DNA from: Candidatus Peregrinibacteria bacterium CG1_02_54_53
GTDB lineage: Bacteria; Patescibacteriota; Gracilibacteria; Peribacterales; Peribacteraceae
DNA: 64,000 nt
Assembly: GCA_001872575.1 (NCBI GenBank)
Contig: MNWP01000020.1
Coordinates: forward strand, 72,747 to 136,746
Direction: 5' to 3'
Position numbers and translations under genes: made by a program. The notes beneath the pieces were generated by a model. That model made no database searches and was not told the DNA's origin. It saw nothing but the letters and a program-made list of their open reading frames with translations. The stretch's first letter is position 1; every line of letters begins with the position of its first letter. Of this stretch, positions 1 through 64,000 are shown in pieces.

Positions 1-750
1 AAACTCATCGAGGATCGCGACACTGCTATTGCAGACGTCGCTGTTGCCAAGGACACCATTGTCCGACTGGAACAACGGCTTGGGGGGGGAACTGTAGATC
101 TCGCAAACTTTGGCATGGGCACCAGCGGCAATCGCTCACACCAAGTGAAGAACGGTTGCCTCGCAGAAAACGACGCACTTCCTGCGGGCATCACTTTCTG
201 GGAACGCCGTGGGCCATTCGCCTTCTCATCAAATGAGCCCACCCTCATGCCCAAACTCGCGGCTATCTGGGATGGATGGGGTCAGCAACGTCTACCTCCC
301 GCCTATCTTCGCGATTCCGACGAATTACCGGATGGACCCGAAAAAGAAGCGGCCCTGGCAGCAGAGAATAATATGCTCTTATGGCTGCTGGGCGCCCGCT
401 ACAACGCCCAGTTATACCTGCAAAAATTCAGTCTGGAGCAAGCGAAAAAAGAGAGCGCGCAGATCGCCAAAACCATCGATGCACCGCAACGCGTGTTGAA
501 TTTGTTCGCGCCGGTGCGAACAGAGGTACGCAAACTAGCGCTGACAGTGCAAAGTCCGAATGCGGGCCTGCGAAAGTTTGTGCGCGACTACGCATCATTC
601 CTGCGAACATCATGCATTTTCCGCCCCTGTAATGCGCAGCTGGATCGCATACTGAAAATTGTCTTCGAAGATGAATGTTTCCCGTATGCAAGAGGAGCGC
701 CCATCGAATCCGACGTGGCAAAACGGTGTAAAGATGCAGCCGGACTCTAG
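1..750 (+). CDS. Hypothetical protein, 5' end outside window
   Basis: The reading frame is already open at base 1, so this is the C-terminal part of a longer protein; the ATG at 115 is probably internal. The first 25 or so visible residues have heptad-like charge and hydrophobic spacing, suggesting the end of a coiled coil, followed by a short glycine run. The remaining 210 residues look globular and mostly helical, with many Ala, Leu, Lys and Arg. I do not recognise the family. It ends 62 bases before dnaE on the same strand, but a -10-like CATACT at 795-800 suggests dnaE has its own promoter. Confidence 0.6.
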   Translation, partial: KLIEDRDTAIADVAVAKDTIVRLEQRLGGGTVDLANFGMGTSGNRSHQVKNGCLAENDALPAGITFWERRGPFAFSSNEPTLMPKLAAIWDGWGQQRLPPAYLRDSDELPDGPEKEAALAAENNMLLWLLGARYNAQLYLQKFSLEQAKKESAQIAKTIDAPQRVLNLFAPVRTEVRKLALTVQSPNAGLRKFVRDYASFLRTSCIFRPCNAQLDRILKIVFEDECFPYARGAPIESDVAKRCKDAAGL

Positions 751-812
751 ACGTGAAAACCTCATGAGAGCTGTATACTCGGCACGGAATACTGCATACT
801 GGCTCTCCATCC

Positions 813-3800
813 ATGAAGGCCTCTGATTTCGTCCATCTGCACTGTCATAGTACCTATTCCCTCCTTGAGGCGCTTCCTCGCCCCAACGAGATTGTAGAAC
901 GTGCCGCAGAGCTGCAACAGACGGCTGTGGGCCTTGCGGATAAAGGTCACATCTATGGCCTTGTGGAGTTTTATCGTGCAGCAAGGAAAGCTGATCTGAA
1001 ACCGATACTCGGGCTCGAGACGTATGTCGCCGTACGCACACGTTTCGACCAAGAGAGCGGTACGGATACCAAGCGCTATCCGTTGGTGCTCCTCGCGGAA
1101 AATGAGGAAGGATATCGTAACCTTCTGGCCCTTGCTTCGCTCGCGTCACTTGAGGGGATGTACTACAAACCTCGCGTCGACAGTGAATTGCTCAGTAAGT
1201 ACGGCAAGGGGCTCATTGCACTTTCCGGCCCTATCGGCGGAGCGATACCGCAGGCGGCCCTGGTGGAGGATGGCGAACGTATCAAAGCGCTCACCGAGCA
1301 GTACCGCTCGTTCTTCGGCAAAGACAATCTCTACTTCGAGCTCATGGATCTGCCAAACGTGACAGGGCAAAATGAAGTGAACCAGCAACTCATTGCCTGG
1401 GGGAAGAAGCTTGGAGTGCCGTTAGTTGCGACCTGTAACAGTCATTACTGTCGCCCTTCGGACAATGAGGCACACGATGTGCTTCTCTGCATTCAAAAAA
1501 ATGCCAATGTCGCAGACCCCGCACGATTCTCCATGCGGGACAGTGATTTCTCGATGCGCCCGTATGAGGAAATGGAAAAAGTGTTCGCCCATGTGCCGGA
1601 GGCACTGGAGAACACGCGAACCATTGCCGATCGCTGCTCTGTCACGCTGGAGATGGGCAAGTACCACATCCCGCGTTTTCAGGTCCCCGCAAATACGACG
1701 GAAGAGAAGGAATTGCGACGTCTTGCCGAGGAGGGACTTGCTCGTCGTTACGAACAGCCGACAGAGGAGCATCGCCGAAGGTTGGATTTTGAACTGAAAA
1801 TTATCGAGCAAGTGGGGTTTGCCGGATACTTCCTGATCGTTGCCGATTTTGTGAATGAAGCGAAGAAACGCGGTATCACTGTAGGACCGGGACGTGGATC
1901 GGCCGCAGCTTCTTTAGTCTCGTACTGCCTGAACATTACGGGATTGGATCCGCTTGAGCACGGGCTTTTCTTCGAGCGCTTTCTGAATCCCGAACGCATT
2001 TCAATGCCGGATTTCGACATTGATTTCGCCGATACGCGACGTGACGAAATTCTCGACTACGTGCGAAAGAAATACGGCATCGATCACGTGGTGCAAATCT
2101 GTACATTCGGAACACTCGCTGCTCGCGCGGCCGTGAAAGACGTTGGCCGTGCCTACGGCGTGCCCTTTCTCGAGATGAACGCCCTCGCAAAGCTCATCAC
2201 GGATCGACCCGGGACCAAGCTGCAAGAGGCTCTCGAGACGCAGGAGCTCAAATCCGCATACGATACGAACGAGACGTACCGCAAAATCATCGATACGGCC
2301 CTCAAGCTTGAGGGCAAAGCGCGCCACGTCTCCGTGCATGCCTGCGGGGTCATTATCACCGAAGAGCCCGCCATGCAGTACACCGCCCTGCAGCGGGCGC
2401 CCAAAGATGAGCACACCATCATCACACAGTACGAAGCCAAGCCACTCGAAGCGCTGGGGCTGCTCAAGATGGACTTTCTGGGGCTCACCAACCTCACGGT
2501 CATTCAGACAACTCTCGAAATCATTGAGCGGTTGTACGGTCTTACGCTCGACCTGACGACTCTTCCCGTTGATGACCCCGCCACCTATGAGCTGCTTCAG
2601 CAGAGCGATACGACGGGGGTCTTTCAGTTGGAATCTGCAGGAATGCGACGCTACCTAAAGCAGCTCAAGCCCACGATATTCGGGGATATCACGGCCATGG
2701 TCTCGCTCTACCGTCCGGGGCCTATGGAGTGGATCCCCAGCTTCATTAAACGCAAACACGGACAGGAACAGGTGGCATACCTGCATGACGATCTCAAGCC
2801 GATTCTTGAGCCCACATACGGCATTGGCGTCTATCAGGAACAGGTGCTGCAAATTGCGCAGGTTTTTGCGGGTTTCAGTCTTGGTGAAGCCGATATTCTT
2901 CGACGTGCGATCGGAAAAAAGATTAAAAAAGAGCTCGATGCTCAGCGTGAAAAATTCCTGAAGGGCGCCGGGCAAAAGGGTTATGACAAAGCTCTTGCAG
3001 AGAAAATTTTCGACGATGTTATCACCCCGTTCGCCGGATACGGATTCAATAAATCGCACGCGACAGGCTACGCACGCATCGCCTTCGAGACCGCTTACCT
3101 CAAGGCGCACTTCCCAACGGAGTTCATGGCGGCGCTCTTGTCATCGGATGCGCAACGCACCGATCGCATCATGATCGAAATTGAAGAGTGCCGCACTATG
3201 GGCATTCAGGTTCTTCCGCCGGATATTAACGAGTCTCTTCGGCACTTTACTGCTCTGCCGCCGCCGGGAGGTACGCTGATCCGTGGCATAGCGAAGAAAG
3301 GGGAGATTCGTTTCGGGCTCAGTGCGATTAAAGGTATCGGCGACAGCTCCGTACAGCAGATTATCCAGGTACGCGAAGAGGGCGGAAAATTCGCCTCCAT
3401 TGAAGATTTTTCTCGTCGTATCCCGTCAAAAGTTCTCAATAAAAAATTGCTCGAGGCCCTGGCGAAGTCGGGGGCTCTCGACTCACTCGGCGAGAGGAGA
3501 ACACTCGTTGAACACTATGAGCAAATCGTTGATTATGCGAAATCATGCGGTGATGTTTCGACGGCACAGCACGATCTGTTTGCCGCAACTGACGGCGGAA
3601 TGAATGAGGCGTGCATTGACTTTCCAAGGACCCCGGAGGCCACTTCGCAGCAGAAACTGCAGTGGGAAAAGGAGACGCTTGGCATGTATGTAAGCAGCCA
3701 TCCCCTCGCGGGATTGAAAAAGTACATCGGCAAGAAGGCACAGCTCGTCGCCGATCTTTCGGCAAAGGATACTGGAAAAAAAGTGAAAATTGCGGGCCTC

Positions 3801-4595
3801 GTCGAGAACATTAAGCGCATCACGACCAAGAAAGGCGACACCATGGCGGTGATACTGCTTGAGGATCCAACGGGTAAAATCGAGGCCACACTCTTTCCTC
3901 GTATCTACGCGGAATTCGCCGCGCTGTTGGAGCAGCCCGATTCTGTATTGGTTGTGGGCGGTACGCTGGATATGCGGGCCGGCCAACTGCAGATTCGCGC
4001 CGATGCACTCAAGCGCGCTGCCCTCTCAACCATGATTATGCATGCCAAGGAGGCGGGATTCTTCGACGAGGAAGAGGCGCGTCAGGGACTGAGAATTACA
4101 TGCAAGCGCATCGAAGAGGTGGAAGAGGTTGAGGCAGTCGACGAAGAGGGAAATGTTATAGCCGGCGAAACAGTCGCCGTGAGAAAAGGGGAGGAGGAAC
4201 AAAATGAATTCCATGGTCCGCTCAGCGCATGGCTGCTGCAAGGCATGCCTACCGCCGATCTGCTCCGTACACTTAAATTCGAAGATGCTGCAGCGGATGC
4301 CCCACCGCCGCAGACGAAGAAAAAGGCGGCGAAAACGAAAGAGAAAGAGCCCTCTGCGGAGCCGAAAACCTACACGACGGAAATTTCCATTCATACGATT
4401 GAGTTGCCGCAACGCGCACCGAAGAAACTGCTGCTCGATCTCAAGCATGTGCTCGAAACGTTTCCGGGAAAGGAGAAAGTTCAACTGAAGATCGGCGAGC
4501 AGCTCATCTCTCTCCCGCTCACGATCAATATGTCGACAATTCTCGAAAAGAAAATCGAAGATGTCCTCAGTGCATACGCATCCTCCGCCGTGTAA
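813..4595 (+). CDS. dnaE: DNA polymerase III subunit alpha
   Basis: Replicative DNA polymerase catalytic subunit, 1260 aa. The N-terminal PHP domain keeps metal-ligand-type histidines (HLHCHST, H8, H10, H12), which are degraded in the E. coli protein, so PHP-based proofreading is possible. The palm carries the catalytic DFDIDF motif at residues 400-405. After the fingers come a helix-hairpin-helix-type segment and an OB-fold region (roughly residues 985-1070). The last 190 residues are acidic, then Lys/Ala-rich, then a poorly conserved tail. The start follows a -10-like CATACT at 795-800 with no Shine-Dalgarno sequence. Its stop codon overlaps the next gene's ATG (TAATG), so the two are probably cotranslated. 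Confidence 0.97.
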   Translation: MKASDFVHLHCHSTYSLLEALPRPNEIVERAAELQQTAVGLADKGHIYGLVEFYRAARKADLKPILGLETYVAVRTRFDQESGTDTKRYPLVLLAENEEGYRNLLALASLASLEGMYYKPRVDSELLSKYGKGLIALSGPIGGAIPQAALVEDGERIKALTEQYRSFFGKDNLYFELMDLPNVTGQNEVNQQLIAWGKKLGVPLVATCNSHYCRPSDNEAHDVLLCIQKNANVADPARFSMRDSDFSMRPYEEMEKVFAHVPEALENTRTIADRCSVTLEMGKYHIPRFQVPANTTEEKELRRLAEEGLARRYEQPTEEHRRRLDFELKIIEQVGFAGYFLIVADFVNEAKKRGITVGPGRGSAAASLVSYCLNITGLDPLEHGLFFERFLNPERISMPDFDIDFADTRRDEILDYVRKKYGIDHVVQICTFGTLAARAAVKDVGRAYGVPFLEMNALAKLITDRPGTKLQEALETQELKSAYDTNETYRKIIDTALKLEGKARHVSVHACGVIITEEPAMQYTALQRAPKDEHTIITQYEAKPLEALGLLKMDFLGLTNLTVIQTTLEIIERLYGLTLDLTTLPVDDPATYELLQQSDTTGVFQLESAGMRRYLKQLKPTIFGDITAMVSLYRPGPMEWIPSFIKRKHGQEQVAYLHDDLKPILEPTYGIGVYQEQVLQIAQVFAGFSLGEADILRRAIGKKIKKELDAQREKFLKGAGQKGYDKALAEKIFDDVITPFAGYGFNKSHATGYARIAFETAYLKAHFPTEFMAALLSSDAQRTDRIMIEIEECRTMGIQVLPPDINESLRHFTALPPPGGTLIRGIAKKGEIRFGLSAIKGIGDSSVQQIIQVREEGGKFASIEDFSRRIPSKVLNKKLLEALAKSGALDSLGERRTLVEHYEQIVDYAKSCGDVSTAQHDLFAATDGGMNEACIDFPRTPEATSQQKLQWEKETLGMYVSSHPLAGLKKYIGKKAQLVADLSAKDTGKKVKIAGLVENIKRITTKKGDTMAVILLEDPTGKIEATLFPRIYAEFAALLEQPDSVLVVGGTLDMRAGQLQIRADALKRAALSTMIMHAKEAGFFDEEEARQGLRITCKRIEEVEEVEAVDEEGNVIAGETVAVRKGEEEQNEFHGPLSAWLLQGMPTADLLRTLKFEDAAADAPPPQTKKKAAKTKEKEPSAEPKTYTTEISIHTIELPQRAPKKLLLDLKHVLETFPGKEKVQLKIGEQLISLPLTINMSTILEKKIEDVLSAYASSAV

Positions 4596-5212
4596 TGCGC
4601 TCTGTCGTTGCATCACCGCAGACGCTCGAAGAGGCTCTGCACATTCTTGCCGCAGGAGGTGTGATCGCTCACGCAACAGAGACCTGCTATGGGCTTGCCT
4701 GTGATCTCACCAATCCGCAGGCGGTTGCAAAGCTCTTCGCAATCAAAAATCGCCCGGCAAATCAGCCGGTGAGCGCATTGTTTGCATCGGTCGATGCGGC
4801 AAAGAAGTATGTCGAGTGGAATGCGAAGGCTGAAGAGTTCGCACAACAGCATCTTCCCGGCCCTCTCACACTCATTCTCCCTCTCCATAAAGATGCCCAG
4901 CAAATATTCCCCACGCCCCACCCTCTACGCCCTACGCCCTCTCTCGGCATCCGTATCTCGAGTCATCCTTTGGCCATGGAGCTTGCCAAGCGCTTCGGCA
5001 AGCCCCTCTCCACCACATCGGCGAACCTTCACGGTCAACCGAACCCTTACTCGGCGCAGGAAATTGAGCGTCAGTTCACATCTGCTGTCGTTCAGCCTAA
5101 TCTGATTCTCGATAGCGGCAAACTCCCCTCTGTGCCTCCGTCAACGGTGATTAATCTGACACAAGCTGCCTCCCTGCGAATCGAGCGCAATGGAAACCTC
5201 TCTGGAATATAG
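4595..5212 (+). CDS. tsaC: L-threonylcarbamoyladenylate synthase (TsaC/YrdC type)
   Basis: Makes threonylcarbamoyl-AMP for t6A37 tRNA modification. 205 aa, a single YrdC domain without the extra C-terminal Sua5 domain. Family features visible are the N-terminal HATETCYGL segment, the KNRP substrate-binding motif, LPGPLTLIL and the C-terminal STTSANLHG motif. The ATG overlaps the dnaE stop by one base. Oddity: between the LTLIL strand and GIRIS there is a Pro-rich insert encoded by five C-rich heptamers (4911-4945). Confidence 0.93.
   Translation: MRSVVASPQTLEEALHILAAGGVIAHATETCYGLACDLTNPQAVAKLFAIKNRPANQPVSALFASVDAAKKYVEWNAKAEEFAQQHLPGPLTLILPLHKDAQQIFPTPHPLRPTPSLGIRISSHPLAMELAKRFGKPLSTTSANLHGQPNPYSAQEIERQFTSAVVQPNLILDSGKLPSVPPSTVINLTQAASLRIERNGNLSGI
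4911..4945 (+). repeat. In-frame C-rich heptamer array inside tsaC
   Basis: Five consecutive 7-base units: CCACGCC, CCACCCT, CTACGCC, CTACGCC, CTCTCTC. They encode a Pro/Thr/Arg-rich loop at a spot where YrdC proteins vary in length. It resembles the short-period arrays found between genes elsewhere in this window, but here it is translated and has no visible inverted partner. Confidence 0.55.
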
Positions 5213-5258
5213 TAGAGGAACTCTGCAAAGTCCCTTCCTCTCCGTAAGAAAGGGCAGG

Positions 5259-5264
5259 TAAGCT
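5259..5264 (+). promoter_or_regulatory. -10 box of nrdR (leaderless)
   Basis: TAAGCT ends exactly 6 bases before the nrdR ATG at 5271. With the usual 6-7 base gap to the transcription start, the mRNA would begin at or next to the start codon. There is no Shine-Dalgarno sequence. Confidence 0.4.
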
Positions 5265-5270
5265 CTTGGC

Positions 5271-5717
5271 ATGTTCTGCCCGCGCTGTAAGGCGGCTGAT
5301 ACTGCAGTGGTTGACTCGCGCATTGCCGAGGACGGTCGCGCAGTACGTCGACGCCGTGAGTGCCCCAAGTGCAATCACCGTTTCACGACATTCGAGCGTC
5401 AGGAGCTCAGTAATCTCATCGTCATCAAACGCGACGGCACACGTGAACCGTACAGTCGTTCCAAGTTGGAGCGCGGTATTTGGTTGGCATGTTCGAAACG
5501 GCCGATCTCACAAGAAAAAATTGACCGTCTGCTCACCAAATTGGAGGAAAAATGGGGTGGCAACCGCCGTGAAGTGGCCAGTTCGACCATCGGAACGGAT
5601 GTCATGCGGGAATTGAAGAAACTCGATACTGTCGCGTACATCCGATTTGCCTCTGTGCATCGCGAATTTAAAGATGTCGTTGAATTTAAAAAAGAACTGG
5701 GCAGATTGCTGCACTGA
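5271..5717 (+). CDS. nrdR: Transcriptional repressor NrdR
   Basis: Zinc-ribbon plus ATP-cone repressor of ribonucleotide reductase genes, 148 aa, typical length. The N-terminus starts MFCPRC and has the second Cys pair in ECPKCNHRF, together binding one zinc. The ATP-cone follows (IVIKRDGTREPYSRSKLERG), and the family signature VAYIRFASVHREF lies near the C-terminus. No ribonucleotide reductase gene is in the window, so its targets are elsewhere. A short second copy of the C-terminal coding sequence lies downstream at 5788-5829. Confidence 0.96.
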   Translation: MFCPRCKAADTAVVDSRIAEDGRAVRRRRECPKCNHRFTTFERQELSNLIVIKRDGTREPYSRSKLERGIWLACSKRPISQEKIDRLLTKLEEKWGGNRREVASSTIGTDVMRELKKLDTVAYIRFASVHREFKDVVEFKKELGRLLH

Positions 5718-5787
5718 ACACACTATAGAACAGAGGGATATTCCGACGAATAGACCCTGAGCGAGCCTTGAAGAGACAAATCGAAGG

Positions 5788-5829
5788 GTGCAGGAATTCA
5801 AGAAGGAATTGAGGCAGCTCTTGAAGTAA
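5788..5829 (+). pseudogene. Remnant resembling the 3' end of nrdR
   Basis: Thirteen codons plus TAA encode VQEFKKELRQLLK, closely matching the real NrdR end VVEFKKELGRLLH. The base differences are largely synonymous (TTT/TTC, AAA/AAG, CTG/TTG). The fragment is in a different frame from nrdR and has no start. Its TAA lies inside the first unit of the 9-bp array at 5825. It may be the leftover of an older or replaced nrdR copy to which the repeat element became attached. Confidence 0.5.
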
Positions 5830-5863
5830 GAAAAGTAAGGAAAGGCAGGAGAGTAAGGAAGGG
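5825..5863 (+). repeat. Purine-rich 9-bp tandem array, left arm of element A
   Basis: Units AGTAAGAAA, AGTAAGGAA, AGGCAGGAG, AGTAAGGAA, then GGG. The first unit includes the TAA stop of the upstream reading frame. The same unit occurs inverted (TTCCTTAC) at 6253-6297 on the far side of the four-helix-bundle gene, so the two arms could pair in DNA or RNA. Confidence 0.8.
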
Positions 5864-5872
5864 ATTCTCTGC

Positions 5873-5878
5873 TATGAT
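5873..5878 (+). promoter_or_regulatory. -10 box of the four-helix-bundle gene (leaderless)
   Basis: TATGAT ends 6 bases before the ATG at 5885, the same spacing as at several other genes in the window. Probable leaderless transcript from inside the element. Confidence 0.5.
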
Positions 5879-5884
5879 TTCATC

Positions 5885-6247
5885 ATGCTCAGAAAAATGG
5901 ACATTGGCTTCCGCAGGCTCATTGTCTGGCAAGAGGCAAAAAAATTGGCCCTTAAAATCTATGGAGTAACAAAAGTATTTCCTAAAGAGGAGCAGTTTCA
6001 CCTCTTGACACAAATTCGCAGGGCGGCCACGTCAATCATGGCAAACATCGCAGAAGGATCGGCAATGCAGACACGGGCACACCGTGATGCTTTTTACGGT
6101 AAGGCACGGGGTTCTGTGGCAGAAGTGGATGCATTCATTGAGTTGAGTTCCGACCTGGATCTGATAGCAAAAGCAGATGCAAACGATATTGCTGACCATT
6201 GCGCTCGTTTGAGCTATCTTCTTACCCAATTACTGAGAAGCAAGTAG
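5885..6247 (+). CDS. Four-helix bundle protein (23S rRNA IVS / S23 family), element A
   Basis: 120 aa. The family signature is clear: FRRLIVWQEAKKLALKIY, then FPKEEQFHLLTQIRRAATSI, NIAEGSA and the helix FYGKARGSVAEVDAFIEL. Family members are small helical bundles known from intervening sequences in 23S rRNA genes and, in related form, as accessory proteins of diversity-generating retroelements; their biochemical role is mostly unknown. Here no rRNA, reverse transcriptase or variable repeat is nearby. The gene sits alone between two inverted 9-bp arrays and between nrdR and aspS, all on one strand. A -10 box 6 bases upstream supports this start; an internal ATG at 5897 is possible. Confidence 0.9.
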   Translation: MLRKMDIGFRRLIVWQEAKKLALKIYGVTKVFPKEEQFHLLTQIRRAATSIMANIAEGSAMQTRAHRDAFYGKARGSVAEVDAFIELSSDLDLIAKADANDIADHCARLSYLLTQLLRSK

Positions 6248-6252
6248 CTTTT

Positions 6253-6297
6253 CTGTTCTACTTTCCTTACGTTCCTTACGTCCCTCACCTTCCTTAC
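6253..6297 (+). repeat. Pyrimidine-rich 9-bp tandem array, right arm of element A
   Basis: Five 9-base units: CTGTTCTAC, TTTCCTTAC, GTTCCTTAC, GTCCCTCAC, CTTCCTTAC. They are the reverse complement of the left-arm unit (AGTAAGGAA). The array begins 6 bases after the four-helix-bundle stop and ends 3 bases before the aspS ATG, leaving no room for a ribosome binding site. Confidence 0.8.
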
Positions 6298-6300
6298 CTC

Positions 6301-8067
6301 ATGTTACGAACGCACACCTGTGGCGAACTCACGGCGAAGAACGCGACGAAAGAAGTGACGCTCTGCGGCTGGGTGCACCGACGTCGCGACCACGGAGGGT
6401 TGATCTTTGTCGACCTGCGGGACCGCTACGGTTTTACACAGATCGTATTTGATCCCGACAACAAGCCCGTATTTGCAACCGCCGAGAAAATCCGTCCCGA
6501 GTGGGTGCTGAAGATCACCGGAACCGTGCGAAAGCGGGTTGAGGGCGCGGAACGGAAGGAGAATCCCACGGGGGAGATAGAAGTGATCGCGGAAGAACTT
6601 GCGGTCCTGAGTGAGGCGAAGACCCCGCCTTTCGAAATCGATCAGGAGAAAGAGGTTAACGAGGAGCTTCGGCTACAGTATCGCTTCTTGGATCTTCGGC
6701 GCCCCACCCTACAAAAAATGATGCAGAGGCGGGATGCCTTCATCGGATACATTCGCACCTACATGCACAGCAAGAATTTTACTGAGGTACAGACCCCCAT
6801 CCTCTCCAATTCTTCGCCGGAAGGAGCGCGTGACTATCTTGTACCGAGCCGACTGCACCGTGGCATGTTCTACGCCCTTCCGCAGGCTCCACAGCAGTTC
6901 AAGCAGCTCCTTATGGTGGCGGGCCTTGACCGTTACTTTCAGATCGCCCCTTGCTTCCGTGACGAAGACCCCCGCGCAGACCGACACCCAGGCGAGTTCT
7001 ACCAGCTTGACCTGGAAATGAGCTTCGTCACACAAGAGGATGTATTTGAAGTTGTGGGACCTCTTATGATGGAACTCACGGAACGCTTTAGTGATAAAAA
7101 AGTCCTGCAGGAAACATTTCCTCAGTTCACATGGAAAGAGATCTTTGACCGCTACGGATCAGACAAGCCCGACTTGCGCTTCGGCTTGGAGCTGGCGGAT
7201 GTCACACCTCTCTGCAGGGGATGCGGATTCTCCGTCTTTGCCGATGCCGTTGCTCAGGGGGGAGCCGTAAAAGCCTTACGAGTCGCCGGTGGCGCAAAAT
7301 TCTCTCGCAAGGAGATTGATGATTTTACAGAGGCCGCCCGGACATTCGGGGCCAAGGGGCTCGCATGGATGAAGCTGACCAAAGGAAAACTCGAAGGTGT
7401 GCCCGCGGCGAAGTTGGGGCCCGATCTCGCTGGAAAAATTTCCGAACAACTTAAGTTGGAAGAAGGGGATATTGCCTTCTTCACGGCGGATAAATGGCTC
7501 ACCGCGTGCCGTTCAATCGGCCAGGTCCGCGCCGAGATCGGCAAAAAACTCAAATTGGCTGACCCCAAGGCGGCCGCGTGGGCATGGGTAAAGGATTATC
7601 CCATGTACGAATGGAACGAGCAGGATAAGAAAATTGATTTTTCGCATAATCCCTTCTCTATGCCACAGGGTGGGATGGAGGCGCTGGAAGCGAAAGATCC
7701 TCTTTCGATTCTTGCCTTCCAGTACGATCTTATTTGCAACGGCTTCGAGATCAGCTCAGGAGCCATCAGAAATCACCGTCCGGATATTATGTACAAAGCA
7801 TTTGGTATCGCCGGATACACGAAAGAGGATGTTGATCGAAAATTTGGTGGCATGATCCGCGCTTTCCAATACGGTGCCCCGCCACATGGCGGCATCGCTC
7901 CGGGCATTGACCGTCTTATGATGGTGTTATGGGAATGTCCGAGTATTCGTGATATTTATGCATTCCCCAAAAATGGAAAGGCGCAGGATGTCATGATGGG
8001 GGCTCCGTCCGTTGTTTCTGACGCACAGCTCAACGAGCTGAACATCCGGGTTGTCGAAGAAAAGTAA
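6301..8067 (+). CDS. aspS: Aspartate--tRNA(Asp/Asn) ligase, probably non-discriminating
   Basis: Charges tRNA-Asp and, as argued here, probably tRNA-Asn. 588 aa, bacterial type: N-terminal OB-fold anticodon domain, class II motif 2 (FRDEDPRADRHPGEFYQLD), a GAD insertion domain in the middle and motif 3 near the C-terminus (GIAPGIDRLMM). The ATG at 6301 gives the usual N-terminus; upstream codons are repeat sequence. Residue 31 is His in RRRDHGG. In the Pseudomonas enzyme His31, with a Gly near position 81, marks relaxed tRNA recognition, while discriminating enzymes have Leu. A Gly also lies at 82 here. That would require an amidotransferase (GatCAB) elsewhere. Confidence 0.96.
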   Translation: MLRTHTCGELTAKNATKEVTLCGWVHRRRDHGGLIFVDLRDRYGFTQIVFDPDNKPVFATAEKIRPEWVLKITGTVRKRVEGAERKENPTGEIEVIAEELAVLSEAKTPPFEIDQEKEVNEELRLQYRFLDLRRPTLQKMMQRRDAFIGYIRTYMHSKNFTEVQTPILSNSSPEGARDYLVPSRLHRGMFYALPQAPQQFKQLLMVAGLDRYFQIAPCFRDEDPRADRHPGEFYQLDLEMSFVTQEDVFEVVGPLMMELTERFSDKKVLQETFPQFTWKEIFDRYGSDKPDLRFGLELADVTPLCRGCGFSVFADAVAQGGAVKALRVAGGAKFSRKEIDDFTEAARTFGAKGLAWMKLTKGKLEGVPAAKLGPDLAGKISEQLKLEEGDIAFFTADKWLTACRSIGQVRAEIGKKLKLADPKAAAWAWVKDYPMYEWNEQDKKIDFSHNPFSMPQGGMEALEAKDPLSILAFQYDLICNGFEISSGAIRNHRPDIMYKAFGIAGYTKEDVDRKFGGMIRAFQYGAPPHGGIAPGIDRLMMVLWECPSIRDIYAFPKNGKAQDVMMGAPSVVSDAQLNELNIRVVEEK

Positions 8068-8112
8068 TATCCTGCCTGTTTGCAACAGAGTGCATCAGAA
8101 AGGCGTTTCTGC

Positions 8113-8118
8113 TATAAT
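8113..8118 (+). promoter_or_regulatory. -10 box TATAAT, leaderless promoter
   Basis: Perfect consensus TATAAT ending 6 bases before the ATG at 8125. Transcription would start at or beside the start codon. No purine-rich ribosome binding site could fit. Confidence 0.6.
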
Positions 8119-8124
8119 GATCAG

Positions 8125-9114
8125 ATGCCCAATGATCCCAGAGACCCCAAGAAGGCCGATATGCAAAAGGAGCTTAAGCGCGCTCAGGAGCTTAAACAAA
8201 AACAGCTGGAAAAAGAGAGAGTCCACCGGGCAGATCGTGAGCAGGAAACCGTTGAACGATTGGGGCGACAACGTGCGTTTGTTGAGGCGGATCTTCTCGC
8301 AGAAGAGCGAAAAAAGCGCGAGATGAAGGAATGGCACGAAGCCGAAATAGAGCGCAAGAAAGCGGTGGCGGAGATGAAGAAGAAAAAGGCGGAAGAAAAA
8401 AAATTCTGGGAGGATCAGGCAGCGGAACGCGAAGAGCGCATGAAGAAACGCCGCGAGTACATGAAGCAGATGCAGGAACAGAACGCCCGTATGGTTCTGA
8501 AAGAGCGTCGAAAGAACGAGGGCAGAAAACTGATGGATTCCACTCGGGAACAGGCGGAATGGGATGCCATGCGTATGCACCAACAGACGGATCTATGGGC
8601 TAAGCAGGAAAGAAGCAGAACAGAAGCACAGAGTCGTAAAAAACGCGCGGATGCCGATCTGGAGGAACAGCGACTGAAAGAATCCGCCGATGAAGAGGCG
8701 CGACAGAAGAAGGCGAAACTCGATACGCAGGAGCGTGAGGCGACAATGCGACTGGAGAGTGATATCCGCAGACGCCGCCTTGCAGCTGCCAGCTTACCCA
8801 TGGGTGTACGCGACATGGAGCAACACAAGATTGATGCTGATGAGCGCCGTGAGCATGAGAAGATCGCACAAGAGAGACGCAACAAACAGACAGCTATCGA
8901 TACCGAAACCACCAAACGGAAAATGGAAATCGAATCACTTGCCCGTCGTAAGCGCGAAGAGGCAACGGTCAACGAGCGAGAAACATTGAAAAATGTGCAG
9001 CAAGAGGAAAAGCGGCGCGGCGGTCAGGCTACCAAAGAGGCCATACGCCGCGAAGAAGAAGCGGCCCGCCGTGCAGAACGCATCGCACGGGGAGAGGAAG
9101 AAATCCCCTCATAA
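8125..9114 (+). CDS. Long charged coiled-coil protein, function unknown
   Basis: 329 aa from the ATG at 8125, chosen because a perfect -10 box sits directly before it; an upstream in-frame start at 8080 would be inside the promoter. Almost the whole chain is Glu, Lys, Arg, Gln and Ala in heptad-like order, predicting one continuous helical coiled coil. There is no signal peptide and no membrane segment, so it is probably cytoplasmic. The only break is around residues 220-235 (AAASLPMGVRDME). It resembles structural or scaffold proteins only in composition, and I cannot assign a family. tRNA-Leu follows 30 bases downstream. Confidence 0.8.
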   Translation: MPNDPRDPKKADMQKELKRAQELKQKQLEKERVHRADREQETVERLGRQRAFVEADLLAEERKKREMKEWHEAEIERKKAVAEMKKKKAEEKKFWEDQAAEREERMKKRREYMKQMQEQNARMVLKERRKNEGRKLMDSTREQAEWDAMRMHQQTDLWAKQERSRTEAQSRKKRADADLEEQRLKESADEEARQKKAKLDTQEREATMRLESDIRRRRLAAASLPMGVRDMEQHKIDADERREHEKIAQERRNKQTAIDTETTKRKMEIESLARRKREEATVNERETLKNVQQEEKRRGGQATKEAIRREEEAARRAERIARGEEEIPS

Positions 9115-9144
9115 ACGATAGAAAGCTTGCTACAGTATAGGTAT

Positions 9145-9231
9145 GCCGAGGTGGCGAAATTGGCAGACGCGCCAGCCTTAGGAGCTGGTGGGAGCAATCC
9201 CATGGAGGTTCGAGCCCTCTCCTCGGCACCA
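9145..9231 (+). tRNA. tRNA-Leu (anticodon UAG)
   Basis: The 7-bp acceptor stem GCCGAGG/CCTCGGC closes a class II tRNA with a long variable arm. The anticodon stem CCAGC/GCTGG holds loop CTTAGGA, giving anticodon TAG (reads CUN). The T-arm GGTTCGAGCC is present. The discriminator is A and CCA is encoded (9229-9231). A -10-like TACAGT lies at 9131-9136. Confidence 0.97.
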
Positions 9232-9297
9232 TCCGGCTTCGTTCCTGCGGGAACTTCGCCGTGATTTGTAATCATAATACAACCTCATAAGCCGGAT
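9231..9297. repeat. Inverted repeat downstream of tRNA-Leu
   Basis: ATCCGGCTT (9231-9239) pairs with AAGCCGGAT (9289-9297), and a smaller hairpin GTTCC/GGAAC (9241-9254) lies inside. It sits between tRNA-Leu (+) and a minus-strand operon, so it may end transcription from one or both sides, but there is no T-run. The rest of 9298-9351 shows nothing recognisable. Confidence 0.4.
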
Positions 9298-9351
9298 GCC
9301 ACGGCGTAGTCCGCAGACGAAGCCGGGCTCTCCCTCACCATCATTACTCGA

Positions 9352-9612
9352 TCAGCTTCCTGGCGCAGCAGGCGCCCCCGCAGCCGAAGCAGATCCTGGG
9401 GGTGGTACTGCGGCCGGTGCAAGAGGCGGATTATTCTTTTTGTTTATTTCCTCACGAATGTTCTGCCTCAGCTGTTCCAACACCTGCGACAGTTCTGCAG
9501 GATTATGGAGTACATCTTCTCTTCCAAAGTGGACGGCATCCGCCAAAGCAACGGCAAGCCGCCCGGCAAGGACTTGGGTGAGATTGCTCTTAATGCTCAT
9601 GAGTGAGACCAC
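9352..9612 (-). CDS. Small hypothetical protein
   Basis: 86 aa at most; the true start may be Met5. The N-terminal 55 residues look helical with heptad spacing (LAGRLAVALADAVHFG and LSQVLEQLRQNIREEI), and the tail is Ala/Pro/Gly-rich and probably disordered. It follows the 580-aa gene after 7 bases and is surely in the same operon. No family recognised. Confidence 0.6.
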   Translation of the reverse strand: MVSLMSIKSNLTQVLAGRLAVALADAVHFGREDVLHNPAELSQVLEQLRQNIREEINKKNNPPLAPAAVPPPGSASAAGAPAAPGS

Positions 9613-9619
9613 CAGCCAT

Positions 9620-11362
9620 TTACGCAGTCACCGGTGGAACAGTCGGCGCCGCAGGAGGGGCGGCCGGACGCGGTGGCTCATCTGCCTTCACATCTGTCTT
9701 AAATCCATCGAGCAACTGACGGAAAACCGCCTGGAGTTCTCCCGGCTGCTTGAGTACGGCTTGATCATTAATGGCAAAGTAGTCCACGCCGGTACCCATT
9801 CTGAAGGTAATAGCACCTGAAAGATCGCCAAGAGCTGTGCGATCGATGGGGCCGCCTGTTTCATTCGCTATGGAGAGTTCGAAGCTGTCATTCACTATAA
9901 AAACCATTTTCTTCAGGCCGTCATATATCTTCATGCCGCCCGGAACTCTAACTCTTGCATCTGGCCGGTCAAGGTATGAAATGAGTGCATCTTTACCTCC
10001 ATTCAAAACATTCTTCTGGTTCTCTGCTGTGGTTTTCATTTCCTGCAGCATGGTGATTTCCTGTGTCAGCTGTGCTACTTCCTGCTGCTTTTTCTGTAAC
10101 TCTCCATTTTTGTGCTCAAAGGCAACCTTGTCCTCCTCATCCTCTTTATCTTTGAGTTCATCCACTTCCGTTTGCAGGATTGTAATTTCCCCCTCCAGAG
10201 TGGTTTTTTGAGCCCCTTTATCCGAGAGTAGACGGTCACCCTTCTTTGTTTTCATTTCCTCCTTCATTTTCTGCCTTAACACGTCCTGTCCTGGTGCCGG
10301 AGCCTCTGCCCCTGCGGCAGGTTGCCCTGCGGGCACCTCTGCCCCTGTCTTTCCTTTCATCTGGTCTTTCATTTTCTGAATGCTGAGCAGAATGTACCCG
10401 ATCAGCCCCATGATCTTGTTGAATCCGCGCTCCATGGGCGAGCCCTCGAACGCCCTAAGCACAGGGGGCTTGGCGAAAATTTCTTCAGGATTACCGGTAT
10501 CGATACCGCGCAACTGCATGCGCGCCAGCATGATGTTCTTGTCGATCTCTGTAGCCTTGCTTGCATCGAATTTCTCCAGCTCCTGCCTTGCACCATCAAG
10601 AATGTCTTCTTTCTCCTCGTCAGAAAGTTCTGCGCTTTCTCCTTCTGTTGCTTCAGCTATTGTTTGGCGCAGCTGCTTCACAAATTCCTGCTGACCGACA
10701 GGAATCTCGCTTAAGAACTTTTGAAATGCCGGATCTTTGGTGAGGATCGCCTGTTTCTCTTGCGGGCTCTTCTTGTTGAAGTTCTCGAAGAATCCATGGG
10801 CCACGGCAAGATCGGGGCTGCCTGCTGTCATAGATGCCATCAACCTCTCGGCAGCGACCTTTGATTTAGGATTAGTTGAAAACGCTTCATCAATCATTTG
10901 TTGTTCTGCATCTGTTAATGCGCGGGCTTTCTCTCCTCCGCTTGCAACAGCTTCTCCGCCAATGGTCAGTTTCTCATCCGCTCCCAGTTCAAACACAATG
11001 CCAGCCGGCGCAAACGCCTCATTAACTGTTGCAAGGTGATCCTCGCCATCACCAAATAAAACCAGCTCTGCGAAATACGCGTTCGCCGCACTTATGAGAG
11101 CGGATTTGTAACGCTCCTGCAATTGGCTGTTGTCTTCGTCTGCCTGTTGCACCTGAAAATTAGCCAATTCCTGAGTGGCATCTGGGTTTCCTTGTCTTAT
11201 CGCATCTATCTGATTCTGAATTTCTTTTTGCTTCTCTGTTAATTCTGGGGTTTTAGGTACCGCTGGTCCCGCTTCACCAGAGGCTGGAGCTGCAGCAGGC
11301 GCACCATGAACAAAAACCGGTCTCCGCTCCTTCTCTATTGTGAATTTGGAATGAAACAACAT
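9620..11362 (-). CDS. Large hypothetical protein with coiled coil and Ala/Pro-rich ends
   Basis: 580 aa from the ATG at 11362; the open frame extends further upstream but overlaps the preceding gene. Order: a short start, an Ala/Pro-rich linker, a helical region (residues about 35-300) rich in Glu, Gln and Ala, a short hydrophobic helix (about 325-345, IMGLIGYILLSIQKM) that could touch a membrane, a second Ala/Pro linker, a strong coiled coil (about 385-460) and a compact C-terminal domain (about 465-560). No signal peptide. Middle gene of a three-gene operon of unknown purpose; the operon's proteins share Ala/Pro linkers, so they may act together. Confidence 0.75.
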   Translation of the reverse strand: MLFHSKFTIEKERRPVFVHGAPAAAPASGEAGPAVPKTPELTEKQKEIQNQIDAIRQGNPDATQELANFQVQQADEDNSQLQERYKSALISAANAYFAELVLFGDGEDHLATVNEAFAPAGIVFELGADEKLTIGGEAVASGGEKARALTDAEQQMIDEAFSTNPKSKVAAERLMASMTAGSPDLAVAHGFFENFNKKSPQEKQAILTKDPAFQKFLSEIPVGQQEFVKQLRQTIAEATEGESAELSDEEKEDILDGARQELEKFDASKATEIDKNIMLARMQLRGIDTGNPEEIFAKPPVLRAFEGSPMERGFNKIMGLIGYILLSIQKMKDQMKGKTGAEVPAGQPAAGAEAPAPGQDVLRQKMKEEMKTKKGDRLLSDKGAQKTTLEGEITILQTEVDELKDKEDEEDKVAFEHKNGELQKKQQEVAQLTQEITMLQEMKTTAENQKNVLNGGKDALISYLDRPDARVRVPGGMKIYDGLKKMVFIVNDSFELSIANETGGPIDRTALGDLSGAITFRMGTGVDYFAINDQAVLKQPGELQAVFRQLLDGFKTDVKADEPPRPAAPPAAPTVPPVTA

Positions 11363-11366
11363 AAAA

Positions 11367-11717
11367 TCAGGGGGTACCGAATGAAGATTCAATGGATTTG
11401 AGTTTCTCTTGGTCGGTCGCCGAAGCCTTATCTTCCGCAAAGTGAATAGCGCCGATCTTGAACGACCGTACTTTGGCATCCTGCTTCTGCATATACTGCG
11501 CGTACCGGCGCTCGTACTCCTCCATCGCCTTGGCATAGCGCTCACCGCGCTCCTTTTTCTTCTCGGGTGTCTCGTCTTTATACTTTTCCTTCATTAGGGG
11601 AATCTGATCCAGGGTGAGTTCCGGCTCAATTTCGCGCATGATGCTGTTATAAATTTCCGCACCCGTGCGCTTGGCAGGAATCGCCGGAATCCCTGAAGTC
11701 TGCTGAGAATTGGACAT
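11367..11717 (-). CDS. Small charged hypothetical protein
   Basis: 116 aa from ATG 11717. A promoter with TTGAGG and TATAAT lies just upstream, so the longer in-frame extension is unlikely. The sequence is mostly Glu/Lys/Arg helix (DETPEKKKERGERYAKAMEEYERR) preceded by a short Ser/Pro/Ala leader. First gene of the operon leading to the 580-aa and 86-aa proteins, 4 bases before the next start. No family recognised. Confidence 0.65.
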   Translation of the reverse strand: MSNSQQTSGIPAIPAKRTGAEIYNSIMREIEPELTLDQIPLMKEKYKDETPEKKKERGERYAKAMEEYERRYAQYMQKQDAKVRSFKIGAIHFAEDKASATDQEKLKSIESSFGTP

Positions 11718-11745
11718 GAATATTGGTATGGAAGATTTCTCTACT

Positions 11746-11774
11746 ATTATACCAAATTCCTCAATAAACCTCAA
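11746..11774 (-). promoter_or_regulatory. Promoter of the three-gene unknown operon
   Basis: On the minus strand: -35 TTGAGG (11769-11774), 17-base spacer, -10 TATAAT (11746-11751). The start codon follows about 28 bases after the -10 box. One of the few near-consensus two-part promoters in the window. Confidence 0.65.
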
Positions 11775-11790
11775 CCATCGGGCGAATGCT

Positions 11791-14700
11791 TCAATTCTTC
11801 TCTTTGGCCTTACCAGCGAGTATGCGCACCTGCTTCGTGAGTTCCGCCATCCATTTCGACCCATCCTCCCCTGCCTTCTTGGCTAGTTCCGCGGAAGGAA
11901 GGTTGAGTGTGGAACCAGAGATTTTCCATTGCGGATGTTCCTTGATGAGCTGCATGATCTCTTTGGCGGTCACACGACCGGCAAGCGTGAGCACAAGAAA
12001 ATCTTGCCTGGCTTCGTGCTCCATCTTAATACGCAGCACTCCGGCGTGCCGGCACACGAGCTTGAGCCGGAGAACAGCGAGCAAGTTCTTCACCTGCTGT
12101 GGCGGCTCGCCGTACTCGTCATACAAATCCTCTTCGAATTCTTTCAGGGTGGCTTCGTCTTCACTACCGGCGAGTTTTTGGTACACGGAAATACGCTCCT
12201 GTTCATCCGTAATGTAGAAGGAAGGCAATATCGCTTCGACGGGCAGCAGAATCTCGGGCGAAATCTCTTCTTCGATCTCACTCTTGTCTCCTGCTTTCAG
12301 TTCTTCGACGGCTGCTTTGAGCATACGCAAGTAGTGACTTACGCCCACGGTATTCATGGTGCCTGACTGACTGGCGCCAAGAATCTCGCCTGCCCCGCGA
12401 ATCTCCAGATCACGCATAGCTACCTGGAATCCGCTGCCAAGCTCGCAGGCTTCCACAATCGCCCTCAGACGCTTCTTGGCATCATCCTTCAGTCTTTGCC
12501 CGTGATAGAGGAAATATGCGTAGGCTTGCACCTTGCTGCGACCCACACGACCTCTGAGCTGGTAGAGCTGGGCCAGACCGAAATGCTCCGCCTCATCGAT
12601 CACCAGGGTATTGGCGCGCGGCAGGTCGATTCCGTTTTCAATGATCGTGGAGCTCACCAGTACATCCACCTTGCCTTCTTTAAACTGCAGAACACGCGAT
12701 TCAAGATCCTCGGCCTTCAGTTGTCCGTGCGCGACGATGAACTTCGCCTCGGGAGTGAGCGTGCGCAGTTTATCGGCGAATGCATCGATCGTTTCGACGC
12801 GATTGTGAAGAACGAATATTTGCCCATTGCGTTTCAGCTCGAAAATAATGGCATGCCGTATAAGGGAATCGGAGTAGCGACGGACCTCGGTGATGATCGG
12901 CAGGCGCCCGGGGGGCGGCGTGGTGATCGTGGTGATATCGCGCAATTTGTGAAGACCCAAATTCAACGTACGCGGGATGGGTGTGGCGGTGAGAGTGAGG
13001 ATATCGACGGATGCGCGCATGTCTTTGAACTTCTCTTTCTGCTTCACACCGAAACGCTGCTCTTCATCGACAATCACAAGGCCAAGATTGTGGAATTTCA
13101 CGTCATCTTGCAGCAACCGGTGTGTCCCGATAACGATATCCACTTCGCCTTTCTTCAGTTTATCGAGTGTTTCCTTTTGTTGCCTGGCCGTGCGAAAGCG
13201 GCTGAGCATTTCAACCCGTACGTTGAATGACGACATGCGATCGCGAAAGTTGTGGTAGTGCTGGTCGGCAAGAATGGTGATCGGCGCAACCACGGCAACC
13301 TGTTTGCCGCCCTGCACGGCCTTGAACGCGGCTCGCATGGCCACCTCCGTCTTTCCGAAGCCCACGTCTCCGCAGATCAGGCGATCCATCGGGTGGGGAC
13401 CCTCCATATCGTTCTTCAAGTCTTCAATCGCCTTGCGCTGCCCCGGCGTCTCTTCGTAGGGGAATGACTCTTCGAATTTTCGCTGAACATCCGAATCCTC
13501 GTCAAATCCGAATCCCTTGGCTTTGGCACGTTTGGCATACAGCAGCAAAAGTTCTTTTGCGATCTGTTCGGTTTCTTCTTGGGTCTTCTTCATAACGCGC
13601 TTCCACTCATTCGTTCCAAGGCGCGTAAGTATGGGCTCCTGCCCTTCTTCGTAGACGAATTTACTCAGCTTGTCGGCTTGATCAACCGGCACGAAAAGCT
13701 TGTCTCCTTCTGCGTAGGTCAGTTCGAGATATTCACGGTTTGTTCCGTCCACCTCTTTCTGCGTCATTCCTTCAAAGTGTCCGATACCATGCTCCATGTG
13801 CACCACATAGTCGCCGGGGACCAATGAGGTGATGAAATCGAGCGCGAGTTTCTGAATGCTGCGTTGCTTGCCGGCCTTCTTGAGTGAAAAGATTTCACGA
13901 TCCGTAAGAAGAGCGAACTTCAGGTCGGGATTCTGCAGTGAGTGAGGGAGCAACTCATCATCTTCCGCACCGATGAGTGTCAAAGTCCCCGGCGAATGTC
14001 TGTGCTCCGTAGTACAGGGAATGTGTTCTTCTTTGCAGATGCTCTCCAGTTCGTCCAGACGCTTGGTCACGACGAAAATCGCCCACTTCTGTGTAAGCTT
14101 ATCACGTACGTCATTGAGAAAATCCGTCAGTGTGTAGAATTTTAGAACCGAGAGATAGCGCAGGTGTGCGTGGTGATCGTCGGTCTCGGGAAAAGGAGTG
14201 AACCGCAATGCCGTCGTCGTCAGCGGGAACTCCACGTCATCCTGATCATCGACCACCAACAGCACATCCGTCGGAAGCTGCTCAGATAACGTCGCCATCC
14301 GTTCGTAGAGCAGCGGGAATATTTGCAGCTCCTTTCCCCCCTCCTTCGTTTGTGATAAATCCACCGGATCCACGGTCAAAATTTTCTCCACACGATCGAC
14401 ATCGAATGAAATGCGATAGGGATGAGTTGATTGGATGGGGAATATATCAAAGACATCTCCAATACGACGATACTCACCGGGCGAAAGGTAAAGATCTTCT
14501 CCGTGTCGGTATCCGCGCTCTATGAGATCTTCTATAAATGTTGTGAAGTGAATTTCTTTGCCCACCGCAAGAGTGAGCGTGCGCTCCGTAAGTTCTGCAA
14601 AGCGCGGAAACGACTGGTCCCAGGTCTCACGGGCACAGAGAAATACGCCATTCGCAAATTCCTCCCCCTGCATCAGCTGTAGAAAAACCTGCAAAGCATC

Positions 14701-14970
14701 TGGGAGCACTTCGCCCTCATCGTTCTCAATAGGCTGCAGAATATGTGTCTCTTGTTCGAAAAATTGCAGCCAATGCTGCAGCGTTTCGGCTTCTTCGGCC
14801 CTCCCGGTCAGCAGAAGCGTTCGTTGGGGACGTTGCTCGAGAAAGAGCGAGAGGAGTAAAGCTTTTGCCGTTTCGTTGCTGGCTCCGGAAAGCACAAGAC
14901 GACGCTCCTTTTTCAGGAGTTCGATGAGTTCCCGGTGAGTGTCTCTCCCAAGGAGGAGAGAAGGTTGCAT
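11791..14970 (-). CDS. mfd: Transcription-repair coupling factor
   Basis: Removes RNA polymerase stalled at DNA damage and recruits the UvrABC system. 1059 aa, slightly short for the family (about 1150). N-terminal UvrB-like region, then the RNA polymerase-interacting domain starting [20 protein letters not shown]. The SF2 motor has Walker [10 protein letters not shown], the DEEQ box ([13 protein letters not shown]) and the motif VI segment [11 protein letters not shown]-terminal TRCF domain is present. It lies 146 bases downstream of dnaN on the same strand; the gap contains a hairpin with a T7 loop (15001-15024). Confidence 0.97.
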
Positions 14971-15116
14971 GAAACGATGTTTAAGGAGCCTAAATTTTGA
15001 CTCCCCTCAAAAAAATGAGGAGAGAATACTGAATGGAAACCGCCCTTTCCTTCCAGGCGTCGATATGCCCAGTATAGAAGAAATGGAGAGAAAATCAAGA
15101 TCGCCCGATGTTTTTC

Positions 15117-16298
15117 TTACTCTTCCTGCAGCCGCAGAGGCATGATCAAATGCAGATAGAGGGGATTACTTGGAAAGCGGAACACTGCAGGATGCATGCT
15201 GTCGGTGAGGGTCAACTCCACATCACCTTCACCATCGGCGTGACTGAGAAAATCCAGCAGGTAACTGGAGCTGAGCGCAATCTTGTTCGCTTCGCCCTTC
15301 ACCTTGGCAGGGAATGTCGCTTCATCACGTCCCGCCTGCGTCTGCGGTGTTTTTACGTGAACGGATTCTTTTGAAAAATTGAAGGTAAGGTTATTATTGA
15401 TCTCCTTCGCAAAGTAATGCATTCGTTTCACAATAGGTGTGAGCTCGCGTACTGAAAGATGAATGGTTGATTTCTGTTCTTTGGGAATGATCTGTTTATA
15501 ATCGGGAAAGCGCCCGTCGATAAGACGCGAGAGTAGATGTGTGGCACCGATATGAAGCTCAATCTGTTGGCTGCTGAGTGCTACTTCCACTGGGGAAAGT
15601 GTTGGTTCCGGCTTACTCTTCTTCTCTGTGTCCTTTTCGTCCCCTTTACTTTTTTCTTCTCGCTCGGGCTTACGAGAGGAAAGGATGGATCGTAGTTCCT
15701 CGAGAACTTTGGTTGGAACGATACATGAAATATCAATATTGGAAGCTTTGGTGGGAATTTTGTACTCCGACAGGCGGTAGCTATCTGTCGCGACGAATGT
15801 AAGGTGGCCCTTTTCCGCATGAAGATAGACCCCCGAGAGCACCGGACGAAGAGATGTTTTAGTGGATGCAAACGTCACCCGATGAAGAGCGTCGAGCAGG
15901 GGAATCGCATCGAGAGTGAAAGTAATTTGTTTTTCGATGGGAGTGATGGTGGGATATTCGGTGGCCGCCTCTCCCGCAATGAGGGTTTTGGCATGTTTGG
16001 ACGTGCACTTTAGCTGTGTTCCTTCGCTGGTTTCAAGCAAGACCTCTTGATCGGAGTTGTACTGCGCAAAATTGAGAATTGCTTTCGCGGGAACGGTAAT
16101 CGAGCCTTCATTCTCAATAGAGGCCTCGAAACTTGTCACAATACTCAGCTCTAAATCCGTCGCGCTCACTTTGCAGCGTTTTCCTTCTGCCTCCAAAAGA
16201 ATATTTCCAAGAATCGGAAGAGCTTGCTGACCACTGATGGCCCGGCTCACAAGAGTGAGTGATTGAAGGAGGTCTGAAGTTTTACACAGGAGTTTCAT
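15117..16298 (-). CDS. dnaN: DNA polymerase III sliding clamp beta
   Basis: Ring-shaped processivity factor for the polymerase encoded by dnaE. 393 aa with the three-fold repeated clamp domains. The start MKLLCKTSDLLQSLTLVSRAI and the end LYLHLIMPLRLQEE are typical. Between residues about 210 and 235 there is a Lys/Glu-rich insert (EREEKSKGDEKDTEKKSK) in a loop, which most family members lack. Upstream is a DnaA-box-rich non-coding region, as is usual for dnaN near an origin; dnaA itself is not in the window. Confidence 0.96.
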   Translation of the reverse strand: MKLLCKTSDLLQSLTLVSRAISGQQALPILGNILLEAEGKRCKVSATDLELSIVTSFEASIENEGSITVPAKAILNFAQYNSDQEVLLETSEGTQLKCTSKHAKTLIAGEAATEYPTITPIEKQITFTLDAIPLLDALHRVTFASTKTSLRPVLSGVYLHAEKGHLTFVATDSYRLSEYKIPTKASNIDISCIVPTKVLEELRSILSSRKPEREEKSKGDEKDTEKKSKPEPTLSPVEVALSSQQIELHIGATHLLSRLIDGRFPDYKQIIPKEQKSTIHLSVRELTPIVKRMHYFAKEINNNLTFNFSKESVHVKTPQTQAGRDEATFPAKVKGEANKIALSSSYLLDFLSHADGEGDVELTLTDSMHPAVFRFPSNPLYLHLIMPLRLQEE

Positions 16299-16670
16299 AC
16301 GTGTGGTTTCCGATAGTAAGATATAAATAAATAGTAATCTAATAATTCGTCATCATAGTAGGGTCTCTACAAATATACTTCTTCTTCATTGTAGTCTGTG
16401 GAAAGTAAGAGTAGTAGCATCATTTTTTCTTCTGGAGAAAGCCAATCGCATTTTTTCGGCCCTACGGAGAGTTGTGGAAGAGGTGTGGAAAACCTGTGGA
16501 GAAGGAGAATGGAAAATGTATGGCAAGCCGAACAATCTATTTAGGGCTGCATAAAGCCAAGATATGATACTTTACGTGGAGAAGTACCGTATGGGGTGGT
16601 GGAACGTTTCCACCGGGCTTTCCACAGGTGTGTGGATAACTTTTTTGCACAAAGCTCGGGTTCTTGATCC
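16299..16670. other. Candidate replication origin (oriC) next to dnaN
   Basis: 372 non-coding bases. The 16300-16440 part is AT-rich (runs such as ATAAATAAATAGTAATCTAATAATT), as expected of an unwinding element. The 16395-16640 part holds a cluster of DnaA-box-like 9-mers: TGTGGATAA (16631-16639, exact TTATCCACA on the other strand), CTTTCCACA (16618-16626), TGTGGAAAG (16397), TGTGGAAGA (16473), TGTGGAAAA (16484) and TGTGGAGAA (16495). The last three are spaced 11 bases apart, one helical turn. Location beside dnaN supports the call; no skew data were computed. Confidence 0.7.
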
Positions 16671-17972
16671 TCAAATTGCTTTTTTAAACACGTTACGCGC
16701 CGCAGGCGGAGGTGCGGAAGTACGATTTTCGCGAACGACCACCTCCCCTCCTTTCATAGAGACGTAACGATGATCAGGAACATCTTGGTCGATCAGCACA
16801 CCGCCGGAAATAAATGTCTCCTTCCCGATTTTCATACCGGGGTTTAAGGCACAGCGGATGCCGAGACGGCAACCATCGCCAATAACACATCCAAACTTTG
16901 TGAGGCCCGTTGCAATACTCTCTTTCCCGACAAACGAAGCAATTTCCTGCTCATCGAGCCGAAGATTCCCCGTCAAACTTCCACCCCCGAATGAAACATT
17001 GGAGCCGATGATACTATCGCCGATGTATGTCATATGCGTCCAGACGTGTGATGCCAGCACGGATGATTTGATCTCTGTGGAATATCCGATAACACAATCA
17101 TCGCCCACGCTCGATTCACGGACGAGTGCGTTGTTTGCCACAATACTGCGCTTGCCAATCGTGCATGGTCCTACGACAGTCGCATGCGCGAACACGCGCA
17201 CGCCCTCTTCAAGGATCACATTCCCTTCAATGACGGCAGTGGGATGAACAACGGCTGTGGGGTGGATGAGGGGCTTCTTTATTAAGCTTAATTCGTGCTG
17301 GAGCAAAGGGAGGAGATGCCATGGATATTTCACCGGATGCCAGGCACCTTCGTAGGGTACGGCGTGATAGATTTTGGATCCGAATAACGTGGCAAGTGCC
17401 CGTTCGTATCCGTCATCATTACTCTCTTTGGCAGTCTGCTTCAGCGCTTCGAGTAGTGATTGCGGATCGTTATGGACATGTGCAACGATCGTGACCAGAT
17501 CACTGGGCTCTTTTCCCTCTCCCGGCTTTTCAACGATGGAGACAATGCGTTCACCCGAGAGTTCCAAATATCCTCCCGGGAAGTATGTTTCCATGCGCTT
17601 TGCGAGCAGCGCCCCGTTCGCATCTTTTCCCTGAGCCTCACGAATAAGAGCGCTGTATGCGGCCGGTTCAATCACGTCATTTCCGCCCACAATCATAGCC
17701 GGCTCTTTGATGTTTGGCAGGGCGTCGAGCAGTGCCCCGCGCATTCCAAGTGAAAGATCTTTTTGTTCGACAGTAGGCAAATCGGGGTAAGCCGCATGAG
17801 CGCGATCAAGGTTGTGCTTTCCGCCGATGAATACGATGTCCTGAATACCCGCGGCACGCAGGTTCTCAATCTGGATTTCAAGCAGCGTCTTTCCGCAGAT
17901 AGGGAAGAGAGACTTTTCGGTGAGCGGCCAGAAACGCTTGCTTAAGCCTGCGAGCAAGAGAAAAGCTTTCAC
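16671..17972 (-). CDS. Sugar-1-phosphate nucleotidyltransferase with left-handed beta-helix
   Basis: 433 aa from the GTG at 17972; an upstream TTG at 18023 is possible but would add residues before the normal VKAFLLLAG start. The N-terminal Rossmann-like nucleotidyltransferase domain has the LLLAGLSKRFWPLTEKSLFPI signature (residues about 4-24). From about residue 235 there are hexapeptide repeats (IHPTAVVHPTAVIEGNVILE and on), forming a beta-helix with acyl- or acetyltransferase character. The layout is GlmU-like, but the loop differs, so the substrate is open (glucose-1-P, mannose-1-P or GlcNAc-1-P). Last gene of an operon with the ComEC-like gene. Confidence 0.85.
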   Translation of the reverse strand: MKAFLLLAGLSKRFWPLTEKSLFPICGKTLLEIQIENLRAAGIQDIVFIGGKHNLDRAHAAYPDLPTVEQKDLSLGMRGALLDALPNIKEPAMIVGGNDVIEPAAYSALIREAQGKDANGALLAKRMETYFPGGYLELSGERIVSIVEKPGEGKEPSDLVTIVAHVHNDPQSLLEALKQTAKESNDDGYERALATLFGSKIYHAVPYEGAWHPVKYPWHLLPLLQHELSLIKKPLIHPTAVVHPTAVIEGNVILEEGVRVFAHATVVGPCTIGKRSIVANNALVRESSVGDDCVIGYSTEIKSSVLASHVWTHMTYIGDSIIGSNVSFGGGSLTGNLRLDEQEIASFVGKESIATGLTKFGCVIGDGCRLGIRCALNPGMKIGKETFISGGVLIDQDVPDHRYVSMKGGEVVVRENRTSAPPPAARNVFKKAI

Positions 17973-18019
17973 GCGCCCATAGTACGCTCCTGGGGCTTGC
18001 AGAAGCCAGTTCTTCCTCG

Positions 18020-18868
18020 TCAAAACATCAGGTTAATCTGCCCCTCCTGCGCGGTGATACGTACGGGAATTTTCGCTGCGGCAAGCCGCTGAAGCGTGTC
18101 GGGATGCGGATGACCGTAATCGTTTTCTTCTCCCACCGAAATGATTGCGAGACGTGGGGCGACAGCGGCAAGAAATTCCTGTGATGAACTGTAGCGGCTG
18201 CCGTGGTGGCCCACTTTTAATACTTGGGACGCAACATCGATCCCCATGGCCAGCAACTTCTTTTCGCCTTTTTCACTCAGATCTCCGGCGAACAGAATGG
18301 ATCCCGTGCCGAAAGTTGCACGAAGAATTATGGAATTGTCATTGTCATCTTCAAGAAGAACGGGATTGGGAGGCCAAAGAATGTCGAGCACCACTCCGTC
18401 GTTAAAGTCGATATCACGACGGGGATCTGCGGCGATCAGCGGTACGCCCTGTTCTTTCGCTATCGCGAGCAGAGCTTGGTATGGCTCTTCATCATTTTGA
18501 ATCGCAGGAAGCAGGAGTGCATGCACTTCGAAGCGACGAAGAATTTCGGGGAAAGCAGTAAAATGATCCGGATCGGGATGCGAGAGCACGAGCAGATCGA
18601 TGGATCGGCGCGAAAGAGGCAGATTTTTGCCCAATGCTTCAAGAGCGGAAAGGTCCGGCCCCCCATCGATCAGCACGGTTTTGCCCGAAGGACCCATGAG
18701 AAGAGCGGCATCACCCTGGCCCACATCAAAAATCTGAATCCTCAGATGCCCATCGGGAATTCGCCCGATTTCATGAACGAGTATGAATATCGATGCGGCA
18801 AGAAGCGTGCCGAGAAAAAAGATAAAGCGCCGATGGCAGTGGAGCGTCTGCCGCACAGGATCGCTCAC
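18020..18868 (-). CDS. ComEC/Rec2-like metallo-beta-lactamase-fold hydrolase
   Basis: 282 aa. A single N-terminal membrane anchor (residues about 14-32, FIFFLGTLLAASIFILV) is followed by an exported MBL domain. Metal motifs are present: DVGQGDAALL, SHPDPDHF, the FAGDL strand and VGHHGS. This corresponds to the C-terminal domain of ComEC competence proteins, without the channel part. It may process DNA at the cell surface; a stand-alone nuclease or phosphodiesterase is as likely. The TGA stop touches the possible TTG start of the next gene. Confidence 0.88.
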   Translation of the reverse strand: MSDPVRQTLHCHRRFIFFLGTLLAASIFILVHEIGRIPDGHLRIQIFDVGQGDAALLMGPSGKTVLIDGGPDLSALEALGKNLPLSRRSIDLLVLSHPDPDHFTAFPEILRRFEVHALLLPAIQNDEEPYQALLAIAKEQGVPLIAADPRRDIDFNDGVVLDILWPPNPVLLEDDNDNSIILRATFGTGSILFAGDLSEKGEKKLLAMGIDVASQVLKVGHHGSRYSSSQEFLAAVAPRLAIISVGEENDYGHPHPDTLQRLAAAKIPVRITAQEGQINLMF

Positions 18869-18895
18869 TCTACAGAGCTCTCCTCAACGACGCCA

Positions 18896-20287
18896 CTAGG
18901 CTTTTCGCTTGATCTTGCGGCTCTTTTTCCAGCCGGCGATTGCGCCAAGCGCGGCAATGCCGACCATTGCCCCTGCACCGGTCTGCGACAGATGATTAGC
19001 TTGCGGCGTAGGAGGAGCGACAGTTGACGAGGGAGAGACCACGGATCCCGCACTGGATGTCGGCGTCGTCACTGCAGCCACGGGTGCGGGAGCCTGCGGG
19101 GTGTTCCAGGTGAAAAGCGACTTGAAGACACCGGGCGAGGAACGACCCTCGGCATCCGCCACGTACACGACGAGGCCGAAGTTCTGCGGCGTCACATTCG
19201 GGATTTGCACTCCATTCAGATTCCCCGGCAGGAATTCCGGTGCGTTGAATGTGCGTCCGCCATCGCGGCTCTGGCGCACGACAATGAAGGCGCCATCGGG
19301 CGCTGCGGGATCGAGTTCCCACTGGCCGGTAACCATGAAGAGTTGGTTTTTCTGCGGCGATGCACTGAGGCGGAAGTCCACAACATCGGGCAGACCGCCC
19401 GCCTGCGGCTGGCCCATTCCCAATCCGGGGATGGCAGGCTGCTGAGCTGGCGCCGTTTGATCCTGTTGAGACTGTGCACGCGCGGCTGCCTCTTGAGGAG
19501 TGAGGCCCGTGGCATGCCCTGTAAAGAACGCCGTGCGGTCAATCGGGTCGAGTGTTAGTCCTCCTTCCCCTGCAAGCGGCTCTGACAGACGCATCTGGTA
19601 GACCATGCCGGAGGCCTGGCGCAGGGTTTGCACCAATGCAGTTCTGCCTTCGATGGTGAGTTGTTCAATGGGCAGTGTGAGTCCCTGCGAGTCGACAATC
19701 GAAAACGCCGCAGGTGCCTGGGTAGGATCAATCACCGGCGTTGTCGAGAAGGCGAGGGCGATGCGGGTGGCGGAGAGCGCCTGTGCGGAGAGTAAGTGCA
19801 GAGTGTTTGCCGAAGGTTGTGCTTGTGGCGAAAAAGCAGACATCGATGCCTCGGCATTGGCCTGTGTCGGAGAGGGCGCCGTCGGCTCCGCGGGAGCAGG
19901 AGGCGATGTTTCATTTACAGCACGGTCAACACGCACCTCTTCCGTGAAGAACGGACTCTCTTCTCCCAGCGCATTCATGGCCATTACGCTGATGTATACG
20001 GTGGAGAATGACGGAGGGAGGCCTTGGAGCACATACATGGTTTCGGGCCCCCCGGTCGTTTCGACATCATCGTAATATCCATCGTTTTCCAGAATGGATT
20101 TCTGACTGTAGTACACACGGTATCGATCAACATCTCCTTCGGATGCAGACCATTCCATGGCAACCGAACCGTCGTCTTGTGCAAAAGCCTGCAGACCGGT
20201 GACACTACCCGGTGCCTCGGCAATTGCCGAGACCGGAAGTACAACGCTCAGGAGGAGAGCGAAAGCAAAGAGTGGGCGGCGTGTCAT
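18896..20287 (-). CDS. Secreted fibronectin type III-domain protein with sortase-like C-terminus
   Basis: 463 aa. A signal peptide (residues 1-22, ending PVSAIAEA) is followed by an Fn3-like domain (about 26-120; VTGLQAF, VAMEWSAS, YRVYYSQ), a Pro/Ser/Ala linker, a second beta-rich domain (about 160-255) and a third (about 300-395). The C-terminus has a Thr/Ser/Pro stretch, then LSQTG, a hydrophobic segment and a Lys/Arg tail (GWKKSRKIKRKA). That order matches cell-wall sorting signals, with LSQTG in place of LPXTG. Probably a surface adhesin or envelope protein. Confidence 0.8.
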   Translation of the reverse strand: MTRRPLFAFALLLSVVLPVSAIAEAPGSVTGLQAFAQDDGSVAMEWSASEGDVDRYRVYYSQKSILENDGYYDDVETTGGPETMYVLQGLPPSFSTVYISVMAMNALGEESPFFTEEVRVDRAVNETSPPAPAEPTAPSPTQANAEASMSAFSPQAQPSANTLHLLSAQALSATRIALAFSTTPVIDPTQAPAAFSIVDSQGLTLPIEQLTIEGRTALVQTLRQASGMVYQMRLSEPLAGEGGLTLDPIDRTAFFTGHATGLTPQEAAARAQSQQDQTAPAQQPAIPGLGMGQPQAGGLPDVVDFRLSASPQKNQLFMVTGQWELDPAAPDGAFIVVRQSRDGGRTFNAPEFLPGNLNGVQIPNVTPQNFGLVVYVADAEGRSSPGVFKSLFTWNTPQAPAPVAAVTTPTSSAGSVVSPSSTVAPPTPQANHLSQTGAGAMVGIAALGAIAGWKKSRKIKRKA

Positions 20288-20328
20288 AAGATGGGGTTGG
20301 ATGTGTCTTTCGTACTATAATAGCAGAT

Positions 20329-21822
20329 TCAGTGCGTTTTTCCAAGACCAAGCGAATGGCGGTGCAAAGCCCCCAATAGCTTCACAAGGCCCGTCGCCCA
20401 GAGCAGGACCCCCAGGACGACAACTGCAAGCGCCAGCCCCAAAAATGTGATGGCGTCATTTGCCAGGAACGGTCGCGTGAACCAGAGAGTGCCTCCCAAA
20501 AGAAGCGTGAACACCAACCAACGCACAAAGGCAGTGGGAGGAAAATGTGGCCGTGAGTACCTGAGCGTGGCCGGAAGGAGCAGGCTTACCAAGAGGGATT
20601 GAACGATAATGGCCGTGGTTGCCGCGCCGACGAAGCCAAGCTGCGGAATGAGAAGCAGATTACTGCTTATCGAAAAGGTGGCGCCAATCATCAGTGTTGC
20701 GAGCAGCCGCCTCCAGTGTGCGTGCACCAACGCCATATAGAACGAGAAAAGGATAAACCCATAGAGAAACATGGGTACGCTGGCAAGCCTCAATGCAGTA
20801 TCGGCTCCCGGGTGGTCGATGGTTGAGAGATACTCGCGCGTCGTGAGCAGGGCGATAAGCGGACGTGGCCAAAGTGCGGCGAAGAGTCCCGCCGTGGTGC
20901 CCAGCAGTAGCAAGACAAGGAATGTTTTCCCTAAGAGATTACTGATGTCTTTACCGTTTTCTCGGCGCTCACTCACGATGGGGAGAATGGAATTGAGCAG
21001 GAATGTTGGAATGAGAAAGCCCATTTCTCCCATACGCAGAACGAAACCATAATAGGCATTTTGGATCTGGAAATCGGGGCGCAGTATGGCGATGAGCGTG
21101 GTGTCAAATTGTCGGCAGAAAGAGAGAAGCAAGTACGCAGAGCCGAATGGCAGGGCGCTACGGAGTAAATGGCGCATCGTCGCACCATGCCAGCGGGCAG
21201 TCGGCCGCAGGATGGGGCGCGAAAAGATGATTGAGAGAATAAGGAGTACAAGTGAGCCGATCCCACCGACGAGTGTGCAGAAGTAGAACAGGCGCACATC
21301 GGTACCTCCGCGGATTCCCAGTACGATAATGCTGGCCAAAAGAATCGTTGTGAGAATGCGCTGCGAGACCTCGGCGATAAATACGTAATGCAATTGATAG
21401 TTGATCTGAAAAACTGAGCGAAGTGTGCCCGCCAAGAGCGTGAAGAACGGCGTGAACGCGGCGAAGGTAATGCCCAGAGGAAGGGGCGTTCCTGCCCAAC
21501 GGGGCATCAGCCATGCCAGGGCGATTGCCGATCCCAACGAGAATGCGAGAATCATTGCGCGCAGAAAAATCAGGGCACCCAATACCTCCTCCTTTCTATC
21601 GGAACGACTCATCTCACGCACCGCGATCGCATAGAGCCCGAAATCTGCCAGAATGCCGAATATCTGCAGATAGCCATAGGCCGAGTTGTAGTAACCGGCA
21701 AGTTCCAAACTGAGGGCCATGGCGACGAATTTGACACTCAAGATCGAGAGTGCGGCCATGGTGATTTGGCTTGCGAGTTGCCAGAGGGTTGAAGCCGCAA
21801 TTTTTTTTGCCACCGAAGACAT
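20329..21822 (-). CDS. Polysaccharide flippase (Wzx/MATE-like)
   Basis: Integral membrane protein of 497 aa with 12-14 predicted hydrophobic helices, of the oligosaccharide or lipid-linked sugar flippase type. The N-terminus (LWQLASQITMAALSILSV) and a cytosolic VREMSRSDRKEE loop near residue 75 are typical. ATG 21822 is preferred over the GTG at 21825 because a TACAAT -10 box ends 7 bases before it. Together with the sugar-phosphate transferase at 51033 it points to export of a surface polysaccharide. Confidence 0.9.
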   Translation of the reverse strand: MSSVAKKIAASTLWQLASQITMAALSILSVKFVAMALSLELAGYYNSAYGYLQIFGILADFGLYAIAVREMSRSDRKEEVLGALIFLRAMILAFSLGSAIALAWLMPRWAGTPLPLGITFAAFTPFFTLLAGTLRSVFQINYQLHYVFIAEVSQRILTTILLASIIVLGIRGGTDVRLFYFCTLVGGIGSLVLLILSIIFSRPILRPTARWHGATMRHLLRSALPFGSAYLLLSFCRQFDTTLIAILRPDFQIQNAYYGFVLRMGEMGFLIPTFLLNSILPIVSERRENGKDISNLLGKTFLVLLLLGTTAGLFAALWPRPLIALLTTREYLSTIDHPGADTALRLASVPMFLYGFILFSFYMALVHAHWRRLLATLMIGATFSISSNLLLIPQLGFVGAATTAIIVQSLLVSLLLPATLRYSRPHFPPTAFVRWLVFTLLLGGTLWFTRPFLANDAITFLGLALAVVVLGVLLWATGLVKLLGALHRHSLGLGKTH

Positions 21823-21987
21823 CACGGAGATTGTACCTGTATTTTGTCCGATCGGTGTGAGCAGAAGTTGCCAGGGGGCAAACTCATTCGTTCATTCAGT
21901 TGGACTCATTCCGCAATTCATGACTGCCACGCAATAGGAGCGGGTTGCTTGCCCTCGCCGCTCTGCGAGGCCTACTCTACAGACACC

Positions 21988-22905
21988 ATGACACTCCCCT
22001 TTCACCACATTACATCCACGAAGCAATTCAGCCGCGACGATACAGATGTCATTCTGAACGTTGCAGAAAAAATGGAGAAGATTCTTGTAAAGGGAGGAAA
22101 CAACCTCCTCAACGGAAAGATTCTCGCAGCACTGTTCTACGAACCCAGCACGCGAACACGACTGAGTTTCGAAACCGCAATGCAACGACTGGGCGGAGAT
22201 GTGATCACTGCCGACGGGTTGCAATTCAGTTCGATGTACAAAGGCGAGACCATTGAAGACACAATGATGGTGGTCGGTCAGTATGCCGATATCATTGCCA
22301 TGCGCCACCCCGAACAAGGCAGCGCCGATCGTGCAGCCGCCGTATGTCCTGTCCCCTTCATCAACGCGGGCGACGGCCCCGGTCAACACCCCACGCAGGC
22401 CCTTTTGGATCTCTATACGATTCGCAAGGAACGCGGATCACTTGACGATATTCACATCACCATGGTGGGCGATCTGAAGTTTGGCCGCACGGTGCATTCC
22501 CTTTCATATCTCCTCGGGCTCTATCGTGACGTCCGTCTCACTCTCATCGCTCCTAAAGAGCTTGCGATGCCCTCCAAAGTGACGAGTTATCTCAAAGAGA
22601 AGAATATCTTCTTCGTAGAGACTGAAGAGCTGCAACAGGGGCTCGATGCCGATGTCGTTTACATGACGCGCGTTCAGAAAGAACGGTTTGAAAATCCGGC
22701 AGAGTATGAACGGCTGAAGCTGAAATACGTTTTGCAGGCGGACCATGTGTGCGATCGTTCGATCACCGTTTTGCATCCACTTCCCCGTATCGGAGAAATC
22801 GCAACAGATGTCGACTCTCTACCCAATGCAGCTTACTTCCGCCAGGTGCGAAACGGGGTTGTGATACGTATGGCACTTCTTGCGATCCTCCTCGGCAAAG
22901 CATGA
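21988..22905 (+). CDS. pyrB: Aspartate carbamoyltransferase catalytic subunit
   Basis: First committed step of pyrimidine synthesis: carbamoyl phosphate plus aspartate. 305 aa. Carbamoyl-phosphate motif FYEPSTRTRLSFE (residues about 49-61), the GDGPGQHPTQALLD loop and the C-terminal HPLPR are intact. The ATG at 21988 fits the family N-terminus; a TACTCT -10-like box ends 9 bases upstream and no ribosome binding site is seen. No regulatory subunit (pyrI) follows. ATGA overlap with pyrC. Confidence 0.96.
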   Translation: MTLPFHHITSTKQFSRDDTDVILNVAEKMEKILVKGGNNLLNGKILAALFYEPSTRTRLSFETAMQRLGGDVITADGLQFSSMYKGETIEDTMMVVGQYADIIAMRHPEQGSADRAAAVCPVPFINAGDGPGQHPTQALLDLYTIRKERGSLDDIHITMVGDLKFGRTVHSLSYLLGLYRDVRLTLIAPKELAMPSKVTSYLKEKNIFFVETEELQQGLDADVVYMTRVQKERFENPAEYERLKLKYVLQADHVCDRSITVLHPLPRIGEIATDVDSLPNAAYFRQVRNGVVIRMALLAILLGKA

Positions 22906-24230
22906 CGTCGCTTCTCATTCATGGAGGCACCATCGTTCGCCCTACCGGGGACGAGCGAGCCGACCTTCTCATCGATGAGGGGACGATTCGTGAAGTGAAT
23001 GTTCGAACGACCGGTCCGCGAAAACTGCTCGCGGCCGATCAGACCATTGAGGCGAACGGGCAATTGCTCTTTCCGGGCTTCATTGATGCGCATGTTCACT
23101 TTCGCGAACCGGGGATGGAACAGAAGGGAACGATGGAAAGCGAGTCACAGAGTGCTGTTGCCGGAGGCGTGACGGTTGTTTGTGATATGCCCAATACCAA
23201 TCCTCCCACTGTCTCGATTGCCGCCCTGAAAGAGAAGGTGCGTATTGCAGAAAGCATTTTTGCGTGCGACATTCGATTTTTCTTTGGTGTGACACAGAGA
23301 GAACATCTGCAGGAATTGCAGCGACTCTGTTCCGATGTGTCTCTTGCTCCACTCCGTGCGCGCTGCTGTGGCGTGAAGCTGTATCTCGACCATTCCACGG
23401 GCAACCAAAAAGTCGATCAGGATATTGTCCACGATATATTTCATACCTGCGCAGAACTCCAATTACCGATCGTGGCGCACTGTGAAGATCCCGTGCTCAA
23501 TGCCCGCGCGGCCAAACTGAATGCACGCGATGACATCGCAACGCATTCCGTTATTCGTGCTCCGGAATCCGAACAGCGTGCGATAACAACAGCCGTGGAA
23601 ATCGCCAAGGAAACAGGTGCACATTTGCACGTCGCCCATCTCTCGACCAAGCGGGGGGTCGAGCTCATCGCGCAGGCAAAAAGTGACGGCCTCTCCGTTA
23701 CCTGTGAGGTGGCGCCCCATCATCTCTTTCTCTCGACAGAGGATTATGAAGAACTGGGCTCATTTGCCAAAATGAACCCCCCCTTGCGTACCCCCGACCA
23801 CTGTGAGGCCCTTTGGCACGGCATCGAGAACGGCACTATCGATTGTGTCGCCAGTGATCACGCACCCCATACTCTCGAAGAGAAACAGGTCTCACCATCA
23901 CTCAAGGCCCCCAGTGGCGTGCCGGGGGTTGAAACCATGATTCCCTTGCTCCTCACGGTCGCGGCCGGCCGATGGCCGCATCCGCAACATCGAGCATTTG
24001 CACCAAAGTTACTCTATACCGATATTCGTCGTCTGTGTTTTGACAATCCCAATCGTATTTTTTCACTCGGACTGAATATGATTGAACAGGGATCCCCGGC
24101 CAATCTTGTCCTTGTGAATCCGGAAGAGGAATGGGAACTCCAGGGATCTCATCTGCACAGCAAGTGTGGCTGGACACCGTACGAAGGGTGGAAAGTGACA
24201 GGCAAGGCCACTGTCGTCGGGCGGTGGTAA
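22902..24230 (+). CDS. pyrC: Dihydroorotase
   Basis: Third step of pyrimidine synthesis. 442 aa, class I amidohydrolase type. Metal site HVHFREPG (after FPGFIDA), GVKLYLDH region where the carbamylated Lys is expected, the later His ligands in IVAHCEDP and HVAHLST, and the catalytic Asp in ASDHAPHT. Start ATG overlaps the pyrB stop by four bases, so translation is coupled. Confidence 0.96.
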   Translation: MTSLLIHGGTIVRPTGDERADLLIDEGTIREVNVRTTGPRKLLAADQTIEANGQLLFPGFIDAHVHFREPGMEQKGTMESESQSAVAGGVTVVCDMPNTNPPTVSIAALKEKVRIAESIFACDIRFFFGVTQREHLQELQRLCSDVSLAPLRARCCGVKLYLDHSTGNQKVDQDIVHDIFHTCAELQLPIVAHCEDPVLNARAAKLNARDDIATHSVIRAPESEQRAITTAVEIAKETGAHLHVAHLSTKRGVELIAQAKSDGLSVTCEVAPHHLFLSTEDYEELGSFAKMNPPLRTPDHCEALWHGIENGTIDCVASDHAPHTLEEKQVSPSLKAPSGVPGVETMIPLLLTVAAGRWPHPQHRAFAPKLLYTDIRRLCFDNPNRIFSLGLNMIEQGSPANLVLVNPEEEWELQGSHLHSKCGWTPYEGWKVTGKATVVGRW

Positions 24231-24887
24231 TTATGAGAGCTCCTGTCGAAGAGCGGCGTGCAATTCGCGGAGTGATGCAAACGATCGGTCGCTCTGTTGT
24301 AGAGCTTCTTTGGCGGTGAATGTGCCGTTAATGATGAATGATTGCATCCCTGCACGGTGGGCACATTCCACATCTGTTGTCATGTCGCCGATGTAGACAC
24401 AGTGCTTCGGCGCGACACCGAGCTCTTTTGTCGCGAGGAGCAACCCATGGGGATGCGGCTTTGGGAAGCCTGCACCGCCCATGCGATCCTCTGTAACGAC
24501 AGTATCGAAGTAGCGCAGAAAGTTGAGACGAGCATCAACCTCATCAACATAGATTTTCCATGAGCCTGTCACCAATCCGAGAGAGATTTTTCCCAAGAGA
24601 GATTCAAGTAGAGCCTGCGCACCGCCGAACCAGCACGCATGATTACGGAGCAAATCAACGTAGTCCGTGTCACGAATAGAACGCATCTCTTCACTGCGCG
24701 ATGGATCAATTCCAAAACGCGTCATCCAAATTGAAAGCTGCCCCGTTGGCGTATAGGCAGCCTTAAATTGTTCCGGCGTGATCTCGACGCCACCAGCTGG
24801 CAACATGTGCGCAATCGCATCACCTCACAGCGGGATAGTGTCGACGAATATTCCATCGAAGTCGAAAAAAATTGCCCGTTTGCTCAT
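24231..24887 (-). pseudogene. HAD-family phosphatase interrupted by an in-frame TGA
   Basis: The gene begins at ATG 24887, overlapping the RNase J stop (ATGA), and encodes MSKRAIFFDFDGIFVDTIPL, the classic HAD motif I. Codon 21 is TGA (24825-24827). The same frame then continues GDAIAHMLPAGGVEITPEQF for 198 more codons with HAD motif II (VTGSW), the motif III Lys (FPKPHPHG) and motif IV (YIGDMTTDVECA). Everything but that one codon is an intact phosphoglycolate-phosphatase-like protein of 218 aa. It may be a nonsense mutation, a sequencing error, or readthrough. Restart at ATG 24806 would lack the nucleophile Asp. Confidence 0.8.
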
Positions 24888-26767
24888 ACTTCCACAATGA
24901 GCGGAATGACCATGGGTTCCCGGTCCAACTTGCGGTCGAAGTAACGATAGAGTGCGCCGCTGACGGCGCGCTTCAGCGCTTTACGGTCGGTCTCGCCGCG
25001 GGCGATGGCTTCATCGTAGGCTTTACGAACGATATCGGAAGCAGTTTTAGTGATGGCTACCTGTTCTGATCCGTAGATGAGTCCGCGCGAAACAATATCA
25101 GGGTCGCCGACGAGCCGCTTGCTCTGTGCATATGCGCGCAGCATGACGATGATCACGCCGGCGCTACTCATGATCTTGCGGTCATTGAGAACGCGCTGGC
25201 CTTCGCCGGCGCTGCCGAGACCGTCGATGATCACGTCCTGGATCAGGAGCTTCTGCTTGCTCTTGCGAGCGTTACCATGTTGGTCGAACTCCAGAATTTC
25301 ACCGTTCACGAGTGTGTGAATGCGGTTGTCTTCGTATCCCAACTTCTTGGCCAAGTCCACGTGCGCAGAGCACATGTAGGGTTCGCCATGTTCGGGAATA
25401 ATGTGTCGCGCACGAACGAGTTGATGCATCAACAGCAGGTCGCCTTGCTGTCCGTGACCGGTTGTGTGGAGGGCAAGCTCCGCGCTCGTCTTCACGATGG
25501 CGCCCTTGAGATGAAGGTTGTTGATCACCTTCGAGACGGCGCGCTCATTGCCGATAATGGGGTTACTGCTCAGGATGACGGTATCACCGGGCTTCACGGA
25601 AATGTGCCGGTGTGTACCGAGGCCGATACGGGCGAGCCCCGCCATTTCTTCGCCCTGACTGCCCGTGGTGATGATGATGGTTTCGCGATCGGGAATTTTC
25701 TCCATGCCCGGTCCCGCTTTGCGGATGAGTCCGCGCGATGCCTTGAGGTAGCCCAGATTTTGGGCGATCTCAAAGTTCGTTTCCATGCTGCGGCCGGAGA
25801 TAAACACCTTGCGGTTGTACTTTCGCGCATGATCGATGATCTGTTGCATGCGGTTGAGGAGCGAACTGAATGTCGAAATGATCAGGCGCCCTTTCGCGTC
25901 ACGGATGAGCTGATGGAGTGTTTCAGAGATCTCTCTTTCGCTCTTACTGTGGCCGGGCTTCGTGGCGTTCGTCGAATCGGCAACAATGGCCAATACGCCG
26001 CGCTCTCCCAGCTGAGCAAAACGCTGAAAGTCCGCTGCCGGCTCATTTTGCGGAGTGAGGTCAAATTTGAAATCACCCGTATGCAGAATGGTGCCGTACG
26101 GTGTGTGCACCGCGATCGCCGCAGAGTCCGGAATACTGTGGGTTACCCGAAGGAATTCCACTTCGATGCGCCCGATGCGAATCTTTTGGCCGTAATTGAC
26201 GGTATTCATCCGCGCTTTGGAGGTGATGTGCGTCTCATCGAGACGCTTGCGGACGAAGGCCATGGTCAACTTTGTTCCGTACATCGGCGGATAGTGCAAT
26301 TGCGGGAGCAAATGCTGCACGGCTCCGATGTGATCAAGGTGTCCGTGCGTGAACAGCAGGGCCTTGATGCGGTTTTCCTTTCCTTTAAGCGAAGAAATAT
26401 CCGGAACGAGGTAATCGATGCCGAGCATGTCTTCGTCGGGAAACTGAAGTCCCAAATCAATAATGAAGAGATCGCCGTCCACTTCAATGACGAAGCAGTT
26501 GCGGCCGACCTGTTCGAATCCGCCAAGCGGATAGACTTTGAGCCCTCCGCGGCGAGGCTGATCTCGTTGTGATTGCTGCTGCGGACGTGGGCGCTGTTGC
26601 CCTTGAGAACGCTGCGATCCTTGAGGTCGCTGTTGCCCCTGAGGGTGTTGTTGTTGTCCCGAAGAACGTTGAGACTTCCCCTGGTCACCGGGACGAGGAG
26701 GAGAGGAAGGAGAGGATGGTGGTTGATCCCCAAGCTTCTTTTGTAACCACTCACTGACTGTTTTCAT
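24884..26767 (-). CDS. rnj: Ribonuclease J
   Basis: mRNA decay and rRNA maturation nuclease (endo- and 5'-exonuclease), MBL/beta-CASP fold. 627 aa from ATG 26767. Residues about 12-70 form a Gln/Pro/Arg/Ser-rich disordered extension before the fold begins at LKVYPLGGFEQVGRNC. Metal motif HGHLDHIGA and the later HTGDFKFD, plus the beta-CASP region ending with SAELALHTTGHG, are present. The C-terminal domain ends IPLIVEV. Such basic Gln-rich extensions occur in some actinobacterial homologues and may bind RNA. Coupled to the HAD gene downstream. Confidence 0.95.
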   Translation of the reverse strand: MKTVSEWLQKKLGDQPPSSPSSPPRPGDQGKSQRSSGQQQHPQGQQRPQGSQRSQGQQRPRPQQQSQRDQPRRGGLKVYPLGGFEQVGRNCFVIEVDGDLFIIDLGLQFPDEDMLGIDYLVPDISSLKGKENRIKALLFTHGHLDHIGAVQHLLPQLHYPPMYGTKLTMAFVRKRLDETHITSKARMNTVNYGQKIRIGRIEVEFLRVTHSIPDSAAIAVHTPYGTILHTGDFKFDLTPQNEPAADFQRFAQLGERGVLAIVADSTNATKPGHSKSEREISETLHQLIRDAKGRLIISTFSSLLNRMQQIIDHARKYNRKVFISGRSMETNFEIAQNLGYLKASRGLIRKAGPGMEKIPDRETIIITTGSQGEEMAGLARIGLGTHRHISVKPGDTVILSSNPIIGNERAVSKVINNLHLKGAIVKTSAELALHTTGHGQQGDLLLMHQLVRARHIIPEHGEPYMCSAHVDLAKKLGYEDNRIHTLVNGEILEFDQHGNARKSKQKLLIQDVIIDGLGSAGEGQRVLNDRKIMSSAGVIIVMLRAYAQSKRLVGDPDIVSRGLIYGSEQVAITKTASDIVRKAYDEAIARGETDRKALKRAVSGALYRYFDRKLDREPMVIPLIVEV

Positions 26768-26995
26768 GAAACGGAATAAACTAAATAGAACGATGTATGC
26801 CTCCAGTGTACCCTGTTGGAGGTTAGAAAACAATAGGCATTTGTTAAAGCATCGATTTTTTGGCTTCAGATAAACAAATTTTTATTTTAAGAAATTTGCA
26901 TTTCAGTATCGCCCACTCGGTTGAGGGAAACGGAGGACCCCCGAAAAACAGGCGCTTGCTCCTTTGAAGCTAAATAAGGTAGCCTGAGCCACTGT
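26768..26995. promoter_or_regulatory. Divergent promoter region, RNase J / PP2C-like gene
   Basis: 228 bases without a gene; the middle (about 26820-26900) is very AT-rich. On the minus strand a TACACT -10-like box lies about 40 bases before RNase J; on the plus strand TAGCCT (26980-26985) lies 10 bases before the 26996 start. A structured G/C-rich piece (26915-26965) contains GGGAAACGGAGGACCCCCG, which hints at a stem, but I cannot match it to a known riboswitch. Confidence 0.4.
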
Positions 26996-28945
26996 ATGGA
27001 CGTTACGGTCCAGACAGGCGTGACTAAATCGACGAAAGGGGTGACCCTCGTCGCTCTTTCATTTGTCTCTTCTCTCAAGGAGCAGGTGTGTCTATTGCTG
27101 GAGATCGAAGCCGATACTTCCGAAGCACGAACAACGGAGAAAGAGTGTATTACTATTGTTGAACACGCACTTCTCGAGACAGAAGGCAGCCCTGCCGAGC
27201 GGTTGGATGGCACCCTGAAAGAACTTAACGGACTCCTGAAAGGGCTGATTCTTTCAAGGGCAATTGAGGGGGTTCATGCCATTGTGGCAATCGTGGATCG
27301 CGATATGGTTCTTCATGTTTCGCATGCGGGCAGTGCAGAGGCATACATTGTGCGTGCCGGTGCTGCGAGCCAGATCACGGAGTACACACGCGGCAAACCG
27401 GTTCCTGCCTTTGTGCACATCGCGAGTGGCCGCCTTGAGGCGCGTGATTCCGCGGTGTTTTCAACCCAGCGACTTCTGCGCGCGGTCACACCGGCGCAAT
27501 TGGCGCAACACGCCCAGCGCGGCGATCAATTGCTCGATGAACTTGTTAACACACTCGAGGCAGAGCGTGAACATGCAGCGCTCAGCGTTTTTCACGCAAG
27601 CGGTGGGCAAATGAAAATCGGAGAAACCCCGTCCCGCCCGAAGGGTCGTGCGCTCACACCGCGTCGTGATCGCCGAGGCCGAACCCATATAGGCATGGCG
27701 ATTGTTGCAAAAATTGGCGAGCGTAGTCGTTCCCTTGTTTCTCTTGGGTTCTTCCAGCGTCTATGGGAGAAGGTCGTCGATTGGGCCACAAAGTTCTTTG
27801 CAGACCTCAGAAGTCCGAAGCGTAAACGCCGCGCACACCTGTTCATTGTTGCCGGCGCACTGGCCGTCTTCATTCTGCTGTGGGCGGTCGTCAATCTCTC
27901 GACATCTTCGGAGCGGGGCAAAACAAAAGCGGAACTCACGCAGTTGATGGAGCAAATTGATCAGGAGATTCGTACGGCAGAGAATCGCCAGTTGAGTGGG
28001 GATGTCGATGGGGCCAATCTCGTCCTTGAACGTGCTCAGGAGGAGGCGCAGCAGGTGATGAACAATGACAGCGGCCTCTTCCGCCGCGAAGCACTGGACC
28101 TCCTGGATCGTATCCGTACCAAGAAAGAAGAGATCAATCACATCGTACGTCTGTCTCCGCGCCTTGTTGTGAATGCTTCGGCGAAGGGCGCGGATATTTC
28201 TCTTCTGGGAATGGTAGGCTTAACCGACGGGGAATTTGCATTGTACGACAAGCAGAATCTCTATCGTGTTCTGCTCAATTCCATCGACGATCCACAGAAA
28301 ATCACCACGCAGGAAACCATCGCCGATGCATCGGGGTTTGCACGCTATCAGACGATCGTCTTCCAGACATCGACTAACGGTATTATCGAAACGATCGGCG
28401 GACAGCCCACGACCATGAAGACCGAAGACCCTGCGGGCTGGATCAGTGGCAAAGACGTGAAGACATACTTGCGATATCTCTACATTCTCTCACCCGAGAA
28501 CAATCAGATTTACAAGTATGAACGCCTCAGCAATCGCTATGCAGCGCCCTCGGAGTACAATGTCAATGGCAAGGTGGAAGGAGCTCTCGATATGGCGATC
28601 GACGGCCCTGTTTTTGTCCTGAAGAGGGGTGGCGAGGTGGTGAAGCTCTTCCGTGGCGAGACGCAACCTTTCACGGTGCGACATGCTCCCGAAGAGAAGA
28701 TTCTCTCAACGGCAACCAAAGTCTTCAAGGTGGCGGGAGGCAACATCTACTTTCTCGATCCCGTCGGAGCGCGCGTAATCGTTGCGACCGATGGCGGGGC
28801 AACGGGCGAATCCTCGTATAAGACGCAGTACGTGCTTGAAGGCGATCAAATCGGAACATTGCAGGATCTCTTCGTCGATGCCGACGAAGGGCATCTGTAT
28901 GTCTTGGATGAGAAGCGCCTGCACGTTGTGGATCTGGTGAAGTAG
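26996..28945 (+). CDS. Membrane protein with PP2C-like N-terminal domain and beta-propeller-like C-terminus
   Basis: 649 aa. Residues about 1-200 resemble a PP2C/SpoIIE-type phosphatase fold (VHAIVAIVDRDMVLHVSHAGSAEAYI), but the usual metal-binding DG motifs are not obvious, so activity is doubtful. A basic segment leads to one membrane helix (about 281-300, LFIVAGALAVFILLWAVVNL). A coiled coil follows (about 305-370), then an extracytoplasmic region with repeated beta-strand segments such as LYRVLLNSIDDPQKI, suggesting a propeller. It could link cytoplasmic signalling to the cell surface; exact role unknown. Confidence 0.75.
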   Translation: MDVTVQTGVTKSTKGVTLVALSFVSSLKEQVCLLLEIEADTSEARTTEKECITIVEHALLETEGSPAERLDGTLKELNGLLKGLILSRAIEGVHAIVAIVDRDMVLHVSHAGSAEAYIVRAGAASQITEYTRGKPVPAFVHIASGRLEARDSAVFSTQRLLRAVTPAQLAQHAQRGDQLLDELVNTLEAEREHAALSVFHASGGQMKIGETPSRPKGRALTPRRDRRGRTHIGMAIVAKIGERSRSLVSLGFFQRLWEKVVDWATKFFADLRSPKRKRRAHLFIVAGALAVFILLWAVVNLSTSSERGKTKAELTQLMEQIDQEIRTAENRQLSGDVDGANLVLERAQEEAQQVMNNDSGLFRREALDLLDRIRTKKEEINHIVRLSPRLVVNASAKGADISLLGMVGLTDGEFALYDKQNLYRVLLNSIDDPQKITTQETIADASGFARYQTIVFQTSTNGIIETIGGQPTTMKTEDPAGWISGKDVKTYLRYLYILSPENNQIYKYERLSNRYAAPSEYNVNGKVEGALDMAIDGPVFVLKRGGEVVKLFRGETQPFTVRHAPEEKILSTATKVFKVAGGNIYFLDPVGARVIVATDGGATGESSYKTQYVLEGDQIGTLQDLFVDADEGHLYVLDEKRLHVVDLVK

Positions 28946-29001
28946 ACGAAATCACCGGATGCTATTTCCTTGGGTTGCTTTCGCATTCACCATAGCTTCG
29001 T

Positions 29002-29385
29002 ATGCGGGTTCTCATCTTCGGAACATTCGATCGGCTGCATCCGGGTCATCGCTTCGTCCTCGACGAGGCGCAGAAGCGAGGCGACCTGACTGTGGTGGTG
29101 GCCCGTGACCGCACCGTGCAACGGTGCAAGGGTAAGCTCCCCGCACAATCAGAGGACGAACGGAAATCAGCCGTCAGCCAAATGATGCCGACGGCGCAGG
29201 TGATACTCGGTGATACCGACGACTACCTGCGGCCGGTGCGTGAGCTGGCCCCCGAACTCATCCTTCTCGGATACGATCAGACTCTACCCAAAGGGGTGCG
29301 CATGGAAGATCTGCCCTGCCCCTTCGAGCGCTTACCGGCGTTCCATCCGGAGCGGTTTAAGAGCAGTCTGCAGGGGTGCGGGTAA
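29002..29385 (+). CDS. Cytidylyltransferase-like nucleotidyltransferase
   Basis: 127 aa, small Rossmann-like protein. The GTFDRLHPGHRFVL motif (residues 7-20) carries the HxGH nucleotide-binding signature of the glycerol-3-phosphate cytidylyltransferase / archaeal-type FAD synthetase group, and the ISSTS-like end is replaced by KSSLQGCG. The substrate cannot be fixed from sequence; FMN adenylation or an activated polyol for envelope use are both possible. Confidence 0.85.
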   Translation: MRVLIFGTFDRLHPGHRFVLDEAQKRGDLTVVVARDRTVQRCKGKLPAQSEDERKSAVSQMMPTAQVILGDTDDYLRPVRELAPELILLGYDQTLPKGVRMEDLPCPFERLPAFHPERFKSSLQGCG

Positions 29386-29471
29386 TATTTCCTCTTTGTA
29401 CAGGCATCTTCGGGCCATGGAGGCTAAAGGCATTTTATGCTACAATAATGAGATTTCTTCGCCATACACTC

Positions 29472-30071
29472 ATGGATACCAACACCCAATCCAAACGCCC
29501 CTCTCTCATGAAGCAATTGCTCGGAGCCGTGAGCGGTGCAGCCATCGCACTCCTTTTGTATCAGGCATACAAGATCAGTGCACCGGTGATTACGGCCTGG
29601 CTCGTAGCGCCCCAGTCACAGATTGCCGCAGAGCACCCCGGATCAGTTCGCGTGAATGATGAAATTGGTGAATACCAATTCAACCGCATCGCCGCCCGAG
29701 CCAAAGAAATTTACGAGCGCTTTGCAGCCGAGCCCGGTCCGCAGGTTGCCGTTACTTCGGAAGGAATTGAAGTGGCGCAGCCTCTTACATCGAGCTCCAG
29801 CTCGATTGCGTATGTCGATATCAATGCCGTCATGCCTCAAGAAGTAGATGAAGCCGCTTCTTCTGCCGCGTCCGTTGAAATGGTTTCTTCATCTTCAGAA
29901 AAAATAGAAGCCGCCGATGCGGCCTCTTCTATGCGCGCACGTTCAGAGACGCAGATGCAGGCGAAGCTTGCAGGCGGAAATCTGCCAAGTTCCGGAATCG
30001 GCACGACGCTGGTTGCGGCGGCGGCATTTGGTGCGGCGATACTTACGCGCCAGAAGCGCAACACGCGCTGA
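29472..30071 (+). CDS. Surface protein with LPSSG sortase-like sorting signal
   Basis: 199 aa from ATG 29472; a TACAAT -10 box (29441-29446) makes the upstream in-frame ATG at 29448 unlikely. An N-terminal hydrophobic segment (about residues 16-31, LLGAVSGAAIALLLYQ) acts as signal or anchor. The middle is Ser/Ala/Glu-rich and disordered. The C-terminus is LPSSG, a 17-residue hydrophobic stretch and RQKRNTR, the order of a sortase substrate. It is followed by prepilin peptidase. Function unknown. Confidence 0.7.
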   Translation: MDTNTQSKRPSLMKQLLGAVSGAAIALLLYQAYKISAPVITAWLVAPQSQIAAEHPGSVRVNDEIGEYQFNRIAARAKEIYERFAAEPGPQVAVTSEGIEVAQPLTSSSSSIAYVDINAVMPQEVDEAASSAASVEMVSSSSEKIEAADAASSMRARSETQMQAKLAGGNLPSSGIGTTLVAAAAFGAAILTRQKRNTR

Positions 30072-30110
30072 GCTACCCGATAAGCCGGTAATCCGTTACA
30101 GTGGGGAGCA

Positions 30111-30866
30111 ATGGCGATGATCGATTATTCTTGGGTCGTGCTCTTCGCAGTGCTGGGGCTGGTTTTCGGGAGTTTCGGCACGGTGCTGATATGTCGCGTT
30201 CCTCTTCATAAGAACATCGGCGGGCGATCACATTGTCCGCAGTGCAGGCATGTGCTGTCGCCCATCGAGCTCGTCCCTCTTATGAGTTACATACTGCAGT
30301 GCGGCCGTTGTCGTCACTGTCATCGGACCATCAATGCACTGTATCCCGGTATCGAACTGTCATCGGCTCTGCTGTTTACCCTGGCTCTCTTTCTCGATCG
30401 ATCGCCTTTGCCGGCCCTGCTGCTTGCACTCGCACTGTGGTTGCTCCTTCTCATCGCGGTTATCGATATGCATACGCGCACTATTCACGACGTTCTTAAT
30501 TTTTCATTTGTGTTCCTCGCCGTTGCGTATGCGATTGCCATTGGTGAGTTTCAAGCAATCGGTGCCCTGCTCCTTGGCGGGTTTTTCGGGCTTCAATGGT
30601 TGCTGAGTCGTGGGCGATGGGTGGGGAGCGGAGATATTCTTCTCGGCGTCGGTATCGGCTTTCTATTGGGCTCTATGGCGCCAGCACTTCTCTGCCTGGG
30701 GCTTTCGTACGTACTCGGCGCCATTGTGGCGAGCTATCTTCTCGTCACACGCAAGGCCACATCGAAAAGCGCCGTGCCGTTTGGTCCGTTTTTGGCAATG
30801 TCCACACTGCTCACCGTTGTTTTCGGAGACCGCATCATTGCCGTTCTCATCCTCGGATTGTTCTGA
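30111..30866 (+). CDS. pilD: Prepilin peptidase (type IV leader peptidase)
   Basis: Cleaves and N-methylates type IV prepilins; membrane aspartyl protease A24, 251 aa with about eight hydrophobic helices. The cytoplasmic zinc-type loop with CPQC and CGRCRHC follows the first helix. The catalytic Asp residues are in AVIDMHTR (about residue 120) and the GSGD motif (about 170). Start 30111 has a TACAGT box 8 bases upstream; ATG 30117 is an alternative. Its substrates are the pilin-like proteins at 41-47 kb. Confidence 0.94.
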   Translation: MAMIDYSWVVLFAVLGLVFGSFGTVLICRVPLHKNIGGRSHCPQCRHVLSPIELVPLMSYILQCGRCRHCHRTINALYPGIELSSALLFTLALFLDRSPLPALLLALALWLLLLIAVIDMHTRTIHDVLNFSFVFLAVAYAIAIGEFQAIGALLLGGFFGLQWLLSRGRWVGSGDILLGVGIGFLLGSMAPALLCLGLSYVLGAIVASYLLVTRKATSKSAVPFGPFLAMSTLLTVVFGDRIIAVLILGLF

Positions 30867-30904
30867 GGCTTGTTCCGGCATGAGAATTCCCACACATAAA
30901 ATGA

Positions 30905-30938
30905 GGGCTCTCGCCCGACAGAAGTGGGGCAAGAGCCC
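30905..30938. repeat. Strong inverted repeat after pilD
   Basis: GGGCTCTCGCCC (30905-30916) and GGGCAAGAGCCC (30927-30938) pair with a single mismatch around a 10-base loop. It lies 39 bases after pilD. With no T-run it is not a standard terminator, but it may stop transcription or bind a protein. Nothing else is recognisable in the 266-base gap up to smpB. Confidence 0.5.
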
Positions 30939-31094
30939 GGTAAGTGCCATCGTTTGCACTATTCGCCCGGAAAACCGGAGCGCCGCCACCGAAATGAATG
31001 TCTCAGTGAGGAGCTTAGTGATGGCCCCCCTATCGTACAGAAAGTCGCCAGAATGTCAAGTTACGGTAACGTGGCATATTGTCGCAGAGGATCC

Positions 31095-31124
31095 ATTGGC
31101 GACATCTCATGCTTCGCGCATACT
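31095..31124 (+). promoter_or_regulatory. Promoter of smpB
   Basis: TTGGCG (31095-31100) and CATACT (31119-31124), 18 bases apart, end 8 bases before the smpB ATG, giving a near-leaderless mRNA. Confidence 0.45.
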
Positions 31125-31132
31125 CTTTCCCG

Positions 31133-31570
31133 ATGAAAGTCACTGCCGAGAACCGCCGGGCACGCTTCGATTACGAAATCGTCGAGACCCTGGAAGCCGG
31201 TATCATGCTGACCGGACCCGAAACCAAATCATGCCGACAGGGCAACGTCAATCTCGCAAGTTCGTACGTCACGTTTCGTGATGGAAAGCCATTTCTCATA
31301 AATGCCTCTGTTGCTGCCTATCAATTTGCCGCACATGCCCCGCACGAGGAGCGACGCGATCGTGCATTGCTGCTCAAAACAAAAGAGTTTCGCAGGCTCC
31401 AATCCTGGTCTGAAGAAAAAGGCTGCGCAGTCGTCCCTCTCGAGATTCGCGTCGGGAAATTTGTAAAAGTACTGTTGGGTGTGGGACGAGGACGCAAGAA
31501 AACCGACAAACGCCAGCGCATTAAAGAACGAGAAGTGGAGCGCAAGCTCAAGCAGACTGGGGATTACTGA
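31133..31570 (+). CDS. smpB: SsrA-binding protein SmpB
   Basis: Partner of tmRNA in trans-translation. 145 aa. Family features: ENRRARFDYEIVETLEAGI, the GPETKSCRQGNVNL motif and the basic C-terminal tail (RGRKKTDKRQRIKEREVERKLK) that enters the mRNA channel. ATG 31133 matches the family start; the frame is open further upstream. No tmRNA gene is in the window. The last 7 bases overlap the end of the convergent gene at 31564. Confidence 0.95.
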   Translation: MKVTAENRRARFDYEIVETLEAGIMLTGPETKSCRQGNVNLASSYVTFRDGKPFLINASVAAYQFAAHAPHEERRDRALLLKTKEFRRLQSWSEEKGCAVVPLEIRVGKFVKVLLGVGRGRKKTDKRQRIKEREVERKLKQTGDY

Positions 31571-32694
31571 GTATCACCGAGATGTCGCGAAAATTCCTGC
31601 GCCGAAAAGTAGCGGGCATCCCCTGCAAGGAAGGCAAGGCCCAGCGTGGGGTAATCACAGAGGGCAAGCTTGTGGCGTGCCATAGCTTCCCACCACACAC
31701 CAAAAAGAAGCTCGAGATCTGCGCAGACACGTTCTTCATCCTGCCCGTGTGCCTCGAGTGCGCTTGTAATTGTGAGTTGCTCCAGGAGAAAGCGCCTACT
31801 CTCAAATGAGTCTTGTGTATTCAACATCGCAGCAGAGAAGTACTCCTCGACAAGACCGGAAACAGGTCGATTCCAGTCTTGAATATATGTGCCAAGTTGT
31901 TCAAGTGCGCGAGGCGGCAAACTCGCATGCCACGCATCGGCGATCCAATCGATTGCCTGTCGTTGGTCATCAGTAGAGAATTCAGATTTGCCTTCAAGAA
32001 GCCTTTTCAGCCTCTGTCGTAGATCCAACGCGTAACGGATGCATTTGCCGGTTTTAAGTGAGAGTAAATGCGGCTGAGCTCGCTCGATCAGGCTACTGAT
32101 ACGACCTTGTGGTCCGCGTATATTCGTCTCTGGTCCAGCCAGATACCGCGCAAAACGCTTATCCACCATTGTGGGTTTGCGGTCGCTCACGCGGACAAGG
32201 GTGTCACTGGTGAGCTCCATCAGCCGACCCCGCTTCCAGTGGGGATTGCTGGGCGTTTCGGCGATGTACTCACCACGACTGAATACATGTATCAGGTCTC
32301 TGCGGGTTTTACTCAGACACTCATCGCGTGTCACTTTCTGTGTGTGCAGAGCAGCGGCATGCTGCGTAATACTATGTGAGAGATATCGCATGAGGTGATC
32401 TGCCTGCTTCAGTTCACCAGGTTTAATCGTTGCGGTGGGATGTGTATGGAGTTCCTGTTCCACAACATGGAGCAGGCATTTGCGCAAATCCTCGGCAAAG
32501 TCGGCGATGGTGAGTTCAGTACGATCACAATGCGGACGCAAGTGCCACGGGACGATCCATGGGTTGATGTAGGCGGTTGTATTCCCGGCTAACTGCAGTT
32601 GGATGACCTTATCCTGTTCTGCAATGCAGGAACGTAAAAAAACGGAGTCATACTCATCGTGCCGCTCGGGTATTACCTGAGGAGAACGCTCCAT
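31564..32694 (-). CDS. Hypothetical protein, 376 aa, family not recognised
   Basis: Soluble, mostly helical protein rich in His, Arg and Glu. No signal peptide, membrane segment, nucleotide-binding loop or zinc motif is evident. Start chosen at Met (32694), with an upstream alternative at 32706. Visible landmarks are a WIVPWHLRPH segment near residue 47 and a Trp-rich stretch near the C-terminus (LFGVWWEAMARH). It lies alone on the minus strand between smpB and recR, tail-to-tail with smpB by 7 bases and diverging from recR. Confidence 0.7.
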   Translation of the reverse strand: MERSPQVIPERHDEYDSVFLRSCIAEQDKVIQLQLAGNTTAYINPWIVPWHLRPHCDRTELTIADFAEDLRKCLLHVVEQELHTHPTATIKPGELKQADHLMRYLSHSITQHAAALHTQKVTRDECLSKTRRDLIHVFSRGEYIAETPSNPHWKRGRLMELTSDTLVRVSDRKPTMVDKRFARYLAGPETNIRGPQGRISSLIERAQPHLLSLKTGKCIRYALDLRQRLKRLLEGKSEFSTDDQRQAIDWIADAWHASLPPRALEQLGTYIQDWNRPVSGLVEEYFSAAMLNTQDSFESRRFLLEQLTITSALEAHGQDEERVCADLELLFGVWWEAMARHKLALCDYPTLGLAFLAGDARYFSAQEFSRHLGDTQ

Positions 32695-32787
32695 AGAGTG
32701 TATCACTCTAACAGCAGGCGCCGTTTCGACAAGGAATCAGATAGTTTCCTTTCGCACCATATCCTGCATCCTGCATACTGCTCTCAC

Positions 32788-33381
32788 ATGTCTCTTCTCC
32801 CTCCCCAAATCACCAGGGCCATCGAGGAATTTTCGAAGCTCCCCGGCATCGGGGCCAAGTCCGCCGAACGATTGACGTTTCACTTGCTGCGCAGCTCCAA
32901 GGCTTCGCCCGAAACACTGGGCAAGGCACTCACCGACCTTAAAATTGAACTGAAGTACTGCAAATGCTGTCAGATGGTGACGCTGCAGGAAGAGTGTTCC
33001 ATTTGCTCCGATTCCACTCGCGACCATGCAACGCTGTTGGTAGTCGAGAATCCTCTCGATGTGATCGCTTTCGAGCGTTCGGGATACAAAGGCGTCTATC
33101 ATGTTCTGCACGGAGTGCTCTCTCCTATCGATGGCATGGGGCCCGAACAGCTCAAGCTACGCGAGCTCGTTGAACGCTGCACGGACGGTATTGAAGAAGT
33201 GATTGTCGCCACTAATCCCGATGTGGAGGGCGAAGCAACGGCCAGCTTCATTCGTGAGCGCCTGAAAAACAACGTTGCAAAAATCACGCGTCTCGCACAC
33301 GGGCTACCCATGGGAGCGGATATTGAATTTGCGGATCAAGTGACGCTGAAAGAGGCGATTGAGGGTAGAAGAACTCTCTGA
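32788..33381 (+). CDS. recR: Recombination protein RecR
   Basis: Recombinational gap repair with RecF/RecO. 197 aa. N-terminal helix-hairpin-helix (FSKLPGIGAKSAERLTFHLL), the four-Cys zinc site (CKCCQ and CSIC, residues about 57-72), then a TOPRIM domain with VVENPLDV and the Walker B-like ATNPDVEGEATA, and the C-terminal RLAHGLPMGADIEFAD. ATG 32788 fits the family; a CATACT box ends 8 bases upstream. Ends 4 bases from the convergent purH. Confidence 0.96.
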   Translation: MSLLPPQITRAIEEFSKLPGIGAKSAERLTFHLLRSSKASPETLGKALTDLKIELKYCKCCQMVTLQEECSICSDSTRDHATLLVVENPLDVIAFERSGYKGVYHVLHGVLSPIDGMGPEQLKLRELVERCTDGIEEVIVATNPDVEGEATASFIRERLKNNVAKITRLAHGLPMGADIEFADQVTLKEAIEGRRTL

Positions 33382-33385
33382 TGGA

Positions 33386-34897
33386 TCAATGACGGAATCC
33401 CCGTACTCCGGTCGTCACCATCGGAATCTTCAGCTCATTTGCTTTGGCGATCACTTCTGCATCGCGCATCGATCCCCCCGGCTGGATGATGGCGGCGATC
33501 CCCTCTTTGGCTGCGGCTTCCACGCTATCGGGGAACGGGAAGAATGCATCACTGGCCATAACGGCACCTTTTGCTTTCTCGCCCGCTCGTCGAGCCGCGA
33601 TAATGGTCGAATCCACTCTGCTGGTCTGACCGGCGCCGATACCGACGGTACAGACATCCTTTACGAAGACGATGGCGTTTGATTTGGTATGTTTCACAAT
33701 TTTCCATGCAAAGAGGAGGTCACGAACCTGGTCCTTCGTCGGCTTGGTCTCCGTCGTACACGTGAGATCCTTCTCCGTCACCACGCGCGTGTCGAGGTTC
33801 TGCACGAGCATCCCCCCCAGCGCAGTACGGAAGGAGGCCACCTCCGCATTGGGTTTGAGACAATGGTTTTCGATCACGCGGATCTTCGATTTCTTTTTGA
33901 GCAGCTCCAAGGCGGCGGGTTCATAGCTGGGAGCGATGATGATTTCAACAAAGATTTTCTGCTCGATGATTTTTGCAATAACTCTCTCGGTACAGAGTCG
34001 ATTGAGAGCGATGATAACGCCGAAGGCCGAGAGACGATCGGCATCGTACGCACGCTGGAACGCTTCGGCAATATCACTGTGCGAAGCCGCGCCAGAGGGG
34101 TTGGCGTGTTTGATACAGGCGGCGGTCGGTTCCTCAAATTCACAGACGAGATTCCATGCGCCATCGGCATCGAGAATGTTGAGGTAACTCATCTGTTTTT
34201 CCTCCTGCAGAACCATCCAATCGGGCGGGCTACCCTTCAGCTCGTAGAAGGCGCCCCACTGGTGCGGGTTCTCGCCGTATCGCAGCTTCATGCGATTCGT
34301 GAGTGCGATACCTGTGTTCTCACCATCAGAGAGCGTGCGGGCAATGGCACAGTCGTAGGCTGCAGTGTGCAGAAAGACTTTCTGGGCAAGTCGTGTTCGC
34401 GTCTCGGGCTTCGTGTTCCCCTCCTTCAACTCTGTAAGTATCGACGGGTAGTCTTGCGGGTCGCAGAGAACGGTGACGCTCTCGGCATTCTTGGCTGCCG
34501 CCCTGAGCAGGCTGGGTCCACCGATGTCGATTTGCTCAATGACTTCTTCACTCGTGATGCCCGGTTTGGCCGCAGTTTCTTCAAACGGGTAGAGGTTTAC
34601 GCACACAAGATCGATCGGTTCAACCTTAAGCTTCTTCGCCTCGGCAACATGCTTCTGATCTTCACGCCGAAAGAGGAGCCCCCCAAAAATGAGCGGGTGC
34701 AATGTCTTGAGTCTGCCGTCGAAGCACTCGGGAAACCCCGTGACCTTCTCGACGGGTGTTACGGGAATATTGGCTTTCTCCAGGGTTTTCTGCGTCCCTC
34801 CGGTCGAGATGATTTCATATCCAAGTTCGATGAGCCCGCGGGCAAAATCCTCGATGCCGTGCTTGTCACTGACTGAGAGGAGGGCGCGTCGAATCAT
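33386..34897 (-). CDS. purH: Bifunctional AICAR transformylase / IMP cyclohydrolase
   Basis: Last two steps of purine synthesis. 503 aa. N-terminal MGS-like cyclohydrolase domain (LLSVSDKHGIEDFARGL, STGGTQKTLE, GFPECFDGRLKTLHP) and C-terminal transformylase domain (LRYGENPHQWGAFY, KHANPSGAA, and SNAIVFVKDVCTVGIGAGQTSRVDS). No other purine genes are in the window, so the cell may salvage AICAR or the rest lies elsewhere. The 243 bases between purH and hppA hold divergent promoters and a GACTGC/GCAGTC inverted repeat near 34967; nothing else is seen. Confidence 0.96.
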   Translation of the reverse strand: MIRRALLSVSDKHGIEDFARGLIELGYEIISTGGTQKTLEKANIPVTPVEKVTGFPECFDGRLKTLHPLIFGGLLFRREDQKHVAEAKKLKVEPIDLVCVNLYPFEETAAKPGITSEEVIEQIDIGGPSLLRAAAKNAESVTVLCDPQDYPSILTELKEGNTKPETRTRLAQKVFLHTAAYDCAIARTLSDGENTGIALTNRMKLRYGENPHQWGAFYELKGSPPDWMVLQEEKQMSYLNILDADGAWNLVCEFEEPTAACIKHANPSGAASHSDIAEAFQRAYDADRLSAFGVIIALNRLCTERVIAKIIEQKIFVEIIIAPSYEPAALELLKKKSKIRVIENHCLKPNAEVASFRTALGGMLVQNLDTRVVTEKDLTCTTETKPTKDQVRDLLFAWKIVKHTKSNAIVFVKDVCTVGIGAGQTSRVDSTIIAARRAGEKAKGAVMASDAFFPFPDSVEAAAKEGIAAIIQPGGSMRDAEVIAKANELKIPMVTTGVRGFRH

Positions 34898-35140
34898 GGG
34901 GAGAAAAGAGCGTACACAGTCTAGCGATGTCGCAAAGGGAAGCCAAGGGTTCTCGCTTAAAAAAGCGACTGCCGGCCGACCATACCAAAGTCCGCAGTCA
35001 GATGTATGACATCCTCATTCGCGTTTACAGAACCGATACCGGCTATCTGCGGCAGTGCGGGAAGTTCGTTGTGCTTGCATAGAGTGCTCGTTACAATGCG
35101 TGCGATTTTGCTTCAGTTCTCACGTATTCCCCCTTCTTTC

Positions 35141-37219
35141 ATGTCTGTGCCTCTCCTTCCGTATCTCTTTGCTGTTGTGGGTTGCGGCGTGCTCGCCGTG
35201 ATCGTCTCTATTGCTTTTTCCCGGATCATAGTCAGTAAGGATTCCGGCAACGAACGTATGCGCAGCATTGCGGCGCAGGTGCGTGCGGGGGCAATGGCAT
35301 TCCTCATGCGGGAATATAGAGTGATCGGCATATTCGTTGCAGTTGTTTCGGTTCTTCTCTACTTCTTCCTCGATACAGGAGTACAGGGATTGCGCGAAGG
35401 CGTCTTCAGTCTTCCGTTCATCGCATGCTCGTTTATTGTGGGTGCACTCTGTTCGGCGATTGCCGGATTCGTCGGTATGCGCACGGCAACGAATGCGAAT
35501 GTCCGCACGACGCAAGCAGCGACAATCAGTCTGAGCGGAGCCTTGAGAGTGGCGTTTCTCAGCGGCTCTGTGATGGGTCTCACGGTTGTAGGCATAGGAT
35601 TAATCGGTTTAGGAACGTTGCTCATTCTCTTTCTGACGGTCTTCGGACTCCCGTTGGGTGCGGCGATCCAGATTCTTACAGGATTCAGTTTCGGTGCCTC
35701 GTCCGTGGCGCTCTTTGCCCGCGTCGGAGGTGGCATCTACACAAAAGCGGCAGATGTTGGAGCGGATCTTGTCGGTAAAGTGGAGGCGGGTATTCCCGAG
35801 GATGATCCGCGCAACCCCGCGGTGATCGCAGACAACGTCGGAGATAACGTCGGAGACGTTGCAGGAATGGGCGCCGATCTTTTTGAGAGTTACGTCGGTT
35901 CGCTTGTCGCAGCCATGCTGATCGGTTTCGCGGTCAATTGGGGCGGTGATGCCAGTATGATGGCCGTACTCTTTCCGCTGCTTATCGCGGGCCTTGGCAT
36001 TGTGGCGAGCATCATCGGTTCGTTCGCAGTGCGCACGCGGGAGGGAGGTGAAAAAGTGCATGGCGCCATGCGCAACGGCACGCTGCTCGCTGCCGTTATT
36101 GTCATCGTTGGATCTTTTTTCATCGCGCGCATGATCCTGCCTTCCGATCGCGCGATGGGGGTGTTCATTGCACTGATCTCGGGTCTCGTTGTCGGCGTCA
36201 TCATCGGGCTTTTGACCGAGTACTACACATCGGCAAGCTATAAGCCGGTACAAAAACTGGCAGAGTCAGCGAAAACCGGTTCGGCGACTGTGATGATTTC
36301 AGGACTCGCGCTCGGCTATATATCCACGTGGTTGCCGATTGCATTCATCGCCCTTGCGATTCTCATCGCTCACTGGGGTGCCGGACTCTATGGCATTGCG
36401 ATCAGTGCGATTGGCATGCTTTCCACGCTTGGCATCACGCTCGCCGTTGATGCTTATGGACCGGTTGCAGACAATGCCGGCGGTATTGCAGAGATGTCGC
36501 ATCTTCCGAAGGAAGTACGCGAACGCACAGATGCGCTCGATAGCGCGGGCAATACAACGGCCGCAATCGGCAAGGGTTTTGCCATCGGCTCGGCGGCACT
36601 CACCACACTGGCGCTCTTCACGGCTTTCTCGCAAGCCACGGGAATTGAGGTGCTTAACCTCATGAATCCGCTCACCCTTATCGGTCTGCTCACCGGTGGC
36701 ACGATGGCGTTCGTTTTCTGTGCGCTTACCATGCAGGCCGTTGGCCGTGCCGCATTCTCGATAGTGGAAGAAGTGCGCAGACAGTTCAAAGAAACGCCGG
36801 GGCTCATGGAGGGAACGGCGCAGGGTGACAGTGCGCGGTGCGTGGATATCGCAACGGCTGCCGCCATTCGTGAGATGGTGATTCCCGGCATCCTCGCGAT
36901 TGCCGTACCCGTCCTGATCGGACTGATCTTTGGTGCCGAGGCTCTTGGAGGACTTCTTGCGGGATCTCTTGTCACGGGTGTGCTCATGGCCATTTCCATG
37001 GCGAACAGCGGTGGTGCCTGGGACAACGCGAAGAAGTACATCGAGTCCGGTCACTTGGGCGGAAAGGGCAGCGATGCGCACAAGGCCGCGATTGTCGGCG
37101 ATACGGTGGGCGATCCATTCAAAGATACTTCGGGTCCCTCGATCAATATTCTGATCAAACTGATGTCTATCGTCTCGCTCCTCACTGCGGGGTTGTACTC
37201 GACCGGAGCGATATTCTGA
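35141..37219 (+). CDS. hppA: Membrane-bound K+-dependent pyrophosphatase (ion pump)
   Basis: Couples PPi hydrolysis to H+ or Na+ export; a likely source of ion gradient. 692 aa with about 15-16 membrane helices. The catalytic loops [39 protein letters not shown] and the C-terminal [19 protein letters not shown] are intact. The segment [19 protein letters not shown] has Ala and Gly at the places that define the K+-dependent subtype (Lys and Thr in the K+-independent). Pumped ion not decided here. ATG 35141 chosen because codons before it do not look like membrane protein. Confidence 0.95.
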
Positions 37220-37353
37220 GCATTCTCTTGTCAGAAAGGGCACACAACAGTGTGTAGCTATTTCCCCTCCGGCAGTCGACTGACGCCGCGGAAGCCCATG
37301 TTATGCCATTCTGACGACTCCGATGATCCGCAGACATACACAAGTGTGCATCT

Positions 37354-37382
37354 TTGCAGAGAATGGCGTTCTGTGCTATAAT
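37354..37382 (+). promoter_or_regulatory. Promoter of the type IV pilus operon
   Basis: TTGCAG (37354-37359), 17-base spacer, TATAAT (37377-37382). Transcription would start near 37389, 14 bases before the response regulator ATG. The best two-part promoter in the window. The upstream gap (37220-37353) also contains GCCATTCT and AGAATGGC as an inverted pair; nothing else is recognised. Confidence 0.7.
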
Positions 37383-37402
37383 TTACGGTACAAACACACC
37401 AT

Positions 37403-37936
37403 ATGTCTGTCTCTCAAAAAGCTCTTCCGGATGACGCGCACACAGGGGAATTGCCTGTGACTGATACAACAAAAAGCGCAGATCTTCCAGTCACACAGCC
37501 GCCCGCCCCCGCCGCGAAAGGGAGCCAAGAAAATGCCCCTGTTGCTGCTGCAAAACCGACGCCGACATCAGGAAAAAATCTCAAGAAGATTCTTATCGTA
37601 GAAGATGAAAGGCCTCTTGCGCATGCGCTCGAGCTGAAATTCCGTCATGAGGGTTTCGATACCCACATTTGTCTTGATGGTGAAGATGCCCTCAAAGAGG
37701 CGACGGAGGGAAAGTACGACGTCATCTTGCTCGATCTCATCATGCCACGCATGGATGGGTTCACGTTCCTTCAGGAAATGAAGACACGCGGAGTAAAGAC
37801 TCCGACTGTTGTGCTCAGTAATCTCGGTCAGGATGAAGACAAGACGCGTGCGCAATCACTTGGTGCCGTGGGATATTACGTAAAATCCAACACCCCGATC
37901 ATGGAGATCATCAAACAGGTCCAATCTCTTCTCTGA
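37403..37936 (+). CDS. Response regulator with disordered N-terminal extension
   Basis: 177 aa. Residues 1-58 are Pro/Ala/Thr-rich and disordered; a single receiver domain follows (KILIVEDERPL, phosphorylation Asp111 in ILLDLIMPRMDG, and the Lys in YYVKSN). No DNA-binding output domain, so it is probably a CheY/PilG-like regulator of pilus activity. Its stop overlaps the pilB start (TGATG). A likely partner kinase is at 47213. Confidence 0.92.
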   Translation: MSVSQKALPDDAHTGELPVTDTTKSADLPVTQPPAPAAKGSQENAPVAAAKPTPTSGKNLKKILIVEDERPLAHALELKFRHEGFDTHICLDGEDALKEATEGKYDVILLDLIMPRMDGFTFLQEMKTRGVKTPTVVLSNLGQDEDKTRAQSLGAVGYYVKSNTPIMEIIKQVQSLL

Positions 37937-39762
37937 TGCCCGTCTCTGACACCGATCTCGGCGCGATTCTCGTCAGGCAGAACTACCTTTCTGACGAAGA
38001 ACTAAAGCGCGTTGAAGCAACGGCGAAAGAACGGAACGTTCCCCTACTCACACTCCTTTTCGAACAAGGGCTTCTGACGCAAAACCTTTACGAAGAGGCG
38101 ATCGCAGAACATTACAAGCTGCCGTTCTACGATCTGCAGGCACACTTTCCCTCCCCCGATGTTATTGCAGAATTGCCCGAGGAGATTGCTGCAAAGTACC
38201 ACATGGTCGTTGCCGAGCATACGGGCGACAAAATCACGGTTGCCACATCAGATCCGGGGCAGAAGGGCCTCGAAGAGATCATTCGCCTGAACTTTGGTCA
38301 GAAAGAAGCGGTGATCGCACCCGGGACGACCGATACAACCAGGTCCGATACAGCGGCAAAGCCGCAGCAGAAGAAAGTGGTGCAGCGTTTGCTGACATTG
38401 GGCAAGAAAGAAGAGAAGACAGAGGCGCCACAGCGCTTTGCCGGAGTCATCACGTTCGTCTATACCCCGCAATCAGGCATCGATGCCGCGTGTCAGCACT
38501 ATCGCAAGCCCCTCTCGACACGCTTTCAGTCGATTATCTCGAATGAACAGAAAGTCGCACCCGAAATTTTGGAAGAAATTCTCAACGATGCCGTCGAACT
38601 GCGGGCATCAGATATCCACTTTGAGCCACAGGAGAAAATTGTCGTGGTGCGATTTCGTATTGATGGCGTCATGCACGAGGCGGGACGCATTCCCAAAGAG
38701 CACTACGAAGGGGTCGTCAACCGTATCAAGATCCAGGCGAATATGCGCATTGACGAGCACTATGCCGCACAGGACGGTGCTATTCGTTATGCCTCGGCTC
38801 ACGGAACCATGGACATCCGTGTTTCGATCGTGCCGGTGGTGGAAGGCGAGAAAGTGGTGATGCGTCTTCTGTCGTCGTACGTGCGCTCCATCACGCTTTT
38901 GGATCTTGGATTCTCGCAGAAGAATCAAGAGATTCTCACTGCGGCTGCGCACAAGCCTTTCGGAATGGTGCTCACCACGGGCCCGACGGGATCGGGAAAA
39001 TCCACCACGCTCACAGCACTGCTCAAAATGCGCAACACGCCCGATGTGAACATTTCGACAATTGAAGATCCGGTCGAGTACAAGATTCCGGGCGTGAATC
39101 ACATTCAGGTGAATCCGAAAACCAATCTCACATTTGCCTCGGGTCTGCGCGCACTTGTGCGACAAGATCCGGACATCGTCCTCGTCGGTGAAATCCGCGA
39201 CGGCGAAACCGCCAACATTTCGGTGAATGCCGCTCTCACGGGTCACTTGGTTTTTTCCACATTACACAGTAACGACGCCGCCACAGCCATTCCGCGTCTT
39301 TTGGATATGGGAGTGGAGCCGTTTCTTCTCGCCTCGACATTGGAGGTCGTCATCGGCCAGCGACTGGTGCGCCGCGTATGCCCACGCTGTCGTCACAGCA
39401 TCAGTGTGCCGGCTGAAGAAGCGCAGAAATTGTTCCCCGGGGCCGACAAGATGATTCCGGCCGCCCAACCACTCACGCTCTACCGTGGCAAGGGCTGTGA
39501 AGCCTGCGGAAACACCGGATACCGAGGCCGCATTGGAATTTACGAATTGCTGGTCATTACACCGGCCATTGAGGAACTCATTCTGCAACGTGCCTCGAGT
39601 TCCGTGCTCAATAAAGCTGCGGTGAAGGATGGAATGCAACTGATGTTCCATGACGGGTTAAACAAGGTGCTTGCCGGGGTTACGACCATCGAAGAGCTAC
39701 TGCGTGTCGCTGCGCCCCCCGCAATCATTCTCCACCCTGCTCATGGCAGAGATGACAAATGA
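37936..39762 (+). CDS. pilB: Type IV pilus assembly ATPase PilB
   Basis: Cytoplasmic hexameric motor that powers pilus extension. 608 aa. N-terminal MshEN-type domain (residues about 1-75), then a Lys/Gln linker, the N2 domain (ASDIHFEPQ), Walker A GPTGSGKSTT (Lys355), the Asp box (IEDPVEYKIPG), Walker B (DPDIVLVGEIRDGETA) and His box (GHLVFSTLHSND). The zinc-binding Cys pairs CPRC and CEAC are near residues 480-520. No pilT-type retraction ATPase is seen in this cluster. Confidence 0.96.
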   Translation: MPVSDTDLGAILVRQNYLSDEELKRVEATAKERNVPLLTLLFEQGLLTQNLYEEAIAEHYKLPFYDLQAHFPSPDVIAELPEEIAAKYHMVVAEHTGDKITVATSDPGQKGLEEIIRLNFGQKEAVIAPGTTDTTRSDTAAKPQQKKVVQRLLTLGKKEEKTEAPQRFAGVITFVYTPQSGIDAACQHYRKPLSTRFQSIISNEQKVAPEILEEILNDAVELRASDIHFEPQEKIVVVRFRIDGVMHEAGRIPKEHYEGVVNRIKIQANMRIDEHYAAQDGAIRYASAHGTMDIRVSIVPVVEGEKVVMRLLSSYVRSITLLDLGFSQKNQEILTAAAHKPFGMVLTTGPTGSGKSTTLTALLKMRNTPDVNISTIEDPVEYKIPGVNHIQVNPKTNLTFASGLRALVRQDPDIVLVGEIRDGETANISVNAALTGHLVFSTLHSNDAATAIPRLLDMGVEPFLLASTLEVVIGQRLVRRVCPRCRHSISVPAEEAQKLFPGADKMIPAAQPLTLYRGKGCEACGNTGYRGRIGIYELLVITPAIEELILQRASSSVLNKAAVKDGMQLMFHDGLNKVLAGVTTIEELLRVAAPPAIILHPAHGRDDK

Positions 39763-41038
39763 ATCAGCGGCCCCCATTGAGCCGACACCTTTGCCGCAGG
39801 AGGCCCCCAAAGAGCCGGCTTCCGTTTCGCCGGAAGCCACGAAGGAGCCAGCTGCGACTTCACTGGAAACACCGAAGGAGCCGGCTGCCGTAACGGAGCA
39901 GGTTACAGAAACAATTCCCGCAAAACCCGTCCCTTCACGATTTGCCGGACAGCGCAAAGAATTGCAGAAATTCTTTGCCTCGCTCAATCACTTGGGCATG
40001 GGCAAACAGCGCATGCTCTTTATCCAGAGCATGGCGATGATGCTCACTGCAGGTCTCTCACTCACCGATGCGCTGAAAACACAGCTTCTCGAGGCAAAAT
40101 CGAAAACCGTCCGCAAGCTCATACAGGGCATCATCACCGCTGTTGAAACAGGCTCATCGCTCTGGAGGGCAATGGACGACCAGTCACTCTTTTCGCCCTA
40201 CGAAATTGCCCTCGTACGCATCGGCGAAGAGGGAGGCAATCTGGCCCGAAACATGCAGTATCTCGCAGAACAACAGGAGAAGGACAGGGCGCTGCGGCAG
40301 AAAGTGAAGATGGCGATGATCTATCCCTCCATTGTCATTGTTTTGGTCTTTGTTCTTGTCATGGGGCTGGGGCTCTTTGTCCTGCCAAATCTTGTGCAGG
40401 TTCTCTACTCGCTGAATGTGGAACTGCCTCTCGCCACGCGTGTCGTCATTGCATTCTCGCAACTTTTCGAGACGCATGGACTGATAATGGCACCCCTTCT
40501 CTTTGTGGTGCTTATTTTGGTTCTGTTAATGGGAAAATACACGCGATTCCGCGTTGTTTCCCAGTGGGTGACTTTTCATACGCCCGGAATCGGCAGCCTG
40601 GCACGCGAAGCTACGATTGCACAATTTGGCGTGATTCTCGGAGGACTTTTGCAGGCAGGCGTGCCTCTTGTGGAAGCCCTTGGCTCTCTTGCAGAGGTGA
40701 CACACATCGTTTCATACAAAAATTTCTACCAAAGATTGCTGGAGCACGTGAATGCAGGCGACTCCTTCAGTAAAAGTTTTGCGGCTCTGCCGGAGTGCAA
40801 TCGTCTCTTTCCCATTTCCGTTCAGCAACTTATCGTCACAGGTGAACGGTCAGGAGGATTGGCAGATGTGCTCGTGAAGATCGCCGACATGTACGACAAG
40901 AAAGCTTCTGAGACGGCAGAGAAACTTCCGGTGATCCTGGAGCCACTGTTGCTCATCATCATTGCCGGTATCGTTGCCGGCATTGCATTTGCTATCATAG
41001 TTCCCATCTATAAGGTTGTCGGGAACATCGGCCGATAG
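39743..41038 (+). CDS. pilC: Type IV pilus inner-membrane platform protein PilC
   Basis: 431 aa, GspF family with two F domains and three membrane helices (about residues 195-220, 250-265, 395-425). The first 60 residues are a Pro/Ala/Glu-rich tail built on a repeated KEPAA motif (three copies), unusual for PilC and probably disordered. Start overlaps the end of pilB by 20 bases (or 11 bases if Met4 is used), so translation is coupled. Confidence 0.94.
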   Translation: MAEMTNESAAPIEPTPLPQEAPKEPASVSPEATKEPAATSLETPKEPAAVTEQVTETIPAKPVPSRFAGQRKELQKFFASLNHLGMGKQRMLFIQSMAMMLTAGLSLTDALKTQLLEAKSKTVRKLIQGIITAVETGSSLWRAMDDQSLFSPYEIALVRIGEEGGNLARNMQYLAEQQEKDRALRQKVKMAMIYPSIVIVLVFVLVMGLGLFVLPNLVQVLYSLNVELPLATRVVIAFSQLFETHGLIMAPLLFVVLILVLLMGKYTRFRVVSQWVTFHTPGIGSLAREATIAQFGVILGGLLQAGVPLVEALGSLAEVTHIVSYKNFYQRLLEHVNAGDSFSKSFAALPECNRLFPISVQQLIVTGERSGGLADVLVKIADMYDKKASETAEKLPVILEPLLLIIIAGIVAGIAFAIIVPIYKVVGNIGR

Positions 41039-41067
41039 GTTGGTTCCCTTTCTTTCCCCCCACAGGT

Positions 41068-43917
41068 ATGGCACATAAAGGGTTTACCGCGGTTGAGATG
41101 CTTCTTACATTGGGCATCATCGCGATTACGACAGGCGCAAGTGTTCCTCTCTATCGAACGTATCAACTTCGCAGCGATCTCGATACGGCCGTGGAACAAG
41201 CCAAGCACGCATTAGAGCGCGCACAGGTTCTGGCACGTGCCGGACAGAACGATTCTATGTGGGGATTTGCCACAAGCCAGGGCATTCTCTTTCAGGGAGA
41301 AGCTTTTTCCATTCGTGAGCCCGATTCCGATGAGCTCTACGTCATTCCTCCCACAGTGCATGTTTCGGGTTTGTCGGAAATCGTCTTCCAGCGTGTAACA
41401 GGAGAGCCAGTCATGACGGGTGACATCGTCTACGAGGCCGGAAACGGCGAGCAACGTATCATCACCATCACTCCCGGAGGATCAGTCACCTTCAGCCCGT
41501 TGCTTCCTCCCGCACAGTCTTCCAGCAGTGTTGGTGACAGCCAGGGAGCCAGCTCTCAGCCTGGCTCTTCAGCCAGCAGCGACGGTCAAGGTGTTGGCAG
41601 CACGGGATCTTCCGCCAGCTCCGCAGGAGCAGAGAGCAGTGCATCGAGTGAGGCCGATGGAGGAGGCGGAGACAGCTCCAGCAGCGAAGCAACCTGTGAA
41701 GATGCTTTTGAACTTCTGCCGGACGGAACAGTCGAGACGACGGGTACGGTGGATGCCACGATAACGGTGCTTGGTTCTCAGGTGAGCGATGGTGCCGGTG
41801 GAGGATCTGCCAAAGTGGTGGTTTCGGTGAGCACCGACGAAGGAGAAACATGGGTGCCACTCTTCGATGGAAAAGCGGTGAAAGGTGGTGAAGAAGAGGT
41901 GGTCCAGAACCTGCCTTCGGGAACGAAGCTCCTCATTCAGGTCAATGGACGACATTCCTGGCTTTTCAATCGCACATTCCGATCGAACAATTCTGCGGGG
42001 CACATGCTCGTTCTGCGCAACGGTCATCGGTTGCCAACTGCCCTCTACGATGCATTTGGTAATCCCACCAGCCTCGCTCCATTTTTGCGCGCGATCATCG
42101 AAAGCGGACGGGTGAAAATTCATTCCCATGCAGTGGTATTCCTCACGGAGCTCGATGCTCTCTGGAAGGGTTCTTCGAAATTCCAAGATGTGGCGATCCG
42201 GGCGGCCTTTGCGGTCAGGCCGGGGAGCTGTGCCCAGTCGATGGATCCTAAGGTGAAGATCGTCTTCGACCGCATTGAAAATCAGGGAGCCGGTGACATG
42301 AAAGCACGTGCCTATATCGGGCCACAGGGCATTCTGTTCGCAGAAGACCAGTGGATTCCCCTCTCGGTAGCAGGAGTCACCATGGTGGATAGCGATCTCG
42401 TTGAAGATGTGCCGGGTTTGGCCGTTGAACGCCGTAGCGGCGTATTGCGCGTGCTCTTGCACGGGTCACACATCTTTCCTTCCGGAAAGGAAATTGTAGA
42501 CGCACGTGTGATCTTCGATCGCGCACAGATTTCTTCTATTGAAGCCGATGTCGGCCAGAATGCACCTGAAAACCTTACAGATGGCATCGTAAACGACGGG
42601 CCCGATGGTGATGAGATCGTCATTGCGGCCGATCAGCGCTCGGTCCTCTTTCAGACACGTGCCACTGTTGCCGATGATGCCATTCTCATTCATTGGAATG
42701 TTGCCAGCGTAACTTCGAGCGCATCTTCAGCGGCAAGCTCCGCCACTTCAAGCGTGGCGTCTTCCGTTTCATCTGAGGCAGGAGAGCCGGGAGAAGACGA
42801 TGAAGGCGGTAGCGAGAGCAGTGTACCCGCCGATGCCTGTGCCGCTGCGTACACGGTCGATGATCAGGGGCGCGTGGTGTTGGCTGAGCAGGCCGATGTT
42901 GCCTTCACCGTTCTCGGATCGTATGCCACGTATGGTGCCAATGGTCCGATGGTTCACGTGCGTTTGAACACCAGTTTTGACGGCGGGAGCACATGGCGCG
43001 GTCTCTTCAATTTCCGCGATATTCTGGCAGGTGATACGCAGACATTCCGCGACGTGCCCTCCGGGTCGATCATTTCACTCTCCGCGGAAGGTCGCTATTC
43101 ATGGCTCTTTAAAAAAGTTGCCAATCTGTCCGACCACGGTGACCGCGTGAAGCTGTTGCGTCCCGGCTCAGCTCTTCCCGGCATTGGATTACTGATGACG
43201 CCAACGCGTCTGCGGCCCTTCCTGCGCGATAGAATTTCGAATGGCATCATCCAGCTGGGCGACAGACAGATCCTGGCACTCGTCGAGTTGCAGAATCTTG
43301 ATGAGACTGCGGACTTTCAAGATGCGGTGGTGGTGATCTCGATCAGCAAGCCGGCAAGCGAAGGTGTTTGTGGCGATGTGTCGGCAAGCAGTCAGTCGAG
43401 CTCGGTGAGCAGCGCTGCATCATCTTCTGTTTCTTCCGAAGTCCCCGGAATCAAAATGACCATTTGCCACTATCCCTCCGGTGATCGCATGCATCCCACG
43501 ACTATGGAAATTGCTGAGGCGGCTTGGCCCGCACACAGCGCCATAGGAGATCGCCTGGGAGCCTGTGAAGCGGATGATGACGGCGACGGCATTGCGAATT
43601 CCCAGGATTTCTGCCCGGGCACCTACTTGCCGGAATCCGTTCCGACAGAGTTCATGCTGTTCAATCGTTATGCTCTTACGGGCACCACGGGAATCTTCCG
43701 TGGAGGCCCGCGCAAGCGCGTAAGTTCCTTCTCGCTTTCTGATACGCGAGGATGCAGCTGCGAACAGTTAATCGATGTCGCAGAGGGCGTGCGCGAATAC
43801 TACTTCACCAGCGAGCCCCTTCTTCTGCGCGAACTGAAGAGCCTCTTCCCCTTCTACACGAACGGTGCGCGCCAGTTTGGTTGCGGAACAGCGATTCTAA
43901 GGATGTCGCGACCGTAG
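41068..43917 (+). CDS. Giant pilin-like protein with duplicated beta domains and Ser-rich linkers
   Basis: 949 aa, far larger than a pilin (150-200). The N-terminus is a class III-type prepilin signal: short basic leader MAHKG, then FTAVEMLLTLGIIAI with Glu5 of the mature chain. A small pilin head follows (to about 145), a Ser/Gly/Ala linker (about 147-205), a beta domain (about 206-370), a further domain (to 540), a second Ser/Ala linker, a second copy of the first beta domain (about 590-755; shared TVLGS, PSG, GRHSWLF/GRYSWLF and LRPFLR-like elements), a third Ser linker and a Cys-rich end with a Ca-binding-like DDDGDGIANSQDFCPG. Probably a tip adhesin. Confidence 0.85.
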   Translation: MAHKGFTAVEMLLTLGIIAITTGASVPLYRTYQLRSDLDTAVEQAKHALERAQVLARAGQNDSMWGFATSQGILFQGEAFSIREPDSDELYVIPPTVHVSGLSEIVFQRVTGEPVMTGDIVYEAGNGEQRIITITPGGSVTFSPLLPPAQSSSSVGDSQGASSQPGSSASSDGQGVGSTGSSASSAGAESSASSEADGGGGDSSSSEATCEDAFELLPDGTVETTGTVDATITVLGSQVSDGAGGGSAKVVVSVSTDEGETWVPLFDGKAVKGGEEEVVQNLPSGTKLLIQVNGRHSWLFNRTFRSNNSAGHMLVLRNGHRLPTALYDAFGNPTSLAPFLRAIIESGRVKIHSHAVVFLTELDALWKGSSKFQDVAIRAAFAVRPGSCAQSMDPKVKIVFDRIENQGAGDMKARAYIGPQGILFAEDQWIPLSVAGVTMVDSDLVEDVPGLAVERRSGVLRVLLHGSHIFPSGKEIVDARVIFDRAQISSIEADVGQNAPENLTDGIVNDGPDGDEIVIAADQRSVLFQTRATVADDAILIHWNVASVTSSASSAASSATSSVASSVSSEAGEPGEDDEGGSESSVPADACAAAYTVDDQGRVVLAEQADVAFTVLGSYATYGANGPMVHVRLNTSFDGGSTWRGLFNFRDILAGDTQTFRDVPSGSIISLSAEGRYSWLFKKVANLSDHGDRVKLLRPGSALPGIGLLMTPTRLRPFLRDRISNGIIQLGDRQILALVELQNLDETADFQDAVVVISISKPASEGVCGDVSASSQSSSVSSAASSSVSSEVPGIKMTICHYPSGDRMHPTTMEIAEAAWPAHSAIGDRLGACEADDDGDGIANSQDFCPGTYLPESVPTEFMLFNRYALTGTTGIFRGGPRKRVSSFSLSDTRGCSCEQLIDVAEGVREYYFTSEPLLLRELKSLFPFYTNGARQFGCGTAILRMSRP

Positions 43918-43946
43918 GGAGGTCTCAAGATTTGATACATGGTATG

Positions 43947-43967
43947 CAGGGAGGTAACCCCTCCCTG
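43947..43967. repeat. Perfect hairpin before the pilin-like propeller gene
   Basis: CAGGGAGG and CCTCCCTG form an 8-bp stem around a 5-base loop. A TATACT -10-like box (43968-43973) follows immediately, so the hairpin occupies the -35 zone. It could be an operator, or a signal between the giant pilin gene and the next gene. Confidence 0.5.
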
Positions 43968-43975
43968 TATACTGC

Positions 43976-45430
43976 ATAGTCGTTACCCTCTTCCTCCGTC
44001 CTCGATCCGGCTCACTTTTACTCGAAGCACTCTTAGGAGTTGCGATATTTGCCATGCTTGCGGGCGCAGTGACATCTGTACTCTTCGTTGGGCAGGAGGG
44101 CATTTTAAAGAGCGGTGATCACATTCGCGCCGTTTTTCTCACTTCTGAAGCGCTGACTGCAGCTCGTAGTATTCGTGATGCTTCCTTCGATCAGCTTGTT
44201 GCAGGCCAGCATGGCACCTGTATCGGCGCAACCGGATTGTGGGAGCTCTGCGGACAAGAGAGCCTGTCAGAAGATGGTTTCACAACAACGCTCACCATTC
44301 AGATCGTGGCAGATGATCATGTTCGAGTAACGGCAGAGACGCGCTGGAGTGAAGGTCGGTCACGTTCGGGATTTGTCGTCCTGGCAGAGGAGCTAACGGA
44401 TTGGCGAGCCGTACAACCCATCGGCGATTGGGCGTCGGTGTTTCTTGAAGGCTCTTCTGTTATCGAGGGGCAACCCCTCTTTTCCGGCATCGGACTCAAA
44501 GACGGTGTCGCTTTTGTGACCAGTGCGTACGGTGAGGGAGGCAGGGGCTTGCACGTCTACGATTACAGTGCCGGCGGCGATCCTCTCCCCATTGCAACCG
44601 GCTTTGATCTGGGAGCTGCCGGCCATACGCTCCTTGTTGCCGGCAATGTGCTATATGTAGCAACAGCCAATTCTTCAGCGGATATTCAGCTTTTTGACAT
44701 CGAAGATCCCGCCGCGTTCTCGCAGTCAAAATTTCTGGCATCAATCGATGTGCCCGGCGACGGTCAGGTACGCTCACTTGCACTTTTTGGTGACACGCTG
44801 TTCGTGGGCGTAACTGAAGACGCCATTGAGCCGGAATTCTTCGCGTACGATGTGTTCGATCCTGTACTCCCGCAGCTTCTCGATTCGCTTGATGACGATA
44901 CATCATTCTTCGGACTGAGTTTGCACGACGGCTTTGCCTATGTTGCAGGGTCCAAAGATTCTTTGGAGCTCAGGGTCATCGATGTATTCGATCCTACAGA
45001 GCTCTCGGTGGCCATAGGAGAAGGATACAATCTTACGGACGTGCATGACGCTCTGGCAGTCGCAGTAGTGAATGAAGATCTTCTCGTCGGACGTCGTAAC
45101 GGGGATGCGATTGAGGAGCTCATTCTCTTCGATATCGGCATGGGAGCGATTCCTTCTCCGCCCCCCGGTCCGTGGTACCAGGAAATTGGCGGCGCGGTTC
45201 CTTCGCTCGTGGCGGAGCCGGGTGGCCGATATGCATTCGTCGCAACCGACAATATCGCGGCCCAGTTACAAGTTGCGGATCTTGCAGCCTTTCGCGAAGG
45301 GCAGTTCCCCATTGTGGCAAGTGCTACCACGTTGACCGGCGGCGGCCGTGCCGTAGCCTACGACGCTCAGCGCGACCGTGTGCTGCTTGCAACCGATCGC
45401 GGCCTTCTTCTCTATCGTCCCGGCTCATGA
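43976..45430 (+). CDS. Minor pilin-like protein with beta-propeller-like body, start codon unclear
   Basis: The first ATG (44054) falls inside the pilin helix. Reading the same frame upstream gives RPRSG, then SLLLEALLGVAIFAMLAGAV, a proper prepilin cleavage site with Glu5. Between that and the in-frame TAA at 43955 there is no ATG, GTG or TTG; ATA (43976), GTC (43979) and GTT (43982) are the only near candidates. The body (from about residue 130) has repeated VAFVTSAYGEGGRGLHVYDY, FDIEDPAAFSQSKFLA and DVFDPVLPQLLDSL units, typical of LVIVD-type propeller repeats. Role: minor pilin or surface display on the pilus. Stop overlaps the next ATG. Confidence 0.75.
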   Translation: MVVTLFLRPRSGSLLLEALLGVAIFAMLAGAVTSVLFVGQEGILKSGDHIRAVFLTSEALTAARSIRDASFDQLVAGQHGTCIGATGLWELCGQESLSEDGFTTTLTIQIVADDHVRVTAETRWSEGRSRSGFVVLAEELTDWRAVQPIGDWASVFLEGSSVIEGQPLFSGIGLKDGVAFVTSAYGEGGRGLHVYDYSAGGDPLPIATGFDLGAAGHTLLVAGNVLYVATANSSADIQLFDIEDPAAFSQSKFLASIDVPGDGQVRSLALFGDTLFVGVTEDAIEPEFFAYDVFDPVLPQLLDSLDDDTSFFGLSLHDGFAYVAGSKDSLELRVIDVFDPTELSVAIGEGYNLTDVHDALAVAVVNEDLLVGRRNGDAIEELILFDIGMGAIPSPPPGPWYQEIGGAVPSLVAEPGGRYAFVATDNIAAQLQVADLAAFREGQFPIVASATTLTGGGRAVAYDAQRDRVLLATDRGLLLYRPGS

Positions 45431-45849
45431 TGACGTTCCATGCCCGTTTCGGCTACATCTTCCTGCTGAGCATTATCATGATCGGCGCAATTGCACTTGC
45501 CACATTGAGCTCATTGCTCATGATCGGCATCGGCTCGATGCAAATCGGCTTCACGGTTCGTCAATCAGAACAGGCACGTTCATTAGCCCAAACATGCGCG
45601 GAACGCGGACTCCGTTCATTATGGGAGGATACGGGGTATGTCGGAACTGAGGCATTGAATTTTGACGAGGGCGAGTGTGATATCCTGCGCATCGGAGGAT
45701 CAGGAAACGAGAATCGATCGCTCTGTGCCGAGGGCCGCGTGGGCCCCACGGTACGTCGCTACGAAATTCTGCTGGGCCGGGTGCTTCCATCTATCGAGGT
45801 ATCCGCGTGGCGCGAAGTGGAACAATTTACTGCATGTTCTTACGAATGA
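45427..45849 (+). CDS. PilX-like minor pilin or pilus assembly protein
   Basis: 140 aa. N-terminal leader and hydrophobic helix (FGYIFLLSIIMIGAIALATL, residues about 8-27) without the Glu5 typical of major pilins, resembling PilX/GspK-type components. Several Cys and Arg residues in the body (AQTCAERG) may form disulfides. ATGA overlaps at both ends place it between two pilin-like genes in a coupled operon. Confidence 0.75.
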   Translation: MMTFHARFGYIFLLSIIMIGAIALATLSSLLMIGIGSMQIGFTVRQSEQARSLAQTCAERGLRSLWEDTGYVGTEALNFDEGECDILRIGGSGNENRSLCAEGRVGPTVRRYEILLGRVLPSIEVSAWREVEQFTACSYE

Positions 45850-46490
45850 AGCAATTCGTCACCCATGATCGGCCAGGCACAACGCTTGTGGAATTACTGC
45901 TCTTTCTCACATTTTTTGCGATCGTTGGAGGAACAGTTGTATCCATCCTGTTTGCTACGAGCGATCAGCGCGCACGTCAGCAGACTATTGCCTCCGTCGA
46001 GCGCACGGGCCTGCAGGCGCTGCAGGGATTGCGATGGCGCATCGAGCATGCGGAACGCATTCTGGCGCCTGGTAGCGGATCAACCGGATCCATCATGGCG
46101 CTCCAGATGGCTTCAGAATACGAAAATCCACTCGTGGTGGGTGTAGAGAGCGGCTCGCTTACGCTCGTACTGAGAGAAGACAAGAAGACCCTCACACCAT
46201 CGGGTATGAGCATTTCGCATTTTACTGCTCGCAATATGTCTTCGGATTCAGACCGCCCGACGATAGTGATTTCATTCGATCTTGCCGAGACGTACCCACT
46301 TCCATCTGCTTCCGTATCGCAGTATGCCCGCCATTTTGAGATGGGGGTTCAGCTGCTTCCGGAAGATGAGCCGGAAGGAAATGCCTGCGGTTGCTCCGTT
46401 CCTGTATGCCAGGGAGGGACGTATGTCTGGAACGTGTGTTCCGACGATGATTGCGTTGTGGCAGGTACTGCACTTCCGTGTTCGCAATAA
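45846..46490 (+). CDS. PilW-like minor pilin
   Basis: 214 aa. Prepilin signal: leader MKQFVTHDRPG, then TTLVELLLFLTFFAIVGG with Glu5. A helical stalk (DQRARQQTIASVERTGLQAL) and a beta-rich head follow, and the C-terminus is Cys-rich (ACGCSVPVCQGG, CSDDDC). Last gene of the minor pilin operon; the stop lies inside a terminator hairpin. Confidence 0.85.
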   Translation: MKQFVTHDRPGTTLVELLLFLTFFAIVGGTVVSILFATSDQRARQQTIASVERTGLQALQGLRWRIEHAERILAPGSGSTGSIMALQMASEYENPLVVGVESGSLTLVLREDKKTLTPSGMSISHFTARNMSSDSDRPTIVISFDLAETYPLPSASVSQYARHFEMGVQLLPEDEPEGNACGCSVPVCQGGTYVWNVCSDDDCVVAGTALPCSQ

Positions 46491-46509
46491 GAATTGCGAA
46501 CTGTTTTTT
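46480..46509 (+). terminator. Intrinsic terminator of the minor pilin operon
   Basis: Stem GTTCGCAAT (46480-46488), loop AAGA, stem ATTGCGAAC (46493-46501), then TG and six T. The stem includes the stop codon region of the preceding gene. Confidence 0.85.
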
Positions 46510-46619
46510 CGTCCAGTCAATGGAATCGCAGCTTCCTCATAAAAAACTTGTTACACTACGAAAGAGCAATCGCTGTATGTTGTGCTCGTTCTCTTCCTAT
46601 CTCTTCCCCAATCTTTTCC

Positions 46620-47066
46620 ATGAAGCTTCGTTCCTCTCGTAAGGGGTTCACCCTGATTGAGCTCCTCCTCGTCATCGGGATCATCGCGATCCTAGCCTCC
46701 ATCGTCATTGTGGCAATCAATCCCACCAAGCAGATGGGTGACGCACGTAATGCGCAACGCCGCAGTGATGTGAATACCATTCTCAATGCGATTTATCAGT
46801 ATGCCATCGACAACAACGGCACGATGCCGGGATGTCTGGCAACGGGTACGGGTGGCAATATCTGTCTCAAAGGTTCTTCGTGCACCGGTGTTACGGGTGG
46901 TTGTGACCTCGATTCTCTTACCACGTCATACATCGTCGATCTGCCGAGGGATCCCTCGGGCGCCACGGGCAATGATACGAATTACGACGTTGCCATCACG
47001 AGCGGTCGCGTCACCGTGTCGGCACCTGGAGCGGAACAGAGTCAGACCATCAGTGTCACGCGCTAA
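46620..47066 (+). CDS. pilA: Type IV major pilin
   Basis: 148 aa with the strongest pilin signature in the window: leader MKLRSSRKG, then FTLIELLLVIGIIAILASIV with Glu5. The head has a Cys pair (CLATGTGG and a second pair around SSCTGVTGGCD), a small Gly/Thr-rich domain and a beta end. It has its own transcription unit: terminators lie just upstream and downstream, and a TACACT box sits near 46551, leaving a leader of about 60 bases. Likely the main structural subunit of the pilus. Confidence 0.92.
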   Translation: MKLRSSRKGFTLIELLLVIGIIAILASIVIVAINPTKQMGDARNAQRRSDVNTILNAIYQYAIDNNGTMPGCLATGTGGNICLKGSSCTGVTGGCDLDSLTTSYIVDLPRDPSGATGNDTNYDVAITSGRVTVSAPGAEQSQTISVTR

Positions 47067-47091
47067 AGAGAACGCGAGCACTATCCGAAAT

Positions 47092-47126
47092 CCCCGCATT
47101 CCTGACCTCAGGATGCGGGGTTTTTT
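47092..47126 (+). terminator. Intrinsic terminator of the major pilin gene
   Basis: CCCCGCAT and ATGCGGGG pair around an inner CCTG/CAGG stem; six T follow (47121-47126). Confidence 0.93.
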
Positions 47127-47186
47127 GGTGCCCCATAGAGCAATACTGGAGGAATGCAAGTTATGGTAACCTATTAAAAAATATGG

Positions 47187-47192
47187 TATAAT
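47187..47192 (+). promoter_or_regulatory. -10 box of the histidine kinase gene
   Basis: Consensus TATAAT, ending 20 bases before the ATG at 47213. No clear -35 box 17 bases upstream. Confidence 0.55.
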
Positions 47193-47212
47193 CATAAACA
47201 AGATCAATATTC

Positions 47213-48757
47213 ATGATTAGGCCTCTTTATACTCCTGGCCGGCCACAAACTGCACATATGCGCGGATCCATCTTCTGGCGCACCATGCGCCAATTCGCCT
47301 TATTGGCGACTTTTTCCGTGGTGTTGTTTTCAGGTGCCGCCGTTCTTGCGGCACGGCCCATTCCCCCGTTTCTCGCGTCACTATTCGTGCTACTGGGAGC
47401 ACTTGTTTTTGCCCTTGCGGTGGCTCTGGCCTACTTTCTTGCGAAGGGTCTTACCGAGCCGATAATTTCTCTGTGCCGCAGGGTTGCGCGTCTTGGGCCT
47501 GATCACTGGCAGTACGAGATTGCGGAACAGAAAACCGACGAAGTCGGCATGCTCGACTCTGTCGTGGCGGATATGGCACATCGTCTCGAAAGAGGATACG
47601 AGTACCTTCAGAGTGAGGTGGAGAAACGCACGAGTGAGCTCAAAGAACAGTACCTCAAAGATCGGACCATCCTCACCTCCATTCACCATGGCGTTGTCGT
47701 CATCGATCCTCAGGGCACGATTGCAGATGTGAATCCCATGGGAGTGAGCATCATGGGGAAGGAGCGGCCCGAGGAAGTATTAGGCTGCTTGGCGACACAG
47801 TTGCTTCCGCTCTCCAGTCACCATCACGTCATTTCGGCGGATGAACATCCCATCACACTGTGTCTGAAATCCCAGGCCGAAGTGCGGCCTCGGCCGCAGG
47901 AGCAGGTCAGCATTGAACGCGCCGATCGTACGAGGGTCCCCGTGATGTTCATCGTGAGCCCATTGATGTCGGGCGACAAACTGCTTGGTGCTGTTGCGGT
48001 ATTCCACGACGTAACGGAAGAACGCAAGCTCGACTACATGAAGTCGGAATTCATCTCGCTTGCCTCGCACCAGTTACGCACCCCGCTCTCGACAATTTCT
48101 TGGTATTTGGAACTGCTGCAAACCGACAGGCAGGAGAAGCTCTCGCCGACACAAGAATCGTATATTGCAGAAATGTCCACGGCGAGCCAGCGCATGGTGC
48201 GTCTCATCGATGCCCTGCTCCATGTTTCAAAACTGGAGGGTGGCGGAGTTGCGCCTGTGCCGCAAGAAGTCGATATGGTTGCACTCGTACAGGACACGGC
48301 GGAGGACGAACGATCATTCGCCAAGGAGCGGAAAATCAGTTTGGAGATGCAGCTTCCTGATCAGTTGCCAATCGCGACAGATCCGACCTTTGTACAGATT
48401 ATTCTGCACAACATTCTGAGTAATGCCGTGAAGTACTCGAAATCCGGGGGAAGTATTACCGTGTCACTCTCTCAGTCGGAGACAACAGTCTCGATTGTCG
48501 TGCAGGATACGGGGCTGGGAATTCCACAGGCGGAACAACGCTATCTCTTCACACGGCTTTTCCGTGCCTCCAATGCCACGAAGGTCGACACAACCGGCAG
48601 CGGCCTGGGCCTTTATATTTCACGAATGCTTGTCGAACAATTGAAAGGAAAAATTTCTTTTCTTAGTACCGAGGGCAAGGGAACATCTTTCACCTTGGAG
48701 CTTCCGTTGAGTACATGGAAGAAGCCTGATGGTGCTGCCATCGAGGCTTCCTCATGA
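47213..48757 (+). CDS. Membrane sensor histidine kinase
   Basis: 514 aa. Two adjacent membrane helices (residues about 23-45 and 52-75), a HAMP-like linker (about 78-130), a PAS domain (about 160-270), the HisKA domain with phospho-accepting His286 (SLASHQLRTPLS) and an ATPase domain with the N box (NAVKYS), G1 (DTGLGI) and G2 (GSGLGL) motifs. The short periplasmic part suggests it senses something in the membrane or cytoplasm. Directly downstream of the pilus genes; a natural partner for the response regulator at 37403. An alternative start is at 47258. Confidence 0.95.
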   Translation: MIRPLYTPGRPQTAHMRGSIFWRTMRQFALLATFSVVLFSGAAVLAARPIPPFLASLFVLLGALVFALAVALAYFLAKGLTEPIISLCRRVARLGPDHWQYEIAEQKTDEVGMLDSVVADMAHRLERGYEYLQSEVEKRTSELKEQYLKDRTILTSIHHGVVVIDPQGTIADVNPMGVSIMGKERPEEVLGCLATQLLPLSSHHHVISADEHPITLCLKSQAEVRPRPQEQVSIERADRTRVPVMFIVSPLMSGDKLLGAVAVFHDVTEERKLDYMKSEFISLASHQLRTPLSTISWYLELLQTDRQEKLSPTQESYIAEMSTASQRMVRLIDALLHVSKLEGGGVAPVPQEVDMVALVQDTAEDERSFAKERKISLEMQLPDQLPIATDPTFVQIILHNILSNAVKYSKSGGSITVSLSQSETTVSIVVQDTGLGIPQAEQRYLFTRLFRASNATKVDTTGSGLGLYISRMLVEQLKGKISFLSTEGKGTSFTLELPLSTWKKPDGAAIEASS

Positions 48758-48985
48758 GTTTCCCGCTCTTCTGTACGCCGGGTTCTGTCTCGCCGCACCT
48801 TTGCTGTGCAAGGGTTGCGGAGTGGATGATCATCTCTCTGGGGTCCCGGTTACCCGAAGACCTCGTCCCCGGTAGCAGGTGTTGCCACCACTACGGGGCA
48901 CTGTGCGGAGGGGTGATCGGCGCGGCGGAACCACCGCGTAATTCCGACGACCCAAATCCTCCTTGCACCACCTAGAGTTTGCCAA

Positions 48986-49014
48986 CCCAGCACTTTTGCG
49001 AGCAAGAGTGCTGG
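48986..49014. repeat. Hairpin copy 1 inside rnpB
   Basis: CCCAGCACTTTTGC and GCAAGAGTGCTGG form a stem with a short loop. Nearly identical in sequence to the hairpin at 49156-49186 in the same RNA. Confidence 0.75.
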
Positions 49015-49155
49015 ACCTCGGTACTCCGAGGCGTTTCACTTCCCGCATGCGCGGGACTCGTCTCTGTGGTACTGGTCCGTATCCGCCTTTACCGGATATG
49101 TGACGGATAGATGGGCGTTACCCACTAGGCGTTCGCGTGGTGCCCGGACGTTCCT

Positions 49156-49186
49156 CCCAGCACTTTTGCGGAGCAAGAGTGCTGGG
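49156..49186. repeat. Hairpin copy 2 (P3 position) inside rnpB
   Basis: Same sequence as copy 1 apart from one extra G in the loop region and one extra closing pair. It lies directly before the conserved P4-side segment, where P3 belongs. Confidence 0.75.
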
Positions 49187-49205
49187 CGATCATCGAAAGA
49201 GCAGG

Positions 49206-49511
49206 AAGCACCATTCTCCTGCAGCGCATGTATTCCTGCAAGGCCGTACAGTGAAAAAATGGAACCGCTTCTCCCGTACGGGACTGCGATCCAGGCCTTT
49301 CGCACGGCGCTCTTTTTAGCTTGTGCTTAAGAGCTTGTCTCTGGGAGGGGGACTTTCCGCCTTCGCATAAAGCTTCGGCTGGCAGGGGGAACGTTTGCAG
49401 GATTGGATGCCCCCCTCGGCTTCGCTCGGGGCACTCTACGCATGGCTGCGGACGGTCGGAGCACCCGAAGGGTGCGTAGATCACGAGCGAGGAGCGAAAC
49501 GACGAGTCGAG
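49206..49511. other. Non-coding gap between rnpB and tRNA-Thr
   Basis: 306 bases. A small palindrome, TCTACGCA/TGCGTAGA with an inner GCACCC/GGGTGC hairpin, lies at about 49435-49480. That is downstream of tRNA-Thr and may end its transcription. No gene is supported; open frames here have no codon or family support. Confidence 0.4.
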
Positions 49512-49586
49512 TGGAGCCGCTTCGGGGATTTGAACCCCGGACCTACTCATTACAAGTGAGTTGCTCTACCACTGAGCTAAAGCGGC
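49512..49586 (-). tRNA. tRNA-Thr (anticodon UGU)
   Basis: Acceptor GCCGCTT/AAGCGGC, D-arm with AGCTCAGTGGTAGAGC, anticodon stem ACTCA/TGAGT with loop CTTGTAA (anticodon TGT) and T-arm GGGGTTCAAATCCCC. CCA is encoded (49512-49514). A 17-base copy of its 5' end lies 98 bases away at 49668-49684. Confidence 0.97.
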
Positions 49587-49667
49587 ACATGTATTGGGAT
49601 GGTAGAAAGATCAAAGTATCAATCCGAGCAAAGCTATTTTATGACGCTGCAGCAGACTGCAGCTAGG

Positions 49668-49684
49668 CACTGAACTAAAGCGGC
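49668..49684 (-). pseudogene. Fragment of a tRNA-Thr 5' end
   Basis: Seventeen bases match the first 17 bases of the tRNA-Thr gene (acceptor strand and start of the D-arm) with one mismatch. No other tRNA part is nearby. It could be a remnant of a tandem tRNA duplication or a recombination footprint. The remaining bases of 49587-49729 show nothing else. Confidence 0.6.
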
Positions 49685-49729
49685 GGACTGATGCAGTATA
49701 GGGAAAAATAGACAATGTGGCATTCCCTC

Positions 49730-50944
49730 TCAATAAGACGGATGTCGGGCATAGTACTGCTGAGCCGCGTTTGTCATACGATCCTTTGTATTCGTTACCT
49801 GTTCCACGGCATCGCAGGCATCCAGGACGGTTTGCATGTTGGACCAGAAACCCAGCAGTGCGACGCGGATTTCGGATGCCGGATCGCGTTTTCCCGCCGC
49901 AACCTCCATGCCGGCAATAGAGCGACCACGCACGGAACGAACTTCTAACAAATTCCTTCGCAATTCTTTTGCATTGATGTGCGATGGAGCAGTGAGAACG
50001 CTGACAACCGCTGCACGCTTTGCCTGTTCCACCGGATTGGAAAAACCGATGGCTTCGAATCCCGCCTCAAGTGCACGCTGGTTTCTGGCGTGTTCCGCAA
50101 AAAGCCCGGAAAGATTTCCATTGGCTCGTTCAATGGTGATTTCCATTGCCCTCCTCAGGCCGTAGAGACTTTGCACTGCGGGAGTCGCGTGGTAGGTGCC
50201 CGCATTCCAATAGTGCATATTTTCCGGCAAATCGAAATACATGCTGCCCGGCGGCTGTCCTTGCTTTCTTCGTTCCTCAATTCTCTTCATGGCAAACGGG
50301 GCGGCAGTAAAAGGTGCCGTGCCTGGCGGCGCATTGACTCCCTTTTGTGAGCAGGCAGAAACGTAAGCAGCTTTCCAGTCATCGGCGTTGACCGCCGTCC
50401 CACCGAAGGCACAGACGGAGTCGATACAGAGCATGACGTCAAAGCGCGTTGCTATGGCGCCCAGCGTCACCAGATCTTCATCAGGGATTTGCGCCCCTGT
50501 TGATGTTTCGATTTGCGCCATGAATGCCGCAGAGATGTTGCCTCTTCCATATCGTTTCAGTGTGTCTTCAAAGACATTGGGATCAATCGTCTCGCCGAAT
50601 TTCGTCGGAATTTCTACGGCCTGTGCACCTCTTCTCCGGATCATATCGCCCAGCCGATCACTGAAGAATCCGGAATTAACGAATACCGCTTTGTCTTTCG
50701 GTTGCACGAAGTTCATGACGCCGGCCTCATTACCGCCGGTCCCCGATGCCGTCAGAATACCCGTGTCGGGATTTGTCGTTCCGAAAAGCGTACGCGCCAA
50801 TCTCTGAATGGCTTTGCATTCTCCCAAAAAATCGGGGTGTGTGTGATTCTGGGTCTGACGTGCCATTTCTCGCTGGACTTCGGGATGGATACCGGTAGGC
50901 CCGGGCGTGAGTTGCAGAATCTCCGGTGCGGCCTCAGATGGCAT
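49730..50944 (-). CDS. Class V aminotransferase (alanine-glyoxylate / serine type)
   Basis: PLP enzyme, 404 aa from Met at 50944; a longer frame to 50977 would add a hydrophobic start (MFFLFLSIFLY), so a membrane-attached form is possible. Signature points: LQLTPGPTGIHPEV at the start, TASGTGGNEAG, the Asp of CIDSVCAFGG that holds the PLP ring, and SACSQKGVNAPPG with the Schiff-base Lys. Closest in layout to alanine-glyoxylate or serine-pyruvate aminotransferases; the substrate is not certain. Stands alone. Confidence 0.88.
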   Translation of the reverse strand: MPSEAAPEILQLTPGPTGIHPEVQREMARQTQNHTHPDFLGECKAIQRLARTLFGTTNPDTGILTASGTGGNEAGVMNFVQPKDKAVFVNSGFFSDRLGDMIRRRGAQAVEIPTKFGETIDPNVFEDTLKRYGRGNISAAFMAQIETSTGAQIPDEDLVTLGAIATRFDVMLCIDSVCAFGGTAVNADDWKAAYVSACSQKGVNAPPGTAPFTAAPFAMKRIEERRKQGQPPGSMYFDLPENMHYWNAGTYHATPAVQSLYGLRRAMEITIERANGNLSGLFAEHARNQRALEAGFEAIGFSNPVEQAKRAAVVSVLTAPSHINAKELRRNLLEVRSVRGRSIAGMEVAAGKRDPASEIRVALLGFWSNMQTVLDACDAVEQVTNTKDRMTNAAQQYYARHPSY

Positions 50945-51032
50945 ATACAGGAAGATGGACAAGAAAAGGAAAAACATCCTCGCCTAGTTTCTTGGGTGGA
51001 TCAAGCCGAGAGATCGATAAATATACGTTCCG

Positions 51033-52457
51033 ATGTCGCTGCTTCGTAGTACACTTTTCACGGTGAAACGTTCCGAAATCCTGCTCGGCCTGCTACGCCT
51101 GCCCATTGACGCGCTTGCGGTTATTGCGGCGCTTCTTCTCGCCTACAGGCTGCGCGAAGCCCGGGTGGACCTCATTCCCGGCGTGCAGCTGCTGGATCCG
51201 GCGACGACCCTTCCTCCATTGCAGATCTACGCCGATTCGTTCGTTGTACCGAGCGTGGTCGCCTTTCTGCTCCTCTCCGCTCTATTGGGCCTCTACGCCC
51301 TGCGCTCCACCATCAGCTCATGGCGGGAAATGGGGAACGTGACGGTTGCATCTCTGCTCTGGCTCGTGGCCGTGGTGGCGTGGTTTTTCTTTGTTGAGAA
51401 GCAGCTCTTCTATTCTCGCATTCTCTTATTCCATGCCGTGTTCTTTTTAGTGATCTTTAGTGTATCGGGTCGCACAACACTCGTGCTGTTGCAGCGCGCA
51501 CTTCTGCGACTTGGGATTGGCGTGCGTACCGTTGTCTCTGTCGGACGTTATCCCATCACACCTCTCGCCCGTAAGACACTGGAGCATGATGCCCGCTATC
51601 GCTACGTCGGGCATTTGCAGGATCTTGCGGGAATCCGCCGACTCGCGCACGCACCGGTCATCGATCTCGTGCTGCAGACCGATCCGAATCCCGAGAGCGA
51701 AGAAACCATCACGCTCATCGATTTCTGTCGAAGTCGCCATATCGGGTATGGGTTCTTCCCTCCCGTTTTTACCGATGTACCACACCTTTTGCGTATCGAG
51801 CGGCTGGGCATGCTCCCCATGATCCGCTTTCAACCAACCCCGCTCGACGGATGGGGACGCGTCGTAAAGCGACTTGGTGATGTTGTCCTCAGCTGTGCGC
51901 TGATTCTCATCCTTCTTCCCCTGTTTGTTCTGTTGGGGATAGGCGTGCTCATCGACAGCGGCTGGCCGATCTTCTTCATTTCGAGACGCGTGGGTGATTT
52001 TGGTCGACGGCACATTCCCATGCTGAAATTCCGTTCCATGGTGTGCGATGCCGAAGCGCGCAAAGAGGAATTGCATCACTTGAGCCATCGCAGCGACGGG
52101 CCGCTCTTCAAAGTGCATGAAGATCCGCGCGTGACCACATTCGGACACTTCCTCCGTCGCTGGTCTCTCGATGAATTGCCTCAGCTCTTCAATGTGCTGG
52201 CGGGGCAGATGTCTCTGGTGGGTCCGCGACCGCACCTGCCCTCCGAAGTCAATCGCTACACGCACGTGCACCGGCGCGTGTTCGCCGTGCGTCCGGGCAT
52301 GACGGGCCTGGCGCAAGTGATGGGTCGCAGCTCTCTGCCGTTCGAAGAAGAGGTGAAATATGACCTGCAGTACGTCGAAGAGTGGTCACCATTTTTGGAT
52401 CTGTGGATCTTGTGGAGGACGGCGTTCGTCGTTCTTAAGAAAAAGGGGGCGGAATGA
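51033..52457 (+). CDS. Undecaprenyl-phosphate sugar-1-phosphate transferase
   Basis: Starts surface glycan synthesis by loading a sugar phosphate on the lipid carrier. 474 aa, WcaJ/WbaP-type: four N-terminal membrane helices, a Rossmann-like middle (residues about 165-265), a fifth helix (LILILLPLFVLLGIGVLI) and the C-terminal catalytic domain with KRLGDVV, MLKFRSM, LRRWSLDELPQLFNVL and SLVGPRP. Sugar not decidable. Works in the same pathway as the flippase at 20329. Confidence 0.94.
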   Translation: MSLLRSTLFTVKRSEILLGLLRLPIDALAVIAALLLAYRLREARVDLIPGVQLLDPATTLPPLQIYADSFVVPSVVAFLLLSALLGLYALRSTISSWREMGNVTVASLLWLVAVVAWFFFVEKQLFYSRILLFHAVFFLVIFSVSGRTTLVLLQRALLRLGIGVRTVVSVGRYPITPLARKTLEHDARYRYVGHLQDLAGIRRLAHAPVIDLVLQTDPNPESEETITLIDFCRSRHIGYGFFPPVFTDVPHLLRIERLGMLPMIRFQPTPLDGWGRVVKRLGDVVLSCALILILLPLFVLLGIGVLIDSGWPIFFISRRVGDFGRRHIPMLKFRSMVCDAEARKEELHHLSHRSDGPLFKVHEDPRVTTFGHFLRRWSLDELPQLFNVLAGQMSLVGPRPHLPSEVNRYTHVHRRVFAVRPGMTGLAQVMGRSSLPFEEEVKYDLQYVEEWSPFLDLWILWRTAFVVLKKKGAE

Positions 52458-52477
52458 TGACCTCTTATGAGTTCTTC

Positions 52478-54751
52478 CTAAAACAACTCCATCTGCGGCT
52501 TGCCACTCTCTTTGGAGGGCTTGGCTTCATGGGCGAACTGTTGCAGGTACCCCATTACGCGTTTGCCGTAGGATTTGGTCTTGAGGCGGTCATCGGTAAT
52601 CAGAACCTCTCCGTGAAATGTGCGGTGACGGCAGAAAGTCCGTAGCAGGCGGAACAGTCGGTGTTCCAATCGCGGCAAGAAGTACCCCTCGAAGGCATTG
52701 GGGTAGTGTACGGCTCGCCGCGAGAGCACGGTGTGCGAGGGATGATCGAAGGGCAATGAAGCAATAATCAAACGGTCCGCGATCTCGGCCGGTAGCTCCA
52801 CATCCTCGTAGCTCCAGGGGGTGAGCATCCAGATTGTCGGCGGGGCTGCGGCCAGAAATTCCGCTGTCATGCGTTCGATACCCCCGCTCAAGCTTTGACA
52901 GATGAATGTGACATTGCGTTGCTCCAAAGACGGCGTGAACTCCACGTACTTCTCTTCGATAATGCGACGACTGCCCACGAGGACGACGGATTTGCCGACG
53001 GGAGGGTCCCTCAGAAAGTCATCGAGAGAGATATCGGTACGAATGGAAAGCGGGAGAGAGAATGGCGGAAAAGGAGTTGGGGCAGACAAATCGGCAGTCG
53101 GCAAAATCTCGTGCAATGTTCCCGCACTTTTCGGAGGTACGGTGAGAATGGTCGGGTACTCTTCGTACAGCAGCGAGGAGAGCAGCGGTCCGATACGTTC
53201 CGGAACAGATTGAATGAACTGACTCCCTCCCTGTCGTTGTTCGATCCATGCGATACGGTGATGGAGTAAATCCGGAGTAAGGATGCGATCCAGGTCTGCG
53301 AGATCGCGTCGGGGTAGTTCAGGCAACGTGGTATCTGTCAGAAAAGGGGCGATGCGCTCACGAAGAGCCTCTGCTTCGGCGGTTTCGAGATCCTGACCGG
53401 TGAGATAACGCACATCCTGGAATGCACGCACGCGCTCGATCCAGATCTGCAATAAATCCAAAAAGCTCGTGAGATTCTCACGCCCCTCGGCCGCAGCACG
53501 CACATGGTCGAGCACCACCTGCCATCGCAGAGCCTTGGTGGTGGTGTCTTCGAGCATGGAGGCATCTGTGACGAGCAGATGTGTCTGCGCAGAGAGCGCA
53601 TCACGGCCCGGATGTTGCGAATCAGCGAGAATGGAGAGTAGTTGCTGGTGATCGATGATCACGACGTCAGGCAGTTGTATAAATTGCCGGTGGTACGCTT
53701 GTGATTCCTGTGTGCAGGCGAGTTTTCCATACCAGACCGAGCGCTCATCTCCATGCAGAGGAAGGTCTCTGTGCGCTGTGGGGCGGTACCATCGAAGTTT
53801 CACAGCCAGTGTGGCTTCGTCTGCAGTGAATGATTGCTGCAGCAGCAGAGCTTCGGCTGCATCAGGATCGAGCAGCAGAGGTGCAGGCATGAGTACGCGA
53901 GATTGATCTTCGGACAGTGTGAGACGGCGAACACATGCTTCGAGATTCTTGACGACGATCCAGGTCGGCTCTTTCGATGTCAGGGCAGTATCGACGATAC
54001 GTTGCAGTGTTTGAGGAGCGAGCGAATCTTCGATGAGAGTGACGCCCGGCTTGCTCACGGATGGCAGCGATACGCGTTCTCCAATTTGCTGTTTCTTTGC
54101 GCGCGATGGTCGTGTTCCCGAGAGAAGCCATTTGGGGCGCCTGGCAGCGGCAGTCGTCGGCAACACTTCAGCCAGGCGGCGATACCCGGGCGAAGCGAGC
54201 GAGAACGTTTCGAAGAGAGTGCGTAGTTCGTCGGGGGGCAGCTCGTGCAGACGCGTCCAACATTTACCAAAGAGCTCCAACGTGGCGTGCACATCGCCAA
54301 GCGCGCGGTGAACGGGTTCATGGCGCAATTTCAAAATCGTACTCACATAGCCGAGCGAGTAACTCGTGAGTTCCGGAAACACCAGTGACGCGAGCATGGA
54401 GGTATCGACCCAGGCGCGCTCCGAAAGATCAATGCCCTCCCCTTTGAGCATGCGGATGTCAAAACCTACGTTCTGCCCGACGATCAGCGCATCCGTTCCG
54501 ATGCGTGTTTGGATGGTCTCGCGCATGTCGTCGAACGTCGGCTTACCCTCAAGCATCTGCGGCGTAATATGCGTGAGCACCTGCACGGTCGGCGGAATAT
54601 CTTCGGCGATCGAAATGAGCGTCTCGAACTCTTCTACGACTTTGCCGCCTTCGGCACGCACTGAAGCAAACTCGATCACACGGTTCACCTTAGGAACGAA
54701 ACCCGTTGTTTCGGTATCGAGGACAACGAAGGAAAGTGGCGGGATATTCAC
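52478..54751 (-). CDS. DinG-like protein: intact DEDDh exonuclease fused to a decayed helicase
   Basis: 757 aa. Residues 1-170 are a DnaQ/DEDDh 3'-5' exonuclease (LDTETTGF with Asp and Glu, NVGFDIRML, HRALGDVHAT). The rest follows the layout of the DinG/XPD helicase, as in Gram-positive DinG, but its ATPase motifs are eroded. No Walker A loop is found. The DEAH box position reads LLVTDASMLED (about 392-402). Motif VI reads RLEHRLFRLLRTFCR (about 690-705). Other family landmarks remain: SRRIIEEKYVEF, SYEDVELPAEIADRLIIASL and the YGKRVMGYL end. Probably a nuclease with a structural helicase-like body. Confidence 0.8.
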   Translation of the reverse strand: MNIPPLSFVVLDTETTGFVPKVNRVIEFASVRAEGGKVVEEFETLISIAEDIPPTVQVLTHITPQMLEGKPTFDDMRETIQTRIGTDALIVGQNVGFDIRMLKGEGIDLSERAWVDTSMLASLVFPELTSYSLGYVSTILKLRHEPVHRALGDVHATLELFGKCWTRLHELPPDELRTLFETFSLASPGYRRLAEVLPTTAAARRPKWLLSGTRPSRAKKQQIGERVSLPSVSKPGVTLIEDSLAPQTLQRIVDTALTSKEPTWIVVKNLEACVRRLTLSEDQSRVLMPAPLLLDPDAAEALLLQQSFTADEATLAVKLRWYRPTAHRDLPLHGDERSVWYGKLACTQESQAYHRQFIQLPDVVIIDHQQLLSILADSQHPGRDALSAQTHLLVTDASMLEDTTTKALRWQVVLDHVRAAAEGRENLTSFLDLLQIWIERVRAFQDVRYLTGQDLETAEAEALRERIAPFLTDTTLPELPRRDLADLDRILTPDLLHHRIAWIEQRQGGSQFIQSVPERIGPLLSSLLYEEYPTILTVPPKSAGTLHEILPTADLSAPTPFPPFSLPLSIRTDISLDDFLRDPPVGKSVVLVGSRRIIEEKYVEFTPSLEQRNVTFICQSLSGGIERMTAEFLAAAPPTIWMLTPWSYEDVELPAEIADRLIIASLPFDHPSHTVLSRRAVHYPNAFEGYFLPRLEHRLFRLLRTFCRHRTFHGEVLITDDRLKTKSYGKRVMGYLQQFAHEAKPSKESGKPQMELF

Positions 54752-54790
54752 ATCCCGATACTAGAGCGCGCAGCGGATCCCTGCCAGCAA

Positions 54791-56017
54791 TCAACTCTCG
54801 GATGCTTCTGGCTTGGCCTCTTCTTCGGTGGGCTCTTCAGAGGCAACATCAGGGGCAGTATCGGCTTCGGGGGCGGGCGTTTCAGGGGGCACGGCTTCCG
54901 CAAGTGCCACGTCCCCCTCTCTCAGTTCCGCCAACTTCGCTTTGAAGGCCGCCAGTTCCTCGTAGTTGTACATATCGAGTTCGAATCCTGTGAGCTCGGT
55001 GGCCAGTCGAATATTCTGGCCCTTCTTACCGATAGCCATGGGGCGCTGGGCCTCTTCGACGAAAACTGCGGCACGCTTCTTGATACGGCGGCTCTGGTCG
55101 TCCAGTCGCTCCTGATCGTTCACGATAATCACGGCCGAGATGGAAGCCGGCTGCAATGCGGTCGAAATGAGCTTAATGGGATCTTCGCTCCACTCGATCA
55201 TATCCACACGCTCGCCGTTGATCTCTTCCATAACCGCCTGAATACGTACGCCCTTCTGGCCCACGCACGCGCCGATGGGATCGATACGGGGATCACTGCT
55301 TGCAACGGCCACCTTGCTGCGGAAGCCGGCATCACGAGCAATCGCCTTGATCGTCACATCGCCGTTGCGCACTTCGGGGATCTCAAGCTCGAGCAGCTTT
55401 CGCACAAGACCGGCGTGTGTGCGCGAGATGCGCAATTGCGGGCCCTTGCCCGTGAGTTCCACTTTATCCAGGTAAACGCGGAGGCGCTTGCCGGTGTAGT
55501 AGTGTTCTCCGGGAATCTGTTCCCTCCACGGCAGACTCACCGCCATTCCTTCAATCTCGAGGGTCACCCAGTTGGGTTCCACTTTGGTCACGGTGGCCGT
55601 GAGCAATTCGTTCTCACGATCCTTGAACATTTCGTACAGACTCTGCTTCTCGGCCTCCTGCAACTTCTGCAGAATCACCTGTTTGGCCGCCTGTGCGGCA
55701 ATACGTCCGTAACCGACGGGCGTCACATCAATCGAGATCTCGTCACCGGCCTCGGCATCAGGCTTCACCTTGCGTGCGTCCCTGAGGCTGATTTCGAAAT
55801 TCTCATTCTCCACATCCTCGACCACTTCTTTCACCAGCAGGATCGTGGGCATGTCTTTGCCTTCATCCAGATCGACGCGGATTTCCTGCTCCTTGTTACC
55901 GAAATCCTTGCGGTAGGCGGTGGCAATGGCCTGCTTTACGGCCTCAAGCACTTGCTCGGGCTTGACGCTCTTCTCGGCACAGATCTGGTTAATGGCGGCG
56001 ATGAATGATGCTCGCAT
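54791..56017 (-). CDS. nusA: Transcription termination/antitermination factor NusA
   Basis: 408 aa. N-terminal RNA polymerase-binding domain (FIAAINQICAEKSV), S1 domain (about 135-200), KH1 (VASSDPRIDPIGACVGQKGVR) and KH2 (MAIGKKGQNIRLA), then an acidic Pro/Glu/Ala tail. No C-terminal acidic repeats of the E. coli type. Stands without the usual rimP and infB neighbours, since the gene upstream is unrelated. The 56018-56138 gap has a GTTCCG/CGGAAC hairpin. Confidence 0.96.
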   Translation of the reverse strand: MRASFIAAINQICAEKSVKPEQVLEAVKQAIATAYRKDFGNKEQEIRVDLDEGKDMPTILLVKEVVEDVENENFEISLRDARKVKPDAEAGDEISIDVTPVGYGRIAAQAAKQVILQKLQEAEKQSLYEMFKDRENELLTATVTKVEPNWVTLEIEGMAVSLPWREQIPGEHYYTGKRLRVYLDKVELTGKGPQLRISRTHAGLVRKLLELEIPEVRNGDVTIKAIARDAGFRSKVAVASSDPRIDPIGACVGQKGVRIQAVMEEINGERVDMIEWSEDPIKLISTALQPASISAVIIVNDQERLDDQSRRIKKRAAVFVEEAQRPMAIGKKGQNIRLATELTGFELDMYNYEELAAFKAKLAELREGDVALAEAVPPETPAPEADTAPDVASEEPTEEEAKPEASES

Positions 56018-56138
56018 GGAAGATGGGGGAAAACGCTGCGGAAAATCACCGTTCCGACGCTACGGAACAGTGTGCACTACTTCTTCATGAACTCTAAGCC
56101 TATTGTATCGGTGTTTGGGGCCAGTCGCAAGCAAAAGG

Positions 56139-56717
56139 TCATTCTCTCTTTGGCTGCTCATCATCGAGATGATGCGGCTTCTCTCCGTCAAATACGTACG
56201 TCGACCAGCCGGCCAGTGACTTGTCGGTATCCCTGCGTATCGCGCTTCGTCGGGTGGCAACTCTTTCTCTTCTCGTTAGTGGCTTGAGCCTGCGATCCCT
56301 CAGTGCGTCTTTGTAATGTGCCCGATTGATAGCCTGCATCAATTCGCCCATGGTCTTGACGACCATCTCATAGGGGAAAATTTGATGAAGCTGCAGCGGT
56401 CGATTGAGGGAATCATGAACAGCGACGGAATCATAGAGATCGGGATGTGATTGCACGTGGATTACACGCATAAGCGGCAGTGCCTGCTCGAGTTTGGCAT
56501 GTTGTGTGACCCACGAAGAATCCACAGGATGTACCGGAATGCGGTCAACAGACTGTTGATCGAGACAGTCCGGCAAATCAAATGACTGTCCTGTCCTTGC
56601 CAGTATTGTGATACACCGTACGCGAAATGATTCTTGCATGATCTCCGTGAGCGCCGGCAGCCGAAGATCGTTCAGAAGTTCGCGGCCGATGAGGAGCGTA
56701 TTTCCTTTTTGTTCCAT
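56139..56717 (-). CDS. Hypothetical protein, 192 aa
   Basis: Start at Met 56717 (longer frame to 56759). Mixed alpha/beta N-terminus (LLIGRELLNDLRLPALTEIM), then a helix-rich middle (VHPVDSSWVTQHAKLEQALPLM) and a very basic C-terminus (KPLTRRERVATRRSAIRR). The tail could bind nucleic acid. Family not recognised. A TTGACA motif lies upstream on the minus strand. Confidence 0.55.
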   Translation of the reverse strand: MEQKGNTLLIGRELLNDLRLPALTEIMQESFRVRCITILARTGQSFDLPDCLDQQSVDRIPVHPVDSSWVTQHAKLEQALPLMRVIHVQSHPDLYDSVAVHDSLNRPLQLHQIFPYEMVVKTMGELMQAINRAHYKDALRDRRLKPLTRRERVATRRSAIRRDTDKSLAGWSTYVFDGEKPHHLDDEQPKRE

Positions 56718-56796
56718 ACGACGGAGGATCTTTCTATTCCTCAGGATGGTACCTGTCAATCAACGGGACGCATTCTCTCCTGAGCAAAATATTTGC

Positions 56797-56802
56797 TACC
56801 AT
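56797..56802 (+). promoter_or_regulatory. -10 box of lspA (leaderless)
   Basis: TACCAT ends 6 bases before the lspA ATG at 56809, repeating the spacing seen at nrdR, 5885, 8125 and 58773. Confidence 0.45.
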
Positions 56803-56808
56803 AATCAT

Positions 56809-57234
56809 ATGCACGTTCTCCTCATTTCGGCATTTCTCAGCGGCACGGTCAGCATTGTGAGTGCTGTTTTGGCCGATACATTCCTCTCACAACACATTCC
56901 ACTTGCAGGATCCTTTGCAGGGTTGCAGTTCTCGCAAAACCCGGGAGTCACCTTTGGAGTCGCTTTTGCTCCCACCCTGCAGATGACACTGATTGCCGTT
57001 GCCCTCGTGGCCGTTGCATGGATGTCGCTCAAAGCACATAAAACGGCAGAACGAGTGGCATATGGGCTCATCCTTGGAGGCGGATTGGCGAACATTATCG
57101 ATCGTTTGCGCGACGGTCTTGTCACCGATTACTTCCAGATTGGCTCTTTCCCCGTGTTTAACGTGGCGGATAGCTGTATCACGGTGGGGGTTGGTATTCT
57201 GTTCATGGAGTTTTTGCTGAAGCGGAAAGGGTAG
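56809..57234 (+). CDS. lspA: Lipoprotein signal peptidase (signal peptidase II)
   Basis: Membrane aspartyl protease that removes lipoprotein signal peptides. 141 aa with four hydrophobic helices. The two catalytic Asp residues are in ANIIDRLRDG and VFNVADSCI. Slightly shorter N-terminus than most family members. The stop codon TAG is followed directly by the 7-bp array of element C. Confidence 0.93.
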   Translation: MHVLLISAFLSGTVSIVSAVLADTFLSQHIPLAGSFAGLQFSQNPGVTFGVAFAPTLQMTLIAVALVAVAWMSLKAHKTAERVAYGLILGGGLANIIDRLRDGLVTDYFQIGSFPVFNVADSCITVGVGILFMEFLLKRKG

Positions 57235-57340
57235 AGACGAAGAATGATGAAGTAAGAATTATGAATTAAACAGGGAATTGCTCAGATTGCATTCCACGTT
57301 CATTATTCTTGATTCTTTATTCCTCATTCATACTTCAATT
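57235..57340 (+). repeat. Element C: inverted 7-bp arrays without a gene
   Basis: Left arm 57235-57269, heptamers including GAATGAT, GAAGTAA, GAATTAT and GAATTAA. Right arm 57299-57340, six heptamers: TTCATTA, TTCTTGA, TTCTTTA, TTCCTCA, TTCATAC, TTCAATT. The right arm is the reverse complement pattern of the left (NNANGAA against TTCNTNN). The 29-base core has a GGAAT/ATTCC hairpin and no open frame. The element begins right after the lspA stop and ends 42-54 bases before murA. Confidence 0.75.
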
Positions 57341-57394
57341 CCTTCCGCAAACCGCTACCACCCGCCATCCCTTCACGCTAAAATGCACTCCTCT

Positions 57395-58732
57395 ATGGAT
57401 ATCCGCTATCGCGTACGCGGCGGGCTTCCCCTCCGTGGCGACATCCAGATCAGCGGCTCGAAAAACGCAGCGCTTCCGCTTATCGCAGCATCGGTTCTTG
57501 CCAGCGGAGAAACGGTGCTTCACAACATTCCCCGGCTGCGTGACATCACGGTCATGCTGCGCATTTTGGAATTTCTCGGTGCCGAGACTTCGTTTCAGGG
57601 CAACATCGTTCGCATCCGCACGCATAAGCTTCAGAATCGATTAATCCCCAGCGAACTCGTGAACAGGTTGCGCGGATCGATCGTGTTGCTGGGCCCCCTG
57701 CTTGCCCGTTTCGGCGAGGTATCAATGGCCTATCCGGGCGGTTGCGTGCTTGGCAAGCGACCGGTTCATGCCCACATCGTTGCACTTGAACAATTGGGGG
57801 CAAAAGACCGCAGTACTGATGAAGTGTTGCATCTTGAAGGAGCGCTGAGGCCCGGTCGCGTGATCCTGCCTGAATTCTCTGTGACAGCGACGGAGAACGC
57901 CGTCATGGCCGCCGCTCTGGTTCCGGGAGAAGTGCAAATTGATCTCGCTGCAGCCGAGCCGCACGTACAGGAAGTGGAGAAAATCGTGGCTTCAATGGGG
58001 GCACAGGTGCAGGGAATCGGTACGCATACGGTGTTGATTCAGGGCCAGAAGACACTGCAAGCACGCACACACACGGTTATTTCGGATTATCTTGAAGCGG
58101 GAGCGTTCATCATTGCCGCGCTCGTAACCAAAGGGAAAGTGCGTCTGCATGGAGCGGATAGTGAACACCTCGTTTCATTTCTGAGCGTACTGAAACGCAT
58201 GGGTGCCATTGTGAAACTGGAAGGAGATGTGATGTTTGTTGATGGCGAGCTTTCGACGCTGAAGTCACTCGAAGTACGTACGAACATTTTCCCCGGATTC
58301 CCGACCGATCTGCAGGCGACTATGGGCGTTGCCATGACGCAGGCTCATGGCGTGAGCAGAATCTTTGAGCGGCTCTTCGAAGGGCGCATGGCGTACCTCT
58401 ATGAACTGGAGAAGATGGGAGCGCATATTGAGATTCTCAATGCGCACGAGGCGCTTGTGATCGGCCCCACGGAACTCAAGGGACGCATTGTTTCGAGCAA
58501 TGATATTCGTGCCGGAGCGGCCATGGTTCTGGCGGGTTTATGTGCAAGCGGAGACACCACCATCACCGACATTCGCTACATCGAGCGTGGCTATGACCGT
58601 TTCGATGAAAAACTGAGATCTCTCGGAGCGGACATCGATAAAATCGTCACCGAGGAACATCGCGAGCAGAATGATGAGGCCGATGCCTCGCTCTCCTCTG
58701 GCGCACCGGCTCTGCTCGTGGCACAGAAGTGA
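57395..58732 (+). CDS. murA: UDP-N-acetylglucosamine 1-carboxyvinyltransferase
   Basis: First committed step of peptidoglycan synthesis. 445 aa from Met 57395 (57383 also possible). The start YRVRGGLPLRGDIQISGSKNAAL, the active-site loop with Cys117 (PGGCVLGKRPVHAH) and the end with DIRAGAAMVLAGLCASG and ERGYDRFDEKLRSLGADI are typical. The Cys is the residue modified by fosfomycin; forms with Asp there are resistant. A TAAAAT box lies 10 bases before the chosen start. Confidence 0.96.
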   Translation: MDIRYRVRGGLPLRGDIQISGSKNAALPLIAASVLASGETVLHNIPRLRDITVMLRILEFLGAETSFQGNIVRIRTHKLQNRLIPSELVNRLRGSIVLLGPLLARFGEVSMAYPGGCVLGKRPVHAHIVALEQLGAKDRSTDEVLHLEGALRPGRVILPEFSVTATENAVMAAALVPGEVQIDLAAAEPHVQEVEKIVASMGAQVQGIGTHTVLIQGQKTLQARTHTVISDYLEAGAFIIAALVTKGKVRLHGADSEHLVSFLSVLKRMGAIVKLEGDVMFVDGELSTLKSLEVRTNIFPGFPTDLQATMGVAMTQAHGVSRIFERLFEGRMAYLYELEKMGAHIEILNAHEALVIGPTELKGRIVSSNDIRAGAAMVLAGLCASGDTTITDIRYIERGYDRFDEKLRSLGADIDKIVTEEHREQNDEADASLSSGAPALLVAQK

Positions 58733-58760
58733 GCGCCTTCAAGGCACAGGCCGTTTGTTG

Positions 58761-58766
58761 TACTGT
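58761..58766 (+). promoter_or_regulatory. -10 box of the TPR membrane protein gene (leaderless)
   Basis: TACTGT ends 6 bases before the ATG at 58773. Same geometry as the other leaderless candidates. Confidence 0.45.
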
Positions 58767-58772
58767 GAATGC

Positions 58773-60611
58773 ATGGAGCAATCCAATGTCCTTCTGGCTG
58801 TATCTCTCGCGCCACGGGCCCGATGGATAGCCATTGGCGTCATTGTTCTCGTCACACTTGTCACGTACGCCCCTTCTCTGGGAAATGGATTTGTGAGTAT
58901 TGATGATCCACTTCTCATTACCAAGAATGCGAATGTTCTTCATATGACTCCCCAGACGATCTGGGCAAACTTTACGACATTCGATCCCGAGCTCTACGTA
59001 CCGCTTACTTTAACCACGTATCAGATCGAAGTGGCGCTCTTTGGCCTTCGTCCGTTCATTTTTCATTTCACGAATCTGCTTCTGCATATCGGAACAGCGC
59101 TCCTCTTGTTTGCCGTGGCCTATCGCTTTGCGCAGATATTTTCTCTCTCAAAGGCCGCGTATTCCATTGCGCTCTTCTGTGCACTGGCATTTGCCCTTCA
59201 CCCTCTGAATACCGAAGCGGTCGTGTGGGCGGCGGCACGCAAAGATGTTCTTTCTACATTCCTCTTCTTTGCTTCGCTTCTGCTCTTTCTCCTCTTTCGC
59301 GAGGACGGTAGCCGCCGGTTGTTCATATGGAGCATTGTGTGTTTCTTCTTTGCCCTGCTCGCAAAAGTTTCTGTGCTTATGCTGCCGTTCGTTCTTCTTC
59401 TGGTCGATGTGACAGAGAGAAAATACTTCTCACGAAATGTCTGGAGAGAGAAGATTCCCTTCTTCTTTCTGGCGCTGTGTTTCGGACTGATCGCATTGCT
59501 TGGCAAGCAGACACAGCTCACATCATTGAATATTTTCGAAAAGGGATGGCTAGCCTGCAAGGCAACGGCTTTCTATCTCTGGGCTCTCGTGTGGCCCATG
59601 GGTCTCACCATTTTCCACCCGCAGGAGGTGCCAATCGCCCCTTCGCATGCCGATCTGTGGGTGCCGCTCCTCGTAGTAATACTCATGATGGTTGTCGCGG
59701 CAATCTCGTACCGCCGCAAACGGCTGTTCTTCTTTGGGATTTCGTTCTGCTTGCTGCTGCTCCTGCCAAGCTTTATGACGTTCTGGAAGAACGGTTTCGT
59801 CTACTTCGCCTCAGAACGCTACGCGTACGTGCCGATGGTTGGCATTATCTTCGCACTTGGAGCGACCATATTCCCTCGGTTTCAGTCTATCGTTCGAGGG
59901 CGTCTGATACGGCTGGGTGTAGCGATGCTTCTCGTTGTTACACTGGGAGGTCTTTCTGTTCGGCAATCATTCACATGGCGCGATTCGAGGGCTCTCTACG
60001 AACGCGTCTTGGCCGTTTATCCACAGTCAGCGCAGGCCCTCAACAATCTCGGTTCAATAAACTTTGAGGCGGAGCAGTATCACGAGGCCCTTACATATTT
60101 TGATCGTGCTCTTGCGGCTGATCCGGCTTTGCCGTCCGCGCATGCAAACCGCGGTCAGACATTGCGACAACTCGGTGACAACGACGGGGCACTCAGGGCG
60201 TTTGCCCAAGGTATCGCATCTCTTCCGGAGGATCGCCCATCGCTTCCGCAAGATCTGGCACCGTTTCTCGATCTTTCGCAATTGCTTGATGCGATGGGTC
60301 GTTCAGAAGAGGCCGTGCAGGTGCTTCGGGGGGCCATACAGCGTCTGCCGCGCGCGCCGCTTCCTCACTACTATTTGGGAATCAAAGAGCAGCAGTTCAG
60401 CCGCTTTGAGGAGGCGCGGACCCAGTTCCTCCTCACCACTGAGCTCGATCCACGCATGACAGATGCCTTCTACCGGTTGGCAGCGGTCTCTGCGGAACTG
60501 GGTCAACTTTCAGAGGCAGTGTCGGCTTTGGAGCACGTTCTTCAGCTGGATCCGGGCAACAAGACGGCACGAGAGCACCTGCAGAACATTCAGGATCTTC
60601 AGAGGCAATAA
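58773..60611 (+). CDS. Polytopic membrane protein with C-terminal TPR repeats (TMTC/PMT-like)
   Basis: 612 aa. N-terminal half has about 10-11 hydrophobic helices with the early DDPLLITKN segment after the first helix, resembling the TMTC / O-mannosyltransferase-like group that transfers sugars from lipid carriers. C-terminal third (from about residue 440) holds four or five TPR units (AQALNNLGSINFEAEQYHEA, PSAHANRGQTLRQLGDNDGA and on). Probable protein glycosylation or envelope assembly role. Follows murA by 40 bases but has its own promoter. Confidence 0.85.
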   Translation: MEQSNVLLAVSLAPRARWIAIGVIVLVTLVTYAPSLGNGFVSIDDPLLITKNANVLHMTPQTIWANFTTFDPELYVPLTLTTYQIEVALFGLRPFIFHFTNLLLHIGTALLLFAVAYRFAQIFSLSKAAYSIALFCALAFALHPLNTEAVVWAAARKDVLSTFLFFASLLLFLLFREDGSRRLFIWSIVCFFFALLAKVSVLMLPFVLLLVDVTERKYFSRNVWREKIPFFFLALCFGLIALLGKQTQLTSLNIFEKGWLACKATAFYLWALVWPMGLTIFHPQEVPIAPSHADLWVPLLVVILMMVVAAISYRRKRLFFFGISFCLLLLLPSFMTFWKNGFVYFASERYAYVPMVGIIFALGATIFPRFQSIVRGRLIRLGVAMLLVVTLGGLSVRQSFTWRDSRALYERVLAVYPQSAQALNNLGSINFEAEQYHEALTYFDRALAADPALPSAHANRGQTLRQLGDNDGALRAFAQGIASLPEDRPSLPQDLAPFLDLSQLLDAMGRSEEAVQVLRGAIQRLPRAPLPHYYLGIKEQQFSRFEEARTQFLLTTELDPRMTDAFYRLAAVSAELGQLSEAVSALEHVLQLDPGNKTAREHLQNIQDLQRQ

Positions 60612-60664
60612 GGGGTCCTGAGTCTTTGCGTTTTCGGCCCTTTCCACTACCATGTCTTCGCTCT

Positions 60665-61210
60665 ATGGCAACCATTACTTCACGCGGCGGTCTCACTCTG
60701 CAGTGCACGTTCGGAAAAACAGATTGTACGATTTTTCCGTCTGCGCAGACAAAGCCGGGTCCCGAGGGGACGATGACGCTCTTCTCAAATCCTGATGAAA
60801 ATCCCCCCGAGCGTACCATCAGCTGGCCGGGCGAGTACGATTTTAACGGCATCTTCATTCGTGGACTCGGTCACAAAGAGGGTGCGCAGGTTTCGTACAT
60901 CATCAATGCCGACGGTGTGCGATGCCTCTTTCTCTCATCACCTCTTCATGATCTCAATGATTCGGAGCTGGAAATTGTCGGGGATATTGATGTCCTCGTT
61001 CTACCCGTGGATGACGTGAAGATCGTGCAGCATCTTATCGATGTGGTCGATCCGCGCGTGCTTATTCCTCTTGAAACGAAAGACGGCAAGATGTTCCAGG
61101 AGGTCCTCAAGATCTGCGGTGCCGTGGGCAAAGAAACCGTGGATGAATACAAGGTGAAAGGACTGCCGGCAGAAGGCCGCGAGGTCGTGGTGCTGAAAGC
61201 GAAGAAATAG
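60665..61210 (+). CDS. MBL-fold-like protein with degenerate metal site
   Basis: 181 aa. Layout like UlaG-type metallo-beta-lactamase-fold proteins (start TSRGGLTLQC, middle ISWPGEYDFNGIFIRG, DVLVLPVDD strand), but the HxHxDH motif is absent, so hydrolytic activity is unlikely. An uncharacterised conserved type, possibly structural or regulatory. The TAG stop is followed by a TTAGGG-type array. Confidence 0.75.
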   Translation: MATITSRGGLTLQCTFGKTDCTIFPSAQTKPGPEGTMTLFSNPDENPPERTISWPGEYDFNGIFIRGLGHKEGAQVSYIINADGVRCLFLSSPLHDLNDSELEIVGDIDVLVLPVDDVKIVQHLIDVVDPRVLIPLETKDGKMFQEVLKICGAVGKETVDEYKVKGLPAEGREVVVLKAKK

Positions 61211-61211
61211 A

Positions 61212-61235
61212 GTTTAGGGTTAGGGTTAGGACTAG
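61212..61235 (+). repeat. Solo TTAGGG-type array after a stop codon
   Basis: Starting one base after the stop TAG (61208-61210): TTTAGGG, TTAGGG, TTAGGA, CTAG. Same unit as the arrays around the four-helix-bundle gene at 62.6-63.0 kb. No inverted partner lies nearby; the nearest CCCTAA array on this strand is at 62990. Confidence 0.75.
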
Positions 61236-61287
61236 TGGAAGGAAACGGTTCTCGTATTTTGTGTGCAGCACAGTACAATGGCAGCAC

Positions 61288-61362
61288 GGTCCCATAGTTC
61301 AATGGATAGAACAACCCTCTCCTAAGGGGTAAATGTAGGTTCGATTCCTACTGGGATCACCA
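61288..61362 (+). tRNA. tRNA-Arg (anticodon CCU)
   Basis: Acceptor GGTCCCA/TGGGATC, anticodon stem ACCCT/GGGGT with loop CTCCTAA (anticodon CCT, reads AGG), T-arm with GGTTCGATTCC, discriminator A and encoded CCA (61360-61362). A TACAAT -10 box lies at 61274-61279. Confidence 0.96.
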
Positions 61363-61377
61363 TTCGACTCAACACTT

Positions 61378-61695
61378 TCACTTAGAGTTCAAACCATCCT
61401 CATGCGATCCGGTGAAAAATTGTAGAACCACAGGAAAGAATTGAACAAAAAAACCAACACAAATTAGAATGATTCCTATGAGGTTGAAATATGGATGCTT
61501 CATTATCACGAAATGGCCTTCGAGTATTTGATTTGGATAGATTGTTATAGCGCCTGCATTAATTAGTTGCTGAGCCTTCTTAGGATCTACTTGCCCTCCT
61601 TCTGATGTGACCATTGCTAGGGCCATTAGGAGCGCACCAATAAATCCAATGAATGAACCTGCATAACTCCAATATTTGCCCCGCTCATTTCTCAT
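61378..61695 (-). CDS. Small two-helix membrane protein
   Basis: 105 aa from ATG 61695. Two hydrophobic helices (residues about 10-30 and about 70-92), with an Asp/Lys/Gln loop between. Base composition is clearly more AT-rich than the neighbours, hinting at later arrival. Family not recognised. Lies directly downstream of tRNA-Arg, convergent with it. Confidence 0.7.
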   Translation of the reverse strand: MRNERGKYWSYAGSFIGFIGALLMALAMVTSEGGQVDPKKAQQLINAGAITIYPNQILEGHFVIMKHPYFNLIGIILICVGFFVQFFPVVLQFFTGSHEDGLNSK

Positions 61696-61741
61696 AGAAT
61701 CCAATTCTAAGGTAGAATTTTATAGTAAACCACTATAAGAA

Positions 61742-62584
61742 TTACTTTCCGATCGCGGATTGTAGTTCCGTTTTCATCTTTTCCGCTGCCTTCTGCGCCG
61801 CTTCCTTCCAGTCTTTTCCTTTTGAAGCGAAGATAACGGAGCGCGAGGCGTTCACAACCGCCCCCTTACCGTTCACAAATCCGTGCGCCACGTCGGCGGC
61901 CGTTCCTCCCTGCGCACCGTACCCGGGAATGAGCAGAATACTGTGTGCCAGCAGCGTGCGCAGGTATTTGAGCTCTTCGGGGTAAGTGGCGCCAACAACG
62001 GCTCCCACGCAGGAGTAGCCGGATTCTTTGCCCGGATGATCGAGGCCCCAGCTTTCGACCAGCTGCGCCATGTGCTCGTGCACTGTCTCATCCCCTGTGG
62101 GCAGATCTTGCAGTTCGACGGAACTGGGATTAGAGGTCTTCACGAGCACGAAGATGCCTTTGTCATTCTTCGTGCAACGTTCAATGAAAGGCTTGATGCC
62201 ATCGGAACCCAGGTAGGGCGAGACGGTGAGGGCATCGATGGGGGAATCTTTGGTGAGGTAGGCATCGGCATACGCTTCGCAAGTGGAACCGATGTCATTG
62301 CGTTTGCCGTCGGCAATGACAAGCAGCCCCTGCAACTTGGCGTAGGCGCAGGTTTCGTAGAAGGCGCGCATCCCCTCCCAACCGAGCGCTTCGTAGTACG
62401 CCATCTGGGGCTTCACGCAGACGGCGATATCTTTGACGGCATCGATAATTCCGGTGCCGAACGTGATCAATCCCTTTGCGTCTTTCGTAATGCCTTCGGG
62501 AAATTTGCTGAGATTGGGATCAAGCCCCACGCAGACGGGGGATTTCTGTAGAGTGGCGGATGTGAGTGCATCGGCGAAGTGCAT
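61742..62584 (-). CDS. pyrF: Orotidine 5'-phosphate decarboxylase
   Basis: Last step of UMP synthesis. 280 aa, the longer subfamily 2 type. The motif VIADGKRNDIGST carries the catalytic Lys/Asp tetrad, and the start MHFADALTSATLQKSPVCVGLDPN is typical. Start ATG 62584; codons before it are repeat sequence. Located 5 bases after the end of the frameshifted four-helix-bundle frame. Together with pyrB and pyrC at 22-24 kb it indicates de novo pyrimidine synthesis. Confidence 0.95.
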   Translation of the reverse strand: MHFADALTSATLQKSPVCVGLDPNLSKFPEGITKDAKGLITFGTGIIDAVKDIAVCVKPQMAYYEALGWEGMRAFYETCAYAKLQGLLVIADGKRNDIGSTCEAYADAYLTKDSPIDALTVSPYLGSDGIKPFIERCTKNDKGIFVLVKTSNPSSVELQDLPTGDETVHEHMAQLVESWGLDHPGKESGYSCVGAVVGATYPEELKYLRTLLAHSILLIPGYGAQGGTAADVAHGFVNGKGAVVNASRSVIFASKGKDWKEAAQKAAEKMKTELQSAIGK

Positions 62585-62588
62585 GGCT

Positions 62589-62980
62589 CTAGGATACAGG
62601 GTTAGGGTTAGGGTTAGGAGTATTTTTTCGATCTGTGTTTGTGAAACGACGAATGAGTCCAGAAAGCATCTTTCCAACTTCCTGCAGCAATTTCATTGCG
62701 CACACAGTTTGTGAAGCTGAAATATGTCCTACGGTAATACATACAAGTAATAAGGCGTGTGTTTCCGCGCATTCCCCTCGTGCAATGGTGTATCTGTGTG
62801 CCTTGTCAGCCGAAGAATTTCGCCTTCTGCGGTGTTTGCGAGAATACCGGTTGAGGATCTTCGCATTTGAGAAATGAGGTTAAATTTTTCCTCAGGTGGG
62901 AATAAGGAGGTCAATCTATAGATCTCTTTGATGAGATCCATTTCTCGTTGCCAGATATGAAGGTGTTCAAATGATTTCAT
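62589..62980 (-). pseudogene. Four-helix bundle protein (S23/IVS family) with a frameshift, element B
   Basis: From ATG 62980 the frame reads MKSFEHLHIWQREMDLIKEI, then FPPEEKFNLISQMRRSSTGI and NTAEG, a clear family N-terminus. It then runs into unrelated residues and stops at 62729. Shifting by one base near 62822-62824 restores the family C-terminus (ADKAHRYTIARGECAETHAL and MKLLQEVGKMLSGLIRRF), which ends at TAG 62589-62591 after passing through the CCCTAA array (repeated Asn-Pro). One missing base explains the break. Either a dead copy, a recent mutation or a sequencing error. Confidence 0.85.
62599..62618 (-). repeat. TTAGGG/CCCTAA array, distal arm of element B
   Basis: Three GGGTTA hexamers plus GG on the plus strand. 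In the direction of the gene (minus) they read CCCTAAC-type, the inverse of the array before the gene. Lies 15 bases before the pyrF start. Confidence 0.85.
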
Positions 62981-62989
62981 AACTACTGT

Positions 62990-63036
62990 CCTAACCCTAG
63001 TCTTAGCCCTAACCCTAACCCTAACCCTAACCCTAG
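62990..63036 (-). repeat. CCCTAA/TTAGGG array, proximal arm of element B
   Basis: Eight period-6 units on the plus strand: CCTAA, CCCTAG, TCTTAG, four exact CCCTAA, CCCTAG. On the gene's strand this is TTAGGG, identical in sequence to vertebrate telomere repeats. The array starts with the TAG stop of comM (63033-63035) and ends 9 bases before the four-helix-bundle ATG. Confidence 0.9.
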
Positions 63037-64000
63037 TCTTCGATCGTCTGCCGATACTGCAAAGCCTCTGCCACGTGTGCGATCTCAATATCCTGCGTAC
63101 CCGCCAGATCCGCAATGGTGCGAGCGACCTTGATGGCTCGGTGGTAGCCACGCGCAGAAAGCCCCATTCGATCCACCGCCTGTGAGAGCAGCGTGTGCGC
63201 ATCTTCTTGAAGAGGGCAGAGCGTATCGATTTCTTTCACTCCCATTTCTTTATTGGTGCGAATGTGAAGTTTTGCGAATCGTCGTGCCTGATGCGCGCGC
63301 GCCCGAAGCACACGTTTAAGAACGGCGGCCGTCGTATCACCGTTCGTCTTGGCCGGTCGCTGAAGATCTTCAATCGGAACAGGCTGCACGTTGACGGTGA
63401 GGTCGATGCGATCCAAGAGCGGAGCCGAGATGCGACGGTGCACACGTTCTTTGCTGCCTGCCGTGAAGCGAGGAGGATTCATGGCGGCGATCATGGTGAA
63501 ATCTGCCGGAAAAGTGACGGAGCCCTGCGCCCGCGTAATGGTGATGCGGCGGTCCTCGAGGGGTTGACGCAATACTTCGAGTACTTGTGCCGGAAACTCC
63601 GCGAGCTCATCCAAGAAGAGCACACCTCGATGGGCGAGACTGATTTCGCCGGGCCCTGGAATCTGCCCGCCGCCCACGATGCTCACGCCGCTCGCCGTGT
63701 GGTGCACCACACGGAATGGCCGGTGTGTGATGAGGGGAATCTCGGGAGGGAGCAGATTGGCGACGGAGTAGATCTGCGTGACTTCGATGGATTCTTCCTG
63801 CGACAGGGGCGGCAGAATACCGCGAAATGCACGAGCCAGAAGCGTCTTGCCCGCGCCCGGTGCTCCGCTCATCAGCACGTTGTGCCCGCCCGCCGCGGCG
63901 ATCTCAAGCGCGCGCTTGACGTGCTCCTGACCGCGAATATCACAGAAGTCCACAACCTCAGGATCTTTGTTCACGGCACTGCTCGCCGGTATGGGAATGG
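63033..64000 (-). CDS. comM: ComM/YifB-family AAA+ ATPase, N-terminus outside window
   Basis: The last 322 residues of a Mg-chelatase-like AAA+ protein that acts as a branch-migration helicase in natural transformation. The frame is open to the window edge. Walker A GAPGAGKTLLARAF, Walker B HRGVLFLDELAEF, sensor segment AAMNPPR and the arginine-finger zone ISAPLLDRIDL are intact, and the C-terminal domain ends LQYRQTIED. The N-terminal Lon-like domain is beyond 64000. The ComEC-like gene at 18020 would fit a DNA-uptake system. Its stop codon is the first unit of the TTAGGG array. Confidence 0.94.
   Translation of the reverse strand, partial: IPIPASSAVNKDPEVVDFCDIRGQEHVKRALEIAAAGGHNVLMSGAPGAGKTLLARAFRGILPPLSQEESIEVTQIYSVANLLPPEIPLITHRPFRVVHHTASGVSIVGGGQIPGPGEISLAHRGVLFLDELAEFPAQVLEVLRQPLEDRRITITRAQGSVTFPADFTMIAAMNPPRFTAGSKERVHRRISAPLLDRIDLTVNVQPVPIEDLQRPAKTNGDTTAAVLKRVLRARAHQARRFAKLHIRTNKEMGVKEIDTLCPLQEDAHTLLSQAVDRMGLSARGYHRAIKVARTIADLAGTQDIEIAHVAEALQYRQTIED

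Follow-up and report, generated by a model that had tools for sequence, protein, structure and literature searches.

The window analysed here, a stretch of 64,000 nucleotides from contig MNWP01000020.1 of Candidatus Peregrinibacteria bacterium CG1_02_54_53, contains two consecutive open reading frames on the plus strand, an lspA-like gene (56809–57234; the name is that of the first-pass annotation), which ends in a TAG stop codon, and a murA-like gene (57383–58732, starting at 57383 or 57395), relatives of which are present in 76 of 78 genomes. The gap between them holds a 95 bp element, element C (57242–57336), made of inverted arrays of GAATNAN heptamers around a core. The left arm (57242–57269) reads on the plus strand as the four heptamers GAATGAT, GAAGTAA, GAATTAT and GAATTAA and starts 7 bp after the lspA stop codon. 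The right arm (57299–57336), on the minus strand, is the reverse complement of GAAGTAT, GAATGAG, GAATAAA, GAATCAA, GAATAAT and GAA, that is, five units and a partial one, and ends approximately 46 bp before the first in-frame ATG of murA. The GAAGTA variant of the unit is found at both ends of the element.

Both arms were parsed from the sequence and supported by self-matching at a shift of 7 (16/23 positions in the left array and 20/26 in the right), with far lower values at other shifts. It had been proposed earlier, from the letters alone, that period-7 inverted arrays surround a 29-base core, with the proviso that this would be refuted if the periodicity disappeared against a composition-matched null. 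We ran this test and the proposal stood: both arrays are detected by TRF, and the joint inverted-array score of C was matched by none of 5000 dinucleotide-preserving shuffles and by none of 4000 random slices of the window. The core itself (57270–57298, 29 nt) can form the GGAAT/ATTCC stem described in the same annotation, but this stem is weak evidence when taken alone. Because 64 of 2000 shuffles fold equally well (p ~0.03) and the cores found elsewhere in the same unit family are mutually unrelated, the core hairpin is probably incidental, a functional hairpin is unsupported, and the core, which is not conserved in the unit family, is probably functionless.

Two further elements lie in the window. 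Element A (5824–6299, plus strand), a gene-bearing relative, has period-9 arms (5824–5859 and 6259–6299) around a gene (5885–6247, plus strand) which matches PF05635 with a Pfam E-value of 5e-32, and element B (62598–63035, minus strand) has period-6, telomere-like TTAGGG arms around a frameshifted PF05635 gene on the minus strand (approximately 62658–62980), the two matching halves of which are in different frames. The first-pass annotation had assigned C a position and polarity identical to those of A and B, and this holds, A and B surrounding PF05635 genes. PF05635 is the '23S rRNA-intervening protein' family (S23/IVP), a four-helix bundle of approximately 120 aa. In the source genome of C (G000), which was covered only in part (320 kb), inspection placed all eight PF05635 genes inside an inverted array pair, with units and periods that differ between loci and one array common to two neighbouring genes. 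Among the PF05635 loci inspected there, none was seen to have GAATNAN arms, and C is therefore an orphan in its own genome. A short TTAGGG array, with the unit of the B arms, was also seen right after a stop codon at 61214–61230 of the window, without a nearby inverted partner; a tRNA-like sequence lies at approximately 61290.

In order to be counted in a strict test, a PF05635 locus had to be flanked on each side by an array, the two arrays matching one another in inverted orientation. In six related genomes 21 of the 37 loci passed, compared with 3 of 3000 windows chosen at random. Of 75 named loci drawn from Planctomycetes, Bacteroidota, Acidobacteria, Proteobacteria, Firmicutes, Chloroflexota and Nitrospirota, among others, 49 passed, whereas 272 shifted windows gave a single pass. 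Twelve of the 15 PF05635 matches in four further genomes (some of which had already given a named locus) passed as well, as did all ten fetched plasmid loci, although two pairs among the latter (L230/L231 and L232/L233) are near-duplicates. Roughly one in three PF05635 loci does not pass, some of them through interrupted arrays, which the test misses even where they are clear by eye (L001, L003, L004); some of the failing loci are perhaps truly armless. The idea that armless loci are rRNA insertions was rejected, as no rRNA was found in 18 loci. A search of phage records found no match. Where arms are present the period is 7 in 53 of 76 loci, with 8, 9 and 10 also occurring, and arms hold approximately 4.2 units. 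The upstream arms of L235 and L236, as well as L161, where tens of heptamer copies stand on one or both sides, are so strongly expanded that array length can evidently run away.

The closed sister genome G003 (1,248,026 bp, covered as stretches) contains 204 short-period arrays, compared with 7 in its shuffle, and neighbouring arrays are inverted in 32 pairs and direct in only 4. A sensitive scan found 45 inverted pairs in the genome, against zero in its shuffle; two of the 45 are GC-rich coding repeats and were discounted. Pair sizes are bimodal, with four PF05635-bearing pairs of 459–503 bp that between them enclose every one of the four PF05635 genes, and approximately 39 gene-less pairs, mostly of 59–132 bp. 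Each unit family is spread across many loci, and every S23-bearing element (units GAATNAN, GGACTAA, GGGAACTA and GTAAGGAAG) has gene-less members with its own unit. GAATNAN, the unit of C, is represented by one S23-bearing element, at 178450, and approximately 17 gene-less ones. The arms of the four S23 elements match gene-less arms of G003 at 20.5–26, whereas S23 arms from other genomes match them at a median of 8.75 and reach at least 20 in only 4 of 72 cases, all from the same genus (Fisher p = 5e-5). The same association was observed in a gammaproteobacterial genome, where the sole PF05635 match lies between GGGAATC arms and gene-less GGGAATC pairs are also present; this unit occurs in G003 too.

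Within the GAATNAN family the GAAGTA variant is found in 15 of 78 units of the outer two positions and in none of 67 inner units, showing that the arrays have an outside and an inside. Stop codons adjoining elements are TAA or TAG in 19 of 24 cases, against 48% genome-wide (p = 0.003). Fifteen elements lie within 10 bp of a stop codon where 10.2 are expected, so that a proximity beyond what small gaps force was rejected.

The same junctions were compared across species. Between nrdR and aspS, G000 and G002 carry an S23 gene between period-9 arms, while in G001 and G003 the same arms enclose, in place of the gene, a 33-nt core in which the leader CTGCTATG is retained; the element was not seen at this junction in G004 or G020. 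The atpD–atpC gap contains S23 genes in four species, with arms of AGTATGC (two species), GAATTAT and GTAGCTC, and the site of element B contains two different S23 genes with different arms, and thus the same intergenic gaps seem to be hit repeatedly. At the lspA–murA junction, G000 and G003 have the GAATNAN sequence in common, G004 and G020 have other units, and no arrays were found in G001, which contradicts the possibility that the arrays of C predated the family there in all relatives. For C itself we observe only presence and absence between species; its movement was not observed. The suggestion that C is a non-autonomous form is nevertheless supported at the level of the family, by the shared units, the gene loss at nrdR–aspS and the GAATNAN S23 element of G003. 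In two sister species (L011, approximately 1200–1250, and L014, approximately 1170–1225) we also noticed an AGCTACA-like heptamer array in frame within the lspA coding sequence.

Evidence for mobility comes from cyanobacterial plasmids. At a first site (plasmid site T), with flanks 97–98% identical, the filled form contains arms and S23 gene (approximately 430 bp), placed right after a stop codon, and GTAA is duplicated. Tolypothrix PCC 7601, Nostoc linckia and N. carneum have the empty form (AAAAAGTAA TTAACAAATAAAT ATG), Trichormus variabilis and Scytonema NIES-4073 the filled one (AAAAAGTAA TAAATCAGAATTCAG ... S23 ... CTCCTGAGTTCTTCTTTGTAATTAACAAATAAAT ATG), and Nostoc C052 has a decayed remnant there. 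A second site has the same filled and empty pattern with an apparent TTCTA duplication, which overlaps unit-like sequence and is ambiguous, and in a third pair the gap between cmr2 and cmr3 is empty in Picosynechococcus PCC 7002 and filled in PCC 7003. Arms and gene are jointly absent from the empty sites, and at two sites so far there is no pre-existing array. That these are insertions rather than precise losses is an inference, which rests chiefly on the duplication and on the empty state of the site in the majority of relatives; the relatives of C are too diverged to show whether its own junction has a target duplication. The filled sites L234 and L244 differ by two units in one array.

The function of S23/IVP proteins is unknown, and the Xanthomonas S23p is described as a toroidal homopentamer (PMC4990558). 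Structures with five chains have been solved for two relatives, 2GSC (XCC0516) and 2RLD, and the nucleic-acid target of an S23 protein can now be guessed from the flanks of its own gene. Near-invariant polar residues of the family are Q43, R46, S50, N54, E57 and E80. The array period follows the S23 tree overall (12 changes, compared with 21.6 when shuffled) and within this lineage (4 changes against 11; 0/1000), the latter value being partly inflated by shared sites; in other phyla alone the association was not significant. Nearly all period-9 loci belong to one S23 group which spans Chloroflexota and this lineage, and close S23 proteins at different sites retain their unit (L128/L140 and L132/L133). 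Unit similarity fades below approximately 55% protein identity, and a dictation of the array sequence by S23 across phyla was therefore rejected. As G003 has no match to PF00078 (reverse transcriptase) or, despite its 45 pairs, to PF01797 (Y1 transposase), neither enzyme is a general requirement, and neither was retained as a general mover; among transposases, only the Y1 type was covered.

Taken together, these data make it likely that C belongs, as a non-autonomous form without a gene, to a family of small mobile elements with array ends and S23 genes, for which no catalytic enzyme has been identified. It is observed that arms and gene are present or absent as a unit, that units form families, that outer ends are differentiated and that the gene can be lost between the same arms. 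According to this model, each end of an element would consist of about four tandem copies of a 6–10 nt unit (mostly 7), the two ends being mutually inverted, and gene-bearing members would have a single gene between the arrays, that of the four-helix-bundle S23/IVP protein. Members are intergenic and in many cases follow a stop codon directly; the outer units frequently include or provide the stop codon, and insertion there would therefore be tolerated. Gene-less members may arise via internal deletion and may be maintained, or multiply, alongside a gene-bearing member that has their unit. For the movement itself we can only infer, without binding data, that the S23 protein (five chains in the solved relatives) could bind the repeated units and pair both ends, that it could recruit a host enzyme for cutting and joining, and that gene-less copies could be mobilised in trans by the cognate S23 protein.

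An alternative possibility is that C is an immobile functional RNA hairpin, such as a bidirectional terminator or an RNase III site, kept by selection for pairing. Whole C does fold better than its shuffles on both strands (z = -3.75 and, on the other strand, -3.36), elements are located behind stop codons, and RNase III is known to cut the stems of 23S rRNA intervening sequences (PMC4990558). However, the two arms of one element match no better than arms taken from different elements of the family (14.25 within, 15.45 between). Conservation of the arms by mutual base pairing is therefore unsupported, and the values agree with recognition sites present in several copies, not with a stem maintained through compensatory changes. 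Moreover, some elements lie between divergent genes, judging from simple ORF calls, the unit at the lspA–murA junction varies between species, and both the association with a protein gene and the empty and filled sites would remain unexplained. We regard this explanation as unlikely. Marginally less likely still is an independent origin of the arrays, through slippage during replication and fold-back copying in gaps prone to hairpins, where PF05635 genes settle later. Arrays do gain and lose units, as in L234 and L244, units at one site do vary between species, and heptamer repeats are widespread (PMC4692102), but slippage accounts neither for the joint absence of arms and gene at empty plasmid sites, two of them without any earlier array, nor for the dispersal of unit families across one genome, the difference between outer and inner units, the retention of a unit by close S23 proteins at different sites or the agreement of period with the S23 tree in this lineage. 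The idea that an A+T-rich spacer is periodic merely by chance, to which only the modest score of the left arm alone (8) lends anything, can practically be discarded given the shuffles of C and the excess of arrays and of inverted neighbours in G003.

The preferred reading, a mobile S23 array element that has no gene, invites comparison with known systems. C meets what would define the family: an inverted pair of short-period arrays, the unit of an S23-bearing element (G003, 178450), a distinct outer unit and absence from a relative (G001). The 23S rRNA intervening sequences, such as the 428-nt one of Coxiella with its S23p ORF, also exist in short ORF-less forms and are considered selfish (PMC4990558), and rRNA insertions of CPR bacteria likewise include 23S_rRNA_IVP ORFs and short ORF-less inserts (PMC11270868). 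The two kinds of element are alike in protein family, similar size, inverted ends and forms with and without the gene. They differ in that intervening sequences reside in rRNA, whereas S23 array elements lie between protein genes, end in tandem arrays and have not been shown to be excised from RNA; C is accordingly not in an rRNA gene, and the S23p ORF is present in some family members but not in C. MITEs and other non-autonomous insertion sequences resemble C in their short gene-less copies, inverted ends, in-situ deletion derivatives and dispersed families, but S23 elements have no known transposase and end in arrays rather than in one inverted repeat. Ends common with a transposase-bearing element are lacking, the partner genes being PF05635 with no Y1 transposase, the one type covered, in G003, and the Y1 (HUH) transposase partner of REP/RAYT systems is equally missing there.

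Short tandemly repeated repetitive (STRR) heptamers of heterocystous cyanobacteria are described as simple repeats and not as the ends of gene-bearing elements. C, too, consists of tandem intergenic heptamers, and S23 genes of Nostoc, Calothrix and Anabaena plasmids are flanked by such heptamers in the same organisms. In Xanthomonas, GGGAATC heptamers form 70–75 convergent inverted pairs, preferably of four units, near or overlapping stop codons (PMC4692102). The same unit flanks the gammaproteobacterial S23 gene mentioned above. The Xanthomonas study, in which PF05635 does not appear, reads the heptamers as G-quadruplex sequences. The TAACTGA repeats of marine Beggiatoaceae are likewise intergenic heptamer arrays, but they are direct, lie upstream of genes and are read as translational regulators (PMC4679880).

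The cyanobacterial STRRs and the Xanthomonas GGGAATC repeats thus appear to be the same thing as the S23 array-ended elements. More tentatively, and with rather less than even confidence, we propose that these are minimal mobile elements spanning phyla, in which a pentameric S23 protein of approximately 120 aa without a known catalytic fold recognises both arrays, that they insert behind stop codons through host enzymes or an unrecognised active site (Q43, R46, S50, N54, E57, E80), and that the heptamer repeats of cyanobacteria, Xanthomonas and elsewhere are their ends and gene-less derivatives. Such a family would explain heptamer repeats known since the first cyanobacterial reports and would join three puzzles, the role of S23/IVP, the origin of intergenic heptamers and the selfish rRNA intervening sequences. 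If no catalytic enzyme is encoded, this would be an unfamiliar way of movement for a minimal element, and the named empty and filled sites on the Tolypothrix and Trichormus plasmids make mobility directly testable. C is ordinary within the family; what appears to be new is the family itself and the link of S23 genes to heptamer repeats. No paper on the PF05635–array link was found in the open literature, and as subscription papers and preprints were not covered this novelty is provisional.

Some S23 elements lie within CRISPR operons of cyanobacterial plasmids, in cas6/cas4 and cmr2/cmr3 gaps (L235, L236 and L238), which may explain why PF05635 is among CRISPR-linked families. At the cas6–cas4 junction, where Anabaena sp. 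90 has an S23 element, Dolichospermum has a different inverted-repeat element (L284, 771–1015; GTTGGGTTGA...AACCCAACC). The Avd protein of diversity-generating retroelements is a four-helix protein homologous to S23 (PMC10053308), with a weak bAvd match in our data; these retroelements differ in their reverse transcriptase, which is not matched in G003, and few S23 genes lie beside one. In the source genome two PF05635 genes with a common AACTTGA array (L006 and L009, C20:50189–50862) are located approximately 1 kb behind a reverse transcriptase (C20:48734), an arrangement that resembles a diversity-generating retroelement whose proteins are Avd-like.
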